NCBI RefSeq assembly: GCF_024499055.1
Contig: NZ_CP071249.1
Location: 2,225,001-2,289,000, forward strand
Direction of reading: 5' to 3'
Length of the DNA: 64,000 nucleotides
From: Turicibacter bilis
GTDB taxonomy: Bacteria > Bacillota_I > Bacilli_A > MOL361 > Turicibacteraceae
The translations under genes and the position numbers were made by a program. The notes beneath the pieces are model-generated. The model was given only the letters and a program-made list of their open reading frames with translations, had not been told where the DNA came from and did no database searches. Shown piece after piece: positions 1 through 64,000 of this stretch (its first letter is position 1; every line of letters begins with the position of its first letter).

Positions 1-83
1 TCATTATTCCAGTTGTCATCATTTATTTATTCTTACAGAAATATATCATTAGTGGAGTTACTCGTGGAGGATTAAAAGGGTAA
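1..83 (+). CDS. Sugar ABC transporter permease, C-terminal end (partial)
   Basis: Only the last 26 codons and the stop are in the window. They read as a hydrophobic segment followed by FLQKYIISGVTRGGLKG, the usual C-terminal signature of MalG/UgpE-type inner-membrane permeases of carbohydrate ABC importers. It lies 98 bp upstream of a family 1 solute-binding lipoprotein on the same strand, so the two very likely form one transporter operon, with other parts left of the window. The exact substrate cannot be read from this fragment. Confidence 0.75.
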   Translation, partial: IIPVVIIYLFLQKYIISGVTRGGLKG

Positions 84-181
84 TGATATGCTAAGAAAAA
101 AAGAGCTAATAGCGGGTATTAAAGGAAATAATCCTTTTATACATACATAATTCAATGCTAATTGAATAGGAGGACTAAAAA

Positions 182-1495
182 GTGAAGAAATTAATGACAT
201 CTTTATCACTTGTTGCTGGTGTAACAACATTAGCAGCTTGTTCAAGTGATAAAAAAGAACAGGCACCATCATCAACTGAGATTGTAACAACAATTGAAAG
301 TCCTGTAACAATCGAATTTTGGCATGCTATGGCAGGAACAAATCAAGAAGCTGTTGATGCGTTAGTAAATCAGTTCAATACAACAATTGGGGCTGATAAA
401 GGAATTACTGTTAAACCTGTATATCAAGGTCAATACACAGATTTAAAAACGAAAACAACAGCTGCTTTAAAATCAGGTTCAGCTCCAGCTATTGCTCAAG
501 CATATCCTGACTGGGTTGCTGAGTATTTACAATCAGGAAATGTAGTAGAATTAGATCCTTATATCTTAAATGAAGAAGTTGGAATTAATGATTTTGATGA
601 TATCATTAAATCTTATCGTGATGAAAATAGCCAATATGAAGGTGGAAAGTTCTACTCTTTACCATTCAATAAATCAACAGAAGTTCTATACTACAATAAA
701 ACATTCTTTGATCAAAATAACTTAACAGTACCAACAACTTGGGATGAGGTAGAAGAAGTTTCTGCTAAAATCAAAGAATTAACTGGAAAAACTGCATTTG
801 GTATTGATGCACCAGCAAACTACTTCATTACAATGGTACAACAATTCGGTGGACAGTATACAAACTCTAATGGAGACATCTTATTCGCTGAAGATGGAGC
901 TAAATACGCGATTGAAGCTTTAGAGTTATTAAAACGTAATGCTGATGCTGGTTACTGGCGTTTACCAGGTGAAGATAAATATCTTTCAGGACCATTCATG
1001 AGTGAATTGCTTTATATGTACACTGGATCATCTGCTGGATACTCACATATTGCAACAGCTGACTTTGAAGTTGGTATTGCTCCAATTCCTCAAATCTCTA
1101 AAGAAACAGGTGCGGTTATCCAACAAGGTACAAATGTTGTTGTTTTCAATCAAAATAAATCACAAGAAGAGGTTTATGCAGCATATGAGTTTGCTAAATT
1201 CTTATCTTCATATGAAGGAAACTTAGCATTTGCAACAGCAACTTCTTATTTACCAATTCGTGAATCAGTTATTGCTTCTGATGCATATCAAAAATACGTA
1301 GCTGAATCTAATGATCAAACAAAAGTAGTTGGACCAGAACAAGCTGATTATTACTTCTATGATCCTTCATTCTTCAAAGATACATATTCTTCATACAATG
1401 TTCGTACAGCAGCTGAAAAAGCTGTTGAAGCGGTTGTATTAAGTGGAGTATCTCCAGAACAAGCGATTCAAGAAGCTGTTAACTCTTTGAAATAA
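182..1495 (+). CDS. ABC transporter substrate-binding lipoprotein, UgpB-like
   Basis: This 437-residue lipoprotein is the extracytoplasmic receptor of an ABC importer. The signal peptide ends in a lipobox L-A-A-C with Cys20 as the lipidated residue. The mature part starts with the EFWHAMAG motif seen in UgpB-like glycerol-3-phosphate and glycerophosphodiester binding proteins, within the family 1 solute-binding fold. The start is GTG, chosen because AGGAGG at 168-173 lies 8 bp upstream. It follows the end of a permease gene and ends at a strong hairpin terminator, so it is the last gene of its operon. UgpB-type specificity is inferred from the motif; a general sugar receptor is the alternative. 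Confidence 0.8.
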   Translation: MKKLMTSLSLVAGVTTLAACSSDKKEQAPSSTEIVTTIESPVTIEFWHAMAGTNQEAVDALVNQFNTTIGADKGITVKPVYQGQYTDLKTKTTAALKSGSAPAIAQAYPDWVAEYLQSGNVVELDPYILNEEVGINDFDDIIKSYRDENSQYEGGKFYSLPFNKSTEVLYYNKTFFDQNNLTVPTTWDEVEEVSAKIKELTGKTAFGIDAPANYFITMVQQFGGQYTNSNGDILFAEDGAKYAIEALELLKRNADAGYWRLPGEDKYLSGPFMSELLYMYTGSSAGYSHIATADFEVGIAPIPQISKETGAVIQQGTNVVVFNQNKSQEEVYAAYEFAKFLSSYEGNLAFATATSYLPIRESVIASDAYQKYVAESNDQTKVVGPEQADYYFYDPSFFKDTYSSYNVRTAAEKAVEAVVLSGVSPEQAIQEAVNSLK

Positions 1496-1513
1496 TTACT
1501 ATTTTTAATGCAC

Positions 1514-1548
1514 AAAATAGAGGTGGACTTCTACCTCTATTTTTCTTT
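1514..1548 (+). terminator. Rho-independent terminator after the ABC lipoprotein
   Basis: A 9-bp stem AATAGAGGT / ACCTCTATT (1516-1524 with 1533-1541) is followed by a T-rich tract. Confidence 0.85.
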
Positions 1549-1576
1549 ATAATTTAAAATAAGGAGGATTAAAACT

Positions 1577-2518
1577 ATGACAATTCAACAACAAATTATT
1601 AAGAAAATTGAAGAATTTGATACAATTATTATTCATCGTCATGTTATTCCTGATGGAGATGCATATGGTTCATCATTTGGATTAGCGGAATTAATTCGCA
1701 CAAGTTTTCCAGAAAAAAAGGTATATGTAGTTGGTGAAGAATTAGATTACCTAAAATATGTAGGGACAACAGATAAGATTGAAGATTCAGTTTATGAGGG
1801 TTCATTAGTTATTATTACTGATACATCAAATGCAGCACGCATTTCAGATGAACGTTGGAAGTTAGGAGCATTTAAGATTAAGATTGACCATCATCCATTC
1901 TCAGATGAATATGCAGATATTGAATGGATTGATACATCATATACATCAACTTGTGAGATGATTACAAGCTTATTAATTGAAAATAATTTAGAAATTAATG
2001 ATAATGGGGCACGTTGCCTATTTAATGGAATTGTTTCGGATACAGGGCGCTTCTTATTCCGTGGAGTAAGTGAGCAAACTTTACGTTATGCAGCACAACT
2101 ATTAAAATATGATTTTGATATGATTGACTTATATTCAAATATGTACACACAATCTAAGTCGATGGTACGTTTTAAAGGGTATGCTTTATTAAACTTTGAA
2201 GAAACAGATAAGGGTGTTGGTTATCTTAAATTAACAGATGAAAAATTAAGAGAACTTAATATAGATGAAAATTCAGCTTCTTCACAAGTTAATACACTAG
2301 CGAATATTGAGGGAATAAAAATTTGGGCATTCTTTGTAGAAGATAAAGAAAATAATGATATTCGAGTAAATTTACGTTCGAGTGGAGCTGCTGTAAATGA
2401 GGTTGCAAAAAAATATGGTGGAGGTGGCCATGTTCAAGCCGCTGGTGCTCGTGTAAATAGTTGGGATATGATTGATCAAATGATTCAAGACTTAGATGAA
2501 TTGGCAAAAAAACATTAA
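1577..2518 (+). CDS. nrnA: DHH-family nanoRNase / pAp phosphatase NrnA
   Basis: A 313-residue cytoplasmic phosphoesterase. The N-terminal DHH domain shows DGDAYGS (motif I), ITDTSN (motif II) and KIDHHPF (the DHH motif), which bind two metal ions. The C-terminal DHHA1 domain has the substrate-binding GGGGHVQAAG motif. Family knowledge: NrnA degrades 2-5-nucleotide RNA and dephosphorylates 3'-phosphoadenosine 5'-phosphate. Length fits B. subtilis NrnA. AAGGAGG at 1561-1567 sets the start. surE follows after only 11 bp, so the two are co-transcribed nucleotide-salvage enzymes. Confidence 0.9.
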   Translation: MTIQQQIIKKIEEFDTIIIHRHVIPDGDAYGSSFGLAELIRTSFPEKKVYVVGEELDYLKYVGTTDKIEDSVYEGSLVIITDTSNAARISDERWKLGAFKIKIDHHPFSDEYADIEWIDTSYTSTCEMITSLLIENNLEINDNGARCLFNGIVSDTGRFLFRGVSEQTLRYAAQLLKYDFDMIDLYSNMYTQSKSMVRFKGYALLNFEETDKGVGYLKLTDEKLRELNIDENSASSQVNTLANIEGIKIWAFFVEDKENNDIRVNLRSSGAAVNEVAKKYGGGGHVQAAGARVNSWDMIDQMIQDLDELAKKH

Positions 2519-2529
2519 GGAATGATAAA

Positions 2530-3246
2530 ATGAAGATTTTAATTACAAATGATGATGGTATTAAAGCTCCAGGAATTCATACATTAGCACAAATTGTTTC
2601 TAATTATGGTGAGGTTTATATTGTAGCTCCACATACTAATAATAGTGCTGTTGGTCATGGAATCACAATGCGTCGCCCATTAAAGTCTTATCCTGATTCG
2701 ATTAAAGGAGCTACTTTAGCGATTGGTGTAGATGGTACGCCTGCTGATTGTGTAAAGTATGCTTTAGCACATTTAAAAATAAAGCCTGATTTAATTTTAT
2801 CAGGAATTAATGATGAGCGAAATGTGGGGACAGATGTTTTATATTCTGGAACGGTCTCAGGTGCTATTGAAGCTAATTTATGTGGTTATCCTGCCATGGC
2901 AATTTCAACAACTAACTCAAATTTTGATATTGTGAAGTCATATTTTCCAGCCATTTTTGAAAAGTTATTATCACAAACATTATTAACAGATACGACAATT
3001 AATATTAATTTTCCCTCATTAGAAGAACCTAAAGGGATCAAAGTTGCAACTGTTGGTATTAGTCGTTATGATGAGTGTTATGTCGAAGAACAAGGAGGAC
3101 ATCGTTTATCAGGTCCATTAATCGATATTGATCAACCAGAAGAGACTGATGTTAAATCGATTAAGAATGGTTATATTACGATTACACCATTAAAATTTAA
3201 ATTATATGATGACGATAAAATTTTTGAATTAAGTAAGTTATTTTAA
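2530..3246 (+). CDS. surE: 5'/3'-nucleotidase SurE
   Basis: A 238-residue SurE-family nucleotidase that releases phosphate from nucleoside monophosphates. Seen in the sequence: the N-terminal metal-binding ITNDDGIKAPGI motif, DGTPADCVKYAL, and SGIN followed by DVLYSGTVSGAIEA. In the SGINxGxNxG motif the first glycine is replaced (SGINDERNVG). The start has a weak AAGGA site that overlaps the nrnA stop, suggesting translational coupling. Its natural terminator now lies about 2.4 kb downstream because an IS66 element has inserted immediately after the gene. Confidence 0.9.
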   Translation: MKILITNDDGIKAPGIHTLAQIVSNYGEVYIVAPHTNNSAVGHGITMRRPLKSYPDSIKGATLAIGVDGTPADCVKYALAHLKIKPDLILSGINDERNVGTDVLYSGTVSGAIEANLCGYPAMAISTTNSNFDIVKSYFPAIFEKLLSQTLLTDTTININFPSLEEPKGIKVATVGISRYDECYVEEQGGHRLSGPLIDIDQPEETDVKSIKNGYITITPLKFKLYDDDKIFELSKLF

Positions 3247-3248
3247 TA

Positions 3249-3256
3249 AAAAAATT
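3249..3256. repeat. Left 8-bp target site duplication of the IS66 element
   Basis: The sequence AAAAAATT directly left of the element is repeated exactly at 5611-5618 on its right. Eight base pairs is the duplication length typical of IS66. Confidence 0.85.
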
Positions 3257-3288
3257 GTAAGCGGGTAATAATAACACGTATAGAAAAA

Positions 3289-3336
3289 AGAAGACCTCAC
3301 CTGTAGACTGAAAGTACAGATGAGGTCTCTTTTCTT
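3289..3336 (-). terminator. Bidirectional terminator at the tnpC end of IS66
   Basis: A 13-bp stem with one mismatch (3293-3305 with 3315-3327, GACCTCACCTGTA against TACAGATGAGGTC) is flanked by A-rich DNA on the left and T-rich DNA on the right. It can stop tnpC transcription and also shield the element from transcription entering from surE. Confidence 0.8.
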
Positions 3337-4935
3337 TTAGATTCCTTTACAATATTCTTGAACATTTTTTGCCCATGGTAAAAAGTCCTCCAAGAGCTTT
3401 GGTTTCATTAAAAACTCAACATTTGGTAGGTGTTCAAATAAATAAGTTAAATACTTATAGACATTTAAGCCATGTTCCTTAGCCGTTTCGATGACGCTAT
3501 AAATGATCGTATTGGCTTCAGCCCCTGATAAGCTTGTTGAAAATAAGTAATTTTTCCGTCCAATCACCACGGTTTTGATGGCACGTTCGGCACGATTATT
3601 CGATACTTCTAATCGTCCATCTTTCAAAAATGCCATCAGTTCTTTCTTTTGATTTAAAACATAGTGAACCGCAGTTTGTAACTTACCTTTCATGGGAATG
3701 AAGCTCCCTAGAAAGTCATAAAAAGCTTCGATCACTGGCTTGACCTGTAACTGACGTTGCTCATAACGCTCCTCAGGCGATAATTCCTGGAGTTCTCGTT
3801 CAATCTTAAAAATTTGGTTACAGTAGTCAATGGCTTGTTTTGCTTTCCCATTCTTCCCTGGCACATCCTTGAACTTGCGACGGGCATGCGCCCAACATCC
3901 CACTAATTCAATATTCGGTAAGTTCTTATATCCGGAATAACCATCACAATGCAGGTAGCCTTTAAATCCATCGAGTAATTGTTCAGCGACGACTCTTGCA
4001 CGAGTTAAATCTGCGTGATAATAAACGATGGGTGTTTCGCATTCTTTACCTGTTTGAATTAACCAGATTCGTGCTTGAGAGGTTGGGTCACGTCCATCCG
4101 TTCGATTTAACACTTGATAGTGTGTTTCATCGGCATGAAGAACTTCTTCTTTTACTAAGATTTTGGCGAAATAATCGTAAAGTGGGCGTAACCAATCATT
4201 GGCGACTTTGATCATCCAGTTCGCCATGGTGCGTCGACTTAATTCTAAACCATACGTCTTCCATTCTTTCTCTTGACGATAAAGGGGGAGGCTTAATTCA
4301 TACTTTTGATGAATCATCCAGGCTAGAACACTAGGCCCAGCTAAGCTCCTTTGGATCGGTCCTTTAGGGACTTCAGCACATTGAATGGGCTGTGGTTCAT
4401 AGAAATCATCATGACAATCACACTTATAAGCGTGTGAATAGTACACTTTTTTATATAACTTGGCTGGGATAAAACAAACCTCTTCACGAATAATTTTCTT
4501 TCCTATCGGTTTCATCTTTTCACCACAAGACTCACATTGGCAAGCTTCATCGTGTAACTCACAGTGAACTTCTTCAATCGGTAAATCTTTGGTTAACTCG
4601 GCTTTACGACCGGATACCTTACGTCGACGATACGTGATTTCTTCTGTGGGTTCAGTCTTTGTTTCGTGGTTTTCTAAATGAGGATCCTCAAAAAGTGAGA
4701 GTTGATTGGGATCAACTTTAGTTTTCTCGCTTGAGGATCCAAAAAGCTTTTTTGTTAGAAATTCTACTTGTTCCGTTAATTGTTGAATTTTTAGAGTCTG
4801 CTCAGTGATTTGTTGATCTTGTTGAGTGATTCGTTGAGTTTGTTGATCCAGTTTTTTTAATAAGTTCTGATTTTCTTTGATTAGTTTTGATTCAAACGTA
4901 CTCAACGGTGCCACCTCTTTTTCTAAATGATTCAT
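3337..4935 (-). CDS. tnpC: IS66 family transposase TnpC
   Basis: A 532-residue full-length transposase. In order: an N-terminal Gln-rich coiled coil (about residues 15-65), a zinc-binding CQCESCG segment (about residue 135), and the DDE catalytic domain with Asp in VLHADET, Asp in HCDGYSGY and Glu in SNNRAERAI. The C-terminal IS66 tail follows. It is last in the tnpA-tnpB-tnpC order. No frameshift or stop interrupts it, so the protein should be functional. Confidence 0.95.
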   Translation of the reverse strand: MNHLEKEVAPLSTFESKLIKENQNLLKKLDQQTQRITQQDQQITEQTLKIQQLTEQVEFLTKKLFGSSSEKTKVDPNQLSLFEDPHLENHETKTEPTEEITYRRRKVSGRKAELTKDLPIEEVHCELHDEACQCESCGEKMKPIGKKIIREEVCFIPAKLYKKVYYSHAYKCDCHDDFYEPQPIQCAEVPKGPIQRSLAGPSVLAWMIHQKYELSLPLYRQEKEWKTYGLELSRRTMANWMIKVANDWLRPLYDYFAKILVKEEVLHADETHYQVLNRTDGRDPTSQARIWLIQTGKECETPIVYYHADLTRARVVAEQLLDGFKGYLHCDGYSGYKNLPNIELVGCWAHARRKFKDVPGKNGKAKQAIDYCNQIFKIERELQELSPEERYEQRQLQVKPVIEAFYDFLGSFIPMKGKLQTAVHYVLNQKKELMAFLKDGRLEVSNNRAERAIKTVVIGRKNYLFSTSLSGAEANTIIYSVIETAKEHGLNVYKYLTYLFEHLPNVEFLMKPKLLEDFLPWAKNVQEYCKGI

Positions 4936-4998
4936 GTTAGGCTTAGTATGCCCAAAAGTAGATAGAAAATACAGGTTTTATTACCATTTTATAATGAT

Positions 4999-5355
4999 TT
5001 AAATCAGACATCCTGTTTGAGCTGGTTTAATGGCTTTAGGTTGTTGGATAGATAAGCCTTCAAGTAGCCAACGAAGCTCCTGACTCGTTAATTTTTTGAC
5101 TTCTTCTTGGTTTCGTGGCCATTGAAGGTTACCCTTCTCAATCCGTTTATATAATAAGATAAAACCGTCTTTATCCCAATAAAGGGCTTTGAATCGATCT
5201 TTTTTTCGTCCACAAAATAGGAAAAGGGCATCGTTAAATAAATCAAGATTATACTTGTTCGTAATGATACCTGCTAGTCCATCAATGCCACAGCGCATAT
5301 CGGTGTGACCGCAAACGATAAATATGTTTTGAACATTCGAGAAATTAACGAGCAT
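4999..5355 (-). CDS. tnpB: IS66 accessory protein TnpB
   Basis: A 118-residue protein with the IS66 Orf2 signature HTDMRCGIDGLAGI near the N-terminus and ALFLFCGRKKDRFKALYWDKDG in the middle, positions conserved across this family. Family knowledge says TnpB is required for IS66 transposition, though its biochemical role is unclear. Its start codon lies inside the end of tnpA (11-bp overlap), the usual translational coupling of IS66. Confidence 0.93.
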   Translation of the reverse strand: MLVNFSNVQNIFIVCGHTDMRCGIDGLAGIITNKYNLDLFNDALFLFCGRKKDRFKALYWDKDGFILLYKRIEKGNLQWPRNQEEVKKLTSQELRWLLEGLSIQQPKAIKPAQTGCLI

Positions 5356-5524
5356 ATTTAGACATCTCCGCTAAAACGGCATGTAAGATATGTTTATCAA
5401 CTCCGTTATAAAACGTCGCTTCAGCACCGTTTATTTTGAAGTAACATGAAGGGATATCGGTATAGCGCTGATCAGATGAAGGTTGATTCAACTGAACAGG
5501 AACAATGATCGGATTTTCTTTCAT
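5345..5524 (-). CDS. tnpA: IS66 accessory protein TnpA, short form
   Basis: A 59-residue reading frame from ATG at 5524 to TAA at 5345, beginning MKENPIIVPVQLNQ and ending VLAEMSKYAR. An AGGAGG site lies about 11 bp upstream. The position, first of three genes and overlapping tnpB by 11 bp, matches the small TnpA accessory protein of Gram-positive IS66 elements, which is shorter than the Gram-negative form. Assignment rests mainly on gene order, since the sequence is short. Confidence 0.75.
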   Translation of the reverse strand: MKENPIIVPVQLNQPSSDQRYTDIPSCYFKINGAEATFYNGVDKHILHAVLAEMSKYAR

Positions 5525-5531
5525 AAAAAAA

Positions 5532-5582
5532 TTGACCTCCTTTTCTTTGATAGCTTCATTTTAGCTCAAAGTTGGAGGTCAA
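5532..5582 (-). promoter_or_regulatory. Inverted repeat that can hide the tnpA ribosome binding site
   Basis: On the minus strand TTGACCTCC (5582-5574) can pair perfectly with GGAGGTCAA (5540-5532), and the second arm contains the tnpA Shine-Dalgarno sequence. A transcript entering from outside the IS would carry both arms and mask the site. A transcript starting between them would not. This is the layout known from IS10 and IS50; its use here is inferred. Confidence 0.55.
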
Positions 5583-5610
5583 AATAGACAGGTTTATATT
5601 ACCCGCTTAC

Positions 5611-5650
5611 AAAAAATTCCCGGGAAATAATTCTCCGGGAATTTTTTTAT
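5611..5650 (+). terminator. Original surE terminator, now right of IS66
   Basis: AATTCCCGG pairs with CCGGGAATT around the loop at 5625-5632, followed by T7. The A-tract and first stem bases are the right target-site duplication (5611-5618), so the hairpin survived the insertion intact. It works in both directions and overlaps the stop codon of the facing HD-GYP gene. Confidence 0.85.
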
Positions 5651-6864
5651 GGGGACATCTTTGTAACGATGCTCATATACTCATTTTTGAATTTGTGATA
5701 TGGATTCGACAGAGATGAGAGATATTGACAAAAATCGTCATATTTATCAATTACAAGATCGACTAACGATTGATCAATCTTTGATTGAGCTGCTAATTCA
5801 GATAATATATTAATAATTTTATCCTTTGGGAAGCTTTCTTTATAACTTCTAGCGGCCATTAATGCTCCCATAATATCAGCAACAATAATAATTCTAGCTG
5901 GAATAGATAGTTGGTCTTTTTTTAAACCAAAAGGATAGCCTGTCCCATCTAATTTTTCATGATGATAAGAGGCATATTCTTGAACCTCTTGGATTCCTAA
6001 ATTTTCCAAAATCTCGTACGTAATAGTAACGTGTTCTCGCATAATCTCCATTTCTTCATTAGTTAACTTTCCTGGTTTCTCGAGAATATTAATTGGTGTA
6101 GAAATATTTCCAATATCATGAAGCATTGCTGCTAATGAAATTTTTTGAACCATACTATGATTATAATTCATCTTTTGGGCTAAAAAATTTGAAATAGCTG
6201 ATACCATAATCGTATGTAAGACCGTACACTCACTACGTAAATCAATCGTATAACTAATCATAGATAAATATTTAATGGCATTTTCGGGTGATTGAATTGA
6301 CTTAGCAAAAAAATTACGAAGCAATTGTTTAAAATAACCTGTTTGAATATTGTCTATTAAGTTTTCCTTTCGATTAATTTCGTGAAATTCTGAAATGAAT
6401 TGACTATCGATTTCTGTATTTAGTGAGAGAAAGAAATCTTCAATTTGCCAGCTATAATTAAAGAAAATACTCATTCGATCGATAAAATAAAGAAGGGATG
6501 TTTCAGGTTTATATGGAGATTCGTAGCTCTCGTAATCTGAATGATGATATAAAATTATATCAGATAAATGCGAGATGGGGGAAAAATGTTTAATGAATAA
6601 TGCTCCATAAATAGCATGATCATATGAAGGTGAATCAATATTTAGAAATTTATCAAAATCTTTGGTTTTATAAGAACCAATGTCATGAAGTAAAGCAATG
6701 GTAACTAGATCATATAATTCTTTTTTAGAATAAGTCCCTCTATTATCTAGTAATCGCCAATATAAATAGGCTACTTGAGACGGGTGATCATCTATTCTAG
6801 CATCTAGGTAGGAAAAACATTTTTGACAGATTAACATAATATTTTCAAGTGTAATTTGATTCAT
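5647..6864 (-). CDS. Tandem HD / HD-GYP domain protein, putative c-di-GMP phosphodiesterase
   Basis: A 405-residue soluble protein without membrane segments. The N-terminal half holds a plain HD domain (LLHDIGSYK, then DHAIYGA and YHHSDYES). The C-terminal half is a full HD-GYP domain: HDIGNISTP, the EHV helix, YHHEKLDGTGYP and VADIMGALMAARSY. HD-GYP enzymes hydrolyse c-di-GMP or related cyclic dinucleotides at a metal centre, and the HD and GYP residues are present here. No receiver or sensor domain is fused, so the input signal is unknown. It is a single gene with its own promoter region. Confidence 0.88.
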   Translation of the reverse strand: MNQITLENIMLICQKCFSYLDARIDDHPSQVAYLYWRLLDNRGTYSKKELYDLVTIALLHDIGSYKTKDFDKFLNIDSPSYDHAIYGALFIKHFSPISHLSDIILYHHSDYESYESPYKPETSLLYFIDRMSIFFNYSWQIEDFFLSLNTEIDSQFISEFHEINRKENLIDNIQTGYFKQLLRNFFAKSIQSPENAIKYLSMISYTIDLRSECTVLHTIMVSAISNFLAQKMNYNHSMVQKISLAAMLHDIGNISTPINILEKPGKLTNEEMEIMREHVTITYEILENLGIQEVQEYASYHHEKLDGTGYPFGLKKDQLSIPARIIIVADIMGALMAARSYKESFPKDKIINILSELAAQSKIDQSLVDLVIDKYDDFCQYLSSLSNPYHKFKNEYMSIVTKMSP

Positions 6865-6932
6865 AACTATACCTCATAGTGTTTTTCTTATATATTAATA
6901 CGAAACGAATGAGATATGTTGATGATAAATCC

Positions 6933-6990
6933 AATTATTGTAATAAAAGTATCTGTTTTTTGTTATTACAATAATTTAATGTGTTGTCAA
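6933..6990 (-). promoter_or_regulatory. Promoter of the HD-GYP gene with a 14-bp inverted repeat
   Basis: On the minus strand TTGACA (6990-6985) is followed after 16 bp by TAATAA. Perfect 14-bp arms AATTATTGTAATAA (6933-6946) and its complement (6963-6976), separated by 16 bp, overlap the -10 region and could bind a dimeric or tetrameric repressor. Which protein binds is not known. Confidence 0.5.
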
Positions 6991-7020
6991 TAAAGAAAAG
7001 TGTCATCACTTTATAAGAAA

Positions 7021-8484
7021 TTATATTAGAGGAAGAATTGTCATCTTTTTAGGTAAATTGAATGAATCAAGAATCTGCTCCAAGATAGATATTCCTTGCA
7101 CAATCTGTTCTTCACTACAGGCAGCAAAACTTAAACGAATATACTGTTCGGTTGAAGTGTCTTGACTAGCGTTGAAAATAGAGCCTGGCATAATTAATAA
7201 AGATTGCCTTTGACAGGCTTTACAAAAATCTTTTGATTGAATATAAGAAGGTAATTTGATCCAAAAATGTAAGCCACCATTTGGTTCTAAAAAACTAATC
7301 CCATATTTTTTTAATGAATTTAAACCGTTTAACATAAGTGTATATTTTCTTTTGTAAATTGCTTTCATTTGTTCAATGTGTTGATCCCAATCTCCCTCGC
7401 GTAAATATAAATCAACAGTTCTCTGAATTAAACCAGATGATGAAATGTCGGTATGATGTTTAGCATTCATAATCAATGTGGATAATTGAGGTGGAACTGC
7501 GATAAACCCAATTCGAAGGCCGGGCATCATGAGTTTAGAAAAGCTTTTAATATAAACTACTCGATGATAAGTATCAAGTGATATAAAGTTGGGTTTAGCT
7601 ATAGATGAATCATAGCAGATTTCAGCCATTGAATCATCTTCAACAATATAGAAATCATATTGTTCAGCTAGTTTAATAATTCGTCTAAGCTTTTCTTCAG
7701 AGTAGGAAATAGTCGATGGATTTTGAAACTTACTCATCAGGTAGAGTAATTTAGGATGATGTGTTTGAAGAAGGTGTTCAAGTTCTTCAAGATTTAATCC
7801 ATCCTGTTCAAGAGAGACTTCTTTGATTAGAACACCTCGTGATTTAAAAGCAGCAAGGGCTCCTGTATAGGTTGGATTTTCAACGATAATAGTATCACCA
7901 GCATTTAATAACACTTTCCCGATGATATCAATTCCTTGTTGCGCTCCAGATACAATCTGAATATATTCAGGAGCAATATTAATCATATGATGGCGTTTCA
8001 TGTAATGACTTAAGCTTTCTCGTAATGGTTCATATCCATTACTTTCATGATACCCAAAGGCATAACCTTGATCACGATCTAAAACAATATTTAAATAATT
8101 TTTAAAAGCAGTAATAGGGAAGATACTTGGATCTGGGGTGGCGCTTGCAAAGTTAATTTCATTTGCACGTAAATGAATCTGTTGCTGAGTCATTTGTTTC
8201 ATTGGTATATCTAGAACATGAGTTGAAGTTTTGGGTGCTTTTTCAATGATGAAGTAGCCACTTCCCTTTTTAGCCTGAACTAGACCGTTCGTTTCTAACT
8301 GTTTATAGGCAGAGACGATCGTAACTGTATTAACGCCTAAGTGAGAAGCCAGTTTTCTAATTGAAGGGAGTGGAGTATTAGCAACTAGTTGTTTTTGATG
8401 AATCATTTGAGTTATTTGATTAGCTAATTGCATATACATTGGATTAGCATTATTTTTATCTAAGTGTATCGGTACAGGGAACAT
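7021..8484 (-). CDS. pdxR: MocR/GntR-type PLP-dependent regulator PdxR
   Basis: A 487-residue fusion of an N-terminal GntR winged helix (PLPSIRKLASHLGVN, about residues 40-55) and a class I aminotransferase-like domain. The PLP-binding lysine is in SFSKLMMPGLRIG. It is divergent from pdxST, the typical position of PdxR, which activates pyridoxal phosphate synthesis when PLP is scarce. I place the start at ATG 8484, because the upstream in-frame ATG at 8493 directly abuts the AAAAAGGA site and leaves no spacing. No partner aminotransferase activity is implied. Confidence 0.9.
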   Translation of the reverse strand: MFPVPIHLDKNNANPMYMQLANQITQMIHQKQLVANTPLPSIRKLASHLGVNTVTIVSAYKQLETNGLVQAKKGSGYFIIEKAPKTSTHVLDIPMKQMTQQQIHLRANEINFASATPDPSIFPITAFKNYLNIVLDRDQGYAFGYHESNGYEPLRESLSHYMKRHHMINIAPEYIQIVSGAQQGIDIIGKVLLNAGDTIIVENPTYTGALAAFKSRGVLIKEVSLEQDGLNLEELEHLLQTHHPKLLYLMSKFQNPSTISYSEEKLRRIIKLAEQYDFYIVEDDSMAEICYDSSIAKPNFISLDTYHRVVYIKSFSKLMMPGLRIGFIAVPPQLSTLIMNAKHHTDISSSGLIQRTVDLYLREGDWDQHIEQMKAIYKRKYTLMLNGLNSLKKYGISFLEPNGGLHFWIKLPSYIQSKDFCKACQRQSLLIMPGSIFNASQDTSTEQYIRLSFAACSEEQIVQGISILEQILDSFNLPKKMTILPLI

Positions 8485-8509
8485 TGTTATCATTCCTTTT
8501 TATTTTATA

Positions 8510-8589
8510 TTGACACTAATAGGATAAAATTGGTATAAATTAAGTGAACTATCTAACGTTATTCGAAATTGTTTCGATACAGTTATTAT
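8510..8589 (+). promoter_or_regulatory. pdxS promoter region with a candidate PdxR operator
   Basis: TTGACA at 8510-8515 is followed after 18 bp by TATAAA at 8534-8539. A palindrome TCGAAA-TTG-TTTCGA (8563-8577) lies just downstream, and TATTAT at 8584-8589 could be a second -10. The palindrome sits in the 132-bp gap between divergent pdxR and pdxS, so it is a candidate operator; binding is inferred. Confidence 0.5.
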
Positions 8590-8625
8590 AGGAGATAGTA
8601 AACATAATGTAAAGGGGTTTGAAAA

Positions 8626-9504
8626 ATGAATGATCGTTATCAATTAAATAAAAACTTGGCTCAGATGTTAAAGGGTGGAGTTATCATGGATGTTGTAAAT
8701 GTTGAAGAAGCAAAAATTGCTGAGGCAGCAGGAGCAGTGGCTGTTATGGCTTTAGAACGAGTTCCATCTGATATTCGTAAACAAGGTGGAGTTGCACGAA
8801 TGTCAGATCCTAAAATGATTCGTGAAATTCAGGAAGCAGTTAGTATTCCTGTTATGGCGAAAGTACGTATTGGCCATTTGGTTGAGGCGCAAATTTTAGA
8901 AGCGTTAGAAATTGACTATATTGATGAAAGTGAAGTTTTAACACCAGCAGATGATGAATTCCATATTGATAAAACTGAATTCGATGTTCCATTTGTTTGT
9001 GGAGCTAAAAACTTAGGAGAAGCATTACGACGTATTGGGGAAGGTGCGTCAATGATTCGTACAAAAGGTGAGGCTGGAACAGGAAATGTTGTTGAAGCGG
9101 TTCGTCATATGCGTACAATGAATAAAGAAATTCGTGAAATTCAAGCAGCTAGTAAGCAAGAATTAATGACTATTGCTAAAAATATGGGGACACCATATGA
9201 TTTAGTTTGCTACGTTCATGAACATGGAAAGTTACCAGTTGTAAACTTTGCAGCGGGAGGAATCGCGACACCTGCCGATGCAGCATTAATGATGCAATTA
9301 GGATGTGACGGTGTCTTTGTAGGGTCTGGGATTTTTAAATCTGATAATCCACAAAAACGTGCAGAGGCAATTGTGAAAGCAACAACCTACTATAATGATC
9401 CTAAAGTGATTGCAGAGGTTTCAGAAGGTTTAGGAGAAGCAATGAGTGGAATTGATGTTCGTCAATTACCAGAACATGAGCAATATGCAAAACGAGGATG
9501 GTAA
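8626..9504 (+). CDS. pdxS: Pyridoxal 5'-phosphate synthase subunit PdxS
   Basis: A 292-residue (beta/alpha)8 enzyme that condenses ribose 5-phosphate, glyceraldehyde 3-phosphate and ammonia into PLP. The two catalytic lysines are visible in VMAKVRIGH and [10 protein letters not shown]. The sequence is highly conserved from [10 protein letters not shown] to the C-terminal RGW. A GGGG-rich ribosome site precedes ATG 8626. It is followed directly by pdxT, which supplies ammonia, and faces away from its likely regulator pdxR. Confidence 0.98.
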
Positions 9505-9505
9505 G

Positions 9506-10087
9506 ATGATAAAGGTAGGAGTATTAGCAATTCAAGGGGCTGTTGCTGAGCATCTCGAGTTATTAAATCAAATCCCAGATGTATGTGCTCAGGAAGTTAA
9601 ATACCTTGATGAACTTAATGAAATCGATGGCTTAATTATTCCAGGTGGAGAAAGTACGGCTATTGGACGGTTATTAAGAGATTTTAACTTATTACAACCA
9701 TTAAAGGAGCGAATACTAAATGGAATGCCTGTGTGGGGAACATGTGCGGGAATGATTTTATTGGCTAAATCTTTAGAAAATGACCCGACCGTTCATCTTG
9801 GAGTCATGGATATTACTGTTGAGCGAAACGCGTATGGAAGACAATTAGGAAGCTTTACAACAGAAGTTGAGATAGAAAAGATTTCTTCGAATAAAATCCC
9901 TTTAGTTTTTATTCGAGCGCCATATGTTACTCAGGTAAAATCTGATGTTGACATTTTATTAGAAGTCAATGATCATATTGTAGCTTGTCAACAAAAGCAA
10001 ATGTTAGCAACTTCATTTCATCCAGAGTTAACAAAAGATACAAGTTTTCATCGCTATTTTATAAATATGATTAAGCAAAAAGCCTAG
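9506..10087 (+). CDS. pdxT: Pyridoxal 5'-phosphate synthase glutaminase PdxT
   Basis: A 193-residue class I glutamine amidotransferase. It shows MIKVGVLAIQGAVAEH at the start, GGESTAIG, the nucleophile Cys in WGTCAGMI and the His/Glu pair in SFHPEL. It releases ammonia from glutamine and channels it to PdxS in the 24-subunit PLP synthase. The start ATG lies one base after the pdxS stop, with GAGG at 9494-9497 as ribosome site. A longer in-frame reading from 9446 would only overlap pdxS. A terminator overlaps its stop codon. Confidence 0.97.
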   Translation: MIKVGVLAIQGAVAEHLELLNQIPDVCAQEVKYLDELNEIDGLIIPGGESTAIGRLLRDFNLLQPLKERILNGMPVWGTCAGMILLAKSLENDPTVHLGVMDITVERNAYGRQLGSFTTEVEIEKISSNKIPLVFIRAPYVTQVKSDVDILLEVNDHIVACQQKQMLATSFHPELTKDTSFHRYFINMIKQKA

Positions 10088-10112
10088 AGAAATAATCTTT
10101 AGGCTTTTTTAG
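10077..10112 (+). terminator. Terminator of pdxST
   Basis: AAAAAGCCTA (10077-10086) pairs with TAGGCTTTTT (10100-10109), with a T-tract. The stem includes the pdxT stop codon. Confidence 0.9.
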
Positions 10113-10178
10113 ATTGGAGAATAGATTTGAAAGATAACTAAATACTAATAATATCTATAAAGAAAGTAAGTGACAAAT

Positions 10179-10586
10179 ATGAGACAATTTGTTGGGAAGC
10201 TTGCGTTTTGTTTAGTTTTTATTTTTTTAATGATATTAGCTATTTTAGAACATGAAGCGATTCAACCGGTTATGAGTCAGGCTGTTTCAGAATTTCCTTC
10301 AATCCAGTATATTTCTCAAAAAGAGGCTGAACAGTTAATTACTAAGACAAAAGGGATTGTCATTATTGATGTTAGAAATAATACGGAATACATTCAATCT
10401 CATTTAGAAAATGCAGTTAATATTCCAATGCGAGAACTTAATGAGCACCTTCCTGAATTGGAAAAGTATAAAGATAAACCTATTGTTATTTATTGTGATA
10501 AAGGTTATCGTAGTAAAACTGTAGCCATTCAATTAGAAGCTTTAGGCTTTAAAAGGTTATATGTTATAGAGGATGGTATTGGATAA
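10179..10586 (+). CDS. Membrane-anchored rhodanese-like protein
   Basis: About 135 residues with an N-terminal membrane anchor (LAFCLVFIFLMILAIL) followed by one rhodanese domain. The domain contains VIIDVRNNTEYIQSHLENAVNIP and an active-site loop starting at Cys in YCDKGYRS. Such proteins carry sulfane sulfur or act in redox chemistry; the acceptor here is unknown. The anchor implies the domain is membrane-bound, probably outside the cytoplasm. The ribosome site is weak. ATG 10179 is preferred over GTG 10170, which is too close to AGAAAG. Confidence 0.85.
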   Translation: MRQFVGKLAFCLVFIFLMILAILEHEAIQPVMSQAVSEFPSIQYISQKEAEQLITKTKGIVIIDVRNNTEYIQSHLENAVNIPMRELNEHLPELEKYKDKPIVIYCDKGYRSKTVAIQLEALGFKRLYVIEDGIG

Positions 10587-10646
10587 AAGTATCTCTTTGT
10601 TTAAAGAAGGGATTGAAGAGGTAATTCTTATCGAATTTAAAAGACT

Positions 10647-10698
10647 AAAAAAACCTGAGAAAATAGGCCACTTTGGTGTTTTTTACTCAGGTTTTTTT
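10647..10698 (+). terminator. Terminator after the rhodanese gene
   Basis: AAAAAACCTGAG (10647-10658) pairs with CTCAGGTTTTTT (10686-10697) around a long loop. Confidence 0.8.
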
Positions 10699-10748
10699 AT
10701 GTTTTTATGATTTTTAAGATGAAAACTTAATGGTATACTCTTTGGCAT

Positions 10749-10781
10749 CATCCTCTATGTAAGAGGTGCTTTTTTTAGGTT
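10749..10781 (+). terminator. Second, weaker terminator-like hairpin
   Basis: CCTCT-ATGTA-AGAGG is followed by TGC and T7. It lies in the 294-bp gap between the rhodanese and the spore-coat genes. I see no convincing promoter in the rest of that gap. Confidence 0.5.
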
Positions 10782-10880
10782 TTAACTTTTTAAATAAAAT
10801 AAGAAAATAACCCTAACAAAATTTGAAGTTATTAATATATTATACTGTAAGCTCAAAGGAAAAGGAAAGGAGGCGGTGAA

Positions 10881-11168
10881 ATGGAAAGATGGAATTCTTA
10901 TAATGTAGAAAATAATGTGAACGAAATCAAAACATTTGATCCTTCCGTTCAAACATTTGAGCCTACTCAGAATGAATTACTAGAAGTCAAACATTCTGAC
11001 TCTATAAGATGTGACATTCCAGTTATCGTAACAAGAGTTGAACATCATTATTACTATCATCAGTATATTTACAAACCAATCAAACAAAGAGAGGTACATT
11101 ATTATCATCATGGTCAACGGCAAATGAAAAATCTTTGTCAGAAAGGTCAATTTATTGATGAGCAATAA
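10881..11168 (+). CDS. Small His/Tyr-rich protein, CotD-like spore coat candidate
   Basis: A 95-residue protein without signal peptide or membrane segment. The centre reads IRCDIPVIVTRVEHHYYYHQ followed by further His/Tyr pairs. This resembles CotD-type coat proteins, in which a Cys-x-x-x-proline-hydrophobic stretch is followed by a His/Tyr-rich strip. A strong AAAGGAGG site precedes the ATG. The next gene, 41 bp downstream, is a larger Cys-rich protein of similar plan, so both are likely coat components made late in sporulation. Similarity is of pattern, not of close sequence. Confidence 0.55.
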   Translation: MERWNSYNVENNVNEIKTFDPSVQTFEPTQNELLEVKHSDSIRCDIPVIVTRVEHHYYYHQYIYKPIKQREVHYYHHGQRQMKNLCQKGQFIDEQ

Positions 11169-11209
11169 TCGCAGAAAATATATTATTGACATTAAAGGAG
11201 ACATAAATT

Positions 11210-11695
11210 ATGAAACAATATGGTTATTCACGTTGCATGGATAAAGAAGAAAAATGGTATCCAGAAGAAAAAGAAGATAGATACTTCGAAAAAGACGATG
11301 ACTACTTCGATAAAAAAGAAAAATGTTTTGATAAAAAAGAAAAATGCTTTGACAAAGAAGATGACTACTTCGAAGAAGAAAAATGTCAATGCAAAAAACA
11401 ACGTCGTGAAAAAGAATGCGAACGCAAAGAAAGATGCAAAGTTGTTGTTGAACCGACTGTTTATTGCAAAGAAGAAAAATCTTTCCGTCATTGTGTAAAA
11501 CACATTGTACCAGTTGTTTGCAAAGAAGTTGAAAATCATCATTTTGATCATGAATATGTAATTGAGAAAAAAGTTATTAAAGAAAAAAATCGTTATGATC
11601 ATGGTCGTCGCAATGAAGACTGGTGTAAACTTGCTGGATGTGGCCGTGAACGTGAACGCGAATACGATCGTAAAGACGATTGTGATTGCGAATAA
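11210..11695 (+). CDS. Cys-rich, highly charged CotD-like spore coat protein
   Basis: A 161-residue protein made largely of Lys, Glu, Asp, Arg and Tyr with 14 cysteines. The N-terminal third repeats the unit FDKKEKC, encoded by a near-exact 24-bp tandem repeat around 11310-11350. The middle segment VVVEPTVYCKEEKSFRHC and HIVPVVCKEVENHHFDHEY follows the CotD plan (Cys pair, I-V-P-V, His/Phe strip). The composition suggests disulfide or tyrosine cross-linking in the coat. It follows the 95-residue relative and ends at a terminator, so the pair is one operon. Confidence 0.6.
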   Translation: MKQYGYSRCMDKEEKWYPEEKEDRYFEKDDDYFDKKEKCFDKKEKCFDKEDDYFEEEKCQCKKQRREKECERKERCKVVVEPTVYCKEEKSFRHCVKHIVPVVCKEVENHHFDHEYVIEKKVIKEKNRYDHGRRNEDWCKLAGCGREREREYDRKDDCDCE

Positions 11696-11715
11696 TCTGC
11701 TCTCTTATTCAATTT

Positions 11716-11748
11716 AAGACTGGACCGACTCGGTTCAGTCTTTTCTTT
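11716..11748 (+). terminator. Terminator of the CotD-like pair
   Basis: GACTGGACCG pairs with CGGTTCAGTC (one G-T pair) and is followed by TTTTCTTTT. Confidence 0.85.
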
Positions 11749-11926
11749 TGTTTAATTAAAAAGTCATTCATTTGGTTTGATTAATATATAAGCAAGGATC
11801 AATTTTTTCCATTTTGAAAAATTGGTTGGTTTTATTGTGAGACTGTGTAAATTTTTTAATTCTGATGTGGTAAATGGAAGCTATTCATCTGTTTCTATAT
11901 AGATAGTATTAAATTTATCTTCCTAA

Positions 11927-11956
11927 TAAAAAAAGCAAATGGAATCCCCATTTGCT
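11927..11956 (-). terminator. Terminator of the hemolysin III gene
   Basis: AGCAAATGG (11934-11942) pairs with CCATTTGCT (11948-11956). On the minus strand a T7 tract follows. The stem overlaps the stop codon. Confidence 0.85.
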
Positions 11957-12602
11957 AGATAACATATAGATAAATGCAAAGGAAATGATAGAGACTACCG
12001 AGCAAGATGAAAATATGAAAAATCTCGTGGAAACCTAAATGCTTAAAAGTAAGACATTTTGGTTTAATGGCATAGATGATTCCGCCAATCGTATATAGAA
12101 CGCCTCCAATAATTAAGAGGAATAGGCCAGGACCACTTAATGAAGTAAGCAGCGGCTTAAATACAAATACAGCTAGCCATCCCATAACAATATAGATAGA
12201 TGTGGATAGTGTACGAGGACAATTAAACCAAGCAAGCTTGAAAATAATCCCACAAATCGCAATTAAAGTGACAATACTGAATAGAATCCATCCTGATTTC
12301 CCATTCAATGCAATTAAGCAAAAAGGAGTATATGAACCAGCAATTAAAACAAAGATCATACTGTGGTCAAGCCTTTGTAAAAAGTTAATGACTGTATCTG
12401 AAGAGATGACCATATGATAAGTAGCTGATGTTGCATAAAGTAAAATCATACTAACCCCAAAAATGGTAACCGCGATTAATCCAATAACGGTTGGATTATC
12501 CAATGCGACCTTAACAATCATCGCAATTAAGGCGATCAAAGATAAAATAGCTCCTGCTAAATGGGTCAATCCATTAATTGGCTCCCTAATGAAATTGTTC
12601 AT
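11955..12602 (-). CDS. Hemolysin III family (PAQR-like) membrane protein
   Basis: A 215-residue protein with seven predicted membrane segments. Family landmarks are visible: NGLTHLAGAI near the start, YATSATYHM, LDHSMIFVLIAGSYTPF and the C-terminal GFHEIFHIFILLGSLYHF, whose His residues form the metal site of PAQR proteins. The function in bacteria is poorly defined (membrane homeostasis, hydrolase-like). The start is set by GGAGGATTAGTT before ATG 12602. Twelve extra upstream codons would precede the ribosome site and are excluded. Confidence 0.9.
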   Translation of the reverse strand: MNNFIREPINGLTHLAGAILSLIALIAMIVKVALDNPTVIGLIAVTIFGVSMILLYATSATYHMVISSDTVINFLQRLDHSMIFVLIAGSYTPFCLIALNGKSGWILFSIVTLIAICGIIFKLAWFNCPRTLSTSIYIVMGWLAVFVFKPLLTSLSGPGLFLLIIGGVLYTIGGIIYAIKPKCLTFKHLGFHEIFHIFILLGSLYHFLCIYLYVI

Positions 12603-12979
12603 AACTAATCCTCCAAACTGTATTATATAGTATTTCAAACTAGATAATGAGATATTAAAATTATATGCCTAACTTAAAGGGGTGTCAACAATCTTTCGTA
12701 TGAAATATTTAAAGAGAAGTAATTGATTTATTAATTGTTCATTTCATAATCTCATAGGCAAAAGAATGACCGATGAAAAGGGAAATATTAATCATAATTT
12801 TTACAAAGAATCAAAGTATTATAAGCAAAAAATGTGAATACATTTATTTGGAAAAATAGTACCGTTTTTAGCGAAAGTCCTGTGATTTATAAGTGGAGAA
12901 TAAAAGGATAATTTGATAAAATGGGGGAGTAGGGTAGACTTTTAGACATAATACCTAATAGGTAGGAGTGGAGGATTCT
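12603..12979. other. Intergenic stretch between hlyIII-like and cyuA
   Basis: A 377-bp A/T-rich gap between divergent genes. It must hold both promoters, but I see no clear -35/-10 pair. No small reading frame, terminator or known riboswitch motif is evident. Confidence 0.5.
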
Positions 12980-14260
12980 ATGGCCGTAACAAAGGAAACT
13001 TATCAAGCATATTTTACAATTTTAAAAGAAGAATTAGTTCCTGCTTTAGGTTGTACAGAGCCGATTGCAATTGCTTATGCCAGTGCAAAAGCAAGAGAAA
13101 TTTTAGGTGATTTCCCAGAGCAGATTATTATTGAATGTAGTGGGAATATAATTAAAAATGCTAGATCAGTTGTCGTACCAAATACCGGAAACTTAACAGG
13201 GATTGAAGCAAGTGCCATTACCGGCGCAGTTGCTGGAGATTCATCAAAAGGATTAGAAGTTATTGAAAATGTTAATGAAGAACAAATTAAACAAGTTGCA
13301 TCACTATTAGAAGCTAAGTTATGTAAAGTTAAATTAATTGAAAATGATGCAAATTTACATATTATTGTAAAGATGATAAACGGCGATCAGTCGTCATTAG
13401 TTGAGTTAATTCATACGCATACTAATATTAGTCGTTTAGAGAAAAATGGAGAAGTCTTACTAGAAAAATCTTTTAATAAAGAAGATTTTAATTCTGCCTT
13501 AGCTGACCGTTCCGTTTTAAATATTGCAGATATTTTAGAATTTGCGCAAACCGTTGATTTAACAGACTTAAAGGATATGTTAGAACAACAAATTAACTAT
13601 AATTTAGCGATTGCTGAAGAAGGATTAAAAAATGAATATGGTGTCAATGTGGGGCAAATGATTTTAGATTGCTACGGTGATGACGTCAAATCTAAAATGA
13701 AAGCTTATGCGGCAGCGGGATCAGATGCTCGTATGTGTGGATGTAGTTTACCAGTTATGACGACATCAGGAAGTGGAAATCAAGGAATGACAGCTTCCTT
13801 ACCAACAATCATTTATGCTAAGGATAAAGGATTAACAGAGGATGAGATGTATCGTGCATTAATTTTAGCGAGTTTAGTAACCATTCATCAAAAAACATTT
13901 ATTGGTCGTTTATCCGCCTATTGTGGCGCTGTAAGTGCAGCTTGTGGAAGTGGCGCGGCTTTAACATACATGAAAGGTGGAACACTTGAACAAATCGAAA
14001 ATACGATTACAAATACATTAGCGAATATCGCAGGAATTGTTTGTGATGGGGCTAAGGCTTCATGCGCAGCTAAAATTGCCTCAAGTTTAGATGCTGCAAT
14101 TATGGGCCATTATTTAGCAATGCGTGGGGTTGCTTTTGATGAGAAATGTGGAATGGTTCAATCAACAATTGAACAAACCATTGAAGCATATGGACGTTTA
14201 GGACGAGAAGGAATGAAACAAACGGATATTGAAGTATTAAATATCATGCTAGAAAAATAA
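12980..14260 (+). CDS. cyuA: L-cysteine desulfidase family protein (CyuA/YhaM, UPF0597)
   Basis: A 426-residue enzyme of the UPF0597 family related to the alpha chain of iron-sulfur L-serine dehydratase. It carries the signature ELVPALGCTEPIAIAYA near the N-terminus and conserved cysteines further on (MCGCSLPV, CGAVSAACGSGAA, VCDGAKASCAAKIASS) that fit a 4Fe-4S cluster. Family knowledge: CyuA degrades L-cysteine to pyruvate, ammonia and sulfide under anaerobic conditions. ATG 12980 with GGAGG 5 bp upstream is preferred over GTG 12968. It is monocistronic, with its own terminator. Confidence 0.88.
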   Translation: MAVTKETYQAYFTILKEELVPALGCTEPIAIAYASAKAREILGDFPEQIIIECSGNIIKNARSVVVPNTGNLTGIEASAITGAVAGDSSKGLEVIENVNEEQIKQVASLLEAKLCKVKLIENDANLHIIVKMINGDQSSLVELIHTHTNISRLEKNGEVLLEKSFNKEDFNSALADRSVLNIADILEFAQTVDLTDLKDMLEQQINYNLAIAEEGLKNEYGVNVGQMILDCYGDDVKSKMKAYAAAGSDARMCGCSLPVMTTSGSGNQGMTASLPTIIYAKDKGLTEDEMYRALILASLVTIHQKTFIGRLSAYCGAVSAACGSGAALTYMKGGTLEQIENTITNTLANIAGIVCDGAKASCAAKIASSLDAAIMGHYLAMRGVAFDEKCGMVQSTIEQTIEAYGRLGREGMKQTDIEVLNIMLEK

Positions 14261-14265
14261 ATAAG

Positions 14266-14302
14266 AAAAGGACACTAAATAATAAGTTTAGTGTCCTTTT
14301 GT
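14266..14302 (+). terminator. Terminator of cyuA
   Basis: A perfect 14-bp stem, AAAAGGACACTAAA (14266-14279) with its complement at 14287-14300. Confidence 0.92.
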
Positions 14303-14361
14303 TCTATTTAAGTAAAAAAGTCATATGATTATTGTAAGGACATATAGGAGGGGGACATATA

Positions 14362-15771
14362 ATGTTAAATGCCTTATTACCTTATATCGGGTGGATTGTG
14401 CTAGCAGCTGTAGCTATCATTATTTTATTGATGTTGTGGAAAAAGGCACCACAGGATAAAGCGATTGTTGTCACTGGATTAAAGCGTCGTGTGATTAGTG
14501 GGAGTGGAGGAATTGTCATTCCTTATCTTGAACAAACGTCACGTATTTCTTTAGAAAATATTAAGGTAGAAGTTAAAACACATGAATCATTAGATAGTAA
14601 TGGGGTTCCAATTGATACAGATGGGGTCGCTATTATTAAAGTCAATTCGGATCCTAAAAGTGTTTTATTAGCCGTAGAGCAGTTTAACACGGGTCGTGAA
14701 AAAGAAACGATTAATGTCATTAAAGAAACGGTACAAGATGTATTAGAGGGAAAACTACGTGAAATTGTCTCTAAAATGACGATTGAGGAAATTTATAAAG
14801 ATCGCGAAATGTTTGCAAATGAAGTGGAGAATGTTGCCAAGGCTGATCTCGATAAGATGGGGCTTGAGATTAAAACATTTACAATCCGTGACATTGATGA
14901 TACCAAAGGATATTTAACAGCATTAGGAGCAAAACAAATTGCTGAAGTGAAGAAAAATGCAGCGATTGCTGAAGCAGAGGCTGAACGAGATCGTATGCAA
15001 AAAACATCAGAAGCAAAACGACTAGGGACTGAGGCACAATTAAAAGCTGAAACTGAGATTGCATTAGCAAAAAAAGAAAAAGAATTACGTGTCCAAGCTT
15101 ATAAAGAAGAGGAGCAAAAAGCCCAAGCGAAAGCTGATTATGCTTATGAAGTGGAACAAAATATTGTGAAAAAGAGCGTCATTGAAGCATTAAAAAATAC
15201 ACAGTTATTTGAAGAGCAACGTCAAACGGAAATCGCGATGCAACAAGCAATCAAACAAGAAAAAGAACTTGAAGCAACTGTTAAAAAAGTTGCAGAGGCT
15301 CAAAAATATAAAGAACAACAAGAAGCGGATGCACAACGTTATGCTATCATCAAAAATGCAGAAGCGGAGGCAGAATCAATTCGAATTAAAGGTGCTGCTG
15401 AAGCAGAAGCGACTCGTGTAAAAGGTCAGGCACTTGCGGAAGCGATGAAAGCAGAGGCAGAGGCCATGCGTGAAAAAGCTGAAGCTTATAAACAATATGG
15501 AGAAGCAGCAATTGTACAGATGATTGTTGAGAAGTTACCTGATATTGCAAAAAATATCGCAGATCCATTATCGCAAACTGAGAAGATGGTCATCATTGAT
15601 AATGGTGGGGGGCACGGAGCAGCCAAAGTGACTCAAAATGTAACTAAGATGATCTCAGAAGTTCCAGAGGTGGTAGAATCTTTAACAGGAATTAATTTAA
15701 TTGATTTAATTTCTTCTTTACAAAAACCATCGACTAATGAAGATCAGATTGAAGAAAATAATCTGAACTAA
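14362..15771 (+). CDS. floT: Flotillin-like protein FloT
   Basis: A 469-residue SPFH/Band 7 protein. One N-terminal membrane segment (about residues 4-24) is followed by the SPFH domain, including KAIVVTG and the TIEEIYKDREMF helix. A long Ala/Glu/Lys-rich coiled coil (about residues 190-390) and the flotillin tail EAAIVQMIVEKLPDIAKNIADPLSQ follow. It scaffolds functional membrane microdomains and affects signalling and membrane fluidity. Close in layout to B. subtilis FloT (509 residues). A GGAGGGGG site precedes ATG. No yuaF-like partner is adjacent. Confidence 0.9.
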   Translation: MLNALLPYIGWIVLAAVAIIILLMLWKKAPQDKAIVVTGLKRRVISGSGGIVIPYLEQTSRISLENIKVEVKTHESLDSNGVPIDTDGVAIIKVNSDPKSVLLAVEQFNTGREKETINVIKETVQDVLEGKLREIVSKMTIEEIYKDREMFANEVENVAKADLDKMGLEIKTFTIRDIDDTKGYLTALGAKQIAEVKKNAAIAEAEAERDRMQKTSEAKRLGTEAQLKAETEIALAKKEKELRVQAYKEEEQKAQAKADYAYEVEQNIVKKSVIEALKNTQLFEEQRQTEIAMQQAIKQEKELEATVKKVAEAQKYKEQQEADAQRYAIIKNAEAEAESIRIKGAAEAEATRVKGQALAEAMKAEAEAMREKAEAYKQYGEAAIVQMIVEKLPDIAKNIADPLSQTEKMVIIDNGGGHGAAKVTQNVTKMISEVPEVVESLTGINLIDLISSLQKPSTNEDQIEENNLN

Positions 15772-15796
15772 AAGGAGCTAATATAGCTCCCTTTTT
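15771..15796 (+). terminator. Terminator of floT
   Basis: GGAGCTA-ATA-TAGCTCC (15774-15790) followed by a T-rich tract. Confidence 0.85.
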
Positions 15797-15808
15797 ATGA
15801 TGCAATGT

Positions 15809-15840
15809 CGATAGAACGATATCAAACGATATTTTTATCG
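15809..15840. repeat. Clustered CGATA boxes upstream of the VanY-type gene
   Basis: CGATA occurs at 15809, 15817 and 15827, followed by the opposite-strand ATCG at 15837-15840. The cluster lies about 100 bp upstream of the peptidase start and could be an operator. Nothing else supports this. Confidence 0.3.
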
Positions 15841-15948
15841 AAATTCGCTCTGAATAATTGTCTGATTATTGGATAATTTGAACGATTTAAACAGAATTGT
15901 GATATACTAAAATTATATAAAATATATATGGGATAGGGTTATTAATTC

Positions 15949-16845
15949 ATGGAGCGTATGAAGTTGAAGAAAAAAATGATTAAATTTGGATCTCTTTTGG
16001 GATTGTTTATTATTACAATTGGAATAAGTCTAAGTAAGAACATGACGATTTCTGGACAAAGTCGTCAAGATTCAGTCGGAAAACAATTATACTCACAATC
16101 GTTCTATCAAACGAATCAGGCAGCAACTGTAGCACACTTAGATCAACTGGCTAAAGAAAAGCTTTTAGAAGAAGAACGTTTAGCCGAGGAAAAACGACAA
16201 GAGGAACGACTAGCACAACAACAGGCTAAGTTAGACTTGGAAAGTTCGTTTTATGAAAATGTTATAACAGTCTCAAATGGAGATTCAAAACTCGTATTAG
16301 TGAATAAAAATTATGCATTAGATTCAAGTTATGCTCCAAGTGACTTAGTGCTCCCAAATGTTTTGGCACTTGGGCATGAACAAAATAAAACTATTTATTT
16401 ACGTGAAGAAGCATCACAACATCTTGAACAATTATTCAGTGCAGCAGAACAAGAAGCGGGATTAATCTTTTTAGCACGAAGTGGTTATCGTTCATACGAA
16501 ACACAAGTTTCATTATATCAACGATATGTTGATCAAAATGGGCAAGAAGCTGCGGATCGTTTTAGTGCAAGAGCAGGTCATAGCGAGCATCAAACAGGTT
16601 TAGCGATTGATGTGACAGCTGATAGTGTCAATGGACAATTAACAACGGAATTTGGTAAAACAGCTGAGGGAATTTGGCTAAAAGACAATGCACATCGATT
16701 TGGCTATATTATTCGCTATTTAGAAGGGCGAGAATCTGAAACTGGATATCAGTATGAACCTTGGCATATTCGTTATGTTGGTGTTGAAGCTGCAACGGAA
16801 ATTTATGAAAATAATTGGATTTTAGAACAATACTTAAATAAATAA
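15949..16845 (+). CDS. VanY-type D-alanyl-D-alanine carboxypeptidase (peptidase M15B)
   Basis: A 298-residue membrane-anchored cell-wall enzyme. After a basic start comes one hydrophobic anchor (about residues 11-27), a Glu/Arg/Gln-rich coiled coil (about 60-95) and the M15B domain. The zinc ligands and catalytic residues are in GHSEHQTGLAIDV and EPWHIRYVG. It removes the terminal D-Ala from peptidoglycan stem peptides. No van resistance genes are near, so it is a housekeeping carboxypeptidase. ATG 15949 is used; ATG 15958 is an alternative. A TATACT -10 at 15903-15908 lies upstream. Confidence 0.88.
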   Translation: MERMKLKKKMIKFGSLLGLFIITIGISLSKNMTISGQSRQDSVGKQLYSQSFYQTNQAATVAHLDQLAKEKLLEEERLAEEKRQEERLAQQQAKLDLESSFYENVITVSNGDSKLVLVNKNYALDSSYAPSDLVLPNVLALGHEQNKTIYLREEASQHLEQLFSAAEQEAGLIFLARSGYRSYETQVSLYQRYVDQNGQEAADRFSARAGHSEHQTGLAIDVTADSVNGQLTTEFGKTAEGIWLKDNAHRFGYIIRYLEGRESETGYQYEPWHIRYVGVEAATEIYENNWILEQYLNK

Positions 16846-16873
16846 AAGAGCTATTTTTTCATAGCTCTTTTAT
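16844..16873 (+). terminator. Terminator between the VanY-type gene and the lipoprotein remnant
   Basis: AAAAGAGCTAT (16844-16854) pairs with ATAGCTCTTTT (16861-16871). It serves both converging genes. Confidence 0.88.
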
Positions 16874-16879
16874 TTATGA

Positions 16880-17339
16880 TTATTTAACTTCTGTATTACC
16901 CATTACTTTTGATGTATTATCTAGCTTAAGACTATCTTTAGCTTGTTGTGTTTTGAAGTAGATATTTCCATCAACTAATTCAAAGTTATTATATTCCACG
17001 TAAACATCTCCTTTGAATGTTTCACCTTTGATGCGAGAGCCATCTTGTTTGAATGTAGCTTTAGTTAGGAGGCGTTAAAGTGTAAGAAGTAGTTTTAACA
17101 TGATTTTCATCTTGGTTATATAAAGCCAGTAGACGTGGAACCACTTCATCACCTTTTTTAAATGCACCTTCAAAGACTAATTCACGATCAGTTTTTAAAT
17201 CTTTAGTAATGATAACAATCCAGCTTTCTTTTACTACTTTATCAAGAGACTGATTAGTCATATTAGTATTTTTATGACTACAAGTACTAACTAAAGCTAT
17301 TAATGTCAAAAGTGTTAGAATAGTTATTTTCTTTTTCAT
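16880..17339 (-). pseudogene. Frameshifted small lipoprotein
   Basis: The 5' part (17339 to 17061) encodes a signal peptide with a lipobox-like VSTC ending at Cys20 and about 70 further residues, ending TLTPPN-stop. The sequence then continues in the +1 frame as TKATFKQDGSRIKGETFKGD and on to TSKVMGNTEVK-stop at 16880. Removing one base near 17067-17071 restores one reading frame of about 152 codons (PPTKATF). The whole span is 460 nt, one more than a multiple of three. I do not recognise the family. Either a recent frameshift or a sequence error explains it. Confidence 0.75.
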
Positions 17340-17414
17340 AACATAACTTTCCTATCATAAAGATGTTTACTTTATTAATTTAAACGTTAGTTATGAATTT
17401 ATGAAGAATAAATA

Positions 17415-17446
17415 AAAAAACGTCTACCTTTCGTAGACGTTTTTAA
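17415..17446 (-). terminator. Terminator of fba
   Basis: A strong stem AAAACGTCTAC / GTAGACGTTTT with loop CTTTC. The left arm is preceded by A-rich DNA, which gives a U-tract on the minus strand. Confidence 0.88.
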
Positions 17447-17460
17447 GATGGAACAGATAA

Positions 17461-18324
17461 TTAAGCTTTGTTAATTGATCCGAATAATTCCATTTTTTCT
17501 TTAACTGTAGCTTTGATCGCTTCGAATCCTGGGTTTAATAATTTACGAGGGTCGAATCCTTTACCTTCTAAATCTTTTCCAGCTTCGATGTATTTACGAG
17601 TAGCTTCTTGGAATGCTAATTGGCATTCAGTGTTAACGTTGATTTTAGCAACACCTAAAGAGATTGCTTTTTTGATCATTTCTTCTGGGATTCCTGTTCC
17701 ACCGTGTAATACTAATGGAGTATTTCCAGTTGAAGCGTTGATTGCTTCTAAAGCATCGAATGCTAATCCAGCCCAGTTTTCTGGGTATTTACCGTGGATA
17801 TTTCCGATACCAGCAGCTAACATAGTTACTCCTAAGTCAGCGATTTGTTTACATTCAGCTGGGTCAGCAACTTCACCTTTACCAACTACACCGTCTTCTT
17901 CTCCACCGATTGATCCAACTTCAGCTTCTAAAGATAATCCTTTTTCAGCAGTTAATTTAACCATTTCAGTTGTTTTAGCGATGTTCTCTTCGATTGCATA
18001 GTGAGAACCATCGAACATGATTGAAGAGAATCCAGCTGCCATAGCGTCTAAAGCACCTTGGTAGCTTCCGTGGTCTAAGTGTAATGCAACAGGAACAGTG
18101 ATGTTTAATTCTTTCATCATTCCGTTAACCATACCTACGATTGTTTCGTAACCGCACATATATTTTGCAGCACCTTCAGAAACACCTAAGATAACTGGTG
18201 AGTTGTTTTCTTGAGCAGTTAATAAGATAGCTTTAGTCCACTCTAAGTTGTTGATGTTGAATTGACCAACAGCGTATTTACCTTCATAGGCTTTTTGTAA
18301 CATATCTTTAGCAGAAACTAACAT
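17461..18324 (-). CDS. fba: Class II fructose-1,6-bisphosphate aldolase
   Basis: A 287-residue zinc-dependent glycolytic aldolase that splits fructose 1,6-bisphosphate into dihydroxyacetone phosphate and glyceraldehyde 3-phosphate. Zinc ligands lie in ALHLDHGSY, GNIHGKY and VLHGGTG; the Glu-rich LEAEVGSIGGEEDG loop and KINVNTE phosphate-binding segment are intact. Codon use is very uniform (GCT, GTA, TTA, CCA), as expected for a highly expressed gene. GGAGGT lies 6 bp before the ATG. Transcribed alone with its own terminator. Length and motifs fit FbaA of Bacillota. Confidence 0.97.
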   Translation of the reverse strand: MLVSAKDMLQKAYEGKYAVGQFNINNLEWTKAILLTAQENNSPVILGVSEGAAKYMCGYETIVGMVNGMMKELNITVPVALHLDHGSYQGALDAMAAGFSSIMFDGSHYAIEENIAKTTEMVKLTAEKGLSLEAEVGSIGGEEDGVVGKGEVADPAECKQIADLGVTMLAAGIGNIHGKYPENWAGLAFDALEAINASTGNTPLVLHGGTGIPEEMIKKAISLGVAKINVNTECQLAFQEATRKYIEAGKDLEGKGFDPRKLLNPGFEAIKATVKEKMELFGSINKA

Positions 18325-18511
18325 GTTGTTACCTCCATTGTATTATTAAATTATTGGATTGAGAACTCTGCAAATTCTTGCTTAGTCTTCTCTTCCTCAC
18401 AGTAATTATAACGGAATTTGTGAAAAAAATAAATAAAAATGTTTCATTTTCCAATTGACGAATGAAGAGAAACAATTGTCTTAAAGTCATATATTTCAGA
18501 TTATTTAAATG

Positions 18512-18538
18512 AAAAGGCTGCCATTTGGTAGCCTTTTT
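18512..18538 (-). terminator. Terminator of the AI-2E permease operon
   Basis: AAAGGCTGCC / GGTAGCCTTT with one G-T pair and A/T tails on both sides. The 224-bp gap between this operon and fba holds nothing else that I can support. Confidence 0.75.
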
Positions 18539-18548
18539 GATAGGGAAT

Positions 18549-19709
18549 TTAATTCTTACCCTGAAGTTTAACAAGACGTCTTTCAATGTAAAGTTTTAGT
18601 AAGGCGACAATCGGAACTGCTAAAATCATCCCAAAAGCACCTAAGTAATTTCCTCCAATTAAAATCGCCATGAAAATCCATACTGGCGCTAGTCCGACGC
18701 TTTCCCCAAGAATTTTAGGTTGTACAAAGTTTCCATCAATCTGTTGGTAGATAATTAATAACAGAGCACCTAAAAGTCCCAGCTTAACACTTGTAAATAA
18801 TCCTAAGATGAAGGCTAAAACAGCACCAATAATAGGACCAATATACGGAATCACGTTTGTAATACCAGCGATGAATCCAATTAATAAAGCAAATGGATGC
18901 CCAATAATTAAAAGAAGAATCGTTGAAGCAATACCAACAATCAGAGCATCTAATAGTTGACCTAAAATAAAGCCGCCAAATATTTCATGGACATCCTTCA
19001 GAAATCTCTTTATTTTAAGTTTGGTATTGATTGAAAGAGTCACAGTTGCAATTTTATCAATGGCGATAAAAATGGACTCCTTATCTTTTAGAAAATAAAA
19101 AGTTAAGATGAGTGTCGCAAAAAGATTAATAAAAAAGGTAGCAACATTTGTGACCATCCCTGTTCCTGAGGCAAAAATTTTAGTTAAAAATCCACTCAAA
19201 AAGCCCGTAATATAAGTCGTTAATTGATGAATTTGATTCTCTGTAATATGAATCAATTTAAAGTAAGGTGCTAACTTTGAAAGCCATTCTGTTAAAATTG
19301 TTTGAAAATTTGGAATATCTTCTCCAATAGTCAGGAGATTTTGGAATAATGGTGGTACGATAGATTTTATCAATAAAGTAATTGTTCCAAATACTACAAT
19401 GACAAGGATAAGAAGGCTGATTAAGCGATAGGTCTTAGATGATAAGCTAACCTTTGTCCATCTATCCCATAGTTTTTTAAAGTAATGTTCGATAAATAAT
19501 AGGGGACGATATAAAATATAAGAAATAATAAAGGCGTATATAATTGGAGAAATGACAGCTAAAAAATTAAAAAATAAATTTTTAAAAAATAGAAAGATAT
19601 CGACTGAATGACGGGAGACTTGATAAACGAACAGTAAAAGGACTCCAATCATTAGCGTAATTAGACCTATATTAAGATATTTTTTATTGATTTTTAATTT
19701 ATCGAACAT
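18549..19709 (-). CDS. AI-2E family transporter (PerM/YueF-like)
   Basis: A 386-residue integral membrane protein with about eight membrane segments. The family signatures FILGQLLDALIVG and the AGITNVIPYIGPIIG loop are clear, with the ALLLIIYQQIDGNFVQPKILGESVGL segment near the C-terminus. Members include AI-2 exporters and Na+/H+ or osmotic transporters, so the cargo cannot be told from sequence. It begins 15 bp after the stop of a MATE gene on the same strand and is thus the second gene of a two-gene operon. Confidence 0.88.
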   Translation of the reverse strand: MFDKLKINKKYLNIGLITLMIGVLLLFVYQVSRHSVDIFLFFKNLFFNFLAVISPIIYAFIISYILYRPLLFIEHYFKKLWDRWTKVSLSSKTYRLISLLILVIVVFGTITLLIKSIVPPLFQNLLTIGEDIPNFQTILTEWLSKLAPYFKLIHITENQIHQLTTYITGFLSGFLTKIFASGTGMVTNVATFFINLFATLILTFYFLKDKESIFIAIDKIATVTLSINTKLKIKRFLKDVHEIFGGFILGQLLDALIVGIASTILLLIIGHPFALLIGFIAGITNVIPYIGPIIGAVLAFILGLFTSVKLGLLGALLLIIYQQIDGNFVQPKILGESVGLAPVWIFMAILIGGNYLGAFGMILAVPIVALLKLYIERRLVKLQGKN

Positions 19710-19724
19710 TCAAAGGGTCACTCC

Positions 19725-21062
19725 TTAAACACTTGAGTATCGCTTAAACTCCTTTCTAATTAGATAGAAAGAAATGATGGCAATTATTAAATCAGTAATA
19801 GGTTGTGCTAACCAGACCCCATTTAACCCTATAAATTTGGGTAAAATTAAAATTAGTGGAATTAGTAAGATAATCTGTCTAAGAATAACAAGCCAAATCG
19901 AAAGTTTAGATTGTCCAATTGCTTGAAAGAAGTTTGGTGCGGTTGTTGTTAACGCACAAAGAGGCAGACTAAATAAGTAAAGTTTAAGTCCCTCAGATGT
20001 AGAGGGTAGCAGTGAGTCATCTGAATTAAAGAAACGAATTAAAATATCTGGAATCAGTTGAATTAAAATAAATCCAATCGTAAAAATAACAGTCGCTGCT
20101 AAAGTTCCTTGAATAAATGTTAATTTTACACGATCATAACGTTTCTGACCGTAGTTATAACCGATAATAGGAACTGACCCTTGATTAATTCCAACAGCAG
20201 GCATTAGCGCTAAATTTGTAATCGTTGTTACCGTCGTAAACGCACCGATAGATAAAGGTGTACCGTAATAGGCTAATGAACGATTAAATAAAACTTGAAT
20301 TAAAGCTGTTATTAACTGAACAAGAGAAGTAGATAACCCAAATAGTAAGATAGGCTTGATAAGTGATAATTCAGGTTTTAAGTAAGCCCATTTTAACTTT
20401 AAATTTGACTTTCCAATACTATAGTAGTAAAAGACATAAATAAAAACAGCAAGATAGGAGAGGACGGTAGCAATAGCAGCCCCCTTAATTCCTAATCCTA
20501 GCCCAAAGATAAAGATAGGATCTAGAACAATGTTAATGACACAACTCATTATTAGAATGAGAGCTGCTCTTTTTGGGTTACCTTCTGATCGAATCGTAGC
20601 CATTAAAGAAAAACCAATAATATAGAATGGGATTCCGAGAATTATCACATTTAAATATTCTGATGCTAGTGGTAAGATGATTTTATTTGCTCCAAAGAGT
20701 TCTAGAAGTGGTGTTTTAAAGATAAAGAAGATAATCATGAGAAGTAAACTTATCATTACTCCAAGACCAGGGACTTGATTTAATATTTTTTCTGCCATTA
20801 GTTGATTTTTCTCTCCTAGTTTAATTGAAAGATTAGCAATGGCTCCATAAGTAATTAAAAGCTCACAAGCTAAAATAATCGTAATAAATGGCATCACTGT
20901 TCCGAGGCTGGTTAAAGCGAGTGATCCAATATTAGGAATGTGACCAATGAAAACACGATCAACCGTATTGTAGAGTGAAACAGTCATCATGCTGACGATG
21001 GCTGGGATACAATATTTTAGTAATAATTTGTGAATAGGGGATGTTTGTAATGAATCGTTCAA
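19725..21062 (-). CDS. MATE family efflux pump (first of four)
   Basis: A 445-residue multidrug and toxin extrusion transporter with twelve predicted membrane segments in two MatE repeats. The N-terminal repeat begins LLLKYCIPAIVSMMTVSLYNTVDRVFIGH, the MepA-like pattern. The second has PAVGINQGSVPIIGYNYGQKRYDRV. The start is TTG 21062: AAGGAG lies 8 bp upstream, whereas the in-frame GTG at 21071 overlaps that site. It is divergent from a Crp-type regulator 103 bp away, which may control it, and co-transcribed with an AI-2E-type permease. The substrate is unknown. Confidence 0.9.
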   Translation of the reverse strand: MNDSLQTSPIHKLLLKYCIPAIVSMMTVSLYNTVDRVFIGHIPNIGSLALTSLGTVMPFITIILACELLITYGAIANLSIKLGEKNQLMAEKILNQVPGLGVMISLLLMIIFFIFKTPLLELFGANKIILPLASEYLNVIILGIPFYIIGFSLMATIRSEGNPKRAALILIMSCVINIVLDPIFIFGLGLGIKGAAIATVLSYLAVFIYVFYYYSIGKSNLKLKWAYLKPELSLIKPILLFGLSTSLVQLITALIQVLFNRSLAYYGTPLSIGAFTTVTTITNLALMPAVGINQGSVPIIGYNYGQKRYDRVKLTFIQGTLAATVIFTIGFILIQLIPDILIRFFNSDDSLLPSTSEGLKLYLFSLPLCALTTTAPNFFQAIGQSKLSIWLVILRQIILLIPLILILPKFIGLNGVWLAQPITDLIIAIISFYLIRKEFKRYSSV

Positions 21063-21165
21063 AATTAACACTCCTTGTTTAGATTAATATTGTAGACTAT
21101 AATAACAAAATAAATCTTAAGGAGCGAGGACATTTGTCCAGTTTAGTTTAAGAAGGAGGCAGGAC

Positions 21166-21804
21166 GTGTCATTATTGATGAAAGAACTCGAAACGAGTTC
21201 ATTTTTAAGAGGTAAGTATGAAGTGAAATCATTTCGAAAAGAGGAGATTATTTTAAATGCAGAGGATCGGCTAGATTCGATTATTATTTTAAAGAGCGGA
21301 AAGTTGAAGACCTATTCCTTATCAGAAAATGGGGCAAAACATTTAATGCGAATTTACGAAGCAGGAGGATTGCTTGGTGATGTTGAAGTGTTCACTGATA
21401 GTGTAGTAATTTGTTTTGTAGAAGCGATGGAAGATGGGGAAATGTATGTGATTAAACGTGAGCATTTTTTAAAATGGATGGAACATGACTTCAATATTTC
21501 ATTATATATTGTCAGACAATTAGCTGAAAAATTGATTAATACGGGTATTAAGATGCGATCGGCAGTTAGTTATCCATTAAAATACCAAGTGTTACTTTAT
21601 ATTTGGAAATATGTTAGCCAATATAAGAATAACTGTATTCCAAAAGTGTTAATTGTTGAGGAATTAGGATCCAATATTCGAAGTATTAATCGCATTTTAA
21701 AACAATTAGCTGAAGAAGGAATTATTATTAATCTGAGTGGTAAGATAAAAATTGAAGATCTTAATTTAGTCTTGACGATGATGAGTCAGTACGAATTATG
21801 TTAG
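21166..21804 (+). CDS. Crp/Fnr-family transcriptional regulator
   Basis: A 212-residue protein with an N-terminal cyclic-nucleotide-binding-like beta barrel (about residues 20-110, including SIIILKSGKLKTYSLSENG and a GGLLGDVEVF turn) and a C-terminal Crp-type helix-turn-helix (ELGSNIRSINRILKQLAEEG, about 165-185). It lacks the Fnr Cys cluster and the cAMP-binding Arg/Ser pattern, so its ligand is unknown. GTG start with AAGGAGG 6 bp upstream. Divergent from the MATE operon and upstream of the zinc ATPase; either may be its target. Confidence 0.85.
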   Translation: MSLLMKELETSSFLRGKYEVKSFRKEEIILNAEDRLDSIIILKSGKLKTYSLSENGAKHLMRIYEAGGLLGDVEVFTDSVVICFVEAMEDGEMYVIKREHFLKWMEHDFNISLYIVRQLAEKLINTGIKMRSAVSYPLKYQVLLYIWKYVSQYKNNCIPKVLIVEELGSNIRSINRILKQLAEEGIIINLSGKIKIEDLNLVLTMMSQYELC

Positions 21805-21841
21805 TCACGATAAATTTCTAGAGAGAAAATTTATAGTGACT
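21803..21841 (+). terminator. Hairpin at the crp-like stop codon
   Basis: AGTCAC-G-ATAAATTT pairs with AAATTTAT-A-GTGACT (21803-21817 with 21827-21841). It is a long stem but has only a weak T-tract, so termination is uncertain. Confidence 0.5.
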
Positions 21842-21854
21842 CTATTTGGCCTTA

Positions 21855-21913
21855 CCCTATCAGTGGAGGATAGCTAAGAGTTCGTAAACTCACTATTTAG
21901 CGTAGGGAACCCA
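21855..21913. repeat. Single copy of the CCCTA-GTGGAGGA repeat module
   Basis: CCCTA-T-CAGTGGAGGA is followed by hairpins (GAGTT-CGTA-AACTC, and GCTAA with TTAGC) and closes with TAGGG-AACCCA. The same order of elements occurs three times at 57196-57334. It sits between the Crp-type gene and the zinc ATPase promoter. Confidence 0.6.
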
Positions 21914-22018
21914 CTATCAAAGTATTTTAAGAATTAAGGGTGAATTGAGATAGATAGAGTACTTTTTACTTTGTATATATAGACAGGAAGAAAGTAGTAT
22001 TTTAAGTAGGCAATTGAG

Positions 22019-22079
22019 TTGACAATTATTCCCCTTAAGCATATACTGATAATATGAATATATGAATAATCATTCATAT
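22019..22079 (+). promoter_or_regulatory. Zinc ATPase promoter with ArsR/SmtB-type operator
   Basis: TTGACA (22019-22024), a 17-bp spacer and TATACT (22042-22047) form a strong promoter. A perfect palindrome ATATGAAT-AATC-ATTCATAT (22060-22079) covers the start of transcription, and a further ATATGAAT lies at 22052-22059. This matches operators of SmtB/CzrA/CadC metal repressors. No arsR-type gene is in the window, so the regulator is encoded elsewhere. Confidence 0.75.
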
Positions 22080-22100
22080 GATAGATGGGAGGCGAACCTT

Positions 22101-24314
22101 ATGGGGAATGATAGAACATTTAAATTAACTTTATCTGGTTTAGATTGTGCCAATTGTGCCAATAAAATTGAAGATCGTGTCAATCGTCTAGAATTAGTTG
22201 AAGAAGCTAATCTCAATTTTTCAACGAGTCAGTTAACAGTATTAATAAAAGAATCAGCGCTTAAAACAGATGTCATCACTGAAATTAAGCGTATTGTGAA
22301 GCAATTAGAGCCACATGTTGTTGTTGAAGAACGTGTCTCAACACAGGTCGTTCATAAAAGTAGCTGTTGTGGAGGAAGTTGTTCTTCACATACAGAGTCT
22401 CATCATGGTCAAGCAGGACATAGTCATGAACATTCCCATAAAACGTTAGATAATGAATCTTCATCGAAAGTGTTTAGTTTTATTAAAGAAAATGCTTGGT
22501 TATTACTTGGTGTCATTATTTTCTTAGCTATTCATACCTTTAAACCAGTAGGGATATTAGAAGTTGTTTTATATGGAGTCAGCTATTTATTGATTGGTGG
22601 AAAAGTATTATTAACCGCCTTTCGTAACATTACGCGTGGTGAAATCTTTGATGAAAACTTTTTAATGATGGTGGCAACAGTGGGAGCATTCGCCATTGGT
22701 GAGTATCCAGAGGCAATTGCCGTGATGTTATTTTATGAAATCGGTGAACTATTCCAAAGTTATGCCGTTAATCGTTCACGTAAATCTATTAGTAGTCTAC
22801 TTGATATTCGTGCCGATCATGCGAACTTAGTCACTGAATCAGGAACAAAAGAAGTTGCCCCAGAAGCTGTTTCAATTGGTGATTTGATTGTGATTAAACC
22901 TGGTGAACGTGTTCCACTTGATGGGGAAATCATTGAAGGAGAATGTTATTTAGATACATCAGCGTTAACAGGTGAATCAATACCACGTCTTATTTCTGTA
23001 GGAGAAGAAATTTTAGCCGGATGTATTAATACGAATGCGTTAGTTAAAGTTCGTGTCACTAAAGTAGCGGGAGAGTCAACAGTCGCGCGTATTCTAGAAT
23101 TAGTCGAAAATGCTTCATCTAAGAAAGCACAAACTGAAAAATTTATTACGAAATTCGCTCGTGTCTATACACCGATTGTTGTTTTATTAGCGGTGCTTAT
23201 TGCCATCATCCCTCCATTCGTATTCCAAGTGAATTTCTCAACTTGGCTATATCGCTCGCTTAGTTTCTTAGTCGTGTCTTGTCCTTGTGCTTTAGTTGTT
23301 TCTATTCCACTTGGATTCTTTGCTGGTCTTGGTGGCGCATCCAAACAAGGGGTGTTAGTTAAAGGTGGAAACTACTTAGAAGCTTTAAATCATGTTGAAA
23401 CGGTGGTATTTGATAAAACAGGAACATTAACAAAAGGGGTATTTAAAGTAAGCCAAATCAAACCTGTGAATATGAATGAATCAGAGTTCATTGAATTAGC
23501 AGCTTATGCAGAGAGTCAGTCAACGCACCCAATTGCAAAATCAATTGTCGATGCTTATACTCAAGTGATAGATACAACGGTTTTATCACAATATGAAGAA
23601 ATAGCAGGGCATGGGATAAAAGTATTTGTTGGGGATAAAGAAGTACTTATCGGAAATGTAAAACTGATGCAACGTGCAAATTTAAATGTAGCTGAGGTTG
23701 ACGCCATCGGAACGATTATTCATATGGTTGTGAATCAACAATATGTTGGATATATGGTTATTGCGGATGAAATCAAAGAAAATTCAAAAGCTGCCATTGC
23801 AAAATTAAAGCAACATGGTGTTTCAAAAGTTGTGATGTTAACGGGTGATCACGAAGGGGTTGCTAAAAAAGTGGCAGCAGAGCTTGGGGTGGATGAAGTT
23901 TACGCTGGGTTATTACCTCATCAAAAAGTTGAACATGTCGAAGAGATATTAGCACATAAAACAAAAGATAAAAATGTAGTCTTTGTTGGGGATGGAATGA
24001 ATGATGCACCAGTTCTTGCTCGTGCGGATATCGGTGTTGCAATGGGTGGTATCGGATCGGATGCGGCGATTGAAGCAGCTGATGTCGTTTTAATGGAAGA
24101 TGATCCAATGGCACTAGTTAAAGCGATTAACAAAGCCAAACAAACAAGTACGATTTTATATCAAAATATTATCTTTGCCTTAGGCGTTAAAATCTTAGTC
24201 ATGATTTTAGTTGCATGTGGACTAGCAACCATGTGGGCAGCAGTCTTTGCTGATGTTGGTGTGACAATTCTAGCTGTTATGAATAGTACACGTGCTTTAA
24301 AATCTAAAAAATAA
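22101..24314 (+). CDS. Zn/Cd/Pb-exporting P1B-type ATPase (ZntA/CadA-like)
   Basis: A 737-residue heavy-metal pump. One N-terminal HMA domain with LDCANCANKIE is followed by a Cys/His-rich linker (SSCCGGSCSSH and several SHxH pairs). The membrane metal site is CPC at about 394-396 (SCPCALVVSIP), with phosphorylation Asp in DKTGTLT at about 438, the HP locus in STHPIAKS and GDGMNDAPVLA. The CPC and His-rich linker point to Zn/Cd rather than Cu. ATG 22101 with GGGAGG is chosen; ATG 22062 lies inside the operator and only a few bases after the predicted transcription start. Confidence 0.92.
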   Translation: MGNDRTFKLTLSGLDCANCANKIEDRVNRLELVEEANLNFSTSQLTVLIKESALKTDVITEIKRIVKQLEPHVVVEERVSTQVVHKSSCCGGSCSSHTESHHGQAGHSHEHSHKTLDNESSSKVFSFIKENAWLLLGVIIFLAIHTFKPVGILEVVLYGVSYLLIGGKVLLTAFRNITRGEIFDENFLMMVATVGAFAIGEYPEAIAVMLFYEIGELFQSYAVNRSRKSISSLLDIRADHANLVTESGTKEVAPEAVSIGDLIVIKPGERVPLDGEIIEGECYLDTSALTGESIPRLISVGEEILAGCINTNALVKVRVTKVAGESTVARILELVENASSKKAQTEKFITKFARVYTPIVVLLAVLIAIIPPFVFQVNFSTWLYRSLSFLVVSCPCALVVSIPLGFFAGLGGASKQGVLVKGGNYLEALNHVETVVFDKTGTLTKGVFKVSQIKPVNMNESEFIELAAYAESQSTHPIAKSIVDAYTQVIDTTVLSQYEEIAGHGIKVFVGDKEVLIGNVKLMQRANLNVAEVDAIGTIIHMVVNQQYVGYMVIADEIKENSKAAIAKLKQHGVSKVVMLTGDHEGVAKKVAAELGVDEVYAGLLPHQKVEHVEEILAHKTKDKNVVFVGDGMNDAPVLARADIGVAMGGIGSDAAIEAADVVLMEDDPMALVKAINKAKQTSTILYQNIIFALGVKILVMILVACGLATMWAAVFADVGVTILAVMNSTRALKSKK

Positions 24315-24322
24315 AAAATGTT

Positions 24323-24358
24323 AAAAGGATGTCTTCAGTTTATGAAGAGATCCTTTTT
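24323..24358 (+). terminator. Terminator of the zinc ATPase gene
   Basis: AAAAGGAT-G-TCTTCA pairs with TGAAGA-G-ATCCTTTT, followed by T-rich DNA. Confidence 0.85.
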
Positions 24359-24503
24359 CATTTCTTTAGAAAATCTTAAGTTTTATTTCAATTTTTCCTT
24401 TAGGAATTGTTGCTATGATAGCAATATGAAATCAAAGAGAGTGGGGTGAGTTATTCCTAAATGGTATAATAGTAGCAAATATCAGCTTAGGGAGATGGAT
24501 GTT

Positions 24504-25203
24504 ATGAATCAATCACATATTTTAGTCGTTGAAGATGAAAGAGATATCGCAGTTGCCATTGAAGCGTATTTAAGTAATCAGGGGTATAAAGTAAGTATTG
24601 CCGGAAATGGCATTGAAGCATTAGAGATTGTTGAATCAACTATTATTGATTTAGCCATTGTCGATGTGATGATGCCGAAGATGGATGGGATTACATTTAC
24701 AATGAAATTAAGAGAAAATTATCACTTTCCAGTCATTATGTTATCTGCTAAATCGGAAGAGGTAGATCAAATTATGGGGTTAAATATGGGAGCGGATGAC
24801 TATGTGACTAAGCCTTTTCGTCCACTTGAATTATTAGCACGCGTTAACTCTCAACTTAGACGCTATAAAAGATTTTCCGCCATCAAGCAAGAAGAGAATC
24901 ATCATCTCATGACAATTGGGGGGGCTTGAGATGAATACCGAAACAAAAGAATTTACGGTAGATGAAATACCAGTCAAGTTAACGCCAATTGAGTACAAAA
25001 TTTTAAATTTACTTATGAAACATCCGGGAAGGGTCTTTCCTGCTGAAGAAATTTATGAACGCATTTGGAATGAAAATGCGGTGAATACGGACACTATCAT
25101 GGTTCATATCCGTAACATTCGAGAAAAAATTGAAATTAATCCAAAAAATCCAAAATATCTAAAGGTGGTGTGGGGCGTTGGCTACAAAATTGAAAAACAA
25201 TAA
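24504..25203 (+). pseudogene. OmpR/VanR-type response regulator split at a G7 tract
   Basis: The first part (24504-24929) is a complete receiver domain: VEDE acidic pocket, phosphoacceptor Asp54 in VDVMMPKMDG, and Lys in DDYVTKPF. It ends in TGA just after a run of seven G. The second part, readable from 24916, continues in the next frame as a winged-helix DNA-binding domain (LTPIEYKILNLL, HIRNIREKIE, WGVGYKIEKQ). With six G the frame is continuous (TIGG-LEMNTETKEF). ATG 24504 is 9 bp after AGGGAG. An extended -10 TGGTATAAT lies at 24462-24470. The histidine kinase overlaps its end. It may be a sequence error, a mutation or a phase switch. Confidence 0.85.
24918..24924 (+). repeat. G7 homopolymer in the response-regulator gene
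   Basis: Seven consecutive G at the junction between receiver and DNA-binding domains. One G fewer restores the full-length regulator. Confidence 0.9.
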
Positions 25204-27562
25204 ACTCCTTGTAACGATAATCTCATGTTTAGTGTTAGTCGGATTATCAGTCGGAATGTATATGACTTATCCTAATATTGAAGCATACGTGGAAAAAAAT
25301 AAAGATAATTATTTGGAGTCTTATTCTTTTTATGAACAAATGCGATACCAAATGTATTTAACATATGTTGAAGCACTTGAAAATGAAAATAGTGATTCGT
25401 TAAATATCGTTGAGAAATTATATGATGTTCCAACCAAAGACTTCGAAAGCATTTATAAAGACTTATTAAATCAGTATTATGATAGATATGGCTATGATGA
25501 AGAGTATGATGATGTAGAACAAAATGTTTCATTTTCTATTCTGAATGGAGTCACAGTTGAAACGAGTACTAGTTTAAATGCAGCTTCTGAAAATAATTCA
25601 CAAGTAGAGCAAAGTATGAAGTTTTCACAATTAAGTCATGAACAACAACTAGCAGCAATTAAAGACTTATTAGTCGAATTCATGCCGAGTGATATTGATG
25701 AGCTCAGATATGAATATAACCTTGAAAATTTATATTACTTTGCTGTAGATCAAACGAACAATCAAACATATTCATATAGCGGCTATTCCGGTCCTCAATT
25801 ATCAGAGTTATCTTTGTTGTTAAATAATTCAACGGAAGACACACTCGCTCAGTTAAAAGAAGACTATCAATATTTTGTTGTCTTAGATTATGATGCAGAG
25901 GGAGATTTAACCGTTTCTAATCTTTATGGAGTGAATTTCACATCGCGATATTCTACATCTGGAGATTTATCTACCATTAATGCTGAAAAAGAAGTTTCAA
26001 TTAGGCTGGATTCAGGAAGTTTAGGATATAATCAAGTTGTTGCATTTGCACCCATTAAAAATATGACCTTTGTTTACGGTGTTCCAGCGCAGTTATTGTA
26101 TCATGATGATATTTATCGAGACGATTATGTGATGACTTTTTATAACATTCAAGAAATGAGCTTCTTCTATGATGGTATTGCTCTTGTAGCTTTAGCCCTG
26201 TTTGCCTTAATCATCCCTTTAAAATCTATTTCAAATGTTAAATTCATTAAGCGAATTCTTAAATGGCCAATTGAATCGTTATTATTAACGGCCAGTATTC
26301 CATTCGCATTTTTCATTGAGCTACTTCCAAGCATAATCTATTCAACCATTGAGAATCGATTGGTTACTGGTATTCCAGAGCAAGCTCAAGCTATCTTTAC
26401 CGTTACATTCAATCTTGTGGTGTGGTTTGCAGTGTTTACGTGGATGTTCATTTTGTTCCTATATATTAAAAGCCTATTTAAACAAGGATGGAAAGTGATG
26501 TTTACAGAAAGATGTTGGACGTACCGTGGATGCCGCTTCTTATTTAGAAAATTAAGAAAGTTCTTAAAAGTCGATTTGAAAGAGAAAAATACAAAGAAAT
26601 TATTCTTCTTAGTAGGCATTCAATGTATACTACTATCATTATTCTGTTTAGGGTGGTTCTTCGGAATTATAGGAGTATTTATTTACAGTATTGTTTTATA
26701 TGTGCTACTTCGCAAATACCTCATGAAGACGCAAAAAGATTATGTACAATTATTTGAAATGACTGAACAATTAGCAGAGGGAAATCTTGAGGTTGAAATT
26801 GATGAAGATCTTGGAATCTTCAATGCGTTTAAAGAGGAAGTGATGCATATTCAAGGTGGATTCAAAAAGGCAGTTGAGGCTGAGGTGCGCAGTCAGCGAA
26901 TGAAGACAGACTTAATTGCCAATGTCTCACATGATTTAAAAACACCGTTAACGTCTATTATCACATACACCGATTTATTAAAAGATGAAGATTTAGACAA
27001 AGAAAAGCGAGCACAATATTTAGAAACACTTGATCAAAAAGCACAACGCTTAAAAGTTTTAATTGAAGATTTATTTGAGATGAGTAAAGCAAGTAGCGGG
27101 AATATTACGATGAATTTACAAGAAGTTGAACTCACTTCTCTTATGAAGCAAACGTTGTTGGAGCTTGAAGATAAAATTGAAGAAGCAAATTTAATGATTC
27201 GTTCGAATTTCCCAGAACATAAAGTACTATTGATGCTTGATAGTGAGCGGACATTCCGAGTGTTTGATAACCTAATTTTAAACATGACAAAATATGCAAT
27301 GCCACATACGCGTGCCTATATTGATATTGTTGATCTAGAACAATCGGTTCAAATTATATTTAGAAACATGTCAGCCGATGAAATCAATGTAGACGTTGAT
27401 GAGTTAACAGAACGCTTTGTGCGCGGCGATCAAGCCCGTCATACAGAAGGTTCTGGATTAGGATTAGCGATTGCAAAAAGCTTTGTTGAACTTCAAGGTG
27501 GAACATTAGATATTCACATTGATGGAGACTTATTTAAAGTTATTTTAACGTTTAATAAATAA
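25178..27562 (+). CDS. Multi-pass sensor histidine kinase
   Basis: A 794-residue kinase. Membrane segment 1 (about residues 9-30) is followed by a large outside domain (about 35-325) rich in Tyr, Asp and Glu, then four to five membrane segments (about 330-510). The cytoplasmic part has a HAMP-like linker, the HisKA box VSHDLKTPL with His585, an N box (NLILNMTKYA) and a G2 box (GSGLGLAIAKS). The usual DxGxG G1 box is replaced by RNMSADEIN, as in one known Bacillota kinase subgroup. TTG start with AAAGGTGG upstream, overlapping the response regulator by 26 bp. The signal is unknown; a cell-envelope signal is plausible. Confidence 0.88.
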   Translation: MATKLKNNKLLVTIISCLVLVGLSVGMYMTYPNIEAYVEKNKDNYLESYSFYEQMRYQMYLTYVEALENENSDSLNIVEKLYDVPTKDFESIYKDLLNQYYDRYGYDEEYDDVEQNVSFSILNGVTVETSTSLNAASENNSQVEQSMKFSQLSHEQQLAAIKDLLVEFMPSDIDELRYEYNLENLYYFAVDQTNNQTYSYSGYSGPQLSELSLLLNNSTEDTLAQLKEDYQYFVVLDYDAEGDLTVSNLYGVNFTSRYSTSGDLSTINAEKEVSIRLDSGSLGYNQVVAFAPIKNMTFVYGVPAQLLYHDDIYRDDYVMTFYNIQEMSFFYDGIALVALALFALIIPLKSISNVKFIKRILKWPIESLLLTASIPFAFFIELLPSIIYSTIENRLVTGIPEQAQAIFTVTFNLVVWFAVFTWMFILFLYIKSLFKQGWKVMFTERCWTYRGCRFLFRKLRKFLKVDLKEKNTKKLFFLVGIQCILLSLFCLGWFFGIIGVFIYSIVLYVLLRKYLMKTQKDYVQLFEMTEQLAEGNLEVEIDEDLGIFNAFKEEVMHIQGGFKKAVEAEVRSQRMKTDLIANVSHDLKTPLTSIITYTDLLKDEDLDKEKRAQYLETLDQKAQRLKVLIEDLFEMSKASSGNITMNLQEVELTSLMKQTLLELEDKIEEANLMIRSNFPEHKVLLMLDSERTFRVFDNLILNMTKYAMPHTRAYIDIVDLEQSVQIIFRNMSADEINVDVDELTERFVRGDQARHTEGSGLGLAIAKSFVELQGGTLDIHIDGDLFKVILTFNK

Positions 27563-27565
27563 TCT

Positions 27566-27594
27566 AAAAAGCACTGATTTTTCAGTGCTTTTTA
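27566..27594 (+). terminator. Terminator of the two-component operon
   Basis: AAAAAGCACTGA (27566-27577) pairs with TCAGTGCTTTTT (27582-27593). Confidence 0.9.
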
Positions 27595-27718
27595 CGTGCA
27601 TAATAGTTGGTAAAAGTTATTGATTAATAAATGATGAGACCTTTATAATTGAGATGATGAAGTATTGTTTCAACTATTAGAATAAAACGAATATGTCGCT
27701 AATATAGGAAGTGAAAAG

Positions 27719-28594
27719 ATGAAAGTTTTAAATATTGGTTCATGTAATATTGATTATATTTATGATGTCGACCATATGGTGCGACCTGGTGAAACCCAAA
27801 CGGTTCATAATTTAGAAATCGTTAGTGGTGGAAAAGGGCTAAATCAATCGATTGCCTTAGCTAAAGCAGGCGTGGAAGTTTATCATGCAGGATTAATTGG
27901 AAAAGATGGGATGATTCTTCGTCAGGCCTTAGAAATACATGGAGCTAAGACCGATTATTTATACGAAGTAGAAGGACCAAGTGGTCATGCGATTATACAA
28001 ATTGATGCTCATGGAGAAAACTGTATTCTTGTTTATCCAGGTGCGAACCATCAGTTTAATGAAGCACGAATTGATGAGATTTTAAGCCACTTTGAATCAG
28101 GAGATTTATTATTACTTCAAAATGAAGTTAATGAGATGCCGTTAATTGTGAAGAAGGCTCATGAACGTGGACTTCAAATCGCTATTAATCCAGCACCATT
28201 TAATGAACAAATTAAAGATATTCCATTACACCTTGTGGATTATTTAATTTTAAATGAGATTGAAGGACAAGATTTAACAAAAGAAACAAATGATTTCAAA
28301 GTGTTAGAGGCATTAAAAGTTAATTATCCAAATACACATATCTTATTAACGCGAGGGAGTAAAGGTGTTTTATATACTTATCAGGAGGTAATGATTGAGC
28401 AACCAGCATATAAGGTGGAAGCAGTTGACACAACGGCAGCTGGCGATACATTTATCGGGTATTTTATTTCAGGGCTCGTTCGAGGATTAGATATGGAAGA
28501 GACTTTAAAGTTAGCTTCTCGTGCCTCATCGATTACAGTCACTCGTAAAGGATCATCATCATCAATTCCAACAATAGAGGAAGTTGCAAAATAA
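27719..28594 (+). CDS. PfkB-family sugar kinase, ribokinase-like
   Basis: A 291-residue kinase of the ribokinase fold. The N-terminal signature VSGGKGLNQSIALAKAG and the C-terminal ATP/anion-hole signature DTTAAGDTFIGYF (catalytic Asp in GD) are intact. The pattern is closest to RbsK, which phosphorylates D-ribose at O5, but no ribose transporter or rbsD is adjacent, so another pentose or nucleoside is possible. The gene stands alone between two terminators, with a GGAAG ribosome site before ATG. Confidence 0.85.
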   Translation: MKVLNIGSCNIDYIYDVDHMVRPGETQTVHNLEIVSGGKGLNQSIALAKAGVEVYHAGLIGKDGMILRQALEIHGAKTDYLYEVEGPSGHAIIQIDAHGENCILVYPGANHQFNEARIDEILSHFESGDLLLLQNEVNEMPLIVKKAHERGLQIAINPAPFNEQIKDIPLHLVDYLILNEIEGQDLTKETNDFKVLEALKVNYPNTHILLTRGSKGVLYTYQEVMIEQPAYKVEAVDTTAAGDTFIGYFISGLVRGLDMEETLKLASRASSITVTRKGSSSSIPTIEEVAK

Positions 28595-28614
28595 AAGACC
28601 ATCATGGTCTTTTA
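28593..28614 (+). terminator. Terminator of the ribokinase-like gene
   Basis: AAAAGACCAT and ATGGTCTTTT flank a single C, overlapping the stop codon. The innermost bases must form the loop. Confidence 0.75.
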
Positions 28615-28670
28615 TTGCAATGATATGTAAAAAAATGTAAGATTCTATTCAAGAAGAGAGGAGATATGTG

Positions 28671-29339
28671 ATGAATCAAAATATAGGATGTTTAGGAAGT
28701 ATACTACGGATATTTGGGATTTTACCTAAAGAGGTTAGTCCACAAATGAGGCAGGCAAGTGAGATAAAGCTACCTTATCGGTTAAGGGACGATTTTTTAT
28801 CATCTGCAGAATTATCATTTTATAAAGTACTTATGTTAGTTTTAGAGAATGAATCAGTTACAGTTTTTACAAAGGTATCTTTAGGGGATTTGTTTTTTGT
28901 GAATATTAGAGATTATAAAGAAAGAACGAAATATTGGAATAAAATTAATCGTAAGCATGTTGATTTCTTAATTTGTGATCGCGATACACTAAAACCAATT
29001 GTAGCAATTGAATTAGATGATTCGACACATGCACGAGAAAATCGACAACTGAGAGATGAGTTTGTTAATCAGATTTTCACAGCAGCAAAATTGCCACTTA
29101 TACATATTAAGGTCAGTCAGTCGTATATTATTTCAACATTACAGGAGGAATTAAAAAAATATCTTAATCAAGCAGATGAGTCTAAAAAGGTATCAAAGGT
29201 TAATGAGAGTGTTCCAGTTTGTCCGAAGTGCCAAATAGAGATGGTAGTTCGTAAAACTAGGAGAGGAATGAATAAAGGACAAAAGTTCTATGGTTGTGTG
29301 AATTATCCTCGTTGTAAACAAACAGAACCTTTCTTATAA
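28671..29339 (+). CDS. DUF2726 nuclease-like protein with a C-terminal zinc ribbon
   Basis: A 222-residue protein. The central DUF2726 domain (about residues 35-160) has the restriction-endonuclease-like pattern HVDFLICDRDTLKPIVAIELDD, with Asp and Glu-x-Asp as possible metal ligands. The C-terminal domain (about 180-222) is a topoisomerase-type C4 zinc ribbon: CPKC, then YGCVNYPRC. This combination suggests DNA binding and possibly cleavage; the role is unknown. ATG 28671 is 7 bp after AGAGGAG. The next gene encodes an unrelated membrane protein. It is not in a recognisable defence cluster. Confidence 0.75.
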   Translation: MNQNIGCLGSILRIFGILPKEVSPQMRQASEIKLPYRLRDDFLSSAELSFYKVLMLVLENESVTVFTKVSLGDLFFVNIRDYKERTKYWNKINRKHVDFLICDRDTLKPIVAIELDDSTHARENRQLRDEFVNQIFTAAKLPLIHIKVSQSYIISTLQEELKKYLNQADESKKVSKVNESVPVCPKCQIEMVVRKTRRGMNKGQKFYGCVNYPRCKQTEPFL

Positions 29340-29405
29340 TAATTAAATAACTCTCTTCATATAGTATTAAATGAAGTCATCATACGATGAAGGGGGATAC
29401 TTTAA

Positions 29406-30197
29406 ATGAAGGAGTTCTTAGGAGAGCAGTTGTATCGTTTGTATAAAGTGATTTTGAAGCTTGTATTAACGATAGTACCAACTGTACTGGTGACGATTAC
29501 TTTCTTTGTTCAATTAGCTCATTTTGAGCTTGGATTGGAAGGGATTTTCTCTCAAATCATAGGTCTATGTATTCACATATTAATAGCTTTAATTCATGCG
29601 CTTATCATCTCATTTATTTGGGTAACTGTTGTTTTCTTTTTGCTGAAGATCTGCTCATTTCCGATTGATGGGATTGATATTGATTCATTAGAAAATCTCG
29701 TCCTAAAAAGGGATAAAAATCATGGATATATTTCTAAAAGTGATTGTCTTTTTAACATGATTGGAATTGTCTTTTTGATTTGGCTCATCTGTTTTCAACC
29801 TCAATGGATTGCGAGTTATCATGTTTTGGACGGACAGCTACAAATAATGGAGCCATTATTCAATGTCTCTGTTTTAAGGGGCTATCACCCGTTAATTTTT
29901 ATTATTTATGGATTTGGTCTACTTTATTATTGGTGTAAGTTAATGTTAGGACGATGGTCATTCAAACTGCTTATATTTCAATTAGTGTATAAAGTGTCAG
30001 CCTGTTTCTTATTTTGTATGATGATGTTAAATCAAACGCTATTTAATGAACGATTCTTTACAACGTTATTTTCTTTTAGTCATTCAAACTGGACAATCGA
30101 TTGGTATGTATCGAGTCGAGTGTTAATCGTTATCTCTGTTGTTAGTTTAGTCATTGAAATGAGTCGAAGTTTTCTGGAGTACAGTAAACATCATTAA
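29406..30197 (+). CDS. Multi-pass membrane protein of unknown function
   Basis: A 263-residue protein I do not recognise. About six hydrophobic segments are visible: roughly residues 15-37, 50-85 (one or two), 115-135, 158-175, 185-205 and 232-252. A short polar loop (SFPIDGIDIDSLENLVLKRD) lies between the second and third. A GGGGG-type ribosome site precedes ATG. It follows the DUF2726 gene by 66 bp and precedes a leader peptide and MATE pump, so it may belong to either unit. Confidence 0.6.
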   Translation: MKEFLGEQLYRLYKVILKLVLTIVPTVLVTITFFVQLAHFELGLEGIFSQIIGLCIHILIALIHALIISFIWVTVVFFLLKICSFPIDGIDIDSLENLVLKRDKNHGYISKSDCLFNMIGIVFLIWLICFQPQWIASYHVLDGQLQIMEPLFNVSVLRGYHPLIFIIYGFGLLYYWCKLMLGRWSFKLLIFQLVYKVSACFLFCMMMLNQTLFNERFFTTLFSFSHSNWTIDWYVSSRVLIVISVVSLVIEMSRSFLEYSKHH

Positions 30198-30211
30198 GGA
30201 GGCGGATTAAA

Positions 30212-30247
30212 ATGAATTTGCTGGATGAATTAACCCTTCTTTTCTAG
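30212..30247 (+). CDS. Putative 11-residue leader peptide upstream of a MATE gene
   Basis: ATG-initiated frame encoding MNLLDELTLLF, ending at TAG 30245-30247. AAGGAGG lies 9 bp upstream, stronger than most sites in the window. The last codons form the left arm of a perfect hairpin whose right arm holds the ribosome site of the MATE gene 25 bp downstream. This is the arrangement of translational attenuators such as those of erm and cat genes. That it is translated and regulatory is inferred. Confidence 0.5.
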   Translation: MNLLDELTLLF

Positions 30248-30264
30248 AAAATTGAAAAGAAGGG
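30234..30264 (+). promoter_or_regulatory. Hairpin masking the MATE ribosome binding site
   Basis: A perfect 11-bp stem CCCTTCTTTTC (30234-30244) / GAAAAGAAGGG (30254-30264) with a 9-nt loop. The right arm includes the AAGAAGGGG ribosome site of the gene starting at 30272. There is no T-tract, so it is not a terminator. Confidence 0.65.
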
Positions 30265-30271
30265 GACTTAT

Positions 30272-31558
30272 ATGTTTAAGAAAGATCAATTAAATCAATT
30301 AGCTTTACCATTAATCTTAAGTAATGTTGTATCACTAGTTATTAGTCTTTGTGATCAAGCTGTTATGGGCCATTTATCAATAACAAGTTTTGCTGCAGTT
30401 GGAATTGTAGCTGGATTTATTAATAGTGTGACAGGGGTATTAGGTGCAACATCAATTAGCTTCAATATTTTAGGAGCACGAGTTTATCAGAATCAATCAT
30501 TGTTTCGAAAATATCTTGAAACTCAGGTCATATTAAGTTTATTAATAGGACTACTAGGTTTTGGATTTATAACCTTTGGTGGAAAGTTTATCTTTCAACA
30601 GATTTATCAATTAAATGCGCAAGTGCTAGAAGAATCATTGAACTATGCGTATATATTCAGTAGTTCTATTGGATTAAATCTGTTATTATTCACTTGTTCA
30701 AGCTATTTAAAAATAATAAATCGAACTAAATATATTTTAATTGGGAATACAGTCGCCACAATCAGTAATGTTATTCTTGATTTGCTCTTTGTTTATGGTT
30801 TAGGTTTGGGGATGATTGGAAATGCAGTTGGATCTGTTTTAGCACTCATTTTAAATCTTATTATATACCTTGTTTTATTGAAATGTGAAATCAGATGGGA
30901 GGTACCATTATTTAGATTTTCTTTAATTAAAGAAAATCTTCAATATGCCTTTCCAATGATGGTTCAAGAATTTTTAGAAAATACCATTTTAATTGTAGTA
31001 TTAGGAGCGTTAATCTCACGTATTGGGCTTCTTGAGGTCTCGGTTTATCAACTAATTAATAATTTATTACAGATTTCATGGATGCCAATGTATGCTTATG
31101 CACAGGCAACCTTGACGATTGTCAGTGAGAATCCAAAATGCATTGTTCCAATTCATCAGCAAGCGATTACTAGGTCCATTCGATTATATGCTTTAATTTC
31201 AGTTTTTCTTGTTTTAAATCAGAATTTTATTATTAATTTAATTACTAATCAAAAATTATTATTAGAGTATTTTTGTAAGTACTTTCCAATGGTTATTATT
31301 CTTTTTATTTTTAATAATATGTTAACAATTTATCAATATACACTTCAGACTTTAGGAGAACAGAAGGGGATTTTAAAAACTACATTACTTATTTATAGTA
31401 TAGGATATCTACTTATCTATTTGTTTGCTCAATTGTATAAATCTTTATGGATTGTTTACGTGATCCTTGCTATGATTTATTTTATATTATCAAGGATCAT
31501 GAAACTAAAACTTAAAATAAATCTAGACAAATATCTCCAAATTCCACCATGTTTATAG
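30272..31558 (+). CDS. MATE family efflux pump (second of four)
   Basis: A 428-residue transporter with about twelve membrane segments. The start KKDQLNQLALPLILSNVVSLVISLCDQAVMGHLS is the standard MATE entry motif, and the central repeat boundary with VIAALAS-like glycine pattern is recognisable (VVLGALISRIG). It is distinct from the MepA-like pumps elsewhere in the window and closer to the DinF/NorM type. Its ribosome site is buried in a hairpin preceded by a leader peptide, which suggests induction by a ribosome-affecting compound. The substrate is unknown. Confidence 0.85.
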   Translation: MFKKDQLNQLALPLILSNVVSLVISLCDQAVMGHLSITSFAAVGIVAGFINSVTGVLGATSISFNILGARVYQNQSLFRKYLETQVILSLLIGLLGFGFITFGGKFIFQQIYQLNAQVLEESLNYAYIFSSSIGLNLLLFTCSSYLKIINRTKYILIGNTVATISNVILDLLFVYGLGLGMIGNAVGSVLALILNLIIYLVLLKCEIRWEVPLFRFSLIKENLQYAFPMMVQEFLENTILIVVLGALISRIGLLEVSVYQLINNLLQISWMPMYAYAQATLTIVSENPKCIVPIHQQAITRSIRLYALISVFLVLNQNFIINLITNQKLLLEYFCKYFPMVIILFIFNNMLTIYQYTLQTLGEQKGILKTTLLIYSIGYLLIYLFAQLYKSLWIVYVILAMIYFILSRIMKLKLKINLDKYLQIPPCL

Positions 31559-31616
31559 TAAAATAGGAACCAGGTATGAAGGTTTTTGATTTTGGTAGCT
31601 AGGTGGATGATAAGAA

Positions 31617-33845
31617 GTGGGTCAGAGTTATAAATCAGTAAAGAAAAATTTTATCATTGTTGTTATTCTTGTAATGACGATAATTAGCTTAATAGGAGCA
31701 ACTATTGAGCGATATTTTGAAGAGATGCTAGTTAGTGATTATCGAAAAGAAAGCCTTGAAGTTTCAAGTCATATGGCAAAGGCAATTGACGAACATTTAA
31801 CTTCGAAGATAAAAGAGCTAGAGTTTTTAGCAGGTGTTGTAGTTGAAAAGGTTGGAGATGATTCAACATTTGAGTTTGATATTTTAAATCAAGATTTAAG
31901 TTCAGAAATATTTAATGCTTTATATTTAGCTAAGGCTGATGGAACTGTTCGATCAACGGATGGAATAGAGAGAAATTACGGTGATCGAAGCTTTTTCCGA
32001 CTTGCAATGAGTGGAAGAAGTAATATTTCAAACCCAATTACTAGTCAATTTGACAGTAAGCGAATCATTGTCTATGCCGTTCCTATTCAAAAAGATAATC
32101 AAGTCATTGGAGTTTTATGTGGAAGAAATACAGTTGAAGAATTAAATAAAATTATTTTAAGTCAAATGTATGGATCAAGTACGGACGTTTATGTTGTGGG
32201 TGATAACGGTGAAGTTATTCTTTCTAATAATTATAATAATAATTTTGTTGTAAATTCCTTTAATGACTATTATATTAATTTACCTGCTCCTAGTAATTCA
32301 CAGTATATTCTGTCGACTAATCATAGTCAAAGTATTGAGTGGGAAGATAATTATGGAAACACTAGCTATATTAATTATCAGAAAATTGATAATGTAAGTG
32401 ATTGGTATATTTTAACGACGGCTAATTCAGAAGTATTGGCTACTAAGATTCAACACATGAAACAACTGACATGGTGTGTCGTCATTTTAATTAATATATT
32501 ATTTTTATGTATTTATTATTATGTTATAAAGATCAAGAAAGATAACTTAGAGTATATTAAACGGTTAGCATTTTATGATTCAGTGACAGGATTATTAAAT
32601 AACAATGGGTTTATGAAGAAAGTTGAATCTGTGCTAAAGCGTTCAAACCAAACGTATTATTCATTAGTGGTGTTTGATTTAGAATCTTTTAAATTAATCA
32701 ATGAAATTTATGGCTATAGTAAAGGGGATCAACTTTTAAAAGAAATTGCTTTTCGGTTAAAGGCGGAATTTCATCCATCAACTATTTTTGGACGATTATC
32801 TAATGATGTTTTTATTTTAATGCTTGATACAAGAATTAAATATGAAGAGAAATTAATTCCAGCTACAATTCAAAGTATTGTTAATTTAGCAAGTCAACAG
32901 ATTATAGAGAATCCATTGAATGCAAGTATAGGGATGTATTATTTTGATAATAGTGAATTAAATATCCAGCGTGCAATTGACCATGCAGATATGGCACGTT
33001 TACATGCTAAGAAAAGTTTATCTAAGCGTTACTACTTATTTGATGATAAATTATTTAAAAATAAAATGGATTTAAAATTAATTGAGCAAGAGATAAAACC
33101 TTCATTAATTTCTAAACATTTCCAAGTATTTTATCAACCTAAAGTAAATCCTTGTACAGAGGAAATCGTAGGTGCTGAAGCACTAGTTCGTTGGTTCCAT
33201 CCAGATCGGGGATTTATTAGTCCAGCATTGTTTATTCCTATTGCTGAAAAAACGGGAGATATTATTACTGTTGGAAGATGGGTGTTTAATGAAGTGTGCT
33301 CGATGTTAGCTGAACAAAAGCAAAAAGGTATTGAGAGTATTCCTATTTCAATTAATTTATCTCGTGTCGAGTTATATCAGTCGGATTTAATTTTATTTTT
33401 AAAATCAGTCATTTCTCGTTATCAAATCGATCCATGTTTAATTGAAGTTGAAATTACAGAAACAACTGCATTAAATGATGTAGAATTAATTAATGAAAAA
33501 ATTAAAGCTATTCATGAACTTGGTATGAAAGTATCAATGGATGACTTTGGAACTGGAAGTTCAACGTTTAGTAACCTAAAGCAGGTTGATATTGATATTT
33601 TAAAAATTGATCGATCATTTTTATGTGATATTGAGACGAACTTTAAAAGTAAGGAATTGGTTCATGGAATCATTGATTTAGCTAAGCGAATTGGTGTTGC
33701 TGTTGTCTGTGAGGGAGTAGAAGTTCAAGAACAAGTTAAGATTCTCAAAGAAATGCGTTGTGACCTCATTCAAGGATATGTTTATGCTAAGCCAATGCCA
33801 AGATCAGAATTTGAAGATAAAATCCAACGAGATGATTTTCTTTAA
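31617..33845 (+). CDS. Cache-GGDEF-EAL membrane protein, putative c-di-GMP phosphodiesterase
   Basis: A 742-residue sensor. Membrane segment 1 (about 12-32), an extracellular Cache-type domain (about 35-280, with YGDRSFFRLAMSG and a VYAVPIQKDNQVIGVL strand pair) and membrane segment 2 (about 285-303) precede a degenerate GGDEF domain (SNDVF in place of GGDEF, about residue 400). The EAL domain keeps the catalytic set: GAEALVRW, NLSR, VEITET, MDDFGTG, LKIDRSF and CEGVE. It should hydrolyse c-di-GMP in response to an outside ligand and not make it. GTG start with AGGTGG upstream. Confidence 0.9.
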   Translation: MGQSYKSVKKNFIIVVILVMTIISLIGATIERYFEEMLVSDYRKESLEVSSHMAKAIDEHLTSKIKELEFLAGVVVEKVGDDSTFEFDILNQDLSSEIFNALYLAKADGTVRSTDGIERNYGDRSFFRLAMSGRSNISNPITSQFDSKRIIVYAVPIQKDNQVIGVLCGRNTVEELNKIILSQMYGSSTDVYVVGDNGEVILSNNYNNNFVVNSFNDYYINLPAPSNSQYILSTNHSQSIEWEDNYGNTSYINYQKIDNVSDWYILTTANSEVLATKIQHMKQLTWCVVILINILFLCIYYYVIKIKKDNLEYIKRLAFYDSVTGLLNNNGFMKKVESVLKRSNQTYYSLVVFDLESFKLINEIYGYSKGDQLLKEIAFRLKAEFHPSTIFGRLSNDVFILMLDTRIKYEEKLIPATIQSIVNLASQQIIENPLNASIGMYYFDNSELNIQRAIDHADMARLHAKKSLSKRYYLFDDKLFKNKMDLKLIEQEIKPSLISKHFQVFYQPKVNPCTEEIVGAEALVRWFHPDRGFISPALFIPIAEKTGDIITVGRWVFNEVCSMLAEQKQKGIESIPISINLSRVELYQSDLILFLKSVISRYQIDPCLIEVEITETTALNDVELINEKIKAIHELGMKVSMDDFGTGSSTFSNLKQVDIDILKIDRSFLCDIETNFKSKELVHGIIDLAKRIGVAVVCEGVEVQEQVKILKEMRCDLIQGYVYAKPMPRSEFEDKIQRDDFL

Positions 33846-33866
33846 GAATCAACGTTTATAATTACT

Positions 33867-33916
33867 AATCCTTAGAGAGGTAAGTTAATGCTGCTTACTT
33901 TTCTAAGGATTTTTTA
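33867..33916 (+). terminator. Terminator of the EAL gene
   Basis: AATCCTTAGA (33867-33876) pairs with TCTAAGGATT (33902-33911), with a further inner stem GTAAG/CTTAC and a T-tract. Confidence 0.88.
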
Positions 33917-34032
33917 AAGTAATAGTTACCATTTTATTCCTGTTGCGGTTGTGGATCTAATAATCATCTGCTATGATAAAAATAAGTAGCTAGTATATGC
34001 GAACTGTAGTTGAAGAGGAGGGAGATAAGAAA

Positions 34033-34821
34033 ATGAATCCTATCTTATTAGCTTTTATAGGGACAATGATTACATTCTTAGCTACAGTAATAGGTTCAGC
34101 TTTTGTTTTCTTTTTTAGAAATGGAATTAGTCCGTTTTATCAACGAATTTGTTTAGGTTTTGCTGCTGGGGTGATGATTGCTGCTTCAGTATGGTCACTT
34201 TTGATTCCTGCGATTGAAATGGCTGAAGAACAGGGAAAGATTGGATGGATTCCTGCAGCGGGTGGTTTTATTTTAGGTGGGTTATTTTTATATATATTAG
34301 ATAAAATGTTACCTCATTTGCATCTAATGAGTGAATTAACAGAAGGTCCCTCGACTCAATTAAAGAAATCGACGCTATTATTTTTAGCTGTGACCTTACA
34401 TAATATTCCAGAGGGGTTAGCTGTTGGTCTATCATTTGCTTTAGCCGCTAGAGAAGGAAGCTCACTTAGTTTAAGTGCGGCACTTGTTTTGGCGATTGGA
34501 ATTGGCTTACAGAACTTACCTGAGGGGGCTGCTATTTCTTTGCCATTGCGTAAACAAGGAGTTAGTAGTCAAAAAGCTTTTGCCTTTGGTGCCTTATCAG
34601 GAATTGTAGAACCGATTGCGGGGGTATTAGGTGCTATTTTAGTTGGATCAATTATTAGTATTATGCCATGGTTCTTAGCTTTTGCCGCAGGTGCAATGAT
34701 TTATGTTGTAGTTGAGGAATTAATTCCAGAAGCTCAATTAGGAGAACACTCGGATTCAGGAACATTAGGGGTTATGATAGGATTTCTTATTATGATGATT
34801 TTAGATATTGCTTTAGGTTAG
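34033..34821 (+). CDS. ZIP family divalent metal transporter
   Basis: A 262-residue membrane protein with eight predicted segments. The two metal-binding helices are clear: LHNIPEGLAVGLSFA and LQNLPEGAAISLPLRKQG. This is the GufA/ZupT type that imports zinc and other divalent cations. ATG 34033 follows a GGAGGGAG site; twelve further upstream codons are excluded because they precede it. The gene ends in its own terminator just before the copper operon, and lies 10 kb from the zinc exporter. Confidence 0.9.
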   Translation: MNPILLAFIGTMITFLATVIGSAFVFFFRNGISPFYQRICLGFAAGVMIAASVWSLLIPAIEMAEEQGKIGWIPAAGGFILGGLFLYILDKMLPHLHLMSELTEGPSTQLKKSTLLFLAVTLHNIPEGLAVGLSFALAAREGSSLSLSAALVLAIGIGLQNLPEGAAISLPLRKQGVSSQKAFAFGALSGIVEPIAGVLGAILVGSIISIMPWFLAFAAGAMIYVVVEELIPEAQLGEHSDSGTLGVMIGFLIMMILDIALG

Positions 34822-34853
34822 AAAACTTGATTGAATAAATCAAGTTTTTTTTG
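34822..34853 (+). terminator. Terminator of the ZIP gene
   Basis: AAAACTTGATT (34822-34832) pairs with AATCAAGTTTT (34838-34848) and is followed by T-rich DNA. Confidence 0.88.
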
Positions 34854-34873
34854 AATTTGTAAAAAGAGGATAA

Positions 34874-34927
34874 TTGACAACACTAAAATTACGACTATAA
34901 TATCCTTATACACCCCCCCTCGGGGGG
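34874..34927 (+). promoter_or_regulatory. Copper operon promoter and CsoR operator
   Basis: TTGACA (34874-34879), a 16-bp spacer and TATAAT (34896-34901) make a consensus promoter. A C7-TC-G6 palindrome (34913-34927) begins about 12 bp downstream of the -10, at the start of transcription. C/G-tract palindromes of this kind are the known CsoR operator type. The first gene is csoR itself, so autoregulation is expected. Confidence 0.85.
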
Positions 34928-34943
34928 CAGGAGGTATGACTAT

Positions 34944-35210
34944 ATGAATGAAGAACGAAAAAAATCATTACAATCATTAAAAACAGCCAGAGGACAAATT
35001 GATGGGATTGTAAAAATGATAGAAGATGAACGATATTGTATGGATATTTCAAATCAAATTGTCGCTTCACAAGCTCTTTTAAAACGTGCGAATTTATTAA
35101 TTTTAAAGCAGCATTTAAATCATTGCGTTACACAGGCTTGTTTAAATGGTGGAAGTGAAGAGAAGATTGATGAGATTATGGCAATTTTAGAAAAAGCAAT
35201 GAGTAAATAG
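34944..35210 (+). CDS. csoR: Copper-sensing repressor CsoR
   Basis: An 88-residue all-helical repressor. The Cu(I) ligands are Cys32 (RYCMD), His57 and Cys61 (QHLNHC), with the same 25- and 4-residue spacing as in B. subtilis and M. tuberculosis CsoR. Copper binding releases it from the C/G-rich operator just upstream. AGGAGG lies 9 bp before the ATG. First gene of csoR-copA-copZ, 16 bp before copA. Confidence 0.95.
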
Positions 35211-35226
35211 AAAGGGAGGTTTTAGA

Positions 35227-37659
35227 ATGAAGAAAGTGTCGATGAAAATCGAAGGAATGAGCTGTTCTGCTTGTGCGAACCGCATTGAGCGTATCGTTAA
35301 TAAGCTTGATGGAGTCGAAAAAGGCGCAGTGAACTTTGCGGCAGAAACGTTAGCCCTTGAATATGATGAATCAGCGGTTGAGTTAGGACAAGTAGAGGCG
35401 GCTATTGAAAAAGCAGGTTTTAAAGTGAAGAAAAATATAAAAGATTATACCTTCAAAGTTGAAGGAATGACCTGTTCAGCTTGTGCTAATCGAGTGGAGA
35501 GAGTGACACAAAAAATTGAGGGTGTTGAATTAGCTGTTGTTAATTTTGCGACTGAAAAATTAACCATTAAGTTAGATGCAGATGTAGCGAGTTATGGGCA
35601 AGTGAAAGCAGCAGTTGAAAAGGCTGGCTTTCAATTAGTTTCAGAAGAAGATACGATTAAAGGAGAAGAGAAAAAGCATGATGAAGCTTCAAAGTTACTA
35701 ATACGCTTTATCATTTCATTAATTTTTGCTGTACCACTTTTAATTATTTCGATGGGACATATGGTCGGAATGCCACTTCCTCATTTGATTGATCCAATGA
35801 TGAATCCATTTAACTTTGGGATAGTGCAATTGATTTTAACTTTACCAGTTGTTATGGCAGGCTATAAGTTTTATCAAGTTGGAATTAAAAATTTAATTCA
35901 ACTAAGTCCAAATATGGATTCGTTAATTGCCATTGGAACACTAACTGCCTTTTTCTACAGTGTGTTTGGAATTTATAAGATTACACAAGGTGATGCAAGC
36001 TATGCGATGCATTTATACTTTGAATCAGCTGCTGTTATTCTTACCTTAATCACACTAGGAAAATACTTAGAGGCGGTCTCAAAAGGTAAAACTTCACAAG
36101 CCATTAAAGCTTTAATGGGATTAGCACCAAAAACAGCCACGATTGAGCGAAATGGTCGTGAGTTAGAAGTTCCAATTGAAGAAGTGGTGGTGGGGGACCT
36201 TGTTTTAGTGAAACCAGGTGAAAAGTTACCGGTTGATGGTGAAGTTATTGAAGGAAGTACAGCGATTGATGAATCAATGTTAACGGGAGAAAGCATTCCA
36301 GTTGAGAAAACAGTTGGTAGCGTAGTTATTGGAGCAAGTATTAATAAAACTGGATTTATTAAATATAAAGCGACTAAAGTGGGACGTGATACAGCTTTAT
36401 CACAAATCGTCAAGTTAGTAGAAGATGCTCAAGGTTCAAAAGCACCGATTGCAAAAATGGCTGATATTATTTCAGCTTACTTTGTACCGATTGTTATTGG
36501 GTTAGCAATTCTTTCATCCGTTGCATGGTTATTAGCTGGTGAAACAGGTGTCTTTGCCTTATCGATTTTTATTTCGGTATTAGTCATCGCTTGTCCATGC
36601 GCGTTAGGATTAGCAACTCCTACAGCCATTATGGTTGGGACAGGAAAAGGTGCTGAATATGGTGTTTTAATTAAAGGTGGAGAAGCGTTAGAAACGACTC
36701 ATAAATTATCAAAACTCATTTTTGATAAAACAGGCACAATCACAGAAGGGAAACCGAAGGTAACGGATATCGTGACCACAAATCTTTCAGAAGAACAGTT
36801 ATTAATTTATGCGGCGAGTGCTGAAAAGGGTTCTGAACATCCACTTGGAGAAGCAATTGTACGTGCAGCTATTGATCGTGGATATCAACTATGTGAATTA
36901 GAATCATTCAATGCAATCCCTGGACATGGGATTGAAGTGAGTATCCAAGGTAAACAGATGTTACTTGGTAATAAAAAGTTAATGATTGAAAAGACTATTG
37001 ATGTATCCTCATTAAGTGAAACGTCAGATCAGCTTGCTTATGATGGGAAAACACCAATGTATATGGCAATCGATGGTCAGTTAGCAGGAATTATTGCAGT
37101 GGCAGATACAGTAAAAGAGAGCAGTAAAAAAGCAATTGAAACGCTACATCAAATGGGAATTAAAGTTGCTATGATTACTGGTGATAATCAAAAAACAGCA
37201 GATGCTATTGCACGTCAAGTTGGAATAGATTTAGTTTTAGCAGAAGTTTTACCCGCTGATAAAGCAAATGAAGTGAAAAAGTTACAAGAAACTGGTGTGA
37301 AAGTCGGAATGGTTGGAGATGGAATTAACGATGCGCCAGCCTTAGCACAAGCTGATATTGGAATCGCCATTGGTAGTGGAACAGATGTTGCGATTGAATC
37401 AGCTGATATTGTTTTAATGAAGAGTGATTTAATGGATGTCTCAACAGCTATTAAGTTAAGTAAAGCAACGATTCGTAATATTAAAGAGAATTTATTCTGG
37501 GCATTTGCTTATAATGTATTAGGAATTCCAGTTGCGATGGGAGTATTACACTTATTTGGTGGCCCATTATTAAATCCAATGATTGCAGCAGCTGCCATGA
37601 GCTTAAGCTCAGTTTCTGTTTTATTAAATGCTTTACGATTACGCCGATTTAAAGCATAA
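35227..37659 (+). CDS. copA: Copper-exporting P1B-type ATPase CopA
   Basis: An 810-residue Cu(I) pump. Two N-terminal HMA domains carry [12 protein letters not shown] and [12 protein letters not shown]. Eight membrane segments follow, with the metal site CPC at about 456-458 ([11 protein letters not shown]), phosphorylation Asp about 500 in DKTGTITEG, the HP locus in SEHPLGEA and [20 protein letters not shown]. It exports cytoplasmic copper under CsoR control and accepts Cu(I) from CopZ, encoded 20 bp downstream. Confidence 0.96.
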
Positions 37660-37679
37660 ACTTAAAAGGAGGTATTTAA

Positions 37680-37883
37680 ATGAAAAAGAGAATTCAATTA
37701 GAAGGTATGAGTTGTGGCCATTGTGTCGCACATGTTAAAGAGACTTTAGAAGCATTAGAAAATACAACAGATATCCAAGTTGATTTAGGAACTCAATCTG
37801 TTTTAGTTGAGACAGGTGCAACTGATGAATTAATCAGACAAGCCATTGATGAAGCTGGATATACAGTACTTGGAATTGACTAA
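37680..37883 (+). CDS. copZ: Copper chaperone CopZ
   Basis: A 67-residue HMA-domain protein with the metal site GMSCGHC near the N-terminus and the conserved EAGYTV end. It delivers Cu(I) to CopA. AAGGAGG precedes the ATG. Last gene of the operon, followed by a terminator. Confidence 0.95.
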   Translation: MKKRIQLEGMSCGHCVAHVKETLEALENTTDIQVDLGTQSVLVETGATDELIRQAIDEAGYTVLGID

Positions 37884-37898
37884 TAGAAGAAACTGATG

Positions 37899-37928
37899 AG
37901 CTATCTCGAATGAGATAGCTTTGTTTTT
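37899..37928 (+). terminator. Terminator of the copper operon
   Basis: AGCTATCTC (37899-37907) pairs with GAGATAGCT (37912-37920), followed by TTGTTTTTT. Confidence 0.88.
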
Positions 37929-38278
37929 TATACAAAGAAAGGTAACATCAGAAACCAAACTAAATGAAGAACATTAATAATGAGATAAAATCCAAGTAAG
38001 CCAATGAGACAGTAGTTAGTAAGTTTAATCATTTTTACTGTTGCTGTTTTTAAACGAATGTAAAGATATATAAATAGGACCGCAGGTAAAAGAACCTTAA
38101 TAAAAAATGTGGCTATAGAATTCGTAATAATATTTGCCATTAATGGATTGGCTTCAATAATGAGCCCCGTATTGACCAGAATAATTGTTAAGCTAATATC
38201 ACTAATATTCAGAAGATACAGAAGTAGGAGTTTGATTTTTAAATTTGAGAGTTGGTATCGCCGAATAAAGTTAAACAT
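37928..38278 (-). CDS. Small membrane protein, DUF5658-like
   Basis: A 116-residue protein with three to four membrane segments. The pattern NISDISLTIILVNTGLIIEANPLM, with Asp in the first helix and EANPLM before the second, is the hallmark of the DUF5658 family. No function is known. GGTGATT precedes the ATG. It converges on the copper operon and stands alone. Confidence 0.65.
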   Translation of the reverse strand: MFNFIRRYQLSNLKIKLLLLYLLNISDISLTIILVNTGLIIEANPLMANIITNSIATFFIKVLLPAVLFIYLYIRLKTATVKMIKLTNYCLIGLLGFYLIINVLHLVWFLMLPFFV

Positions 38279-38534
38279 GATTAATCACCTATTTTTTATT
38301 ATTTTCTTTGTTTTGGGTTATAAATCAGTATATTATTCTGGGAGATAAGTTATTTATAATAATTTGAAGTAAGTGTATATATGATTTACCTTTGAATAAA
38401 TTCACCTTTTTTAAATTTAGATAACCATTTGATTTAACTATTTGAAAACGATTAGATTCTCTCTTTAGTATTGTGTTATGTTAAATAATGACACCTTCTT
38501 ATATATAAAAAAACATGTAATTTTATTAAATACG
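38279..38534. other. Intergenic gap without recognised genes
   Basis: About 256 bp of A/T-rich DNA between two minus-strand genes. It should hold the promoter of the DUF5658-like gene. I see no other structure. Confidence 0.4.
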
Positions 38535-38575
38535 AAAAAAAGTCGCCGTTAAATTAACGAGCGACTTTTCTTTTG
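38535..38575 (-). terminator. Terminator of the YjjP/YjjB-type exporter operon
   Basis: AAAGTCGC-C-GTTAA pairs with TTAAC-GA-GCGACTTT and has A/T tails. It overlaps the stop codon of the minus-strand gene. Confidence 0.8.
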
Positions 38576-39009
38576 TTTTTATCTAATTTGATTCGATTAG
38601 TTAGACGAACGAGTGATGATACGAGTAGAATACCAAAGGCTAAACATCCTGCAATAGCAATCGTGTGGACAAATGTGGATAAAAAGGCGTCAATGTTTCC
38701 ATCAATAAAGTGTTCCATTGTATAATAAATTCCGCTACCTGGAACGAGTGGAATTAATGCGGCAATTAAGTAAACTGTGACAGGTACTTTATGCAGACGA
38801 GCCATAATTTCAGCATAAAGAGCAATTACAACGGTTGCGATGAAATATTGACTTAAATCAGTTCCAAAAAATGCTGATAGCTCAAACGCAAGCCACCCTA
38901 AAGCTGCACCAAATGAGGCAAAGAAGACCATTTTTCCACGAATATTAAAGATGACACAAAAACCAATGGTAGCTATGAATGAATATAAACAAGATAGCAA
39001 GATTTTCAT
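38554..39009 (-). CDS. Threonine/serine exporter small subunit (YjjB-like)
   Basis: A 151-residue membrane protein with four to five segments, the ThrE C-terminal half encoded as a separate gene. The centre PLVPGSGIYYTME is the family signature. YjjB needs its partner YjjP, encoded 10 bp upstream; the pair exports threonine/serine in actinobacterial relatives and succinate in E. coli, so the substrate here is open. AGGAGG precedes the ATG. Confidence 0.85.
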   Translation of the reverse strand: MKILLSCLYSFIATIGFCVIFNIRGKMVFFASFGAALGWLAFELSAFFGTDLSQYFIATVVIALYAEIMARLHKVPVTVYLIAALIPLVPGSGIYYTMEHFIDGNIDAFLSTFVHTIAIAGCLAFGILLVSSLVRLTNRIKLDKNKRKVAR

Positions 39010-39019
39010 CGAATTCCTC

Positions 39020-39775
39020 CTAGAAGTATGATGCTAAAGATAAAGCGATCCCAGTTCCGAGTGCAATAGAGGTAGCTGTTAGTAACGCTTCTGTCATTTT
39101 TGTTTGGCCAGCAATAAAGTCACCTGCAATGACGTCACGAACTGAATTAGTAATCGCTACTCCCGGAACTAATGTCATGACAAGACCGATAATAATCTTA
39201 TCCACTTGTTGTCCTATTCCAAGATCACAAGCAAATGTTGTTAAAAAAGCGCACATTAAACTACACAAGATGGTAATGAAAAATGGATTTGTTCGGAATC
39301 GACTCAGATGAGATGAAACAATCTTAATGAGCGGTCCAATTAAAAGTGCACAACAAGCGTCCAGAAGTGTTCCACCGAAAAAGAGGGTAAAAGTTGAGCA
39401 CGTGATGGCATAGGCTAATAATTGAACTCTGAAGCTATAAATAGGACGATTTGCAATGACTTCTAATTCTTCTCTAACTAATTTCAACTCTGGTGTTGTT
39501 TGACAAATTTGTCGACATAAATTGTTTAATCGTTCAACTTTATCTAAGTTAGTTGAGCGATCATGAATCCTTTTTGTCTTTGTAATATTAATATTTTCTG
39601 GCGTTGTAATCGTGATAATGATGGTCGTTGGCACAGCGTAGACATCGACCTCTTTAGCACCGTAAGCTAGTCCCATCCGTTGAATCGATTCTTCGACGCG
39701 ATATATTTCAGCTCCATTTTCAAGAAGCATTTTTCCTAATTGAGTACTTACATTTAATAATTTATTAAAATCCAT
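39020..39775 (-). CDS. Threonine/serine exporter large subunit (YjjP-like)
   Basis: A 251-residue protein, the ThrE N-terminal half. A cytoplasmic domain (about residues 1-110, with GKMLLENGAEIYRVEESIQRM) is followed by five membrane segments that include VPGVAITNSVRDVIAGDFIAG. The start is ATG 39775, 7 bp after GAGGTG; ten upstream codons are excluded. First gene of a two-gene operon and divergent from a marR-MATE unit 139 bp away. Confidence 0.87.
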   Translation of the reverse strand: MDFNKLLNVSTQLGKMLLENGAEIYRVEESIQRMGLAYGAKEVDVYAVPTTIIITITTPENINITKTKRIHDRSTNLDKVERLNNLCRQICQTTPELKLVREELEVIANRPIYSFRVQLLAYAITCSTFTLFFGGTLLDACCALLIGPLIKIVSSHLSRFRTNPFFITILCSLMCAFLTTFACDLGIGQQVDKIIIGLVMTLVPGVAITNSVRDVIAGDFIAGQTKMTEALLTATSIALGTGIALSLASYF

Positions 39776-39836
39776 ATTTAACACCTCACGGAAAGTATAA
39801 CACAAGCAAACGAAATAATGACAAAAATCTTTGAAA

Positions 39837-39888
39837 TTGACAAATCTAGTAATTAATTATATAAAATATATATGTTACATATATATTT
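39837..39888 (+). promoter_or_regulatory. marR promoter and operator
   Basis: TTGACA (39837-39842), a 17-bp spacer and TATAAA (39860-39865). A perfect palindrome with 11-bp arms (AAATATATATG, then TTA, then the complement, 39864-39888) begins at the -10 and covers the transcription start. This is a typical site for a MarR repressor, most likely the product of the gene downstream. Confidence 0.75.
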
Positions 39889-39914
39889 AGATTAAATAAA
39901 ATAGGAGAAACTTG

Positions 39915-40373
39915 ATGAGAAATGAACAGTTAATCAGTGATTTAGTTGATATGTTTTTCGAAGCTAAAAAAATTGTTGAGTATTTACCAACGTTACCAGG
40001 AACTCTTCGAAAAAGTCATTTGCAAGTTTTACAAATGATTGAAAAGTTAAAAGTCACTCAGGAGGAAGTCAAAGTAACTGATATAAGTAAGCGATTAAAG
40101 ATTAGTTCACCTAATATTACGAAATTGGTGAATGAGCTTCAGGAAATGAACATGGTAACTAAATGTCCATCTCTAAAAGACAAACGTATTGTTCAAGTTG
40201 ACTTAACGGAAAGAGGGAAGGAGACATTGACACATTATGTGATGAATTATCATCAGCACTTGGATCAATTGATTGAGAAGGTTGGAGCTGAACGTTGTCA
40301 ATTAACGATTGAAACCATGAAGGAAATATCAAAAGAAATGAAGCAAGCTTCAATTAAATTTGGGGAGGAATAA
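39915..40373 (+). CDS. MarR-family repressor, MepR-like
   Basis: A 152-residue winged-helix regulator. The recognition segment VTDISKRLKISSPNITKLVNELQEMNMVTK and the wing KDKRIVQVDLTERGK are intact. It lies 2 bp before a MepA-like MATE pump, the same order as mepR-mepA in Staphylococcus, where MepR represses both genes until a cationic drug binds. ATG 39915 follows AGGAGAAA. A matching palindromic operator lies upstream. Confidence 0.88.
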   Translation: MRNEQLISDLVDMFFEAKKIVEYLPTLPGTLRKSHLQVLQMIEKLKVTQEEVKVTDISKRLKISSPNITKLVNELQEMNMVTKCPSLKDKRIVQVDLTERGKETLTHYVMNYHQHLDQLIEKVGAERCQLTIETMKEISKEMKQASIKFGEE

Positions 40374-40375
40374 AA

Positions 40376-41737
40376 ATGAAGGTAATGAATAATCCGATGG
40401 AGGAAAGTAAAGCATTTCCTCTTATTATGACTTATTCTACACCAGCTATTATTGCATTATTGATTAGTGCGATTTATAACATTGTCGATCGAATGTTTGT
40501 TGGAAATTATGTTGGAGATTTAGGTTTAGCCGCCTTATCAGTTTGTTTTCCGATAACTTTTATTATGATTGGAATTGGACTTTTAGCAAGTGCCGGTGGT
40601 GGAACATTGTTTGCTTTAAAACTTGGAGAAAAAGATATGGAAGGGGCAAATCGAGCATTTGGAAATGCCTTTAGCTATGTGTTAATCTTAGAATTAGTTG
40701 TGACTGTTTTATTACTTTTAATAGGTCAAAAATTTTTACGACTACTTGGTGCAAGTGATGTTGTGTACCCAATGGCTAAACAATACTATGACATTGTTGT
40801 CTTTGGGTCTGTTTTTCAAGGATTAACATTTGTATTGAATGATTTTACTCGTGTTTCAGGAAAAGTTTTTTTAGCCTTATTGATTACTGGAAGTGGCGCG
40901 ATTGTTAATATTATTCTAGATGCGATTTTCGTTATTGGTTTTGGATGGGGTGTTCAAGGCGCTGCATTAGCAACGGTCATTGGACAAGTTATCTCGACTT
41001 TAATTGGATTATGGGTCATCTTTGGAAGAAAGACGATTTTAAAGCCGAAAAAAAATGATTTTAAATTAGATCCGTCAATCATTCAAGAAATTACGAAATT
41101 AGGGGTTGCTTTATTCATTGCACAGTTTGCCTTTGGATTCATTAGTTTAATTTATAATGTGTATCTTGGAAAGTATGGCGGAGATTTAGCCATTTCTGTT
41201 TACGCGATTATCTCAAGTATTATGACTTTCGTTCTTATGCCAGCGAGTGGACTAAGTCAAGGGATGCAACCGATTCTAGGATATTGTTATGGAGCTAAAT
41301 TATATCCTCGTGTCAAATATATGATGAAAACAGGGTGCTTAATTTCCATCGTTATTACAACGATTATTTGGATACTGGTTCAACTGTTCCCATCTCAACT
41401 TGTTTATTTATTTGGTGGTGGACAAAATGAAGATTTAATGTCTTTAGGGGTAACAGCCTTGAGAGTGAACTTTAGTTTGATTCCGATTGTGGGATTTGTG
41501 CTCTTATGCATCACCTTTTTCCAAGCGATTGGAAAAGCTAAACCTTCTATTATTTTAACGCTTGTAAGACAAGTGATTGCTTTAGTTCCATTTATTATTA
41601 TATTACCAATTTTCTTTGGAGTAGAAGGGATTTTCTTTGCTCAACCTATTAGTGATCTAATTACTTTACTGATGTCAACTATTCTTTTAAGAGCAACGTT
41701 TAAAGAGTTAGATCAACAAGAATCAGGGCAATCTTAA
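40376..41737 (+). CDS. MATE family efflux pump, MepA-like (third of four)
   Basis: A 453-residue transporter with twelve membrane segments. It opens with SKAFPLIMTYSTPAIIALLISAIYNIVDRMFVGNYVGDLGLAAL, closely following MepA, and has the second-repeat motif ASGLSQGMQPILGYCYGAK. MepA pumps export biocides, dyes and fluoroquinolones by Na+ or H+ antiport; the real substrates here are unknown. Translationally coupled to the MarR gene (2-bp gap), so drug-inducible expression is likely. Confidence 0.92.
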   Translation: MKVMNNPMEESKAFPLIMTYSTPAIIALLISAIYNIVDRMFVGNYVGDLGLAALSVCFPITFIMIGIGLLASAGGGTLFALKLGEKDMEGANRAFGNAFSYVLILELVVTVLLLLIGQKFLRLLGASDVVYPMAKQYYDIVVFGSVFQGLTFVLNDFTRVSGKVFLALLITGSGAIVNIILDAIFVIGFGWGVQGAALATVIGQVISTLIGLWVIFGRKTILKPKKNDFKLDPSIIQEITKLGVALFIAQFAFGFISLIYNVYLGKYGGDLAISVYAIISSIMTFVLMPASGLSQGMQPILGYCYGAKLYPRVKYMMKTGCLISIVITTIIWILVQLFPSQLVYLFGGGQNEDLMSLGVTALRVNFSLIPIVGFVLLCITFFQAIGKAKPSIILTLVRQVIALVPFIIILPIFFGVEGIFFAQPISDLITLLMSTILLRATFKELDQQESGQS

Positions 41738-41823
41738 GATTAAGCTTGTGAGTGTTATAGGTACCAATCAGTTGAATGGACATATAATATATAGAATATA
41801 TAAAGTGGATAAGAGATTAATTA

Positions 41824-41860
41824 AAAGCGACCGTTGTCGAAAAATGACGGTCGCTTTATT
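41824..41860 (+). terminator. Terminator of the marR-MATE operon
   Basis: AAAGCGACCGT (41824-41834) pairs with ACGGTCGCTTT (41847-41857). The stem is strong but the T-tract is short. Confidence 0.8.
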
Positions 41861-42035
41861 GTTGAGGAAATCTTTTTAGATTGCTTATTTTTTCTGTGTA
41901 TGATACAATTAATTTAACTTAATAGTCTTTTTTTATTTAAATTTGAACCACTGTGGTAGTGTTGAACTCGAACATTGATTGAAATTTTTTGAAATATGGC
42001 ATTAAGAAATAAAATATCTCAGGAGGTACTTGACT
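41861..42035 (+). promoter_or_regulatory. Promoter and leader of the cold-shock gene
   Basis: A TATGAT -10 candidate at 41899-41904 would give a leader of about 125 nt. It contains the palindrome ACCAC-T-GTGGT (41947-41957) between two TTGAAC repeats (41943 and 41962). Long structured leaders that respond to temperature are usual for csp genes. The -35 is weak. Confidence 0.45.
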
Positions 42036-42236
42036 ATGACTACAGGTACAGTAAAATGGTTTAACTCAGAAAAAGGTTTCGGATTCATCACTGTTGAAGG
42101 TGGAAACGATGTATTCGCTCACTTCTCAGCTATCCAAGGTGAAGGATTCAAAACTTTAGAAGAAGGTCAAAAAGTTTCTTTCGAAATCGTTGAAGGTGAC
42201 CGTGGACCTCAAGCAGCTAACATCGTTAAATTATAA
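42036..42236 (+). CDS. Cold-shock protein, CspA family
   Basis: A 66-residue single OB-fold RNA chaperone with RNP1 KGFGFI and RNP2 VFAHF. It starts [18 protein letters not shown], typical of CspA/B/C/D. ATG 42036 is 9 bp after AGGAGG. Codon use resembles that of fba, as expected for an abundant protein. It is followed by a very strong terminator. Confidence 0.97.
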
Positions 42237-42254
42237 TTTTTAACTCATTAGCTT

Positions 42255-42294
42255 AAAGGCTGTGAATAGAGAATCTATTCACAGCCTTTTTTTA
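42255..42294 (+). terminator. Terminator of the cold-shock gene
   Basis: A perfect 16-bp stem (42255-42270 with 42274-42289) followed by T7. Confidence 0.93.
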
Positions 42295-42297
42295 TTT

Positions 42298-42576
42298 GAT
42301 TTGGTTAGTCTAAAATTGGAGTTATGTGTATATATTTAATATAGGGCAATAAATACAGTGATAGATATTGGAAGATTTGATGGGATTGAAAATAATGGAG
42401 CTTTATTTTCATTATATAAGATAACAAAGAGAGGGGAGGGGCTGTTCCTTGATGATTGACGAAAGGGAAATAAACTCTTTTAAATGAGCTGAATAAGTGA
42501 ATCGTTAACTTGTAAAGGGCTACTAGTGACAACTTTCGATAAATAGAGATGTCTATGTATTAAAGGAACAGAGAAA
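42298..42576. other. Intergenic gap upstream of guaD
   Basis: About 280 bp without a supportable gene. I looked for a purine riboswitch, which would suit a guanine deaminase, and did not find its conserved core. Confidence 0.4.
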
Positions 42577-43047
42577 ATGATGAAAAATATTATGAGATTA
42601 TGTATTCAAGAAGCGGTGAACGGCGTTAATCAAGGTGAAGGAGGTCCATTTGGTGCCGTTATTTTAAAAGATGGCGAACTGATAGCAGTCGCTCATAATA
42701 CGGTCATAAAAACAAATGATCCAACGGCACATGCTGAAATCAATGCGATTCGTCAAGCTTCACAAAAACTACAAAGGTTTGATTTAAGTGATTGTATTTT
42801 AGTTACCTCATCAGAGCCGTGTCCGATGTGTTTATCTGCTATTATGTGGGCAGGAATTAAAAAGGTATATTACGGATGTAATGTTCATGACGCAAAAGAA
42901 ATAGGATTCGCAGATGAATTTATTTATCATTATCTAAAAAATAAATCACTAACTGAACCACCTATTATTCTTGAAGAATTATTAAGAGATGAAGCACTAG
43001 AAGCCTTTAAAATTTGGTATCAAAAAGAAGATAAAGTGCCCTATTAA
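42577..43047 (+). CDS. guaD: Guanine deaminase GuaD
   Basis: A 156-residue zinc-dependent deaminase of the cytidine deaminase fold. Zinc ligands are in HAEINA and PCPMC. The sequence follows B. subtilis GuaD through GGPFGAV, NDPTAHAE and the C-terminal tail ending FKIWYQKEDKVPY, which in GuaD closes the neighbouring active site. tRNA adenosine deaminase TadA is the alternative, but the length and tail favour GuaD. It converts guanine to xanthine. A TIM-barrel gene follows 27 bp later. Confidence 0.85.
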   Translation: MMKNIMRLCIQEAVNGVNQGEGGPFGAVILKDGELIAVAHNTVIKTNDPTAHAEINAIRQASQKLQRFDLSDCILVTSSEPCPMCLSAIMWAGIKKVYYGCNVHDAKEIGFADEFIYHYLKNKSLTEPPIILEELLRDEALEAFKIWYQKEDKVPY

Positions 43048-43074
43048 GGAGGTATAAAGGAGGGGAGCTATCTT

Positions 43075-43875
43075 ATGCAAAGGGTGAGTTATGGTATGCC
43101 CCAACTCATCGAGTTAAACTGGGTTGAAGAAAATGTTCGACTTTGCTCACAATTGGGGCTTGATTTTATTGAGTTAAATTGTAATTTACCATCGTGCCAA
43201 CCTGAAACGATGAATGTTCATTATCTAAACTTATTGAAAGATCAGTATGGGATAGAGTTTACTCTGCATTTACCTGAAGATTTAGACTTAGGACATTTTA
43301 ATCGTCATGTCCGTGAAGCCCATTTGAAAGTTTTAGAGGAGGCGATTGGGGTTGCTGATCGCTTAGGATGTAAAATTTTAAATATTCATATGAATCCAGG
43401 CGTCCATTTTACACTTCCAACAGAAAAAATTGAGTTATACGGTAAATATCAACAGCAATATTTATCTAATATTAAATCTAGTCTAGAATTGATTGATATT
43501 TGGCTAGGGGGAACAGGCGTTCATATCTCAATTGAGAATACCGGTTTGTTACATCGGCCTCACATTCAAACAGCTGTCAATCAATTGCTTAAAAGCGGGC
43601 GTTTTTGTTTAACATGGGATGTGGGTCATGATTATATTTCATCACACGCGGATCGAGAATTTATGTTAAATCATCGTTCATCTATTAAGCATATTCATCT
43701 TCATGACGCAAAAGGGAGAAATGATCACTTAGAACTTTATACAGGAGAAGTTGATTTAAATGAAAAATTACAAATAGCGAGTGAAAATCAGGCAAGTGTT
43801 TTAATCGAGGTTAAGACAAAAGAGTCATTAATTCATTCAGTGGCGAAGTTAAAAGAAAAGCATATTTTTAAATAA
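43075..43875 (+). CDS. Xylose isomerase-like TIM-barrel protein
   Basis: A 266-residue AP-endonuclease-2 / sugar isomerase family barrel. Metal-binding strands are visible as FTLHLPED, ILNIHMNPG, HISIENTG, LTWDVGHD, IKHIHLHDAKG and VLIEVK, giving the usual His/Glu/Asp set. The family includes sugar-phosphate isomerases, epimerases and endonuclease IV, and the exact reaction cannot be called. Co-transcribed with guaD (27-bp gap) and followed by a terminator. GGAGGGGAG precedes the ATG. Confidence 0.75.
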   Translation: MQRVSYGMPQLIELNWVEENVRLCSQLGLDFIELNCNLPSCQPETMNVHYLNLLKDQYGIEFTLHLPEDLDLGHFNRHVREAHLKVLEEAIGVADRLGCKILNIHMNPGVHFTLPTEKIELYGKYQQQYLSNIKSSLELIDIWLGGTGVHISIENTGLLHRPHIQTAVNQLLKSGRFCLTWDVGHDYISSHADREFMLNHRSSIKHIHLHDAKGRNDHLELYTGEVDLNEKLQIASENQASVLIEVKTKESLIHSVAKLKEKHIFK

Positions 43876-43876
43876 T

Positions 43877-43905
43877 AAAACCTCCATATTGGAGGTTTTT
43901 TTCAT
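43877..43905 (+). terminator. Bidirectional terminator after the TIM-barrel gene
   Basis: AAAACCTCCA-TAT-TGGAGGTTTT with T7 on the plus strand. It also serves the converging gene at 43902. Confidence 0.9.
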
Positions 43906-44162
43906 TGTGAAAATTCTGATTCAAAAAATTCGATTTTAGCTTGTAAAATTCGTTCAAGTCCCGAAATTGCTTGAGAAATCTCATCTAAGCAAAGTTTTGC
44001 ATTGTATAACTCATCTGGGGTTATCCCCTGGGAATTAACGATATTATTTAATCGTTGTGATTCATTATAAATGACATCTGAAAAAAAGGATTCTTGTAAA
44101 GCGATAGAGGCAATCAAATTATTAATTGCTTGATTGTGATTTGATTGATCAGACGATAACAT
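43902..44162 (-). CDS. Small spore-associated protein of the IASIALEE type
   Basis: An 86-residue helical protein. The segment NNLIASIALQESFFSDVIYNESQRLNNIV matches the pattern of a widespread clostridial/bacillar family whose members read I-x-S-I-A-x-E-E-x-x-L-x-x-I-I-x-A-E and occur in spore or exosporium proteins. GGAGGAAATTTAT leads into the ATG. It is divergent from two coat genes 158 bp away, which supports a sporulation role. The assignment is by pattern. Confidence 0.55.
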   Translation of the reverse strand: MLSSDQSNHNQAINNLIASIALQESFFSDVIYNESQRLNNIVNSQGITPDELYNAKLCLDEISQAISGLERILQAKIEFFESEFSQ

Positions 44163-44320
44163 ATAAATTTCCTCCTTATTACGATTGTTAAAAATTAAAG
44201 ATACTTATATTTTATGTTATGCGAGGAGAATCTAAGGTGTTATTGAAAGACAATGATTTTATCGCGTATAACTAGAGTTATTTGATAAATACTGAAGATA
44301 ATCCATGAGGAGGTGAAACA

Positions 44321-44500
44321 ATGAGTCCAAAAGAACTTTTATATATTCAAGATGCGTTAGGACATGCTCAGCATATGGAGAAAAAATGTCGTCAATGTGC
44401 GACTCAAATTCAAGATGAAGAGTTAAAAGTAGTAGTAGAGCGTTTAGCTAATAAACATAAAATGATCTTTGATCAATTTTATCAACTATTAAATCAGTAA
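44321..44500 (+). CDS. Small spore coat protein, CotF partner
   Basis: A 59-residue helical protein beginning MSPKELLYIQDALGHAQHMEKKC and ending FDQFYQLLNQ. A GAGGAGGTG site lies 6 bp upstream. Short proteins of this type (helix-turn-helix bundle with E..L..H...H pattern) usually precede CotF-like genes in Bacillota. The CotF-like gene follows after 12 bp, so the pair is one operon. Confidence 0.7.
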   Translation: MSPKELLYIQDALGHAQHMEKKCRQCATQIQDEELKVVVERLANKHKMIFDQFYQLLNQ

Positions 44501-44512
44501 GGAGGGATTAGT

Positions 44513-44776
44513 ATGAACGATCGTGATTTAATGGAAGATGTACTTTTAGTCGTAAAGGGTGCAGCTGACCTTTATTTACACGGAACAATTGAGTCATCAA
44601 CATTAAATGTTCATTCAACATTCGAAAAAGTTTTAAATGATACATTATGTATGCAAAATGAAATTTATAACTTAATGGCACAAAAGGGTTGGTATCCGAC
44701 ACAATCTGCTGAGCAACAACAAATTGATCAAGTTAAACAAAAATATGCTCAAGCTGCTGGACAAGGTCAAAATTAA
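44513..44776 (+). CDS. CotF-family spore coat protein
   Basis: An 87-residue protein of the CotF family: NDRDLMEDVLLVVKGAADLYLHGTIESST, then LNDTLCMQNEIYNLMAQKGWYPT. The GTIESS and KGWYP motifs are highly conserved. It is a structural coat protein assembled late in sporulation. Preceded by its 59-residue partner and followed by a terminator. AAGGAGG precedes the ATG. Confidence 0.88.
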   Translation: MNDRDLMEDVLLVVKGAADLYLHGTIESSTLNVHSTFEKVLNDTLCMQNEIYNLMAQKGWYPTQSAEQQQIDQVKQKYAQAAGQGQN

Positions 44777-44778
44777 TA

Positions 44779-44815
44779 AAAAAGATTCATCGAATTAAGA
44801 TGAATCTTTTTTTCA
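44779..44815 (+). terminator. Terminator of the coat operon
   Basis: AAAAAGATTCATC (44779-44791) pairs with GATGAATCTTTTT (44799-44811) followed by more T. Confidence 0.9.
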
Positions 44816-44971
44816 TAAAGAGTAAATAATAGTTTTAATCTGATTATTTATATTGTCTAATAAAATGGAAATATAAGAATAATTGTTGGTAAAAATTTAG
44901 AAAGTATGTTATTTTTATTAATGATATAGAAACAACCTAGTGAAAAATTAAATAGTTTAGGAGTGAATTCG

Positions 44972-46234
44972 TTGTTCTTAACAGTTGGAGAAAAAATACG
45001 TCAAGCTAGACAACAATTTAATTTGAAACAGGGGAGCTTTCGTAATTTTGGGATTACGCAACATTATTTGAGCATGATTGAAACAAATAAGCGTCAAGCA
45101 CCAGAGCAGACGCTAAGGGATATCTATGATGCTTTCATCAATTTAACGAACGGTGAAATAGAATCTTTTTATACCTTTGAAGAATTTTGTTTACCTATTG
45201 AACTACAAGTTAGCCGTTGGTTAGATCAACAATTGAATTCAGAAACATTACCACAAAGGTATGAAGAACTTATGCTAATTGTTGAAAAATATTCATTAGG
45301 CGAGTATATGATATTTATTGATGAGCGAATGGGTGAATATTATTTTAAAGCCCAAGATTATTCAATGATGGCCTATTATTATCGCCGTGCAATTGGTAAT
45401 TCATTAAAGTTTAGACAAAATCCAGCTTCTTTATATTTCAAATTCGGAAGATGTCTAAGAAAGATTGGAAAGTATGATGAAGCTGTAGTGAATTTATGTT
45501 TAGCATGTACAACAGCGAAAGAATTAACTGAGGATTCTGTGTTAGTTTGTGATGCACACATTTATTTAGCTCTAACATATCATCGCCTCAAAGAATACCG
45601 ATTAGGACTTGAAGTTGTTAATGAGTTATTGAAGAATAAAGATAATTTAAAAGAAGGTCGATATGTAGGAACTTTGATTGTTAAAGAGTTATGTATGAGA
45701 CGTTTAGAAGGTGCAGAAAAATCAAGAAAATACTTATATGAGTTATTAGATTCTGATATACTAAATCAATTTCCTAGTTTCTCTCATTATGTGTATCATA
45801 GTTTAGGATGGAATTATCTTGAGTCTCAAAAATATGAGAAAGCATTGGAGGCTTTGCAAAAAGCATTACCGTTGCGGCCTAAACAATTAGATAAGGCCAT
45901 AACAACTTTATTAATTGGTCGTATTTACTTTGAAATAGGTCAGTATGAAGAAGCACAAAAATATTATAGTGAAACGAAAGAGACTATTCTACTATCAGAA
46001 AGTCTTCGTACGAAGCGATTATGGATAGATGAACAATTAGATTTATATTGCAAACTAAATCAAATCCATCAAGTTAAAGAATTGTTTATTGAGTTAAAGT
46101 CCTTAGTAGATATTGATAAGTTTCCAGAATCAATGTTATATGAGCTAAAGACAAGTATGTATAAAAGATTTGAAGGGTTATCACCCCTTCGAAGAGAAGA
46201 ATATCTTTTTTTATATAATTTCTTTGCCCCTTAA
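44972..46234 (+). CDS. HTH-TPR transcriptional regulator (Rgg/PlcR-like plan)
   Basis: A 420-residue regulator. A short helix-turn-helix (VGEKIRQARQQFNLKQGSFRNFGITQHYLSMIE, residues about 4-40) is followed by tandem TPR-like helical repeats, the clearest near KYEKALEALQKALPL and QYEEAQKYYSET. Proteins of this plan usually bind a secreted peptide through the TPR domain. No obvious pheromone gene lies next to it. TTG 44972 is chosen because AGGAG is 8 bp upstream; GTG 44963 overlaps that site. Confidence 0.8.
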   Translation: MFLTVGEKIRQARQQFNLKQGSFRNFGITQHYLSMIETNKRQAPEQTLRDIYDAFINLTNGEIESFYTFEEFCLPIELQVSRWLDQQLNSETLPQRYEELMLIVEKYSLGEYMIFIDERMGEYYFKAQDYSMMAYYYRRAIGNSLKFRQNPASLYFKFGRCLRKIGKYDEAVVNLCLACTTAKELTEDSVLVCDAHIYLALTYHRLKEYRLGLEVVNELLKNKDNLKEGRYVGTLIVKELCMRRLEGAEKSRKYLYELLDSDILNQFPSFSHYVYHSLGWNYLESQKYEKALEALQKALPLRPKQLDKAITTLLIGRIYFEIGQYEEAQKYYSETKETILLSESLRTKRLWIDEQLDLYCKLNQIHQVKELFIELKSLVDIDKFPESMLYELKTSMYKRFEGLSPLRREEYLFLYNFFAP

Positions 46235-46244
46235 AAATATCACA

Positions 46245-46278
46245 AAATATCACATAATTATGTGATATTTTTTTTGTT
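46245..46278 (+). terminator. Terminator of the HTH-TPR gene
   Basis: A 26-bp perfect palindrome (46245-46270) with arms AAATATCACATAA, ending in T11. Confidence 0.88.
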
Positions 46279-46586
46279 TCTTTTACTATAGTTATATAGT
46301 ATTATAGACATGTACAAAGGGTAATGTACACAGGGACTAATTCTGAGTTATTTAATTTGGGAGTAAATAGCTTAGATAAGTAGACTTATTTAAAAGGTGG
46401 GAATTTTAAATAAGTTATATATGGGTAGAGATTGTTCTCATTCTTTTTATAAAATTTAAATCATCGTAGGGGTACGTTGGTTGAATCTAAAAATCCGTTT
46501 AATGTGGGAATTAAACGGATTTTTTTTATTTTAAAGGAGAAACTATATATGATTAACAACTTTTAGATTGATTTTGGAGGGCGACT
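46279..46586 (+). other. Leader-like intergenic region upstream of rnz
   Basis: This 308-bp gap holds two direct repeats of TGTACA-N-AGGG 14 bp apart (46311-46321 and 46325-46335). It ends with a strong terminator hairpin (46491-46522) and then a five-codon frame MINNF (46549-46566) with an AAAGGAG site. The order promoter-leader-terminator-gene would fit attenuation of rnz, but I recognise no known leader motif. Confidence 0.4.
46491..46528 (+). terminator. Terminator or attenuator upstream of rnz
   Basis: AAATCCGTTTAAT (46491-46503) pairs perfectly with ATTAAACGGATTT (46510-46522), followed by T-rich DNA. No annotated gene lies directly upstream, so it may end a small RNA or act in a leader. 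Confidence 0.8.
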
Positions 46587-47510
46587 ATGCTTGAGGTGAC
46601 ACTGTTAGGCTGTGGAGGAGGAATGCCTTTACCAACTCGATATTTATCAGCAATATTGCTTCAATATAAAGGAAGAAAGATTTTAATTGACTGTGGAGAA
46701 GGTACACAAGTATCAATGCGAGAAATTAATAGTGGTTTTAAATCAATAGATATTATTTGTATTACGCATATTCATGGTGATCATATAATTGGTCTTCCTG
46801 GGATATTGGGTACGATTGGAAATAGTGGTCGTCAACAACCATTATATATTATTGGACCAGAGGGAATTAAAGAAGCTGTTGCAGCAGCGAGAGTTATTGC
46901 TAAATATTTACCTTATGAAGTCATCGTAATTGAAAATCCTCAAACATCTATTGAAGGATTAACAGATCAATTGAAGGGACAAGTGATCATTGAAACACTA
47001 GAAGTTGAACATTCTTCTCCATGTTTAGCTTATAAAATTTATATTAAAAGACAGCCAAAGTTTGATGTCGAAAAGGCAATAAAGAATCAAGTTCCTCGTC
47101 TATTATGGAATCGGCTTCAGAAAGGGGAAGCGATGATTGAATATGAAGGAGTAACTTATGTTAAAGAGATGGTGCTAGGTAAACAACGAAAAGGCATTCA
47201 AGTGACAGTAGTTACTGATACTCGTCCAATTAATCAAATTATTCCTTTTATCCAAAAAAGTGACTTATTCATTTGTGAAGGAACATATGGAAGTTTAACA
47301 GATATTGATAAAGCCATTAAAAATAAGCATATGACTTTTGAAGAAGCGGCAACTTTAGCTAAAAAAGCGGAAGTTGATCAACTATTACTGACACACTTTG
47401 GCGCTGCTATGACTGATCCGGCGGATTACAAAGAAAATGCGACTTCAATTTTTGAACAAACCATTATAGGAGAAGATCACTACTCCATACAATTAAATTT
47501 CAAAAACTAG
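46587..47510 (+). CDS. rnz: Ribonuclease Z
   Basis: A 307-residue metallo-beta-lactamase-fold endonuclease that trims the 3' ends of tRNA precursors. It shows LLGCGGGMP at the start, the zinc motif THIHGDHIIGLPG, the later ligands in VVTDTRP and the C-terminal segment EAATLAKKAEVDQLLLTHFG. The final His lies in LTHFGAAM where RNase Z usually has LTHxSxRY, a mild deviation. GGAGGG precedes the ATG. Monocistronic. Confidence 0.88.
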   Translation: MLEVTLLGCGGGMPLPTRYLSAILLQYKGRKILIDCGEGTQVSMREINSGFKSIDIICITHIHGDHIIGLPGILGTIGNSGRQQPLYIIGPEGIKEAVAAARVIAKYLPYEVIVIENPQTSIEGLTDQLKGQVIIETLEVEHSSPCLAYKIYIKRQPKFDVEKAIKNQVPRLLWNRLQKGEAMIEYEGVTYVKEMVLGKQRKGIQVTVVTDTRPINQIIPFIQKSDLFICEGTYGSLTDIDKAIKNKHMTFEEAATLAKKAEVDQLLLTHFGAAMTDPADYKENATSIFEQTIIGEDHYSIQLNFKN

Positions 47511-47581
47511 AACATCTGTTTGTTTCTTCTGAAATAAATATGGTAAAATAATAGATATTCCAAATGATGGAGGTTAGATTA

Positions 47582-47959
47582 ATGATTAATTATATTGGAA
47601 AAGTTACAATCTATGTAAGCAATCAAGAAGAAGCAAAGCAATTTTGGACAGAGAAGATGGGATTTGTTTGTCATGAACAACCAATGGGGCCTAATTTCAA
47701 ATGGATGGAAGTTCGTCCAAATGAAGGAGCATTTACATCATTCATTATTTATGAAAAAGAATTAATGCAAAAACAAAATCCAACTGCTAACGTAGGACAT
47801 CCAAATGTTATTTTAAGCACTCAAGAGATTGAAAAAGCTTATGACCAAATGAAAGAAAATGGAGTAGAAGTCGGTGAATTACAAGTCATGCCATATGGTA
47901 AAATGTTCTCATTTAAAGATCAAGATGGGAATACTTATTTACTTCGTGAAGATAAATAA
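47582..47959 (+). CDS. VOC family (glyoxalase-like) protein
   Basis: A 125-residue vicinal-oxygen-chelate protein with two beta-alpha-beta-beta-beta units. It has NYIGKVTIYVSNQEEAKQFWTEKMGF at the start and PYGKMFSFKDQDGNTYLLRE at the end, the positions of the usual metal ligands. Substrates range from methylglyoxal-thiol adducts to antibiotics; none can be inferred. ATG 47582 is 8 bp after GGAGG; the in-frame ATG at 47564 precedes that site. Confidence 0.85.
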   Translation: MINYIGKVTIYVSNQEEAKQFWTEKMGFVCHEQPMGPNFKWMEVRPNEGAFTSFIIYEKELMQKQNPTANVGHPNVILSTQEIEKAYDQMKENGVEVGELQVMPYGKMFSFKDQDGNTYLLREDK

Positions 47960-47971
47960 TTTATATAGACT

Positions 47972-48100
47972 ATATAAGTCTAGATAAGTTTTTTACATCG
48001 TAAAAACTTTTAGCTGGACTATAGTCTGCCTTGAACGGCATGATCATCCCATATTTCGGTTGCTGTATTAAACGTAGAAAACATTTCTGTTTGTATATAG
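47972..48100. repeat. Dispersed repeat, short copy (head and tail of the 57-kb element)
   Basis: The head (ATATAAGT, then TAAGTTTTTTACAT-CG-TAAAAA) and the tail (ATATTTCGGTTG..GTA.TAAACGTAG and TTTGTATATAG) match the ends of the copy at 57154-57399. The middle differs: it has GACTATAGTC and the hairpin TGCC-TTGAAC-GGCA, ending ATCCCA, in place of the GTGGAGGA modules. Confidence 0.6.
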
Positions 48101-48235
48101 TTATCTTAAAGGGTGCTAGTCTTTTTTATTTTCTTACAATTTGTTAGGAGAAAAGCATAATATATTTTTAGTATTTGGAATATAAGTAGATAAGTTGGTA
48201 ATTCTAATAAGGTATCGTTTGAGGAGGTAGATTAT

Positions 48236-48823
48236 ATGGAAAAAAAAGTGCGACTTATTAGTGCTATTATTGTACCAGCAGTATTATTTGTTTTATTTAC
48301 TACTACTTATCAAAATTATCTTCCACAAAGAAATGTAATGCAGTTATTGGATAATTATAAATCATTACACTATGATTCAGAAAATGTTGCAATTAGATTA
48401 TCTACTGATTCATCAGTTGAAACAGTTCTTTTAAATAAAGTGTTACCAAACATGAACTATAAAATTTTAGAGAGTCATGTTGATGGAGATACAGCAATCG
48501 TTTCTCTACAAATAAGTAATATTAATTTGGATCATCTGCTTAATGATTATCAAGCTAGTTTAGTTAAACAAACATTGAAACCTGTGCAAGATCAAAATTT
48601 ACAGTCAACTGCACAGATTGATGACTTTGAGATTAGTTTATTAGTTAATCTAATTGATGATCCATCGATTAAAAAAGAATATGTCAGCCAAGATATTGAA
48701 CTAACACTTCATAAACAAGACGGAATTTGGGTACTAGAGGATAATGAAGCTTTTTTTAAAGCGGTTATGGGATATCAATCTGATGAGATTACATTCGAAC
48801 ATCTACTTCGTGAAGTTCAGTAG
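48236..48823 (+). CDS. Membrane-anchored protein of unknown function
   Basis: A 195-residue protein with one N-terminal membrane segment (about residues 7-25) and an outside domain. The plan, with strands such as YKILESHVDGDTAIVSLQIS and a closing DIELTLHKQDGIWVLED, resembles NTF2-like or DUF4878-type folds found on lipoproteins and anchored proteins. I do not recognise a specific family. GAGGAGGT precedes the ATG, and a strong terminator follows. It stands alone, next to a dispersed repeat. Confidence 0.6.
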   Translation: MEKKVRLISAIIVPAVLFVLFTTTYQNYLPQRNVMQLLDNYKSLHYDSENVAIRLSTDSSVETVLLNKVLPNMNYKILESHVDGDTAIVSLQISNINLDHLLNDYQASLVKQTLKPVQDQNLQSTAQIDDFEISLLVNLIDDPSIKKEYVSQDIELTLHKQDGIWVLEDNEAFFKAVMGYQSDEITFEHLLREVQ

Positions 48824-48827
48824 AAAT

Positions 48828-48868
48828 AAAAAGCTATTTTGATGATAACAATCAAAATAGCTTTTTTA
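48828..48868 (+). terminator. Terminator after the anchored protein gene
   Basis: AAAAGCTATTTTGAT and its perfect complement flank a short loop, ending in T6. Confidence 0.9.
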
Positions 48869-49003
48869 TAGGATAGATTGTAATATTAAATGTAACACAT
48901 AAAAAAGCTCATTTAACTGGGTAAATATATTGAGAATCACCAAATTTACTTTTAAACATAAGATAAATTGGGTTATTTAATTGATTAGATGGAGGGATTT
49001 AAA

Positions 49004-49450
49004 ATAGATCAAAATCTTTATCGTGCACTGAATCAACTGTTACAAGATTTAACTGTGGCAGAGCGAAATATTCATATTCTTCACTGGAACTTAATTGCTG
49101 AAGGTTTTATCTATTTACATCCTTATTTGGGGGATGTTTATAATTAAATTTTTGAGTATATTGATATTACCGCTGAACAAATCCGTTTTCAAGAAGCATT
49201 GCCCGAAGGAACATTACAAGAGGCTAATTCCCATACTCGTTTAAATAGAGTTGACTCAAATCGTACTTATTCTAGCCAAGAAGCGATTACTATTACAATT
49301 TCGAATCTTGAGTATTTAAAAGCATTTACAAATAATATTATTACTTATGCCGATGAAAATAAATATTGGGATATTGTTGATGTTTTTACTGCACAGGTGG
49401 TTTACTATGATAAAGTTCTATATTTCTTAAGAAGCTCTCTAGAAAAATAA
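49004..49450 (+). pseudogene. dps: Broken dps (ferritin-like DNA-binding protein)
   Basis: The reading frame shows the Dps ferroxidase signature: NIHILHWNLIAEGFIYLH, then Y and F-E-Y-I-D-I-T-A-E-Q-I-R, with the rest of the four-helix bundle to the end. Two lesions are present. The start codon is ATA (49004-49006) at the expected distance from GGAGGG, and codon 48 is TAA (49145-49147). Dps stores iron and protects DNA from peroxide. Neither lesion alone could be repaired by choosing another start for the full protein. Confidence 0.85.
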
Positions 49451-49617
49451 GCTTTAGTTTTATATGTTAATTTATTGTAAACGAACTCATTGAACCCAAA
49501 GCATCTCATCACGTTACTTTTTACAGTTGTTTTAGTTGATAGTTTCCTAAAGCAGTTTATTATTATTTCATTTTTTATGAGTAATTGTATCTATCTTTCA
49601 TAAGTTAAGATGAGGTT

Positions 49618-49683
49618 AAGACATGGATGTTCCCCCTTTCGTTTAGTTGATAATGAATGAGGGGGAGCATCGATGTCTTTTTA
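49618..49683 (+). terminator. Long hairpin with T-tract downstream of broken dps
   Basis: AAGACAT-G-GATG-T-TCCCCCT pairs with AGGGGGA-G-CATC-G-ATGTCTT, about 20 bp with few mismatches, then TTTTT. No gene ends within 160 bp, so it may end a longer dps transcript or a small RNA. Confidence 0.65.
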
Positions 49684-50061
49684 TTGTTAGAAAATACTTT
49701 TAATGCTAATGTAACTCAATAATATAAGCTAGGTGTTAAGTGGAAAATTTTTCGAAAGCGCTATTTGCAAAAGTTAGACTAAATGATATTATTAGGTATG
49801 GTATTAAACTTTAATTAGGATGAAATCGGAGGGGATAAATAAATTAAGATTTAAAGAAGGATTTATTACCTTAAGTCGTTGATATAATCATCATTGATAA
49901 ACATCTTTATGGAATACTGAAGAAAAATATTGCAATTCGATTAGTTAATGAACGATAAAAAATAGATCATGTGACGACTTATTACTACAACAATTTATTT
50001 GAGGGATAGCGGTATTAGCTGTTAAATAAGAGAGATTGAATATAAAGAATGGAGAGTAAAA
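49684..50061 (+). other. Intergenic region upstream of the alpha-glucosidase, with a cre-like site
   Basis: TCGAAAGCGCTATTT at 49752-49766 resembles the catabolite control (CcpA) cre consensus, fitting a carbohydrate gene downstream. The part from about 49870 to 50020 contains short open stretches in one frame (for example VVDIIIIDKHLYGILKKNIA) broken by stops, possibly the remnant of a gene I cannot name. Confidence 0.4.
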
Positions 50062-52491
50062 ATGGAACAGTACATTAGTGAGCAGTTCAGAGTGACGTTT
50101 AAACCGATGGCAAATTCAGGGGCAGTCATCGCAGGAGAGCGATATCGAATTTCTTTTTTAACCTCGCGTTTAGTTCGATTAGAATATGAGGAGAATGGAT
50201 GTTTTGAAAATCATGCCAGTCAAGCGTTTTGGTATCGTGAACAAGAGGTACCAACATTAAAGATTAAAGAAACAGAAGATATCATTGAAGCATCAACTGA
50301 ACATTTACGTTTACGATATGTGAAAAATCAACCTTTTAGCGGGGATACTTTATCAATTGAGTTAAAATATTCATGTAAAATTTGGCGTTATGGAACGGAA
50401 GAAGGTCAAAATTTAAAAGGAACGGCTCGAACATTAGATGAAGTGAACGGGATGTTACAACTTGAAAAAGGGTTAATGTCAAGAGATGGTTATGTCATCA
50501 TTGATGATTCAAAATCACTTGTTTTTAACGAATCAGGTTGGCTACAGCCACGCACCGCATCAGGAGTTGATTGTTATTTCTTTGGATACGGAACAGATTT
50601 TAAAGGATGTCTAAAAGATTATGCCAAAGTTTCAGGAAAAACTCCTTTAATTCCACGTTTTGCACTTGGAAACTGGTGGAGTCGTTATTGGCGTTATTCT
50701 GATGAAGAGTTATTACAATTAATGACTCGCTTTGAAACGGAAGAAATTCCATTGTCGGTTTGTATTATCGACATGGATTGGCATCAAGTTGCCATTGATC
50801 CGAAATACGGAAGTGGCTGGACCGGTTATTCATGGAATCGTGACTTATTTAAAAATCCAACGCAATTTTTAAAACAATTACATGATAAAAAGTTAAAAAC
50901 GTCTCTTAATTTACATCCAGCCGATGGAATTCGAGGCCATGAAGATTGTTATAAAGATGTGGCTGAATTTATGGGCGTGAATGTTGAGGAAGAACAAGCC
51001 GTTCAGTTTGATATTTCAAGTCCAAAGTTTATGAAAGCTTACTTTGATAAAGTTCATCAACCAATGGAAGCCGATGGTGTTGATTTTTGGTGGATTGACT
51101 GGCAACAAGGTCAAAATTCAAGTATGAAAGGGTTAGATCCACTGTTCTTTTTAAATCATTTACATTATCTTGATTTAGGACGTAACCAATCTAAACGTGG
51201 TTTTACTTTTTCACGTTGGCCAGGTCTTGGTGGACACCGTTATCCCATTGGGTTTTCAGGCGATACGATTGTAACATGGGAATCTCTTCAATATCAGCCA
51301 TACTTTACAGCAACCGCTGCTAATGTAGGTTACGGTTGGTGGAGTCATGATATTGGTGGACATATGCAAGGGTTAGATGATTCTGAACTTTATGCGCGTT
51401 GGGTTCAATATGGAGTCTTTAGTCCAATTAACCGCCTGCATACGTCAAGTGGGATTTTCAATCGCCGTGAACCATGGAAACATTCTCATGAAGCATTCAA
51501 GACGGCTAAACAGTATTTAAATCTACGTCATCAATTAGTGCCGTATCTTTATTCAATGGCTTGGCGAAATGAACAAGAAGGTCTTCCATTAGTTACACCA
51601 CTTTATTACGATCATCCACATGAGCAAAAAGCATATGATTATAAAAATGAGTATTACTTTGGTAGTGAGTTATTAGTAGCTCCACACTTAACAAAACGCT
51701 CAAATGTGACAAATCGTAGTTATACAGAAGTTTGGTTACCAAGTGGAGAATATTTTAACTTCTTTACAGGAGAGCCTTATAAAGGAAATAATATTTATCC
51801 GATGTATGGGAAATTAGAGGAGATGCCTGTATTTGCGAAAGCAGGAGCGATTATTCCGTTAGCAAAACATGATGATAATTCCATTGAAAATCCAGCTAAG
51901 ATGGATATCTTAATTTTTGGAAAAGGTCAAAATTCATTTAACTTATATGAAGATGATGGAGAAAGTCGTGAATACGAACAAGGGGCTTATGCAATGACAA
52001 CGTTTGCTGTGGATGCAAAAGGAAATGATTTAACATTTAAGATCTTACCGGTAGCGGGAGACGTATCCGTTTTACCAACACAGCGTGAATATTGTTTAAA
52101 ATTTAGAGGTGTGAGTCAAGAGGCAGATATTGTCGTTAAGATCAATGATGAAATCATCAAGGCGGAAGCCTCTTACGATAAAGTCACTTCAACACTAAGT
52201 GTAGAGTTACCAAATTATTCGTATACGGATGTAGTTGAAGTTTTCATCACAAGTGAAGATTTATATGGTTATCATCATGATGTGAATGAAGCAATTATTG
52301 AGCTAGTTCAAGATTCAACGATCCCAATGACGGATAAACAAAAGTTTGAACCATATTTCTACGGAATTTTAGATGAGAACTTGACGATCAATGAACGAAT
52401 GATACGTACACTAGCTATGCCAATTCATGAAGAAGTCAAACAAGCTGTACTATCTATCTTATTGAAAGCAAAAATGGATGACGAAAAATAA
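50062..52491 (+). CDS. GH31 alpha-glucosidase
   Basis: An 809-residue glycoside hydrolase of family 31. An N-terminal beta-sandwich is followed by the (beta/alpha)8 barrel with catalytic nucleophile Asp346 in FWWIDWQQG and acid/base Asp401 in GFSGDT. The GGHMQGLDDSELYARWVQYG loop and C-terminal beta domains (EDDGESREYEQG) follow. No signal peptide, so it acts on imported oligosaccharides with alpha-linked glucose. Other GH31 activities (alpha-xylosidase) are possible. A cre-like site upstream suggests glucose repression. Ends at a terminator. Confidence 0.9.
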   Translation: MEQYISEQFRVTFKPMANSGAVIAGERYRISFLTSRLVRLEYEENGCFENHASQAFWYREQEVPTLKIKETEDIIEASTEHLRLRYVKNQPFSGDTLSIELKYSCKIWRYGTEEGQNLKGTARTLDEVNGMLQLEKGLMSRDGYVIIDDSKSLVFNESGWLQPRTASGVDCYFFGYGTDFKGCLKDYAKVSGKTPLIPRFALGNWWSRYWRYSDEELLQLMTRFETEEIPLSVCIIDMDWHQVAIDPKYGSGWTGYSWNRDLFKNPTQFLKQLHDKKLKTSLNLHPADGIRGHEDCYKDVAEFMGVNVEEEQAVQFDISSPKFMKAYFDKVHQPMEADGVDFWWIDWQQGQNSSMKGLDPLFFLNHLHYLDLGRNQSKRGFTFSRWPGLGGHRYPIGFSGDTIVTWESLQYQPYFTATAANVGYGWWSHDIGGHMQGLDDSELYARWVQYGVFSPINRLHTSSGIFNRREPWKHSHEAFKTAKQYLNLRHQLVPYLYSMAWRNEQEGLPLVTPLYYDHPHEQKAYDYKNEYYFGSELLVAPHLTKRSNVTNRSYTEVWLPSGEYFNFFTGEPYKGNNIYPMYGKLEEMPVFAKAGAIIPLAKHDDNSIENPAKMDILIFGKGQNSFNLYEDDGESREYEQGAYAMTTFAVDAKGNDLTFKILPVAGDVSVLPTQREYCLKFRGVSQEADIVVKINDEIIKAEASYDKVTSTLSVELPNYSYTDVVEVFITSEDLYGYHHDVNEAIIELVQDSTIPMTDKQKFEPYFYGILDENLTINERMIRTLAMPIHEEVKQAVLSILLKAKMDDEK

Positions 52492-52495
52492 GATT

Positions 52496-52537
52496 AAAAC
52501 CTTAGAGATGAAGTGAAATTCATTTCTAAGGTTTTTT
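52496..52537 (+). terminator. Terminator of the alpha-glucosidase gene
   Basis: AAAACCTTAGA (52496-52506) pairs with TCTAAGGTTTT (52525-52535), with inner pairs ATGAA/TTCAT. Confidence 0.88.
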
Positions 52538-52629
52538 GATTTCACGATTAAATTGTGGTGTTTTTCCCTCTAAAATAGCATGAGACTTTAATTTCATGTA
52601 TAACTATCGCAAAAACTGTCGCATTTATC

Positions 52630-52660
52630 TTGACAATTCGTTATAAAAAAATGGTATAAA
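52630..52660 (+). promoter_or_regulatory. Promoter of the HAD phosphatase gene
   Basis: TTGACA at 52630-52635 and an extended -10 TGGTATAAA ending at 52660. The 19-bp spacing is long, and the TG extension would compensate. Confidence 0.55.
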
Positions 52661-52715
52661 GAGAAAGGGTATACAGTTTGATTGAGAAGGATTCATAAAA
52701 AAGGAGAGAATAAGA

Positions 52716-53507
52716 ATGATTAAATTAATTGCGACAGACATGGATGGAACATTATTAACAAGTGAAAAGAAGTTTCCTCCACATATGTTTAATATAATTG
52801 ATCAGTTGCATGAACGTGAGATTAAATTTGCGGTAGCTAGTGGACGTCAATACTATACGTTATTAAAAGATTTCGAGTCTGTAAAAGATGAAGTAACATT
52901 TATTTGTGAGAATGGAGCGCTTGTCTTTGATAAAGGAGAAAATATTTTCTGTGATGCAATGGCATATGAAGATATTGTGAAATTGATTGAAATGATTCGT
53001 CAAATCAAAAATGCTTATCCAATTCTATGTGGAGTAGAATCAGCTTATATTGAGGATACTCATGAAGAATTTAATGAAAATGCAGATATGTATTATGCTC
53101 GTTGTGAACGTGTGGATGATTTACTTGAAGCTGCAAAGAGAGATAGAATTTGTAAAATAGCTATTTTTGATACAGAGGATGCGCAAATAAATACTTACAT
53201 GCATGTTAAACATTTGAATGATAGCTTTAAAGTTTCGCTATCAGGACATCAATGGGTAGATATTATGAATCCGACGGTTAATAAAGGTGAAGCCATGCGT
53301 CTAATCCAAAAGAAATATAATATCTCTTATGATGAGACAATGGCTTTTGGAGATTACTTAAATGATTATGAGATGATGCAAACTTGTTATTATAGTTATG
53401 CTATGGAAAATGCCCATGAAGATTTAAAAGCTATTTGTAATTTCAATGCCCCATCCAATGATGAATTTGGAGTGATTACGACAATAGAACATTTTTTAAA
53501 AAAATAA
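52716..53507 (+). CDS. Cof-type HAD hydrolase
   Basis: A 263-residue phosphatase of the haloacid dehalogenase superfamily, type IIB (Cof). Motif I is DMDGTLLTS, motif II lies in AVASGRQY, motif III Lys in NKGEAMRLI, and motif IV is GDYLNDYEMM. Members dephosphorylate sugar phosphates, flavin or pyridoxal phosphates; substrates overlap and cannot be called. It stands between two glycosidase genes with its own promoter. GGAGAG precedes the ATG. Confidence 0.88.
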   Translation: MIKLIATDMDGTLLTSEKKFPPHMFNIIDQLHEREIKFAVASGRQYYTLLKDFESVKDEVTFICENGALVFDKGENIFCDAMAYEDIVKLIEMIRQIKNAYPILCGVESAYIEDTHEEFNENADMYYARCERVDDLLEAAKRDRICKIAIFDTEDAQINTYMHVKHLNDSFKVSLSGHQWVDIMNPTVNKGEAMRLIQKKYNISYDETMAFGDYLNDYEMMQTCYYSYAMENAHEDLKAICNFNAPSNDEFGVITTIEHFLKK

Positions 53508-53832
53508 AAAGCATATTATTTGTCTAAAAAAAAGTCGTGTGAGATAATGAAAATGTCTCAGAGAGACAACTGTAAAACAATACAATAAAGTCCTTGCCAA
53601 GACTTTTTTTAAACAGTAATTTATCCCCTCAAGAGTATTTAATAATTACCCCCTCAAATAATTATTAATAACCTCAAAAACTTGATCCGGTTACCTTTTG
53701 TAACTGGATCTTTTTTTGTTCTTAAAGATATTGGCTTGGAATTGTGTAAAAAAGTAAATTTTACTATAAAAGACCATACATTTAACCATATATCTATAAC
53801 ATCTAAACATGGTAAGAAAACGGTTCCTCGTT
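53508..53832. other. Gap between HAD and alpha-galactosidase genes with two hairpins
   Basis: A weak terminator-like hairpin AAGTC..GACTT with T7 lies at 53588-53610 and a strong one at 53684-53717. No reading frame between them is supportable. Confidence 0.5.
53684..53717 (+). terminator. Strong terminator upstream of the alpha-galactosidase gene
   Basis: GATCC-G-GTTAC pairs with GTAAC-T-GGATC (G-T pair), followed by T7. Confidence 0.85.
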
Positions 53833-53838
53833 TATAAT
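53812..53838 (+). promoter_or_regulatory. Alpha-galactosidase promoter with a cre-like site
   Basis: A consensus TATAAT (53833-53838) has a weak -35. AAGAAAACGGTTCC (53815-53828) between them resembles a cre site or an operator for the AraC-type regulator encoded downstream. Confidence 0.45.
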
Positions 53839-53897
53839 GAAGGCATGTTCAGGACAATCTGAAAGATTAGATGAATGAAGAATAAGGAGAGGGAACC

Positions 53898-56129
53898 ATG
53901 CCGATTTTATTTAACGAGCAAACGAAAGAGTTTCATTTATACAATGATGAAGTAAGCTATATCATGAATATCTTACCAAATCACCAATTAGGGCAATTAT
54001 ACTACGGTAAAAAAATTCGTCATAATGACTCATTTGCACATTTATTAGAAGAACGTCCACGTCCATTATCAGCCTGTGCGTTCGAAGGAAATATGAGCTT
54101 CTCAATGGAGCATATTAAACAAGAGTATCCTTGCTATGGAACAGGTGATTTCAAATATCCTGCCTATGAAATCTTACAACAAAACGGAAGTGACATTACA
54201 AACTTTGAATATGTTTCACACTGTATTTATAATGGAAAACCAAGACTTTCAGATAAATTACCTGCAACATATGTTGAAGTTGATGAAGAAGCAACAACAG
54301 TAGAAGTTACATTAAAAGATGAACTAATTCAAACTAAATTAGTATTAACTTATACTATTTACGAAACACGTCCGGTTATTACTCGTAATGCCCGCTTCAA
54401 ACATTTAGGAGAAGAGCAAATCACATTAACAAGTGCGATGAGCGCATCTGTTGATTTACCAGACTATGATTATGAAATGATTGAATTAACAGGGGCATGG
54501 TCAAGAGAGCGTTATGTTAAAAATCGTAAATTAGAACATGGAATCCAAGCTGTGTATAGTATGCGTGGAGCTAGTAGTTCAAACTATAATCCATTTCTAG
54601 CCTTAAAACGTCCACATACAACTGAATTTGATGGAGAAGTTTATGGGTTTAGCTTAGTTTATAGTGGAAACTTCTTAGCACAAGCAGAAGTTCATACATA
54701 TGGCACAACTCGTGTAATGATGGGATTACATCCAAATCGTTTTAACTGGGTACTAAGTCAAGGTGAAGAGTTTCAAACACCAGAAGTTGTCATGGTATAT
54801 AGTGAAAATGGTTTAAATGGAATGAGTCAAACTTATCATGAGTTATATCGTACACGTTTATGCCGTGGATATTGGCGAGATCGTGTGCGTCCAATTCTAG
54901 TGAATAACTGGGAAGCCACATATTTCGATTTCAATGAAGATAAAATTGTGTCAATTGCCAAAGATGCAAAAGATTTAGGGATTGAATTATTCGTCTTAGA
55001 TGATGGATGGTTTGGTAACCGTGAAGATGATACAGTAGGATTAGGTGACTGGTACGTTAAAAATTTTGAAAAGTTACCTAACGGAATCACGGGACTTGCA
55101 AATCGTGTCACTGAATTAGGGATCAAATTCGGATTATGGTTTGAGCCAGAAATGGTAAATAAAGATAGTGACTTATATCGTGCCCATCCAGATTGGATTT
55201 TAACAACACCAAACCGTCGTGCCTGTCATGGACGTAACCAATACGTTTTAGATTTTTCACGTCAAGAAGTTGTAGACTATATCTATGAAGCCATGGCAAA
55301 GGTATTAGGGGAAGCTCCAATTTCGTATGTAAAATGGGATATGAACCGTAACATTACAGAATGTTTCTCAGCAGTAGCTAATGCTGCCGATCAAGGGAAA
55401 GTATTCCACAAATATATTTTAGGAGTATATGATTTATATGATCGTTTAACGACAAAATTCCCTGAAATTTTATTTGAATCATGTGCAAGCGGAGGGTCAC
55501 GTTTTGATCCAGGTATGTTATACTATGCACCACAAACTTGGACAAGTGATGACACAGATGCGATTGAACGTTTAAAAATCCAATACGGAACATCAATGGT
55601 ATACCCAATCAGCAGTATGGGATCACACGTGTCAGCTATTCCGAACCACCAATTATATCGTCATGCACCATTATCGACGCGTGCAAATGTCGCTTACTTT
55701 GGAACATTCGGATATGAGTTAGACTTAAATAAGTTAACAGATGTAGAAAAAGAAGAAGTAAAAGAACAAATTAAATTCTTTAAAGAATACCGGGAAACAA
55801 TCTTCAATGGAACATTCTATCGCTTAGTAAGTCCGTTTGAAGGTAATGAAACATGCTGGATGATGGTTTCACCAGACCAAAAAACAGCATTAGTTGGATA
55901 TTATCGTCCACTAAATGAAGTGAATGTTGGATTCCGTCGTGTGAAATTACAAGGATTAAATCCTGACTTTAAATACCATGTTTCAATTAATGAGACAACT
56001 CACTACGGTGATGAGTTAATGAATGCTGGTTTAATTACATCAGATGGTTCATGTGGTGAAAATAAAAATCCATACGATGGGACAAATGGAGACTACCAAT
56101 CACGTATCTACGTTTTAACAGCGGAATAA
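53898..56129 (+). CDS. GH36 alpha-galactosidase
   Basis: A 743-residue glycoside hydrolase of family 36 (RafA/AgaN type). A beta-sandwich N-terminal domain is followed by the barrel (LFVLDDGWFGNREDD) with nucleophile Asp481 in VKWDMNRN, the ESCASGGSRFD substrate loop and acid/base Asp at about 551 in WTSDDTDAI. It removes alpha-1,6-galactose from melibiose, raffinose and stachyose in the cytoplasm. No transporter is adjacent. The convergent AraC-family gene is its probable regulator. GGAGAGGG precedes the ATG. Confidence 0.95.
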   Translation: MPILFNEQTKEFHLYNDEVSYIMNILPNHQLGQLYYGKKIRHNDSFAHLLEERPRPLSACAFEGNMSFSMEHIKQEYPCYGTGDFKYPAYEILQQNGSDITNFEYVSHCIYNGKPRLSDKLPATYVEVDEEATTVEVTLKDELIQTKLVLTYTIYETRPVITRNARFKHLGEEQITLTSAMSASVDLPDYDYEMIELTGAWSRERYVKNRKLEHGIQAVYSMRGASSSNYNPFLALKRPHTTEFDGEVYGFSLVYSGNFLAQAEVHTYGTTRVMMGLHPNRFNWVLSQGEEFQTPEVVMVYSENGLNGMSQTYHELYRTRLCRGYWRDRVRPILVNNWEATYFDFNEDKIVSIAKDAKDLGIELFVLDDGWFGNREDDTVGLGDWYVKNFEKLPNGITGLANRVTELGIKFGLWFEPEMVNKDSDLYRAHPDWILTTPNRRACHGRNQYVLDFSRQEVVDYIYEAMAKVLGEAPISYVKWDMNRNITECFSAVANAADQGKVFHKYILGVYDLYDRLTTKFPEILFESCASGGSRFDPGMLYYAPQTWTSDDTDAIERLKIQYGTSMVYPISSMGSHVSAIPNHQLYRHAPLSTRANVAYFGTFGYELDLNKLTDVEKEEVKEQIKFFKEYRETIFNGTFYRLVSPFEGNETCWMMVSPDQKTALVGYYRPLNEVNVGFRRVKLQGLNPDFKYHVSINETTHYGDELMNAGLITSDGSCGENKNPYDGTNGDYQSRIYVLTAE

Positions 56130-56131
56130 TA

Positions 56132-56172
56132 AAAAGATGTAGAAGGATTTACTTTCTACATCTTTTCTTTTT
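56132..56172 (+). terminator. Bidirectional terminator between alpha-galactosidase and araC
   Basis: AAAAGATGTAGAA (56132-56144) pairs with TTCTACATCTTTT (56154-56166). It overlaps the end of the minus-strand gene. Confidence 0.88.
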
Positions 56173-57031
56173 GGTGAGGATCTGTATCTCGTTTATAATA
56201 GTTTTCGGTATTAGATTTCCGATATTGAGTTGGCGTTAAGCCAGTCACTTTTTTGAAAGTTTTTGAAAAAGCAAGTGGGTCTGTGTATCCACAAGAATGA
56301 GCAATAGTATTAATTGAAAGAGTCGTATTCATTAATAATTCGGAAGCTTTCGTAATACGAAATTTAAGTAGAAATTGTTGAGGTGACAGATGCATCGTTT
56401 GTTGAAAAATGGTTGTTAAATAGGTTCGACTAAGTGAAACATAATTTGCGATATCTGCAACTAAAATAGGGTTCTGATAATTTTTTTGAATGTATTCAAT
56501 GGCTTTACTAATATAGAGATTATCAATTTCTACATCTTCTTCGTATGGAATTTCAGCTGATTTGGCAAGAGCAGCAAAGAATAAAAATAATAATCCTTGT
56601 AAGGAAAATTCATTATAGTGGCTCAATGTATCGTGCCTCATCATTTGATCGAGATAAGACTTTAACAAATCAGAATCATTGCAAGAGAAAGTATAAGTCT
56701 TTTCGTCCAATCCACTATATTTTAGATACGTTTCAGCTTTACTACCATCAAATCCAATCCATAAATAAGTCCATGGCTCCTCTTCATCCGCTTGATAAAA
56801 TGTTAACTCCTTTGGTCGAATTAAAAATCCTTGATTTTCCTCAATCGTATACTTACGCTCATTTACATAGTAATAGCCTTTTCCTTTCAATACATAATGA
56901 ATGAGATAATTAGGTCGAACTGCCGGTCCAAAAGAATAAGAAGATGGACACTCTTGATGTCCACAATATAATAAATAGAAATCTTCAAATGTTTGATCCT
57001 TAAATTTTAAAAATGAATAACTTAGTGACAT
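56156..57031 (-). CDS. AraC-family regulator, MsmR/RafR-like
   Basis: A 291-residue regulator. The N-terminal cupin sugar-sensing domain contains RPNYLIHYVLKGKGYYYV and WTYLWIGFDG, typical of MsmR/RafR regulators of alpha-galactoside genes. The C-terminal double helix-turn-helix has VADIANYVSLSRTYLTTIFQQ and IAHSCGYTDPLAFSKTFKKVTGLTPTQYRK. It faces the alpha-galactosidase gene across a shared terminator and likely activates it when melibiose or raffinose is present. Confidence 0.88.
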   Translation of the reverse strand: MSLSYSFLKFKDQTFEDFYLLYCGHQECPSSYSFGPAVRPNYLIHYVLKGKGYYYVNERKYTIEENQGFLIRPKELTFYQADEEEPWTYLWIGFDGSKAETYLKYSGLDEKTYTFSCNDSDLLKSYLDQMMRHDTLSHYNEFSLQGLLFLFFAALAKSAEIPYEEDVEIDNLYISKAIEYIQKNYQNPILVADIANYVSLSRTYLTTIFQQTMHLSPQQFLLKFRITKASELLMNTTLSINTIAHSCGYTDPLAFSKTFKKVTGLTPTQYRKSNTENYYKRDTDPHQKEKM

Positions 57032-57153
57032 ACAATCCCCTCATAATTACTAAGACATCTTTACTAAGATTATAGCGTAAAAGATGGTAAATAGATAAAA
57101 AATAACAATAAAATTGGAGAAAAAAATATGATTATGATATGCTTAACAAAGAT

Positions 57154-57399
57154 ATATAAGTTCATCTAAGTTTTTTACATTGCAAAAAGTTAACCCCCTA
57201 GCAGTGGAGGAATAGATTTCTTTCAGAAATCACTAGGTGACCCAAGCCCTACTAGCGGAGGAAACATGCTTCACATGGCAGGTGACCCAAGCCCTACTAG
57301 TGGAGGAAACATGCTTCGCATGGCAGGGTACCCACGGCAGAACTATGAAATATTTAGGTTGTCGTAGTAAATGTAGATTTTATTTTTGTTTGTATATAG
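57154..57399. repeat. Dispersed repeat with a three-module array
   Basis: Head and tail match the copy at 47972-48100. Between them are three modules: 57196-57244, 57247-57289 and 57292-57334. Each begins CCCTA, has AG(T/C)GGAGGA, a hairpin (GATTTC-TTTCA-GAAATC in the first, CATG..CATG in the others) and ends AGG..ACCCA. The last two are 45 bp apart and nearly identical. A 62-codon open frame across them is a product of the repeat and not a gene. Confidence 0.75.
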
Positions 57400-57474
57400 A
57401 TTTTAAGTTTAATTACGTTAATTAGAGTAATGATTATTAGAATCTTATAACATAGTTAAAGAGAGGTATTAAAT

Positions 57475-58803
57475 ATGGATTTTAATGCATTGAGTGGAGT
57501 CGTTGTCACTAAGGAAAGTCCTAATTATGAAGAATGTTGTTTATCTTGGAATCGTGCGATTGAGAAACACCCATTAGTTATTGTGTACTGCCAAGAGAAT
57601 CAAGATGTTATTCAGGCAATCAAGTGGGCAAAGCAATACGGAGTTCCATTTCGAATTCGTTCAGGAACTCATCATTATGAAGGTTATTCAACAGGGGATC
57701 AATTATTAGTCATTGATGTTAGTTGTATGAACCGCATTGAGTTAAATGAAACAACCGTTAAAGTTCAAGGTGGCGTTCGTAATCGTGAATTGTATGAGGC
57801 TGTTTGTGGAGCGGGTTATCCTTTTCCAGGTGGTGGGTGTCCAACGGTAGGAGTTGCTGGCTATACACTTGGTGGTGGCTGGGGATATTCTAGCCGATTA
57901 TTTGGATTAGGCTGTGACCAATTAATTGAAGCTGAGGTTATTACTGCAGAAGGGCAATTAATCGTGGCAAATGCTAATCAACATGAAGATTTATTTTGGG
58001 CGCTTCGCGGTAGCGGTGGCGGAAACTTTGGAGTGGTGACGTCATTAACGTATCGCTTACCAGAAAAAATAGAAATGGCAACATTAATCAATATTGATTA
58101 TAAACACGTTGGATTTGCCAAAGTGGTTGATGTCGCGCTTCGTTATCAACGATTCTTTAAAAATTTAGATCGTCGTTTGAATTTAAAGATGGCGATGTAT
58201 AATTCTGAAACGAAAGGAAAAGGCGTAAAGTTAACAGGACTTTTCTATGGTTCAAAAGAAGAAGCTCAAGACTTGCTATCCTTATTCCAAGATGCTACTG
58301 ATTTTGATTTTGACTATATGACTGTTTTACAAGCGAATCGTGAGATTCAAGATAGCCATCCAGAGTTTGAAATGTACCGTTCAGGTGGACGTTTTATTCA
58401 TCGTGATTATAGTGCCGATGAATTATTAACCATGTTAGATTTAATTGATGAACGTGCACAAGGTTCATTATATACAGCAATTACGTTCTATGGATTAGGT
58501 GGTGCCATTGCTGATATAGAAAAAGATGAGACAGCTTTTTATTATCGTGATGCTTCCTTTATTCTTGGTTTCCAATCGGTATGGGAAGATCCAAAGTACC
58601 GAGCTATTAATAATGAATGGGTATTAGAACGTTTTAATGTATTAGCAACCTATACACGAGGATCATTCATTAACTTCCCGATTGTGCAACCGGGTGATTA
58701 TGAAAAGAACTATTATGGAGATAATTTAGAAGCTTTAAAAGCAGTTAAAAGAAAGTATGATCCTGAAGGGATTTTTAACTTTGAACAAGCCATAAAACCA
58801 TAA
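57475..58803 (+). CDS. FAD-linked oxidase of the berberine-bridge type
   Basis: A 442-residue flavoprotein. The FAD-binding PCMH domain contains RIRSGTHHYEGYS, whose His is the usual covalent 8-alpha link, and GGGCPTVGVAGYTLGGGWGY, whose Cys can form a 6-S link, so bicovalent flavin is likely. The C-terminal BBE segment YYGDNLEALKAVKRKYDPEGIFNFEQAI is intact. Relatives oxidise sugars, oligosaccharides or alkaloid-like compounds with O2. No signal peptide. The substrate is unknown. GAGAGGT precedes the ATG. Confidence 0.88.
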   Translation: MDFNALSGVVVTKESPNYEECCLSWNRAIEKHPLVIVYCQENQDVIQAIKWAKQYGVPFRIRSGTHHYEGYSTGDQLLVIDVSCMNRIELNETTVKVQGGVRNRELYEAVCGAGYPFPGGGCPTVGVAGYTLGGGWGYSSRLFGLGCDQLIEAEVITAEGQLIVANANQHEDLFWALRGSGGGNFGVVTSLTYRLPEKIEMATLINIDYKHVGFAKVVDVALRYQRFFKNLDRRLNLKMAMYNSETKGKGVKLTGLFYGSKEEAQDLLSLFQDATDFDFDYMTVLQANREIQDSHPEFEMYRSGGRFIHRDYSADELLTMLDLIDERAQGSLYTAITFYGLGGAIADIEKDETAFYYRDASFILGFQSVWEDPKYRAINNEWVLERFNVLATYTRGSFINFPIVQPGDYEKNYYGDNLEALKAVKRKYDPEGIFNFEQAIKP

Positions 58804-58831
58804 AAAAGCGGATAAAGTATCCGCTTTTTTT
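58802..58831 (+). terminator. Terminator of the flavin oxidase gene
   Basis: AAAAAAGCGGATA (58802-58814) pairs with TATCCGCTTTTTT (58818-58830). Confidence 0.92.
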
Positions 58832-58960
58832 GAGTCAAAATGATAGTTTTAAAATAAGACAAAATCACATTGACACTCATCCCTTGGACTGATAAGATGA
58901 TAAGGAATTTTGAAGTGTAAAGTTTAATCATTTTAACGCTAAAAAGGAGAGATAAATGTC

Positions 58961-60340
58961 ATGATGACGGATATGACTAAAGGAAATGCAACAAAGTTAA
59001 TTCTTGCTTTTACGGTTCCTATTTTAATTGGGAACTTATTTCAACAACTTTATAGTATGGTTGATACAGCGATTGTTGGGCAGTTTGTGGGGGTGCAGGC
59101 TTTAGCAGCTGTTGGATCAACAGGCGGGTTAATTTTTTTAGTACAAGGATTTGTTAATGGATTAACCCATGGATTCTCAGTGATTGTTTCTCAACGATAT
59201 GGAGCGAATGATGAAGAAGGAATAAAAAAAGCAACAGCAACGTCGATTTATTTATCGGCTATTGCAACTGTTGTTTTAACGATTATTTGTGTACTTGGGG
59301 CTAAGTCTATTTTACAGTTGATGAATACGCCAGCCGATATTATGGACGAGGCCTCATTATATGTCATCATTTTCTTTGGGGGATTAGTAGCGACGATTGT
59401 TTATAACTTACTAGCTTCATTATTACGTGCATTTGGAGATAGTAAAACGCCGCTTTATTTTTTAATCTTAGCATCAATTACCAATATTGTTTTAGACCTT
59501 ATCTTAATTATTAATTTTAAGATGGGAGTAGCTGGAGCTGCCATTGCGACTGTTGTCTCACAAGGACTATCCGGCTTTTTATGCTATCTCTACATGTTAA
59601 AGAAATTTGACATTTTGGCATTGAAAAAAGAACACTTTAAATATGATCCATTACTTGTCAAAGAGCTAATGTTTGTATCATTACCAATGGCACTTCAATA
59701 CTCGATTACAGCGATTGGAGTAATGATTTTACAAGTTGCTGTGAATAGTTTTGGATCAACAACAGTAGCAGCTTTTACGGCAGCAAGTAAAGTGGAGCAG
59801 TTAGTTGTTCAACCAGGGATTGCACTGGGAATGACAATGGCAACATATTCAGCGCAAAACTTAGGAGCACGACAAATTGAACGTGTTCGTCAAGGAGTTC
59901 GCCAATGTACATGGATTACCTTAATTACAAATGCTTTAGCTGGGGTAATCGTTGTTTTATTTGGTAGTTATATCGTCCAATTATTTATCCCATCTGAAAA
60001 TATGGATGCCCTCCCATTATCACAACAATATTTAAACACTGTTTCGATTTTCTTCCCAATTTTAGGATTATTATTCTTGTATCGTTTTACATTACAAGGA
60101 ATTGGGAATACCGTTGTTCCAATGTTTGCAGGGGTCATGGAATTAATTATGCGTACATTAGTCGCCTTTACTTTACCAGGATTATTAGGTTATCAAGGGG
60201 TTTGTTTGGCTAGTCCATTCGCATGGATAGGAGCCACTGTTTGGTTACTATGGTCATACTTTAAAACGATGCCAAAGCTGCAAGCTAAACATGCCGCTCA
60301 ATCAATAGAATTAAAAGAATTGAAATTAGAGAACAGTTAA
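58961..60340 (+). CDS. MATE family efflux pump (fourth of four)
   Basis: A 459-residue transporter with twelve membrane segments. It opens TKGNATKLILAFTVPILIGNLFQQLYSMVDTAIVGQFVGVQALAAVG, the NorM/DinF-like MATE pattern, with VAAFTAASKVEQLVVQPGIALGMTMATYSAQNLGA in the second repeat. A short polar C-terminal tail follows. AAGGAGA lies 10 bp before ATG 58961; ATG 58964 is equally possible. Own terminator downstream. The substrate is unknown. Confidence 0.9.
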   Translation: MMTDMTKGNATKLILAFTVPILIGNLFQQLYSMVDTAIVGQFVGVQALAAVGSTGGLIFLVQGFVNGLTHGFSVIVSQRYGANDEEGIKKATATSIYLSAIATVVLTIICVLGAKSILQLMNTPADIMDEASLYVIIFFGGLVATIVYNLLASLLRAFGDSKTPLYFLILASITNIVLDLILIINFKMGVAGAAIATVVSQGLSGFLCYLYMLKKFDILALKKEHFKYDPLLVKELMFVSLPMALQYSITAIGVMILQVAVNSFGSTTVAAFTAASKVEQLVVQPGIALGMTMATYSAQNLGARQIERVRQGVRQCTWITLITNALAGVIVVLFGSYIVQLFIPSENMDALPLSQQYLNTVSIFFPILGLLFLYRFTLQGIGNTVVPMFAGVMELIMRTLVAFTLPGLLGYQGVCLASPFAWIGATVWLLWSYFKTMPKLQAKHAAQSIELKELKLENS

Positions 60341-60353
60341 TAAAATAGATGTA

Positions 60354-60387
60354 AGTCCAGCTTCTTATTTCGAAGTTGGATTTTTTC
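60354..60387 (+). terminator. Terminator of the fourth MATE gene
   Basis: TCCA-G-CTTC pairs with GAAG-T-TGGA (G-T pair) and is followed by T6. Confidence 0.8.
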
Positions 60388-60555
60388 TAAGGTAAATGTT
60401 TATAATAAAAAAGGAAACCTAAATATGATGTGATTTATTATTTAAATGGATAAAAGTAAACAGATGATTCCAATAATAAACCATGATTTATATATTCATG
60501 ATTTAAACTTTCGTGAATCCCTGACTATTAGATTGGAAAATAAAGTGCATTATGT

Positions 60556-60584
60556 TTGAAGAAGAGATAGTTAATGGTTATAAT
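60556..60584 (+). promoter_or_regulatory. Promoter of the superoxide reductase gene
   Basis: TTGAAG (60556-60561), a 17-bp spacer and a consensus TATAAT (60579-60584) predict a start near 60591 and a leader of about 36 nt. This rules out an in-frame ATG at 60552. Confidence 0.7.
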
Positions 60585-60626
60585 ATAAGTATATTTAGAG
60601 TTTCAAAATTGAATGGAGGAATAACA

Positions 60627-61007
60627 ATGAAATTTTATATTTGCCCTGAAAGTCAAACAGTTGTTGAAGTAGTAGCGGGACAACCTGCACCGTTAACTTG
60701 TGATGGAAAACCAATGGAAGAGTTAGTACCAAACTCAACTAATGCTGCTGTTGAAAAACACATGCCAGTTTTATCAGCTGAAAATGGAGTATTAAAAGTA
60801 TGTGTTGGTGAAGTTGAACACCCAAGTATCGAAAAACACTGGATCCCATTTGTAGCTGTTAAAGCTGGAGATTTAGTATTACGTCGCTCAATCAACGCAA
60901 CTGAAAAACCAGAAGCAATCTTCCCATTAGGAGATTTCAAAGGAGAAGTTGAAGTTTACGCTTGGTGTAATTTACACGGAATCTGGAAAGCTACAATCAC
61001 ATTATAA
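60627..61007 (+). CDS. Superoxide reductase (desulfoferrodoxin family) with degenerate N-terminal domain
   Basis: A 126-residue protein. The C-terminal neelaredoxin domain keeps the ligands of the active iron: His in VEKHMP, VEHPSIEKHW and Cys/His in WCNLHGIW. It reduces superoxide to peroxide in anaerobes. The N-terminal desulforedoxin-like domain (FYICPESQTVVEVV, then LTCDGKPM) retains only two of the four cysteines that bind the second iron, so that centre is probably absent. ATG 60627 follows GGAGG. Own promoter and terminator. Confidence 0.9.
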   Translation: MKFYICPESQTVVEVVAGQPAPLTCDGKPMEELVPNSTNAAVEKHMPVLSAENGVLKVCVGEVEHPSIEKHWIPFVAVKAGDLVLRRSINATEKPEAIFPLGDFKGEVEVYAWCNLHGIWKATITL

Positions 61008-61023
61008 TTTTCATGAATAGATG

Positions 61024-61053
61024 AGAGTCGGATTGAATCCGGCTCTTTTTTTG
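61024..61053 (+). terminator. Terminator of the superoxide reductase gene
   Basis: AGAGTCGGATT (61024-61034) pairs with AATCCGGCTCT (61036-61046, one G-T pair), followed by T7. Confidence 0.85.
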
Positions 61054-61108
61054 TATAAAAGTTTGTAAAATACAAAGTCTAAGACAGAAATTAAAGTGAG
61101 GTGTTTTT

Positions 61109-61567
61109 ATGAAGATAGGGATGGCCTGTGATCATGCAGGTATCGAATTAAAAGAAGAGATTAAAATCTATTTACAAAATGAAGGACATGAGGTTATTGA
61201 TTTTGAAACGAATCATGAAGAATCATGTGATTTACCAGATTACGTTTATCCCGCTTCAGTGGCTGTTAGTGAAGGGCAAGTAGAGCGTAAAATTTTAGTA
61301 GACGGCTTAGGCTATGGAAGTGCAATGATTGTAAATAAACTTCCTGGAATTTTTGCAGCTGTCTGCCAAGATCCCTTTTGTACGAGCTTGGCACGTTCGC
61401 ATTCAAATCCCAACGTTATTTGCCTTGATGGTAAATTTATTAGCTAGGCCCTTGCTCTCGAGATTGTTAAGACCTAGCTCTCTACTGACTATTTATCGAA
61501 CATCAAAAAATATACAACACGTGTGGAGAAAGTCATCCAGATTAATCAAAAACATGTGCGAGGCTAA
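61109..61567 (+). pseudogene. RpiB/LacAB-like isomerase gene with two in-frame TAG codons
   Basis: The frame begins MKIGMACDHAGIELKEEI, the RpiB/LacAB signature, and continues to LDGKFIS before TAG at 61445-61447. It then goes on in the same frame as ALALEIVKT, a second TAG at 61475-61477, and LSTDYLSNIKKYTTRVEKV to TAA at 61565-61567. The C-terminal half matches the usual RpiB end, where the second TAG replaces Trp. Full length would be 152 residues. The active-site loop also deviates (DGLGYGSAMIVNK for a CGTGIGMSIAANK-type loop). The family isomerises ribose or galactose 5/6-phosphates. Confidence 0.8.
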
Positions 61568-61602
61568 TAAGAAGTGATGAACTAAAGAAAGGTGATAATT
61601 AA

Positions 61603-62085
61603 ATGGAAGAATTATTAGCACGTCAAAAGACATTAATGTTAAGTACATTAACGAGTAATCACAGTCCATTCATTAGTTATGCGCCCTATATTATGAGAGG
61701 CCATGATATCTACATCTATATTAGTCAAACAGCAGAACATTATCATAATCTAGTGGCTAATCCAGCCTGCGCTATTATGATTATCGAAGATGAACATGAG
61801 GCAAAAACTATTTTTGCAAGACAACGCGTCTCTTTTGTTGCTTCTGCAACTTTAGTAGAAGAGGAGGAGGAAGTTTATGAATGGTTTAAAGAAGCCCATG
61901 ATCATAAAATGATTGAGCGTCTTCGTACCATGGATTTTGGATTCTTCAAATTAACATTAAAAAAAGGGCGATTAGTCAAAGGATTTGGACAAGCTTTTGA
62001 TATTAATTATTCAAATGGTATCCCAAGTTTAAGTCCAGTCGGTGGAGAAGGGACCGCTCATCAAGTACATCTCCAAAAATTGTGA
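61603..62085 (+). CDS. HugZ/HutZ-like pyridoxamine-phosphate-oxidase-fold protein
   Basis: A 160-residue split-barrel protein. It has MLSTLTSNHSPFISYAPYI at the start, the FARQRVSFVASATLV strand pair and the C-terminal MDFGFFKLTLKKGRLVKGFGQAFDI. The latter is the pattern of HugZ/HutZ heme-utilisation proteins, which bind and may degrade heme. A flavin-binding oxidoreductase is the alternative. It lies 36 bp after the broken rpiB-like gene. AAAGGTGAT precedes the ATG. Confidence 0.8.
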   Translation: MEELLARQKTLMLSTLTSNHSPFISYAPYIMRGHDIYIYISQTAEHYHNLVANPACAIMIIEDEHEAKTIFARQRVSFVASATLVEEEEEVYEWFKEAHDHKMIERLRTMDFGFFKLTLKKGRLVKGFGQAFDINYSNGIPSLSPVGGEGTAHQVHLQKL

Positions 62086-62249
62086 GTAATTAGACTCTTT
62101 TCAATTAAAAATTTTTTATGTAAAATAACAGTAATAAGTTAGCAGTGGGGTATTAGCTAAACTTATCGATGGATTAAGATTTAGAAGAGAAGAGAATTAA
62201 AGGTGATGGTATTTTAATCATATCATCACAAGGGAAGGATGGAGTCATC

Positions 62250-63044
62250 ATGAAATCGATAGACGTAATTAGTAAAACAACAAAGCCAGTGACAAAGGCA
62301 GATTGGTTAAAGCTTTTAAAACAATTAAATCTTGCTAGTGAAGAGTTATTAATTGTTTATACAGATTTAAAATCATTTGATTACGTTATTGGTGGAGCAC
62401 AAACCATTATCGAAGCAATTTATGAGGTGGCAGGTTATCATACAACGATTATTATGCCGGCTCATTCAATTAACCAAACATGTCCAACTTTCTTTGATGA
62501 ATCATTACCAAAGAAATGGAAATCGACTATTTATAAACACACACCAGCCTTTGATTCGGAAGTGTCACCGATTTTAGCAGGAGATGTTTCAGAAACTTTC
62601 GCAAGAAATCGAAACGTTTGTCGAAGTGAACATCCAATTGCTTCTTATTTAGCGTCAGGAAGAAAAGCAGATTGGTTTATGGCTAATCATCAATTACAAT
62701 CAATGTTTGGGGAAAATTCACCGTTACAAAAATTATATGCACAAGATGCCAAAATTTTATGTTTAGGTGTAGATTATACTCAGTTAACAGCACTTCATTT
62801 AGCTGAATATTTAGCTAATTGTCGTACAAAAACAACTCATGAAGCAGTAATTCTTGAAAATGGAAAACGTGCATTAGTAGAGTTTGAAGATTTAGCGTTA
62901 GATTCTAGTCAATTTAATGAGCTAGGAGCGGCTTATGAAAAAATAACTAATGTACAAAAGTATTCAGTTGGTGGAGGAAGTTGCTTCTTACTAGATTATC
63001 GATCATTGATAGACTTTGCTACGGATTATTTAAAATTAAATTAA
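62250..63044 (+). CDS. AAC(3)-family N-acetyltransferase (YokD-like)
   Basis: A 264-residue protein of the antibiotic N-acetyltransferase family. Landmarks: GGAQTIIEAIYEVAG, the TIIMPAHS strand, catalytic-region His in SEHPIASYLASGRKADW, then SPLQKLY and CLGVDYTQLTALHLAEY. Classical members acetylate the 3-amino group of aminoglycosides with acetyl-CoA; chromosomal YokD-like members have unproven substrates. No mobile element or resistance genes adjoin it, so an intrinsic role is more likely than acquired resistance. GGATGGAG precedes the ATG. Confidence 0.85.
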   Translation: MKSIDVISKTTKPVTKADWLKLLKQLNLASEELLIVYTDLKSFDYVIGGAQTIIEAIYEVAGYHTTIIMPAHSINQTCPTFFDESLPKKWKSTIYKHTPAFDSEVSPILAGDVSETFARNRNVCRSEHPIASYLASGRKADWFMANHQLQSMFGENSPLQKLYAQDAKILCLGVDYTQLTALHLAEYLANCRTKTTHEAVILENGKRALVEFEDLALDSSQFNELGAAYEKITNVQKYSVGGGSCFLLDYRSLIDFATDYLKLN

Positions 63045-63050
63045 AATTAG

Positions 63051-63085
63051 GGAGTAGGACATGAAATGTCTTACTCCTTTTTTTT
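63051..63085 (+). terminator. Bidirectional terminator between the acetyltransferase and cyclo-ligase genes
   Basis: GGAGTAGGACAT (63051-63062) pairs with ATGTCTTACTCC (63066-63077), with one G-T pair and T9. Confidence 0.85.
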
Positions 63086-63631
63086 ATAATAAATTTGTGA
63101 TTCTGTTATGACAAATTGCGGATTTACATCGTGTGATTCGGTTTCTATTTGATCAACGATTTGTAAATCAAATGCTAGTGCGATTTTATCTAAAGTAGGA
63201 TAACGATTTAAATAACGATCATAAAAACCTTTTCCATAACCAATTCGATGACAATTAATATCAAATACGACACCTGGCATAATCATAAGACCCTCGTTAT
63301 TAGAGATACACTCATTCGTCACAGGCTCTAATATTCCAAATGTACCAGTTGCTAAATCATCAAAGGTGTGAATCTGATAAAATTTCATTTCACCTTCAAT
63401 AATTTTAGGGACAGCAATGATTTTATTCAATTTCCAGGCTGTTTCGATGATTAATCTTGTGGATACTTCATGACGATAATCGATGTAAGTATAAACGATT
63501 GGTGCATTCAAAAAAGAAGGATGATGGCAGACCTTTTGTTGGATTTGTTTACTTTTTTCTAAGATTTCAGTTGCACTTAATTGGAGACGTTGAGAGATAA
63601 TTTCTTGGCGTAGTTGCTTTTTACTTTTCAT
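63071..63631 (-). CDS. 5-formyltetrahydrofolate cyclo-ligase
   Basis: A 186-residue enzyme of one-carbon metabolism that converts 5-formyl-THF to 5,10-methenyl-THF using ATP. It shows KKQLRQEIISQRLQL at the start and the ATP/Mg site MPGVVFDINCHRIGYGKGFYDRYL near residues 120-145. Also known as YgfA, FAU1 or YqgN. GAGGTG precedes the ATG on the minus strand. Divergent from a nucleotidyltransferase gene. Confidence 0.93.
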   Translation of the reverse strand: MKSKKQLRQEIISQRLQLSATEILEKSKQIQQKVCHHPSFLNAPIVYTYIDYRHEVSTRLIIETAWKLNKIIAVPKIIEGEMKFYQIHTFDDLATGTFGILEPVTNECISNNEGLMIMPGVVFDINCHRIGYGKGFYDRYLNRYPTLDKIALAFDLQIVDQIETESHDVNPQFVITESQIYYKKKE

Positions 63632-63704
63632 ATTCTCACCTCAAAAATTGATTATGCTCATTTTATGTTCAATCAGTTCGTATAATGTAAGTAGGAGGGA
63701 TAGG

Positions 63705-64000
63705 ATGGAAGAGATAATAAAGGAAATTATTTCAGAATATAAGAAACTTGATGAAGTGGAGGCCATTACATTAGCTGGTTCACGAGCAACAGGCCGAAAT
63801 GATCAGCAATCTGATATTGATCTGGATTTATTTATTACATGCCCAATTTCAATTGAGAAACGTCGTAGCATCGCATTAAAATTTGCTGATCAAATGGAAA
63901 TTGGAAATGAGTTTTTTGGAAGTTCTGATGAATATATTTTAAGAGATTTTAACATTGATATAGATATTTGTCTATTTAATTTAGAAGACATTGTGAATAA
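63705..64000 (+). CDS. Nucleotidyltransferase domain protein (partial, 3' end cut by window)
   Basis: 98 codons are visible. The polymerase-beta-like fold shows LAGSRATGRNDQQSDIDLDLFI, with the G-S motif and D-x-D metal ligands, and a third Asp in IDIDICLF. This resembles MNT-type or aminoglycoside-adenylyltransferase-like enzymes. GGAGGG lies 5 bp before ATG, and a TATAAT is at 63681-63686. Whether it belongs to a toxin-antitoxin (HEPN-MNT) pair depends on sequence beyond the window. Confidence 0.8.
   Translation, partial: MEEIIKEIISEYKKLDEVEAITLAGSRATGRNDQQSDIDLDLFITCPISIEKRRSIALKFADQMEIGNEFFGSSDEYILRDFNIDIDICLFNLEDIVN

Follow-up and report, generated by a model that had tools for sequence, protein, structure and literature searches.

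The window analysed in this study is a 64,000-nucleotide stretch of the Turicibacter bilis genome (here G000), in which the gap between the genes for a divergent AraC-type regulator and a BBE-type FAD oxidoreductase is occupied by a modular repeat element, with a GH36 galactosidase encoded upstream of the locus. The element, its parts, its neighbours and the related features of the window are as follows:

56156-57031, minus strand: divergent AraC-type regulator
57153-57399, plus strand: whole element, comprising head, three modules and tail; missing at the orthologous sites of sister species
57153-57188, plus strand: head, the left arm of a MITE (TATATAAGTTCATCTAAGTTTTTTACATTGCAAAAA...), with terminal TATATA and an internal A/T hairpin (nhmmer head model; end comparison)
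57195-57244, plus strand: module 1, 50 nt, apical stem GATTTC/GAAATC (covariance model R1, 72.1 bits, E=3e-16)
57246-57289, plus strand: module 2, 44 nt, CATG type (covariance model R1, 44.9 bits, E=1.1e-8)
57291-57334, plus strand: module 3, 44 nt, CATG type (covariance model R1, 34.8 bits, E=7.2e-6)
57335-57399, plus strand: type-1 tail, ending TTTGTATATAG and forming the MITE's right arm (nhmmer tail1 model, 47 bits)
57475-58803, plus strand: BBE-type FAD oxidoreductase
47971-48100, plus strand: second copy in the window, a zero-module MITE of 130 bp that represents the empty form of the element (head and tail1 matches, no module)
21855-21979, plus strand: truncated module start followed by a type-2 tail (profile matches)
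3292-5516, minus strand: IS66 copy without modules, which serves as empty-site control for the tnpB and tnpC insertions in other IS66 copies

The covariance model and a direct repeat search both recovered three modules of 44-50 bp each between head and tail, as the first-pass annotation had described, and its conserved head and tail were found to recur elsewhere in the genome by the element search and by profile models of the two parts. That annotation knew of no riboswitch or repeat family of this kind, and Rfam indeed holds no family match to the element or its modules, on which ground a riboswitch or other Rfam RNA was rejected; no report on this repeat was found in the literature. Elsewhere in the window, positions 41892-42289 match the Rfam cspA thermoregulator (80.4 bits against a gathering score of 78).

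The element, used as query against the whole genome, matched 68 places at E<=1, while the module covariance model returned 136 matches at the same threshold, a copy number far beyond chance. Extension of the covariance model search to relatives, as had been proposed from the sequence, revealed modules in all five genomes of the genus, the four sister genomes carrying 38, 13, 39 and 25 (the last being G004). Fifty-four of 55 other genomes of the class contain no modules; the remaining genome, which belongs to a different genus within the family, carries one weak copy. No match to the element was obtained from plasmid and phage records or from viral contigs, collections from which near relatives may be left out.

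Head-tail elements were counted using separate profile models of the head, the module and the two tail types, and the counts refer to the 276 kb of genome stretches examined rather than to every base of the genome. Within these stretches the head model identified approximately 51 copies, and 45 head-tail elements were recognised with 0 (n=13), 1 (n=9), 2 (n=10), 3 (n=11), 6 (n=1) or 9 (n=1) modules, one or two of the 13 zero-module elements being doubtful (one has a diverged insert and one ends at a stretch edge). Larger tandem units of 60-114 bp, in which the same module is enlarged by an extended apical stem or a spacer, were also observed at G000 2351167-2351630 and G004 454984-455375.

Head and tail alone form a MITE of ~130 bp with TATATA-type inverted ends, of which 12-13 module-free copies are present, their near-inverted ends being TATATAAGTCCAGATAAG and CTTATCTGTTTATATATA; in common with other MITEs it is short, present in many copies, bounded by terminal inverted repeats and devoid of a gene. 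The element at 57153-57399 lacks the central GCTGGACTATAGTCTGCCTTG that is present in module-free MITEs, as comparison with the zero-module copies revealed. In sister species G003 and G002 the araC-type and BBE oxidoreductase genes are likewise neighbours, but the orthologous gap between them holds no element, and the matching site in G001 is empty as well. The TATATA ends are compatible with TA duplication, the sister empty sites being too diverged to fix the exact junction. These copies and empty orthologous sites point to a first mobile unit that would have spread between genes, and which an IS630-like transposase may mobilise in trans. The earlier view of head, modules and tail as one modular repeat is thus upheld for the architecture and not for its unity, since the MITE exists without modules: the element is probably a composite of two mobile units, the MITE and a separately inserting hairpin module.

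This architecture is the same as that of the pneumococcal BOX element, boxA-boxBn-boxC with a variable boxB, an element interpreted by Croucher and colleagues as parasitic, MITE-like and non-autonomous (PMC3049150). The likeness, which is one of architecture, extends to a head, a variable number of hairpin units and a tail, to many intergenic copies, to a narrow host range and to MITE-like ends, the A-Bn-C order with a variable number of central units of ~45 nt being found here in 45 elements with 0-9 modules. A BOX-like modular MITE alone could therefore be envisaged, in which head-(module)n-tail is one transposable unit, slippage changes the number of modules and single modules are fragments left by deletion or recombination, and the identical units in the tandem array of the element at G000 2525601 would agree with such a scheme. 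However, the middle unit is also found inserted by itself in transposase genes and in other genes, where such single modules are precise-edged, have module-free counterparts and bear no trace of head or tail; these empty sites disfavour the BOX-like scheme, which we consider unlikely.

About 38 modules in G000 were first flagged as having neither head nor tail, a few of which actually lie inside long arrays, and many of the true single modules interrupt transposase genes. Three copies of IS66 tnpB are interrupted at one site, a diverged IS66 is interrupted at the same site, and further modules in G000 occupy three sites in IS66 tnpC, several in IS3 and two in ISL3. In the sister genomes, modules further disrupt IS256, radC, ssb and a gene for an aldo/keto reductase. 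The host families were assigned by Pfam (TnpB_IS66, DDE_Tnp_IS66, rve for IS3, ISL3, Transposase_mut for IS256, RadC and SSB), with the exception of the aldo/keto reductase, which was recognised by reading its sequence. Compared with ordinary intergenic DNA, single modules appear to be in excess in transposase genes. Two other insertions were observed in IS3 copies. A different hairpin insert of ~20 nt (CGGCGTACCCCTTGCGGGTA) lies beside the module in the copy at G000 2347584-2348042 and occurs in some IS3 copies, also in G001, while being absent from others; it is perhaps a second, even smaller insertion unit. The copy at G000 2377472-2377919 has an unrelated 49 bp insert upstream of its module; the G001 and G003 relatives lack this insert.

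Comparison with module-free copies of each IS, which often come from the same genome, reveals clean insertions of 44-51 bp in IS66 tnpB and tnpC, IS3 and ISL3. Read on the module strand, IS66 tnpC changes from GTCAT^CG to GTCAT-TCCCTA...GTGACC-CATCG, with a second tnpC site at CCCA^CT, while the IS3 insertion point is TTTTCCATT^TCC. The 49 bp insert in radC is bordered on each side by ATGG, which reads CCAT on the module strand, where sister copies have a single ATGG. In ISL3 of G003, 44 bp are inserted between GAG and GGAGC in six copies, six full-length copies being without the insert; nine of these copies (six with and three without the module) were aligned base for base. The module thus inserts precisely as a single unit with a short target repeat at both ends: the target overlaps the unit's own junction GACCCATTCCC by 2-7 bases, usually including CAT, insertions usually occur at CAT with CAT flanking both sides, and 11 of the 19 distinct insertions have a CAT no more than 4 nt from the 5' end. 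The ISL3 and second IS3 sites share only CC or CCC with the unit, not CAT. Junctions within arrays are exactly those that a unit inserting at the CAT of the preceding unit would leave.

Modules were also found at the same codon of the C-terminal ISL3 site in several genomes (G000 1535689; G001 510182, 766871 and 1431374; G004 1395094 and 1644109; G003 845315 and 2415960). The ISL3 transposases concerned are only ~64% alike, so that the shared position may reflect either repeated targeting or very old inheritance. As regards the six module-bearing ISL3 copies of G003, a SNP map indicated that they have two linked SNPs in common and are otherwise mosaics with module-free copies; this shared haplotype around the module argues for a single insertion that was afterwards copied through IS transposition and gene conversion, and against six insertions.

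The first-pass annotation had suggested that conserved unpaired blocks flank a stem which varies in sequence while still pairing, and this was borne out by covariation. Among 109 distinct modules aligned to the model, 93.6% of pair cells are standard pairs, pairing falls to 25-52% once the partner is slid, and 168 double-change cells were observed against 50.4 in shuffles. The apical stem occurs as GATTTC/GAAATC, CATTTT/AAAATG, CATGC/GCATG, TTTCAC/GTGAAA and other variants, while the bulge on the 5' side (AGTGGAGGA) and the TGACCCA at the 3' end are retained. The suspected outer stem CCTAG/CTAGG proved to be real and general among modules, alternating between CCTAGC/GCTAGG and CCTACC/GGTAGG. 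The case for the hairpin rests on covariation because single-sequence folding energy is not unusual (DNA z-scores of -0.64, 0.48 and -0.12 for the three window modules).

Wobbles were then used to discriminate between DNA and RNA. G-T wobbles on the module strand occupy 51 cells, against 56 cells of A-C mismatches, which are wobbles of the other strand; one column pair dominates each total, and without those columns the numbers are still close (19 G-T against 14 A-C). If a structured RNA acted from one strand, G-U should prevail on that strand, and the balance observed in these alignments therefore favours a palindrome acting as DNA. Modules lie on the G-rich strand with respect to replication at 50 of 81 loci (p=0.045), a bias too weak to use.

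Of the two natures proposed for the unit at the outset, a structured RNA or a protein-binding DNA unit, a DNA unit consequently fits better, and a structured RNA is not supported, given the balanced wobbles and the occurrence of modules in both orientations. A functional structured RNA, whether cis-regulatory or spliced out or skipped by the ribosome so that interrupted genes still work, could account for the strong hairpin covariation, and interrupted ISL3 copies have multiplied, with few amino-acid changes between module-bearing pairs (dN/dS 0.04-0.26 in diverged pairs). Against this, modules lie in their host genes in both orientations and in all reading frames, intact helper copies coexist with interrupted ones, and the arrays, which stand at unrelated genes, hold anything between 0 and 9 units. 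Hosts have also decayed in the way inactivated genes should: the frame of the aldo/keto reductase gene is damaged further, and a frameshift is present in one of the module-bearing ISL3 copies. Exchange with intact copies means that the low dN/dS of interrupted ISL3 is no sign that these genes still function. A functional RNA is accordingly regarded as highly improbable, and a self-removing intron or ribosome-skipped insert in particular was rejected on orientation, frame and host-gene decay.

Small palindromes inside bacterial protein-coding genes are also known as Rickettsia palindromic elements, which are ~150 bp long and keep the frame of the genes they enter (PMC10969869); the modules differ in being 44-51 bp, in ignoring frame and in usually bringing stop codons, and identity with these elements was rejected given the insert lengths (44, 45, 49 and 51 bp) and internal stops.

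The movement of the hairpin was considered in relation to enzymes that the five module-bearing genomes might have in common, and neither of the two candidates checked, Y1 transposase and reverse transcriptase, is common to all of them. Y1 transposase (PF01797) gave no match in G004 despite its 25 modules and was rejected as common mover. In IS200/IS605-type systems hairpins are mobile as single strands, and single-strand recognition is possible for the module as well; a repeat derived from IS200/IS605 would be accompanied by a Y1 transposase wherever it occurs, and this derivation was rejected on account of G004. The same genome, together with the interruption of genes by modules, sets the module apart both from IS200/IS605 and from REP/RAYT systems, whose REPs resemble it as short imperfect hairpins beside a conserved tag (PMC3733652). 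Reverse transcriptase genes are present in G000, G002 and G004, and these, with the conserved hairpin, would suit spread through an RNA intermediate, whether by reverse splicing or by reverse transcription, a route that has been proposed for the GC clusters of yeast mitochondria. G001 and G003 have no reverse transcriptase match, yet carry many modules, and the enzyme was rejected as common mover; we therefore deem an RNA intermediate very improbable.

Returning to the composite of MITE and module, the latter would be a second mobile unit, a 44-51 bp hairpin that inserts independently, be it in the MITE, in genes for transposases, in a small number of other genes or beside an existing copy. 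An enzyme supplied in trans, probably a recombinase or a single-strand transposase, would recognise it as folded single-stranded or extruded DNA, and it may travel as a circle or joint intermediate with a junction that matches the target, the junction of a circular module in such an intermediate being expected to span GGTGACCCATTCCCTA. One idea is that the TGG of the bulge might guide insertion by pairing with CCA in the target. Re-insertion at the unit's own terminal CAT (end ...GACCCAT) would give head-to-tail arrays and so would explain the tandem arrays, some of which would then grow by slippage.

In its behaviour, the aspect compared here, the module matches the GC clusters of yeast mitochondria (GC42), mobile hairpins of ~42 bp that are flanked by a short target repeat and occur singly or in tandem (PMC4478555). 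Both are separately mobile hairpins with a constrained stem and a short flanking sequence, AG there and CAT here. GC clusters are mitochondrial and G+C-rich, whereas the module is bacterial and of moderate G+C, is marked by a bulge (AGTGGAGGA) and an end (TGACCCAT) that are both conserved, and occurs chiefly in the MITE and in transposase genes.

The best reading of these data is that the module is a tiny non-autonomous mobile hairpin with GC-cluster-like behaviour and BOX-like architecture. On balance, we favour the view that it is a self-standing bacterial mobile DNA hairpin of 44-51 bp, targeting CAT, residing mainly in mobile elements and forming arrays by self-insertion, which would place it among the smallest mobile units known and make it a bacterial counterpart of the yeast mitochondrial GC clusters. 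Whether it merits a separate class depends on its mechanism, and it is filed here among small non-autonomous mobile repeats as a new variant.

For the cell, the module would be a genomic parasite sitting mostly in other parasites, and its effects on the neighbouring oxidoreductase and araC-type genes, if any, would be incidental. The system may illustrate a possible origin of BOX-type repeats, namely a hairpin unit inserting into a MITE, and it bears on the wider question of which machinery moves repeats as short as BOX and the yeast GC clusters. Given that filled and empty sites lie side by side in one genome, that the target is short and defined, and that five relatives differ in enzyme content, the machinery that moves the module can be sought and tested directly.
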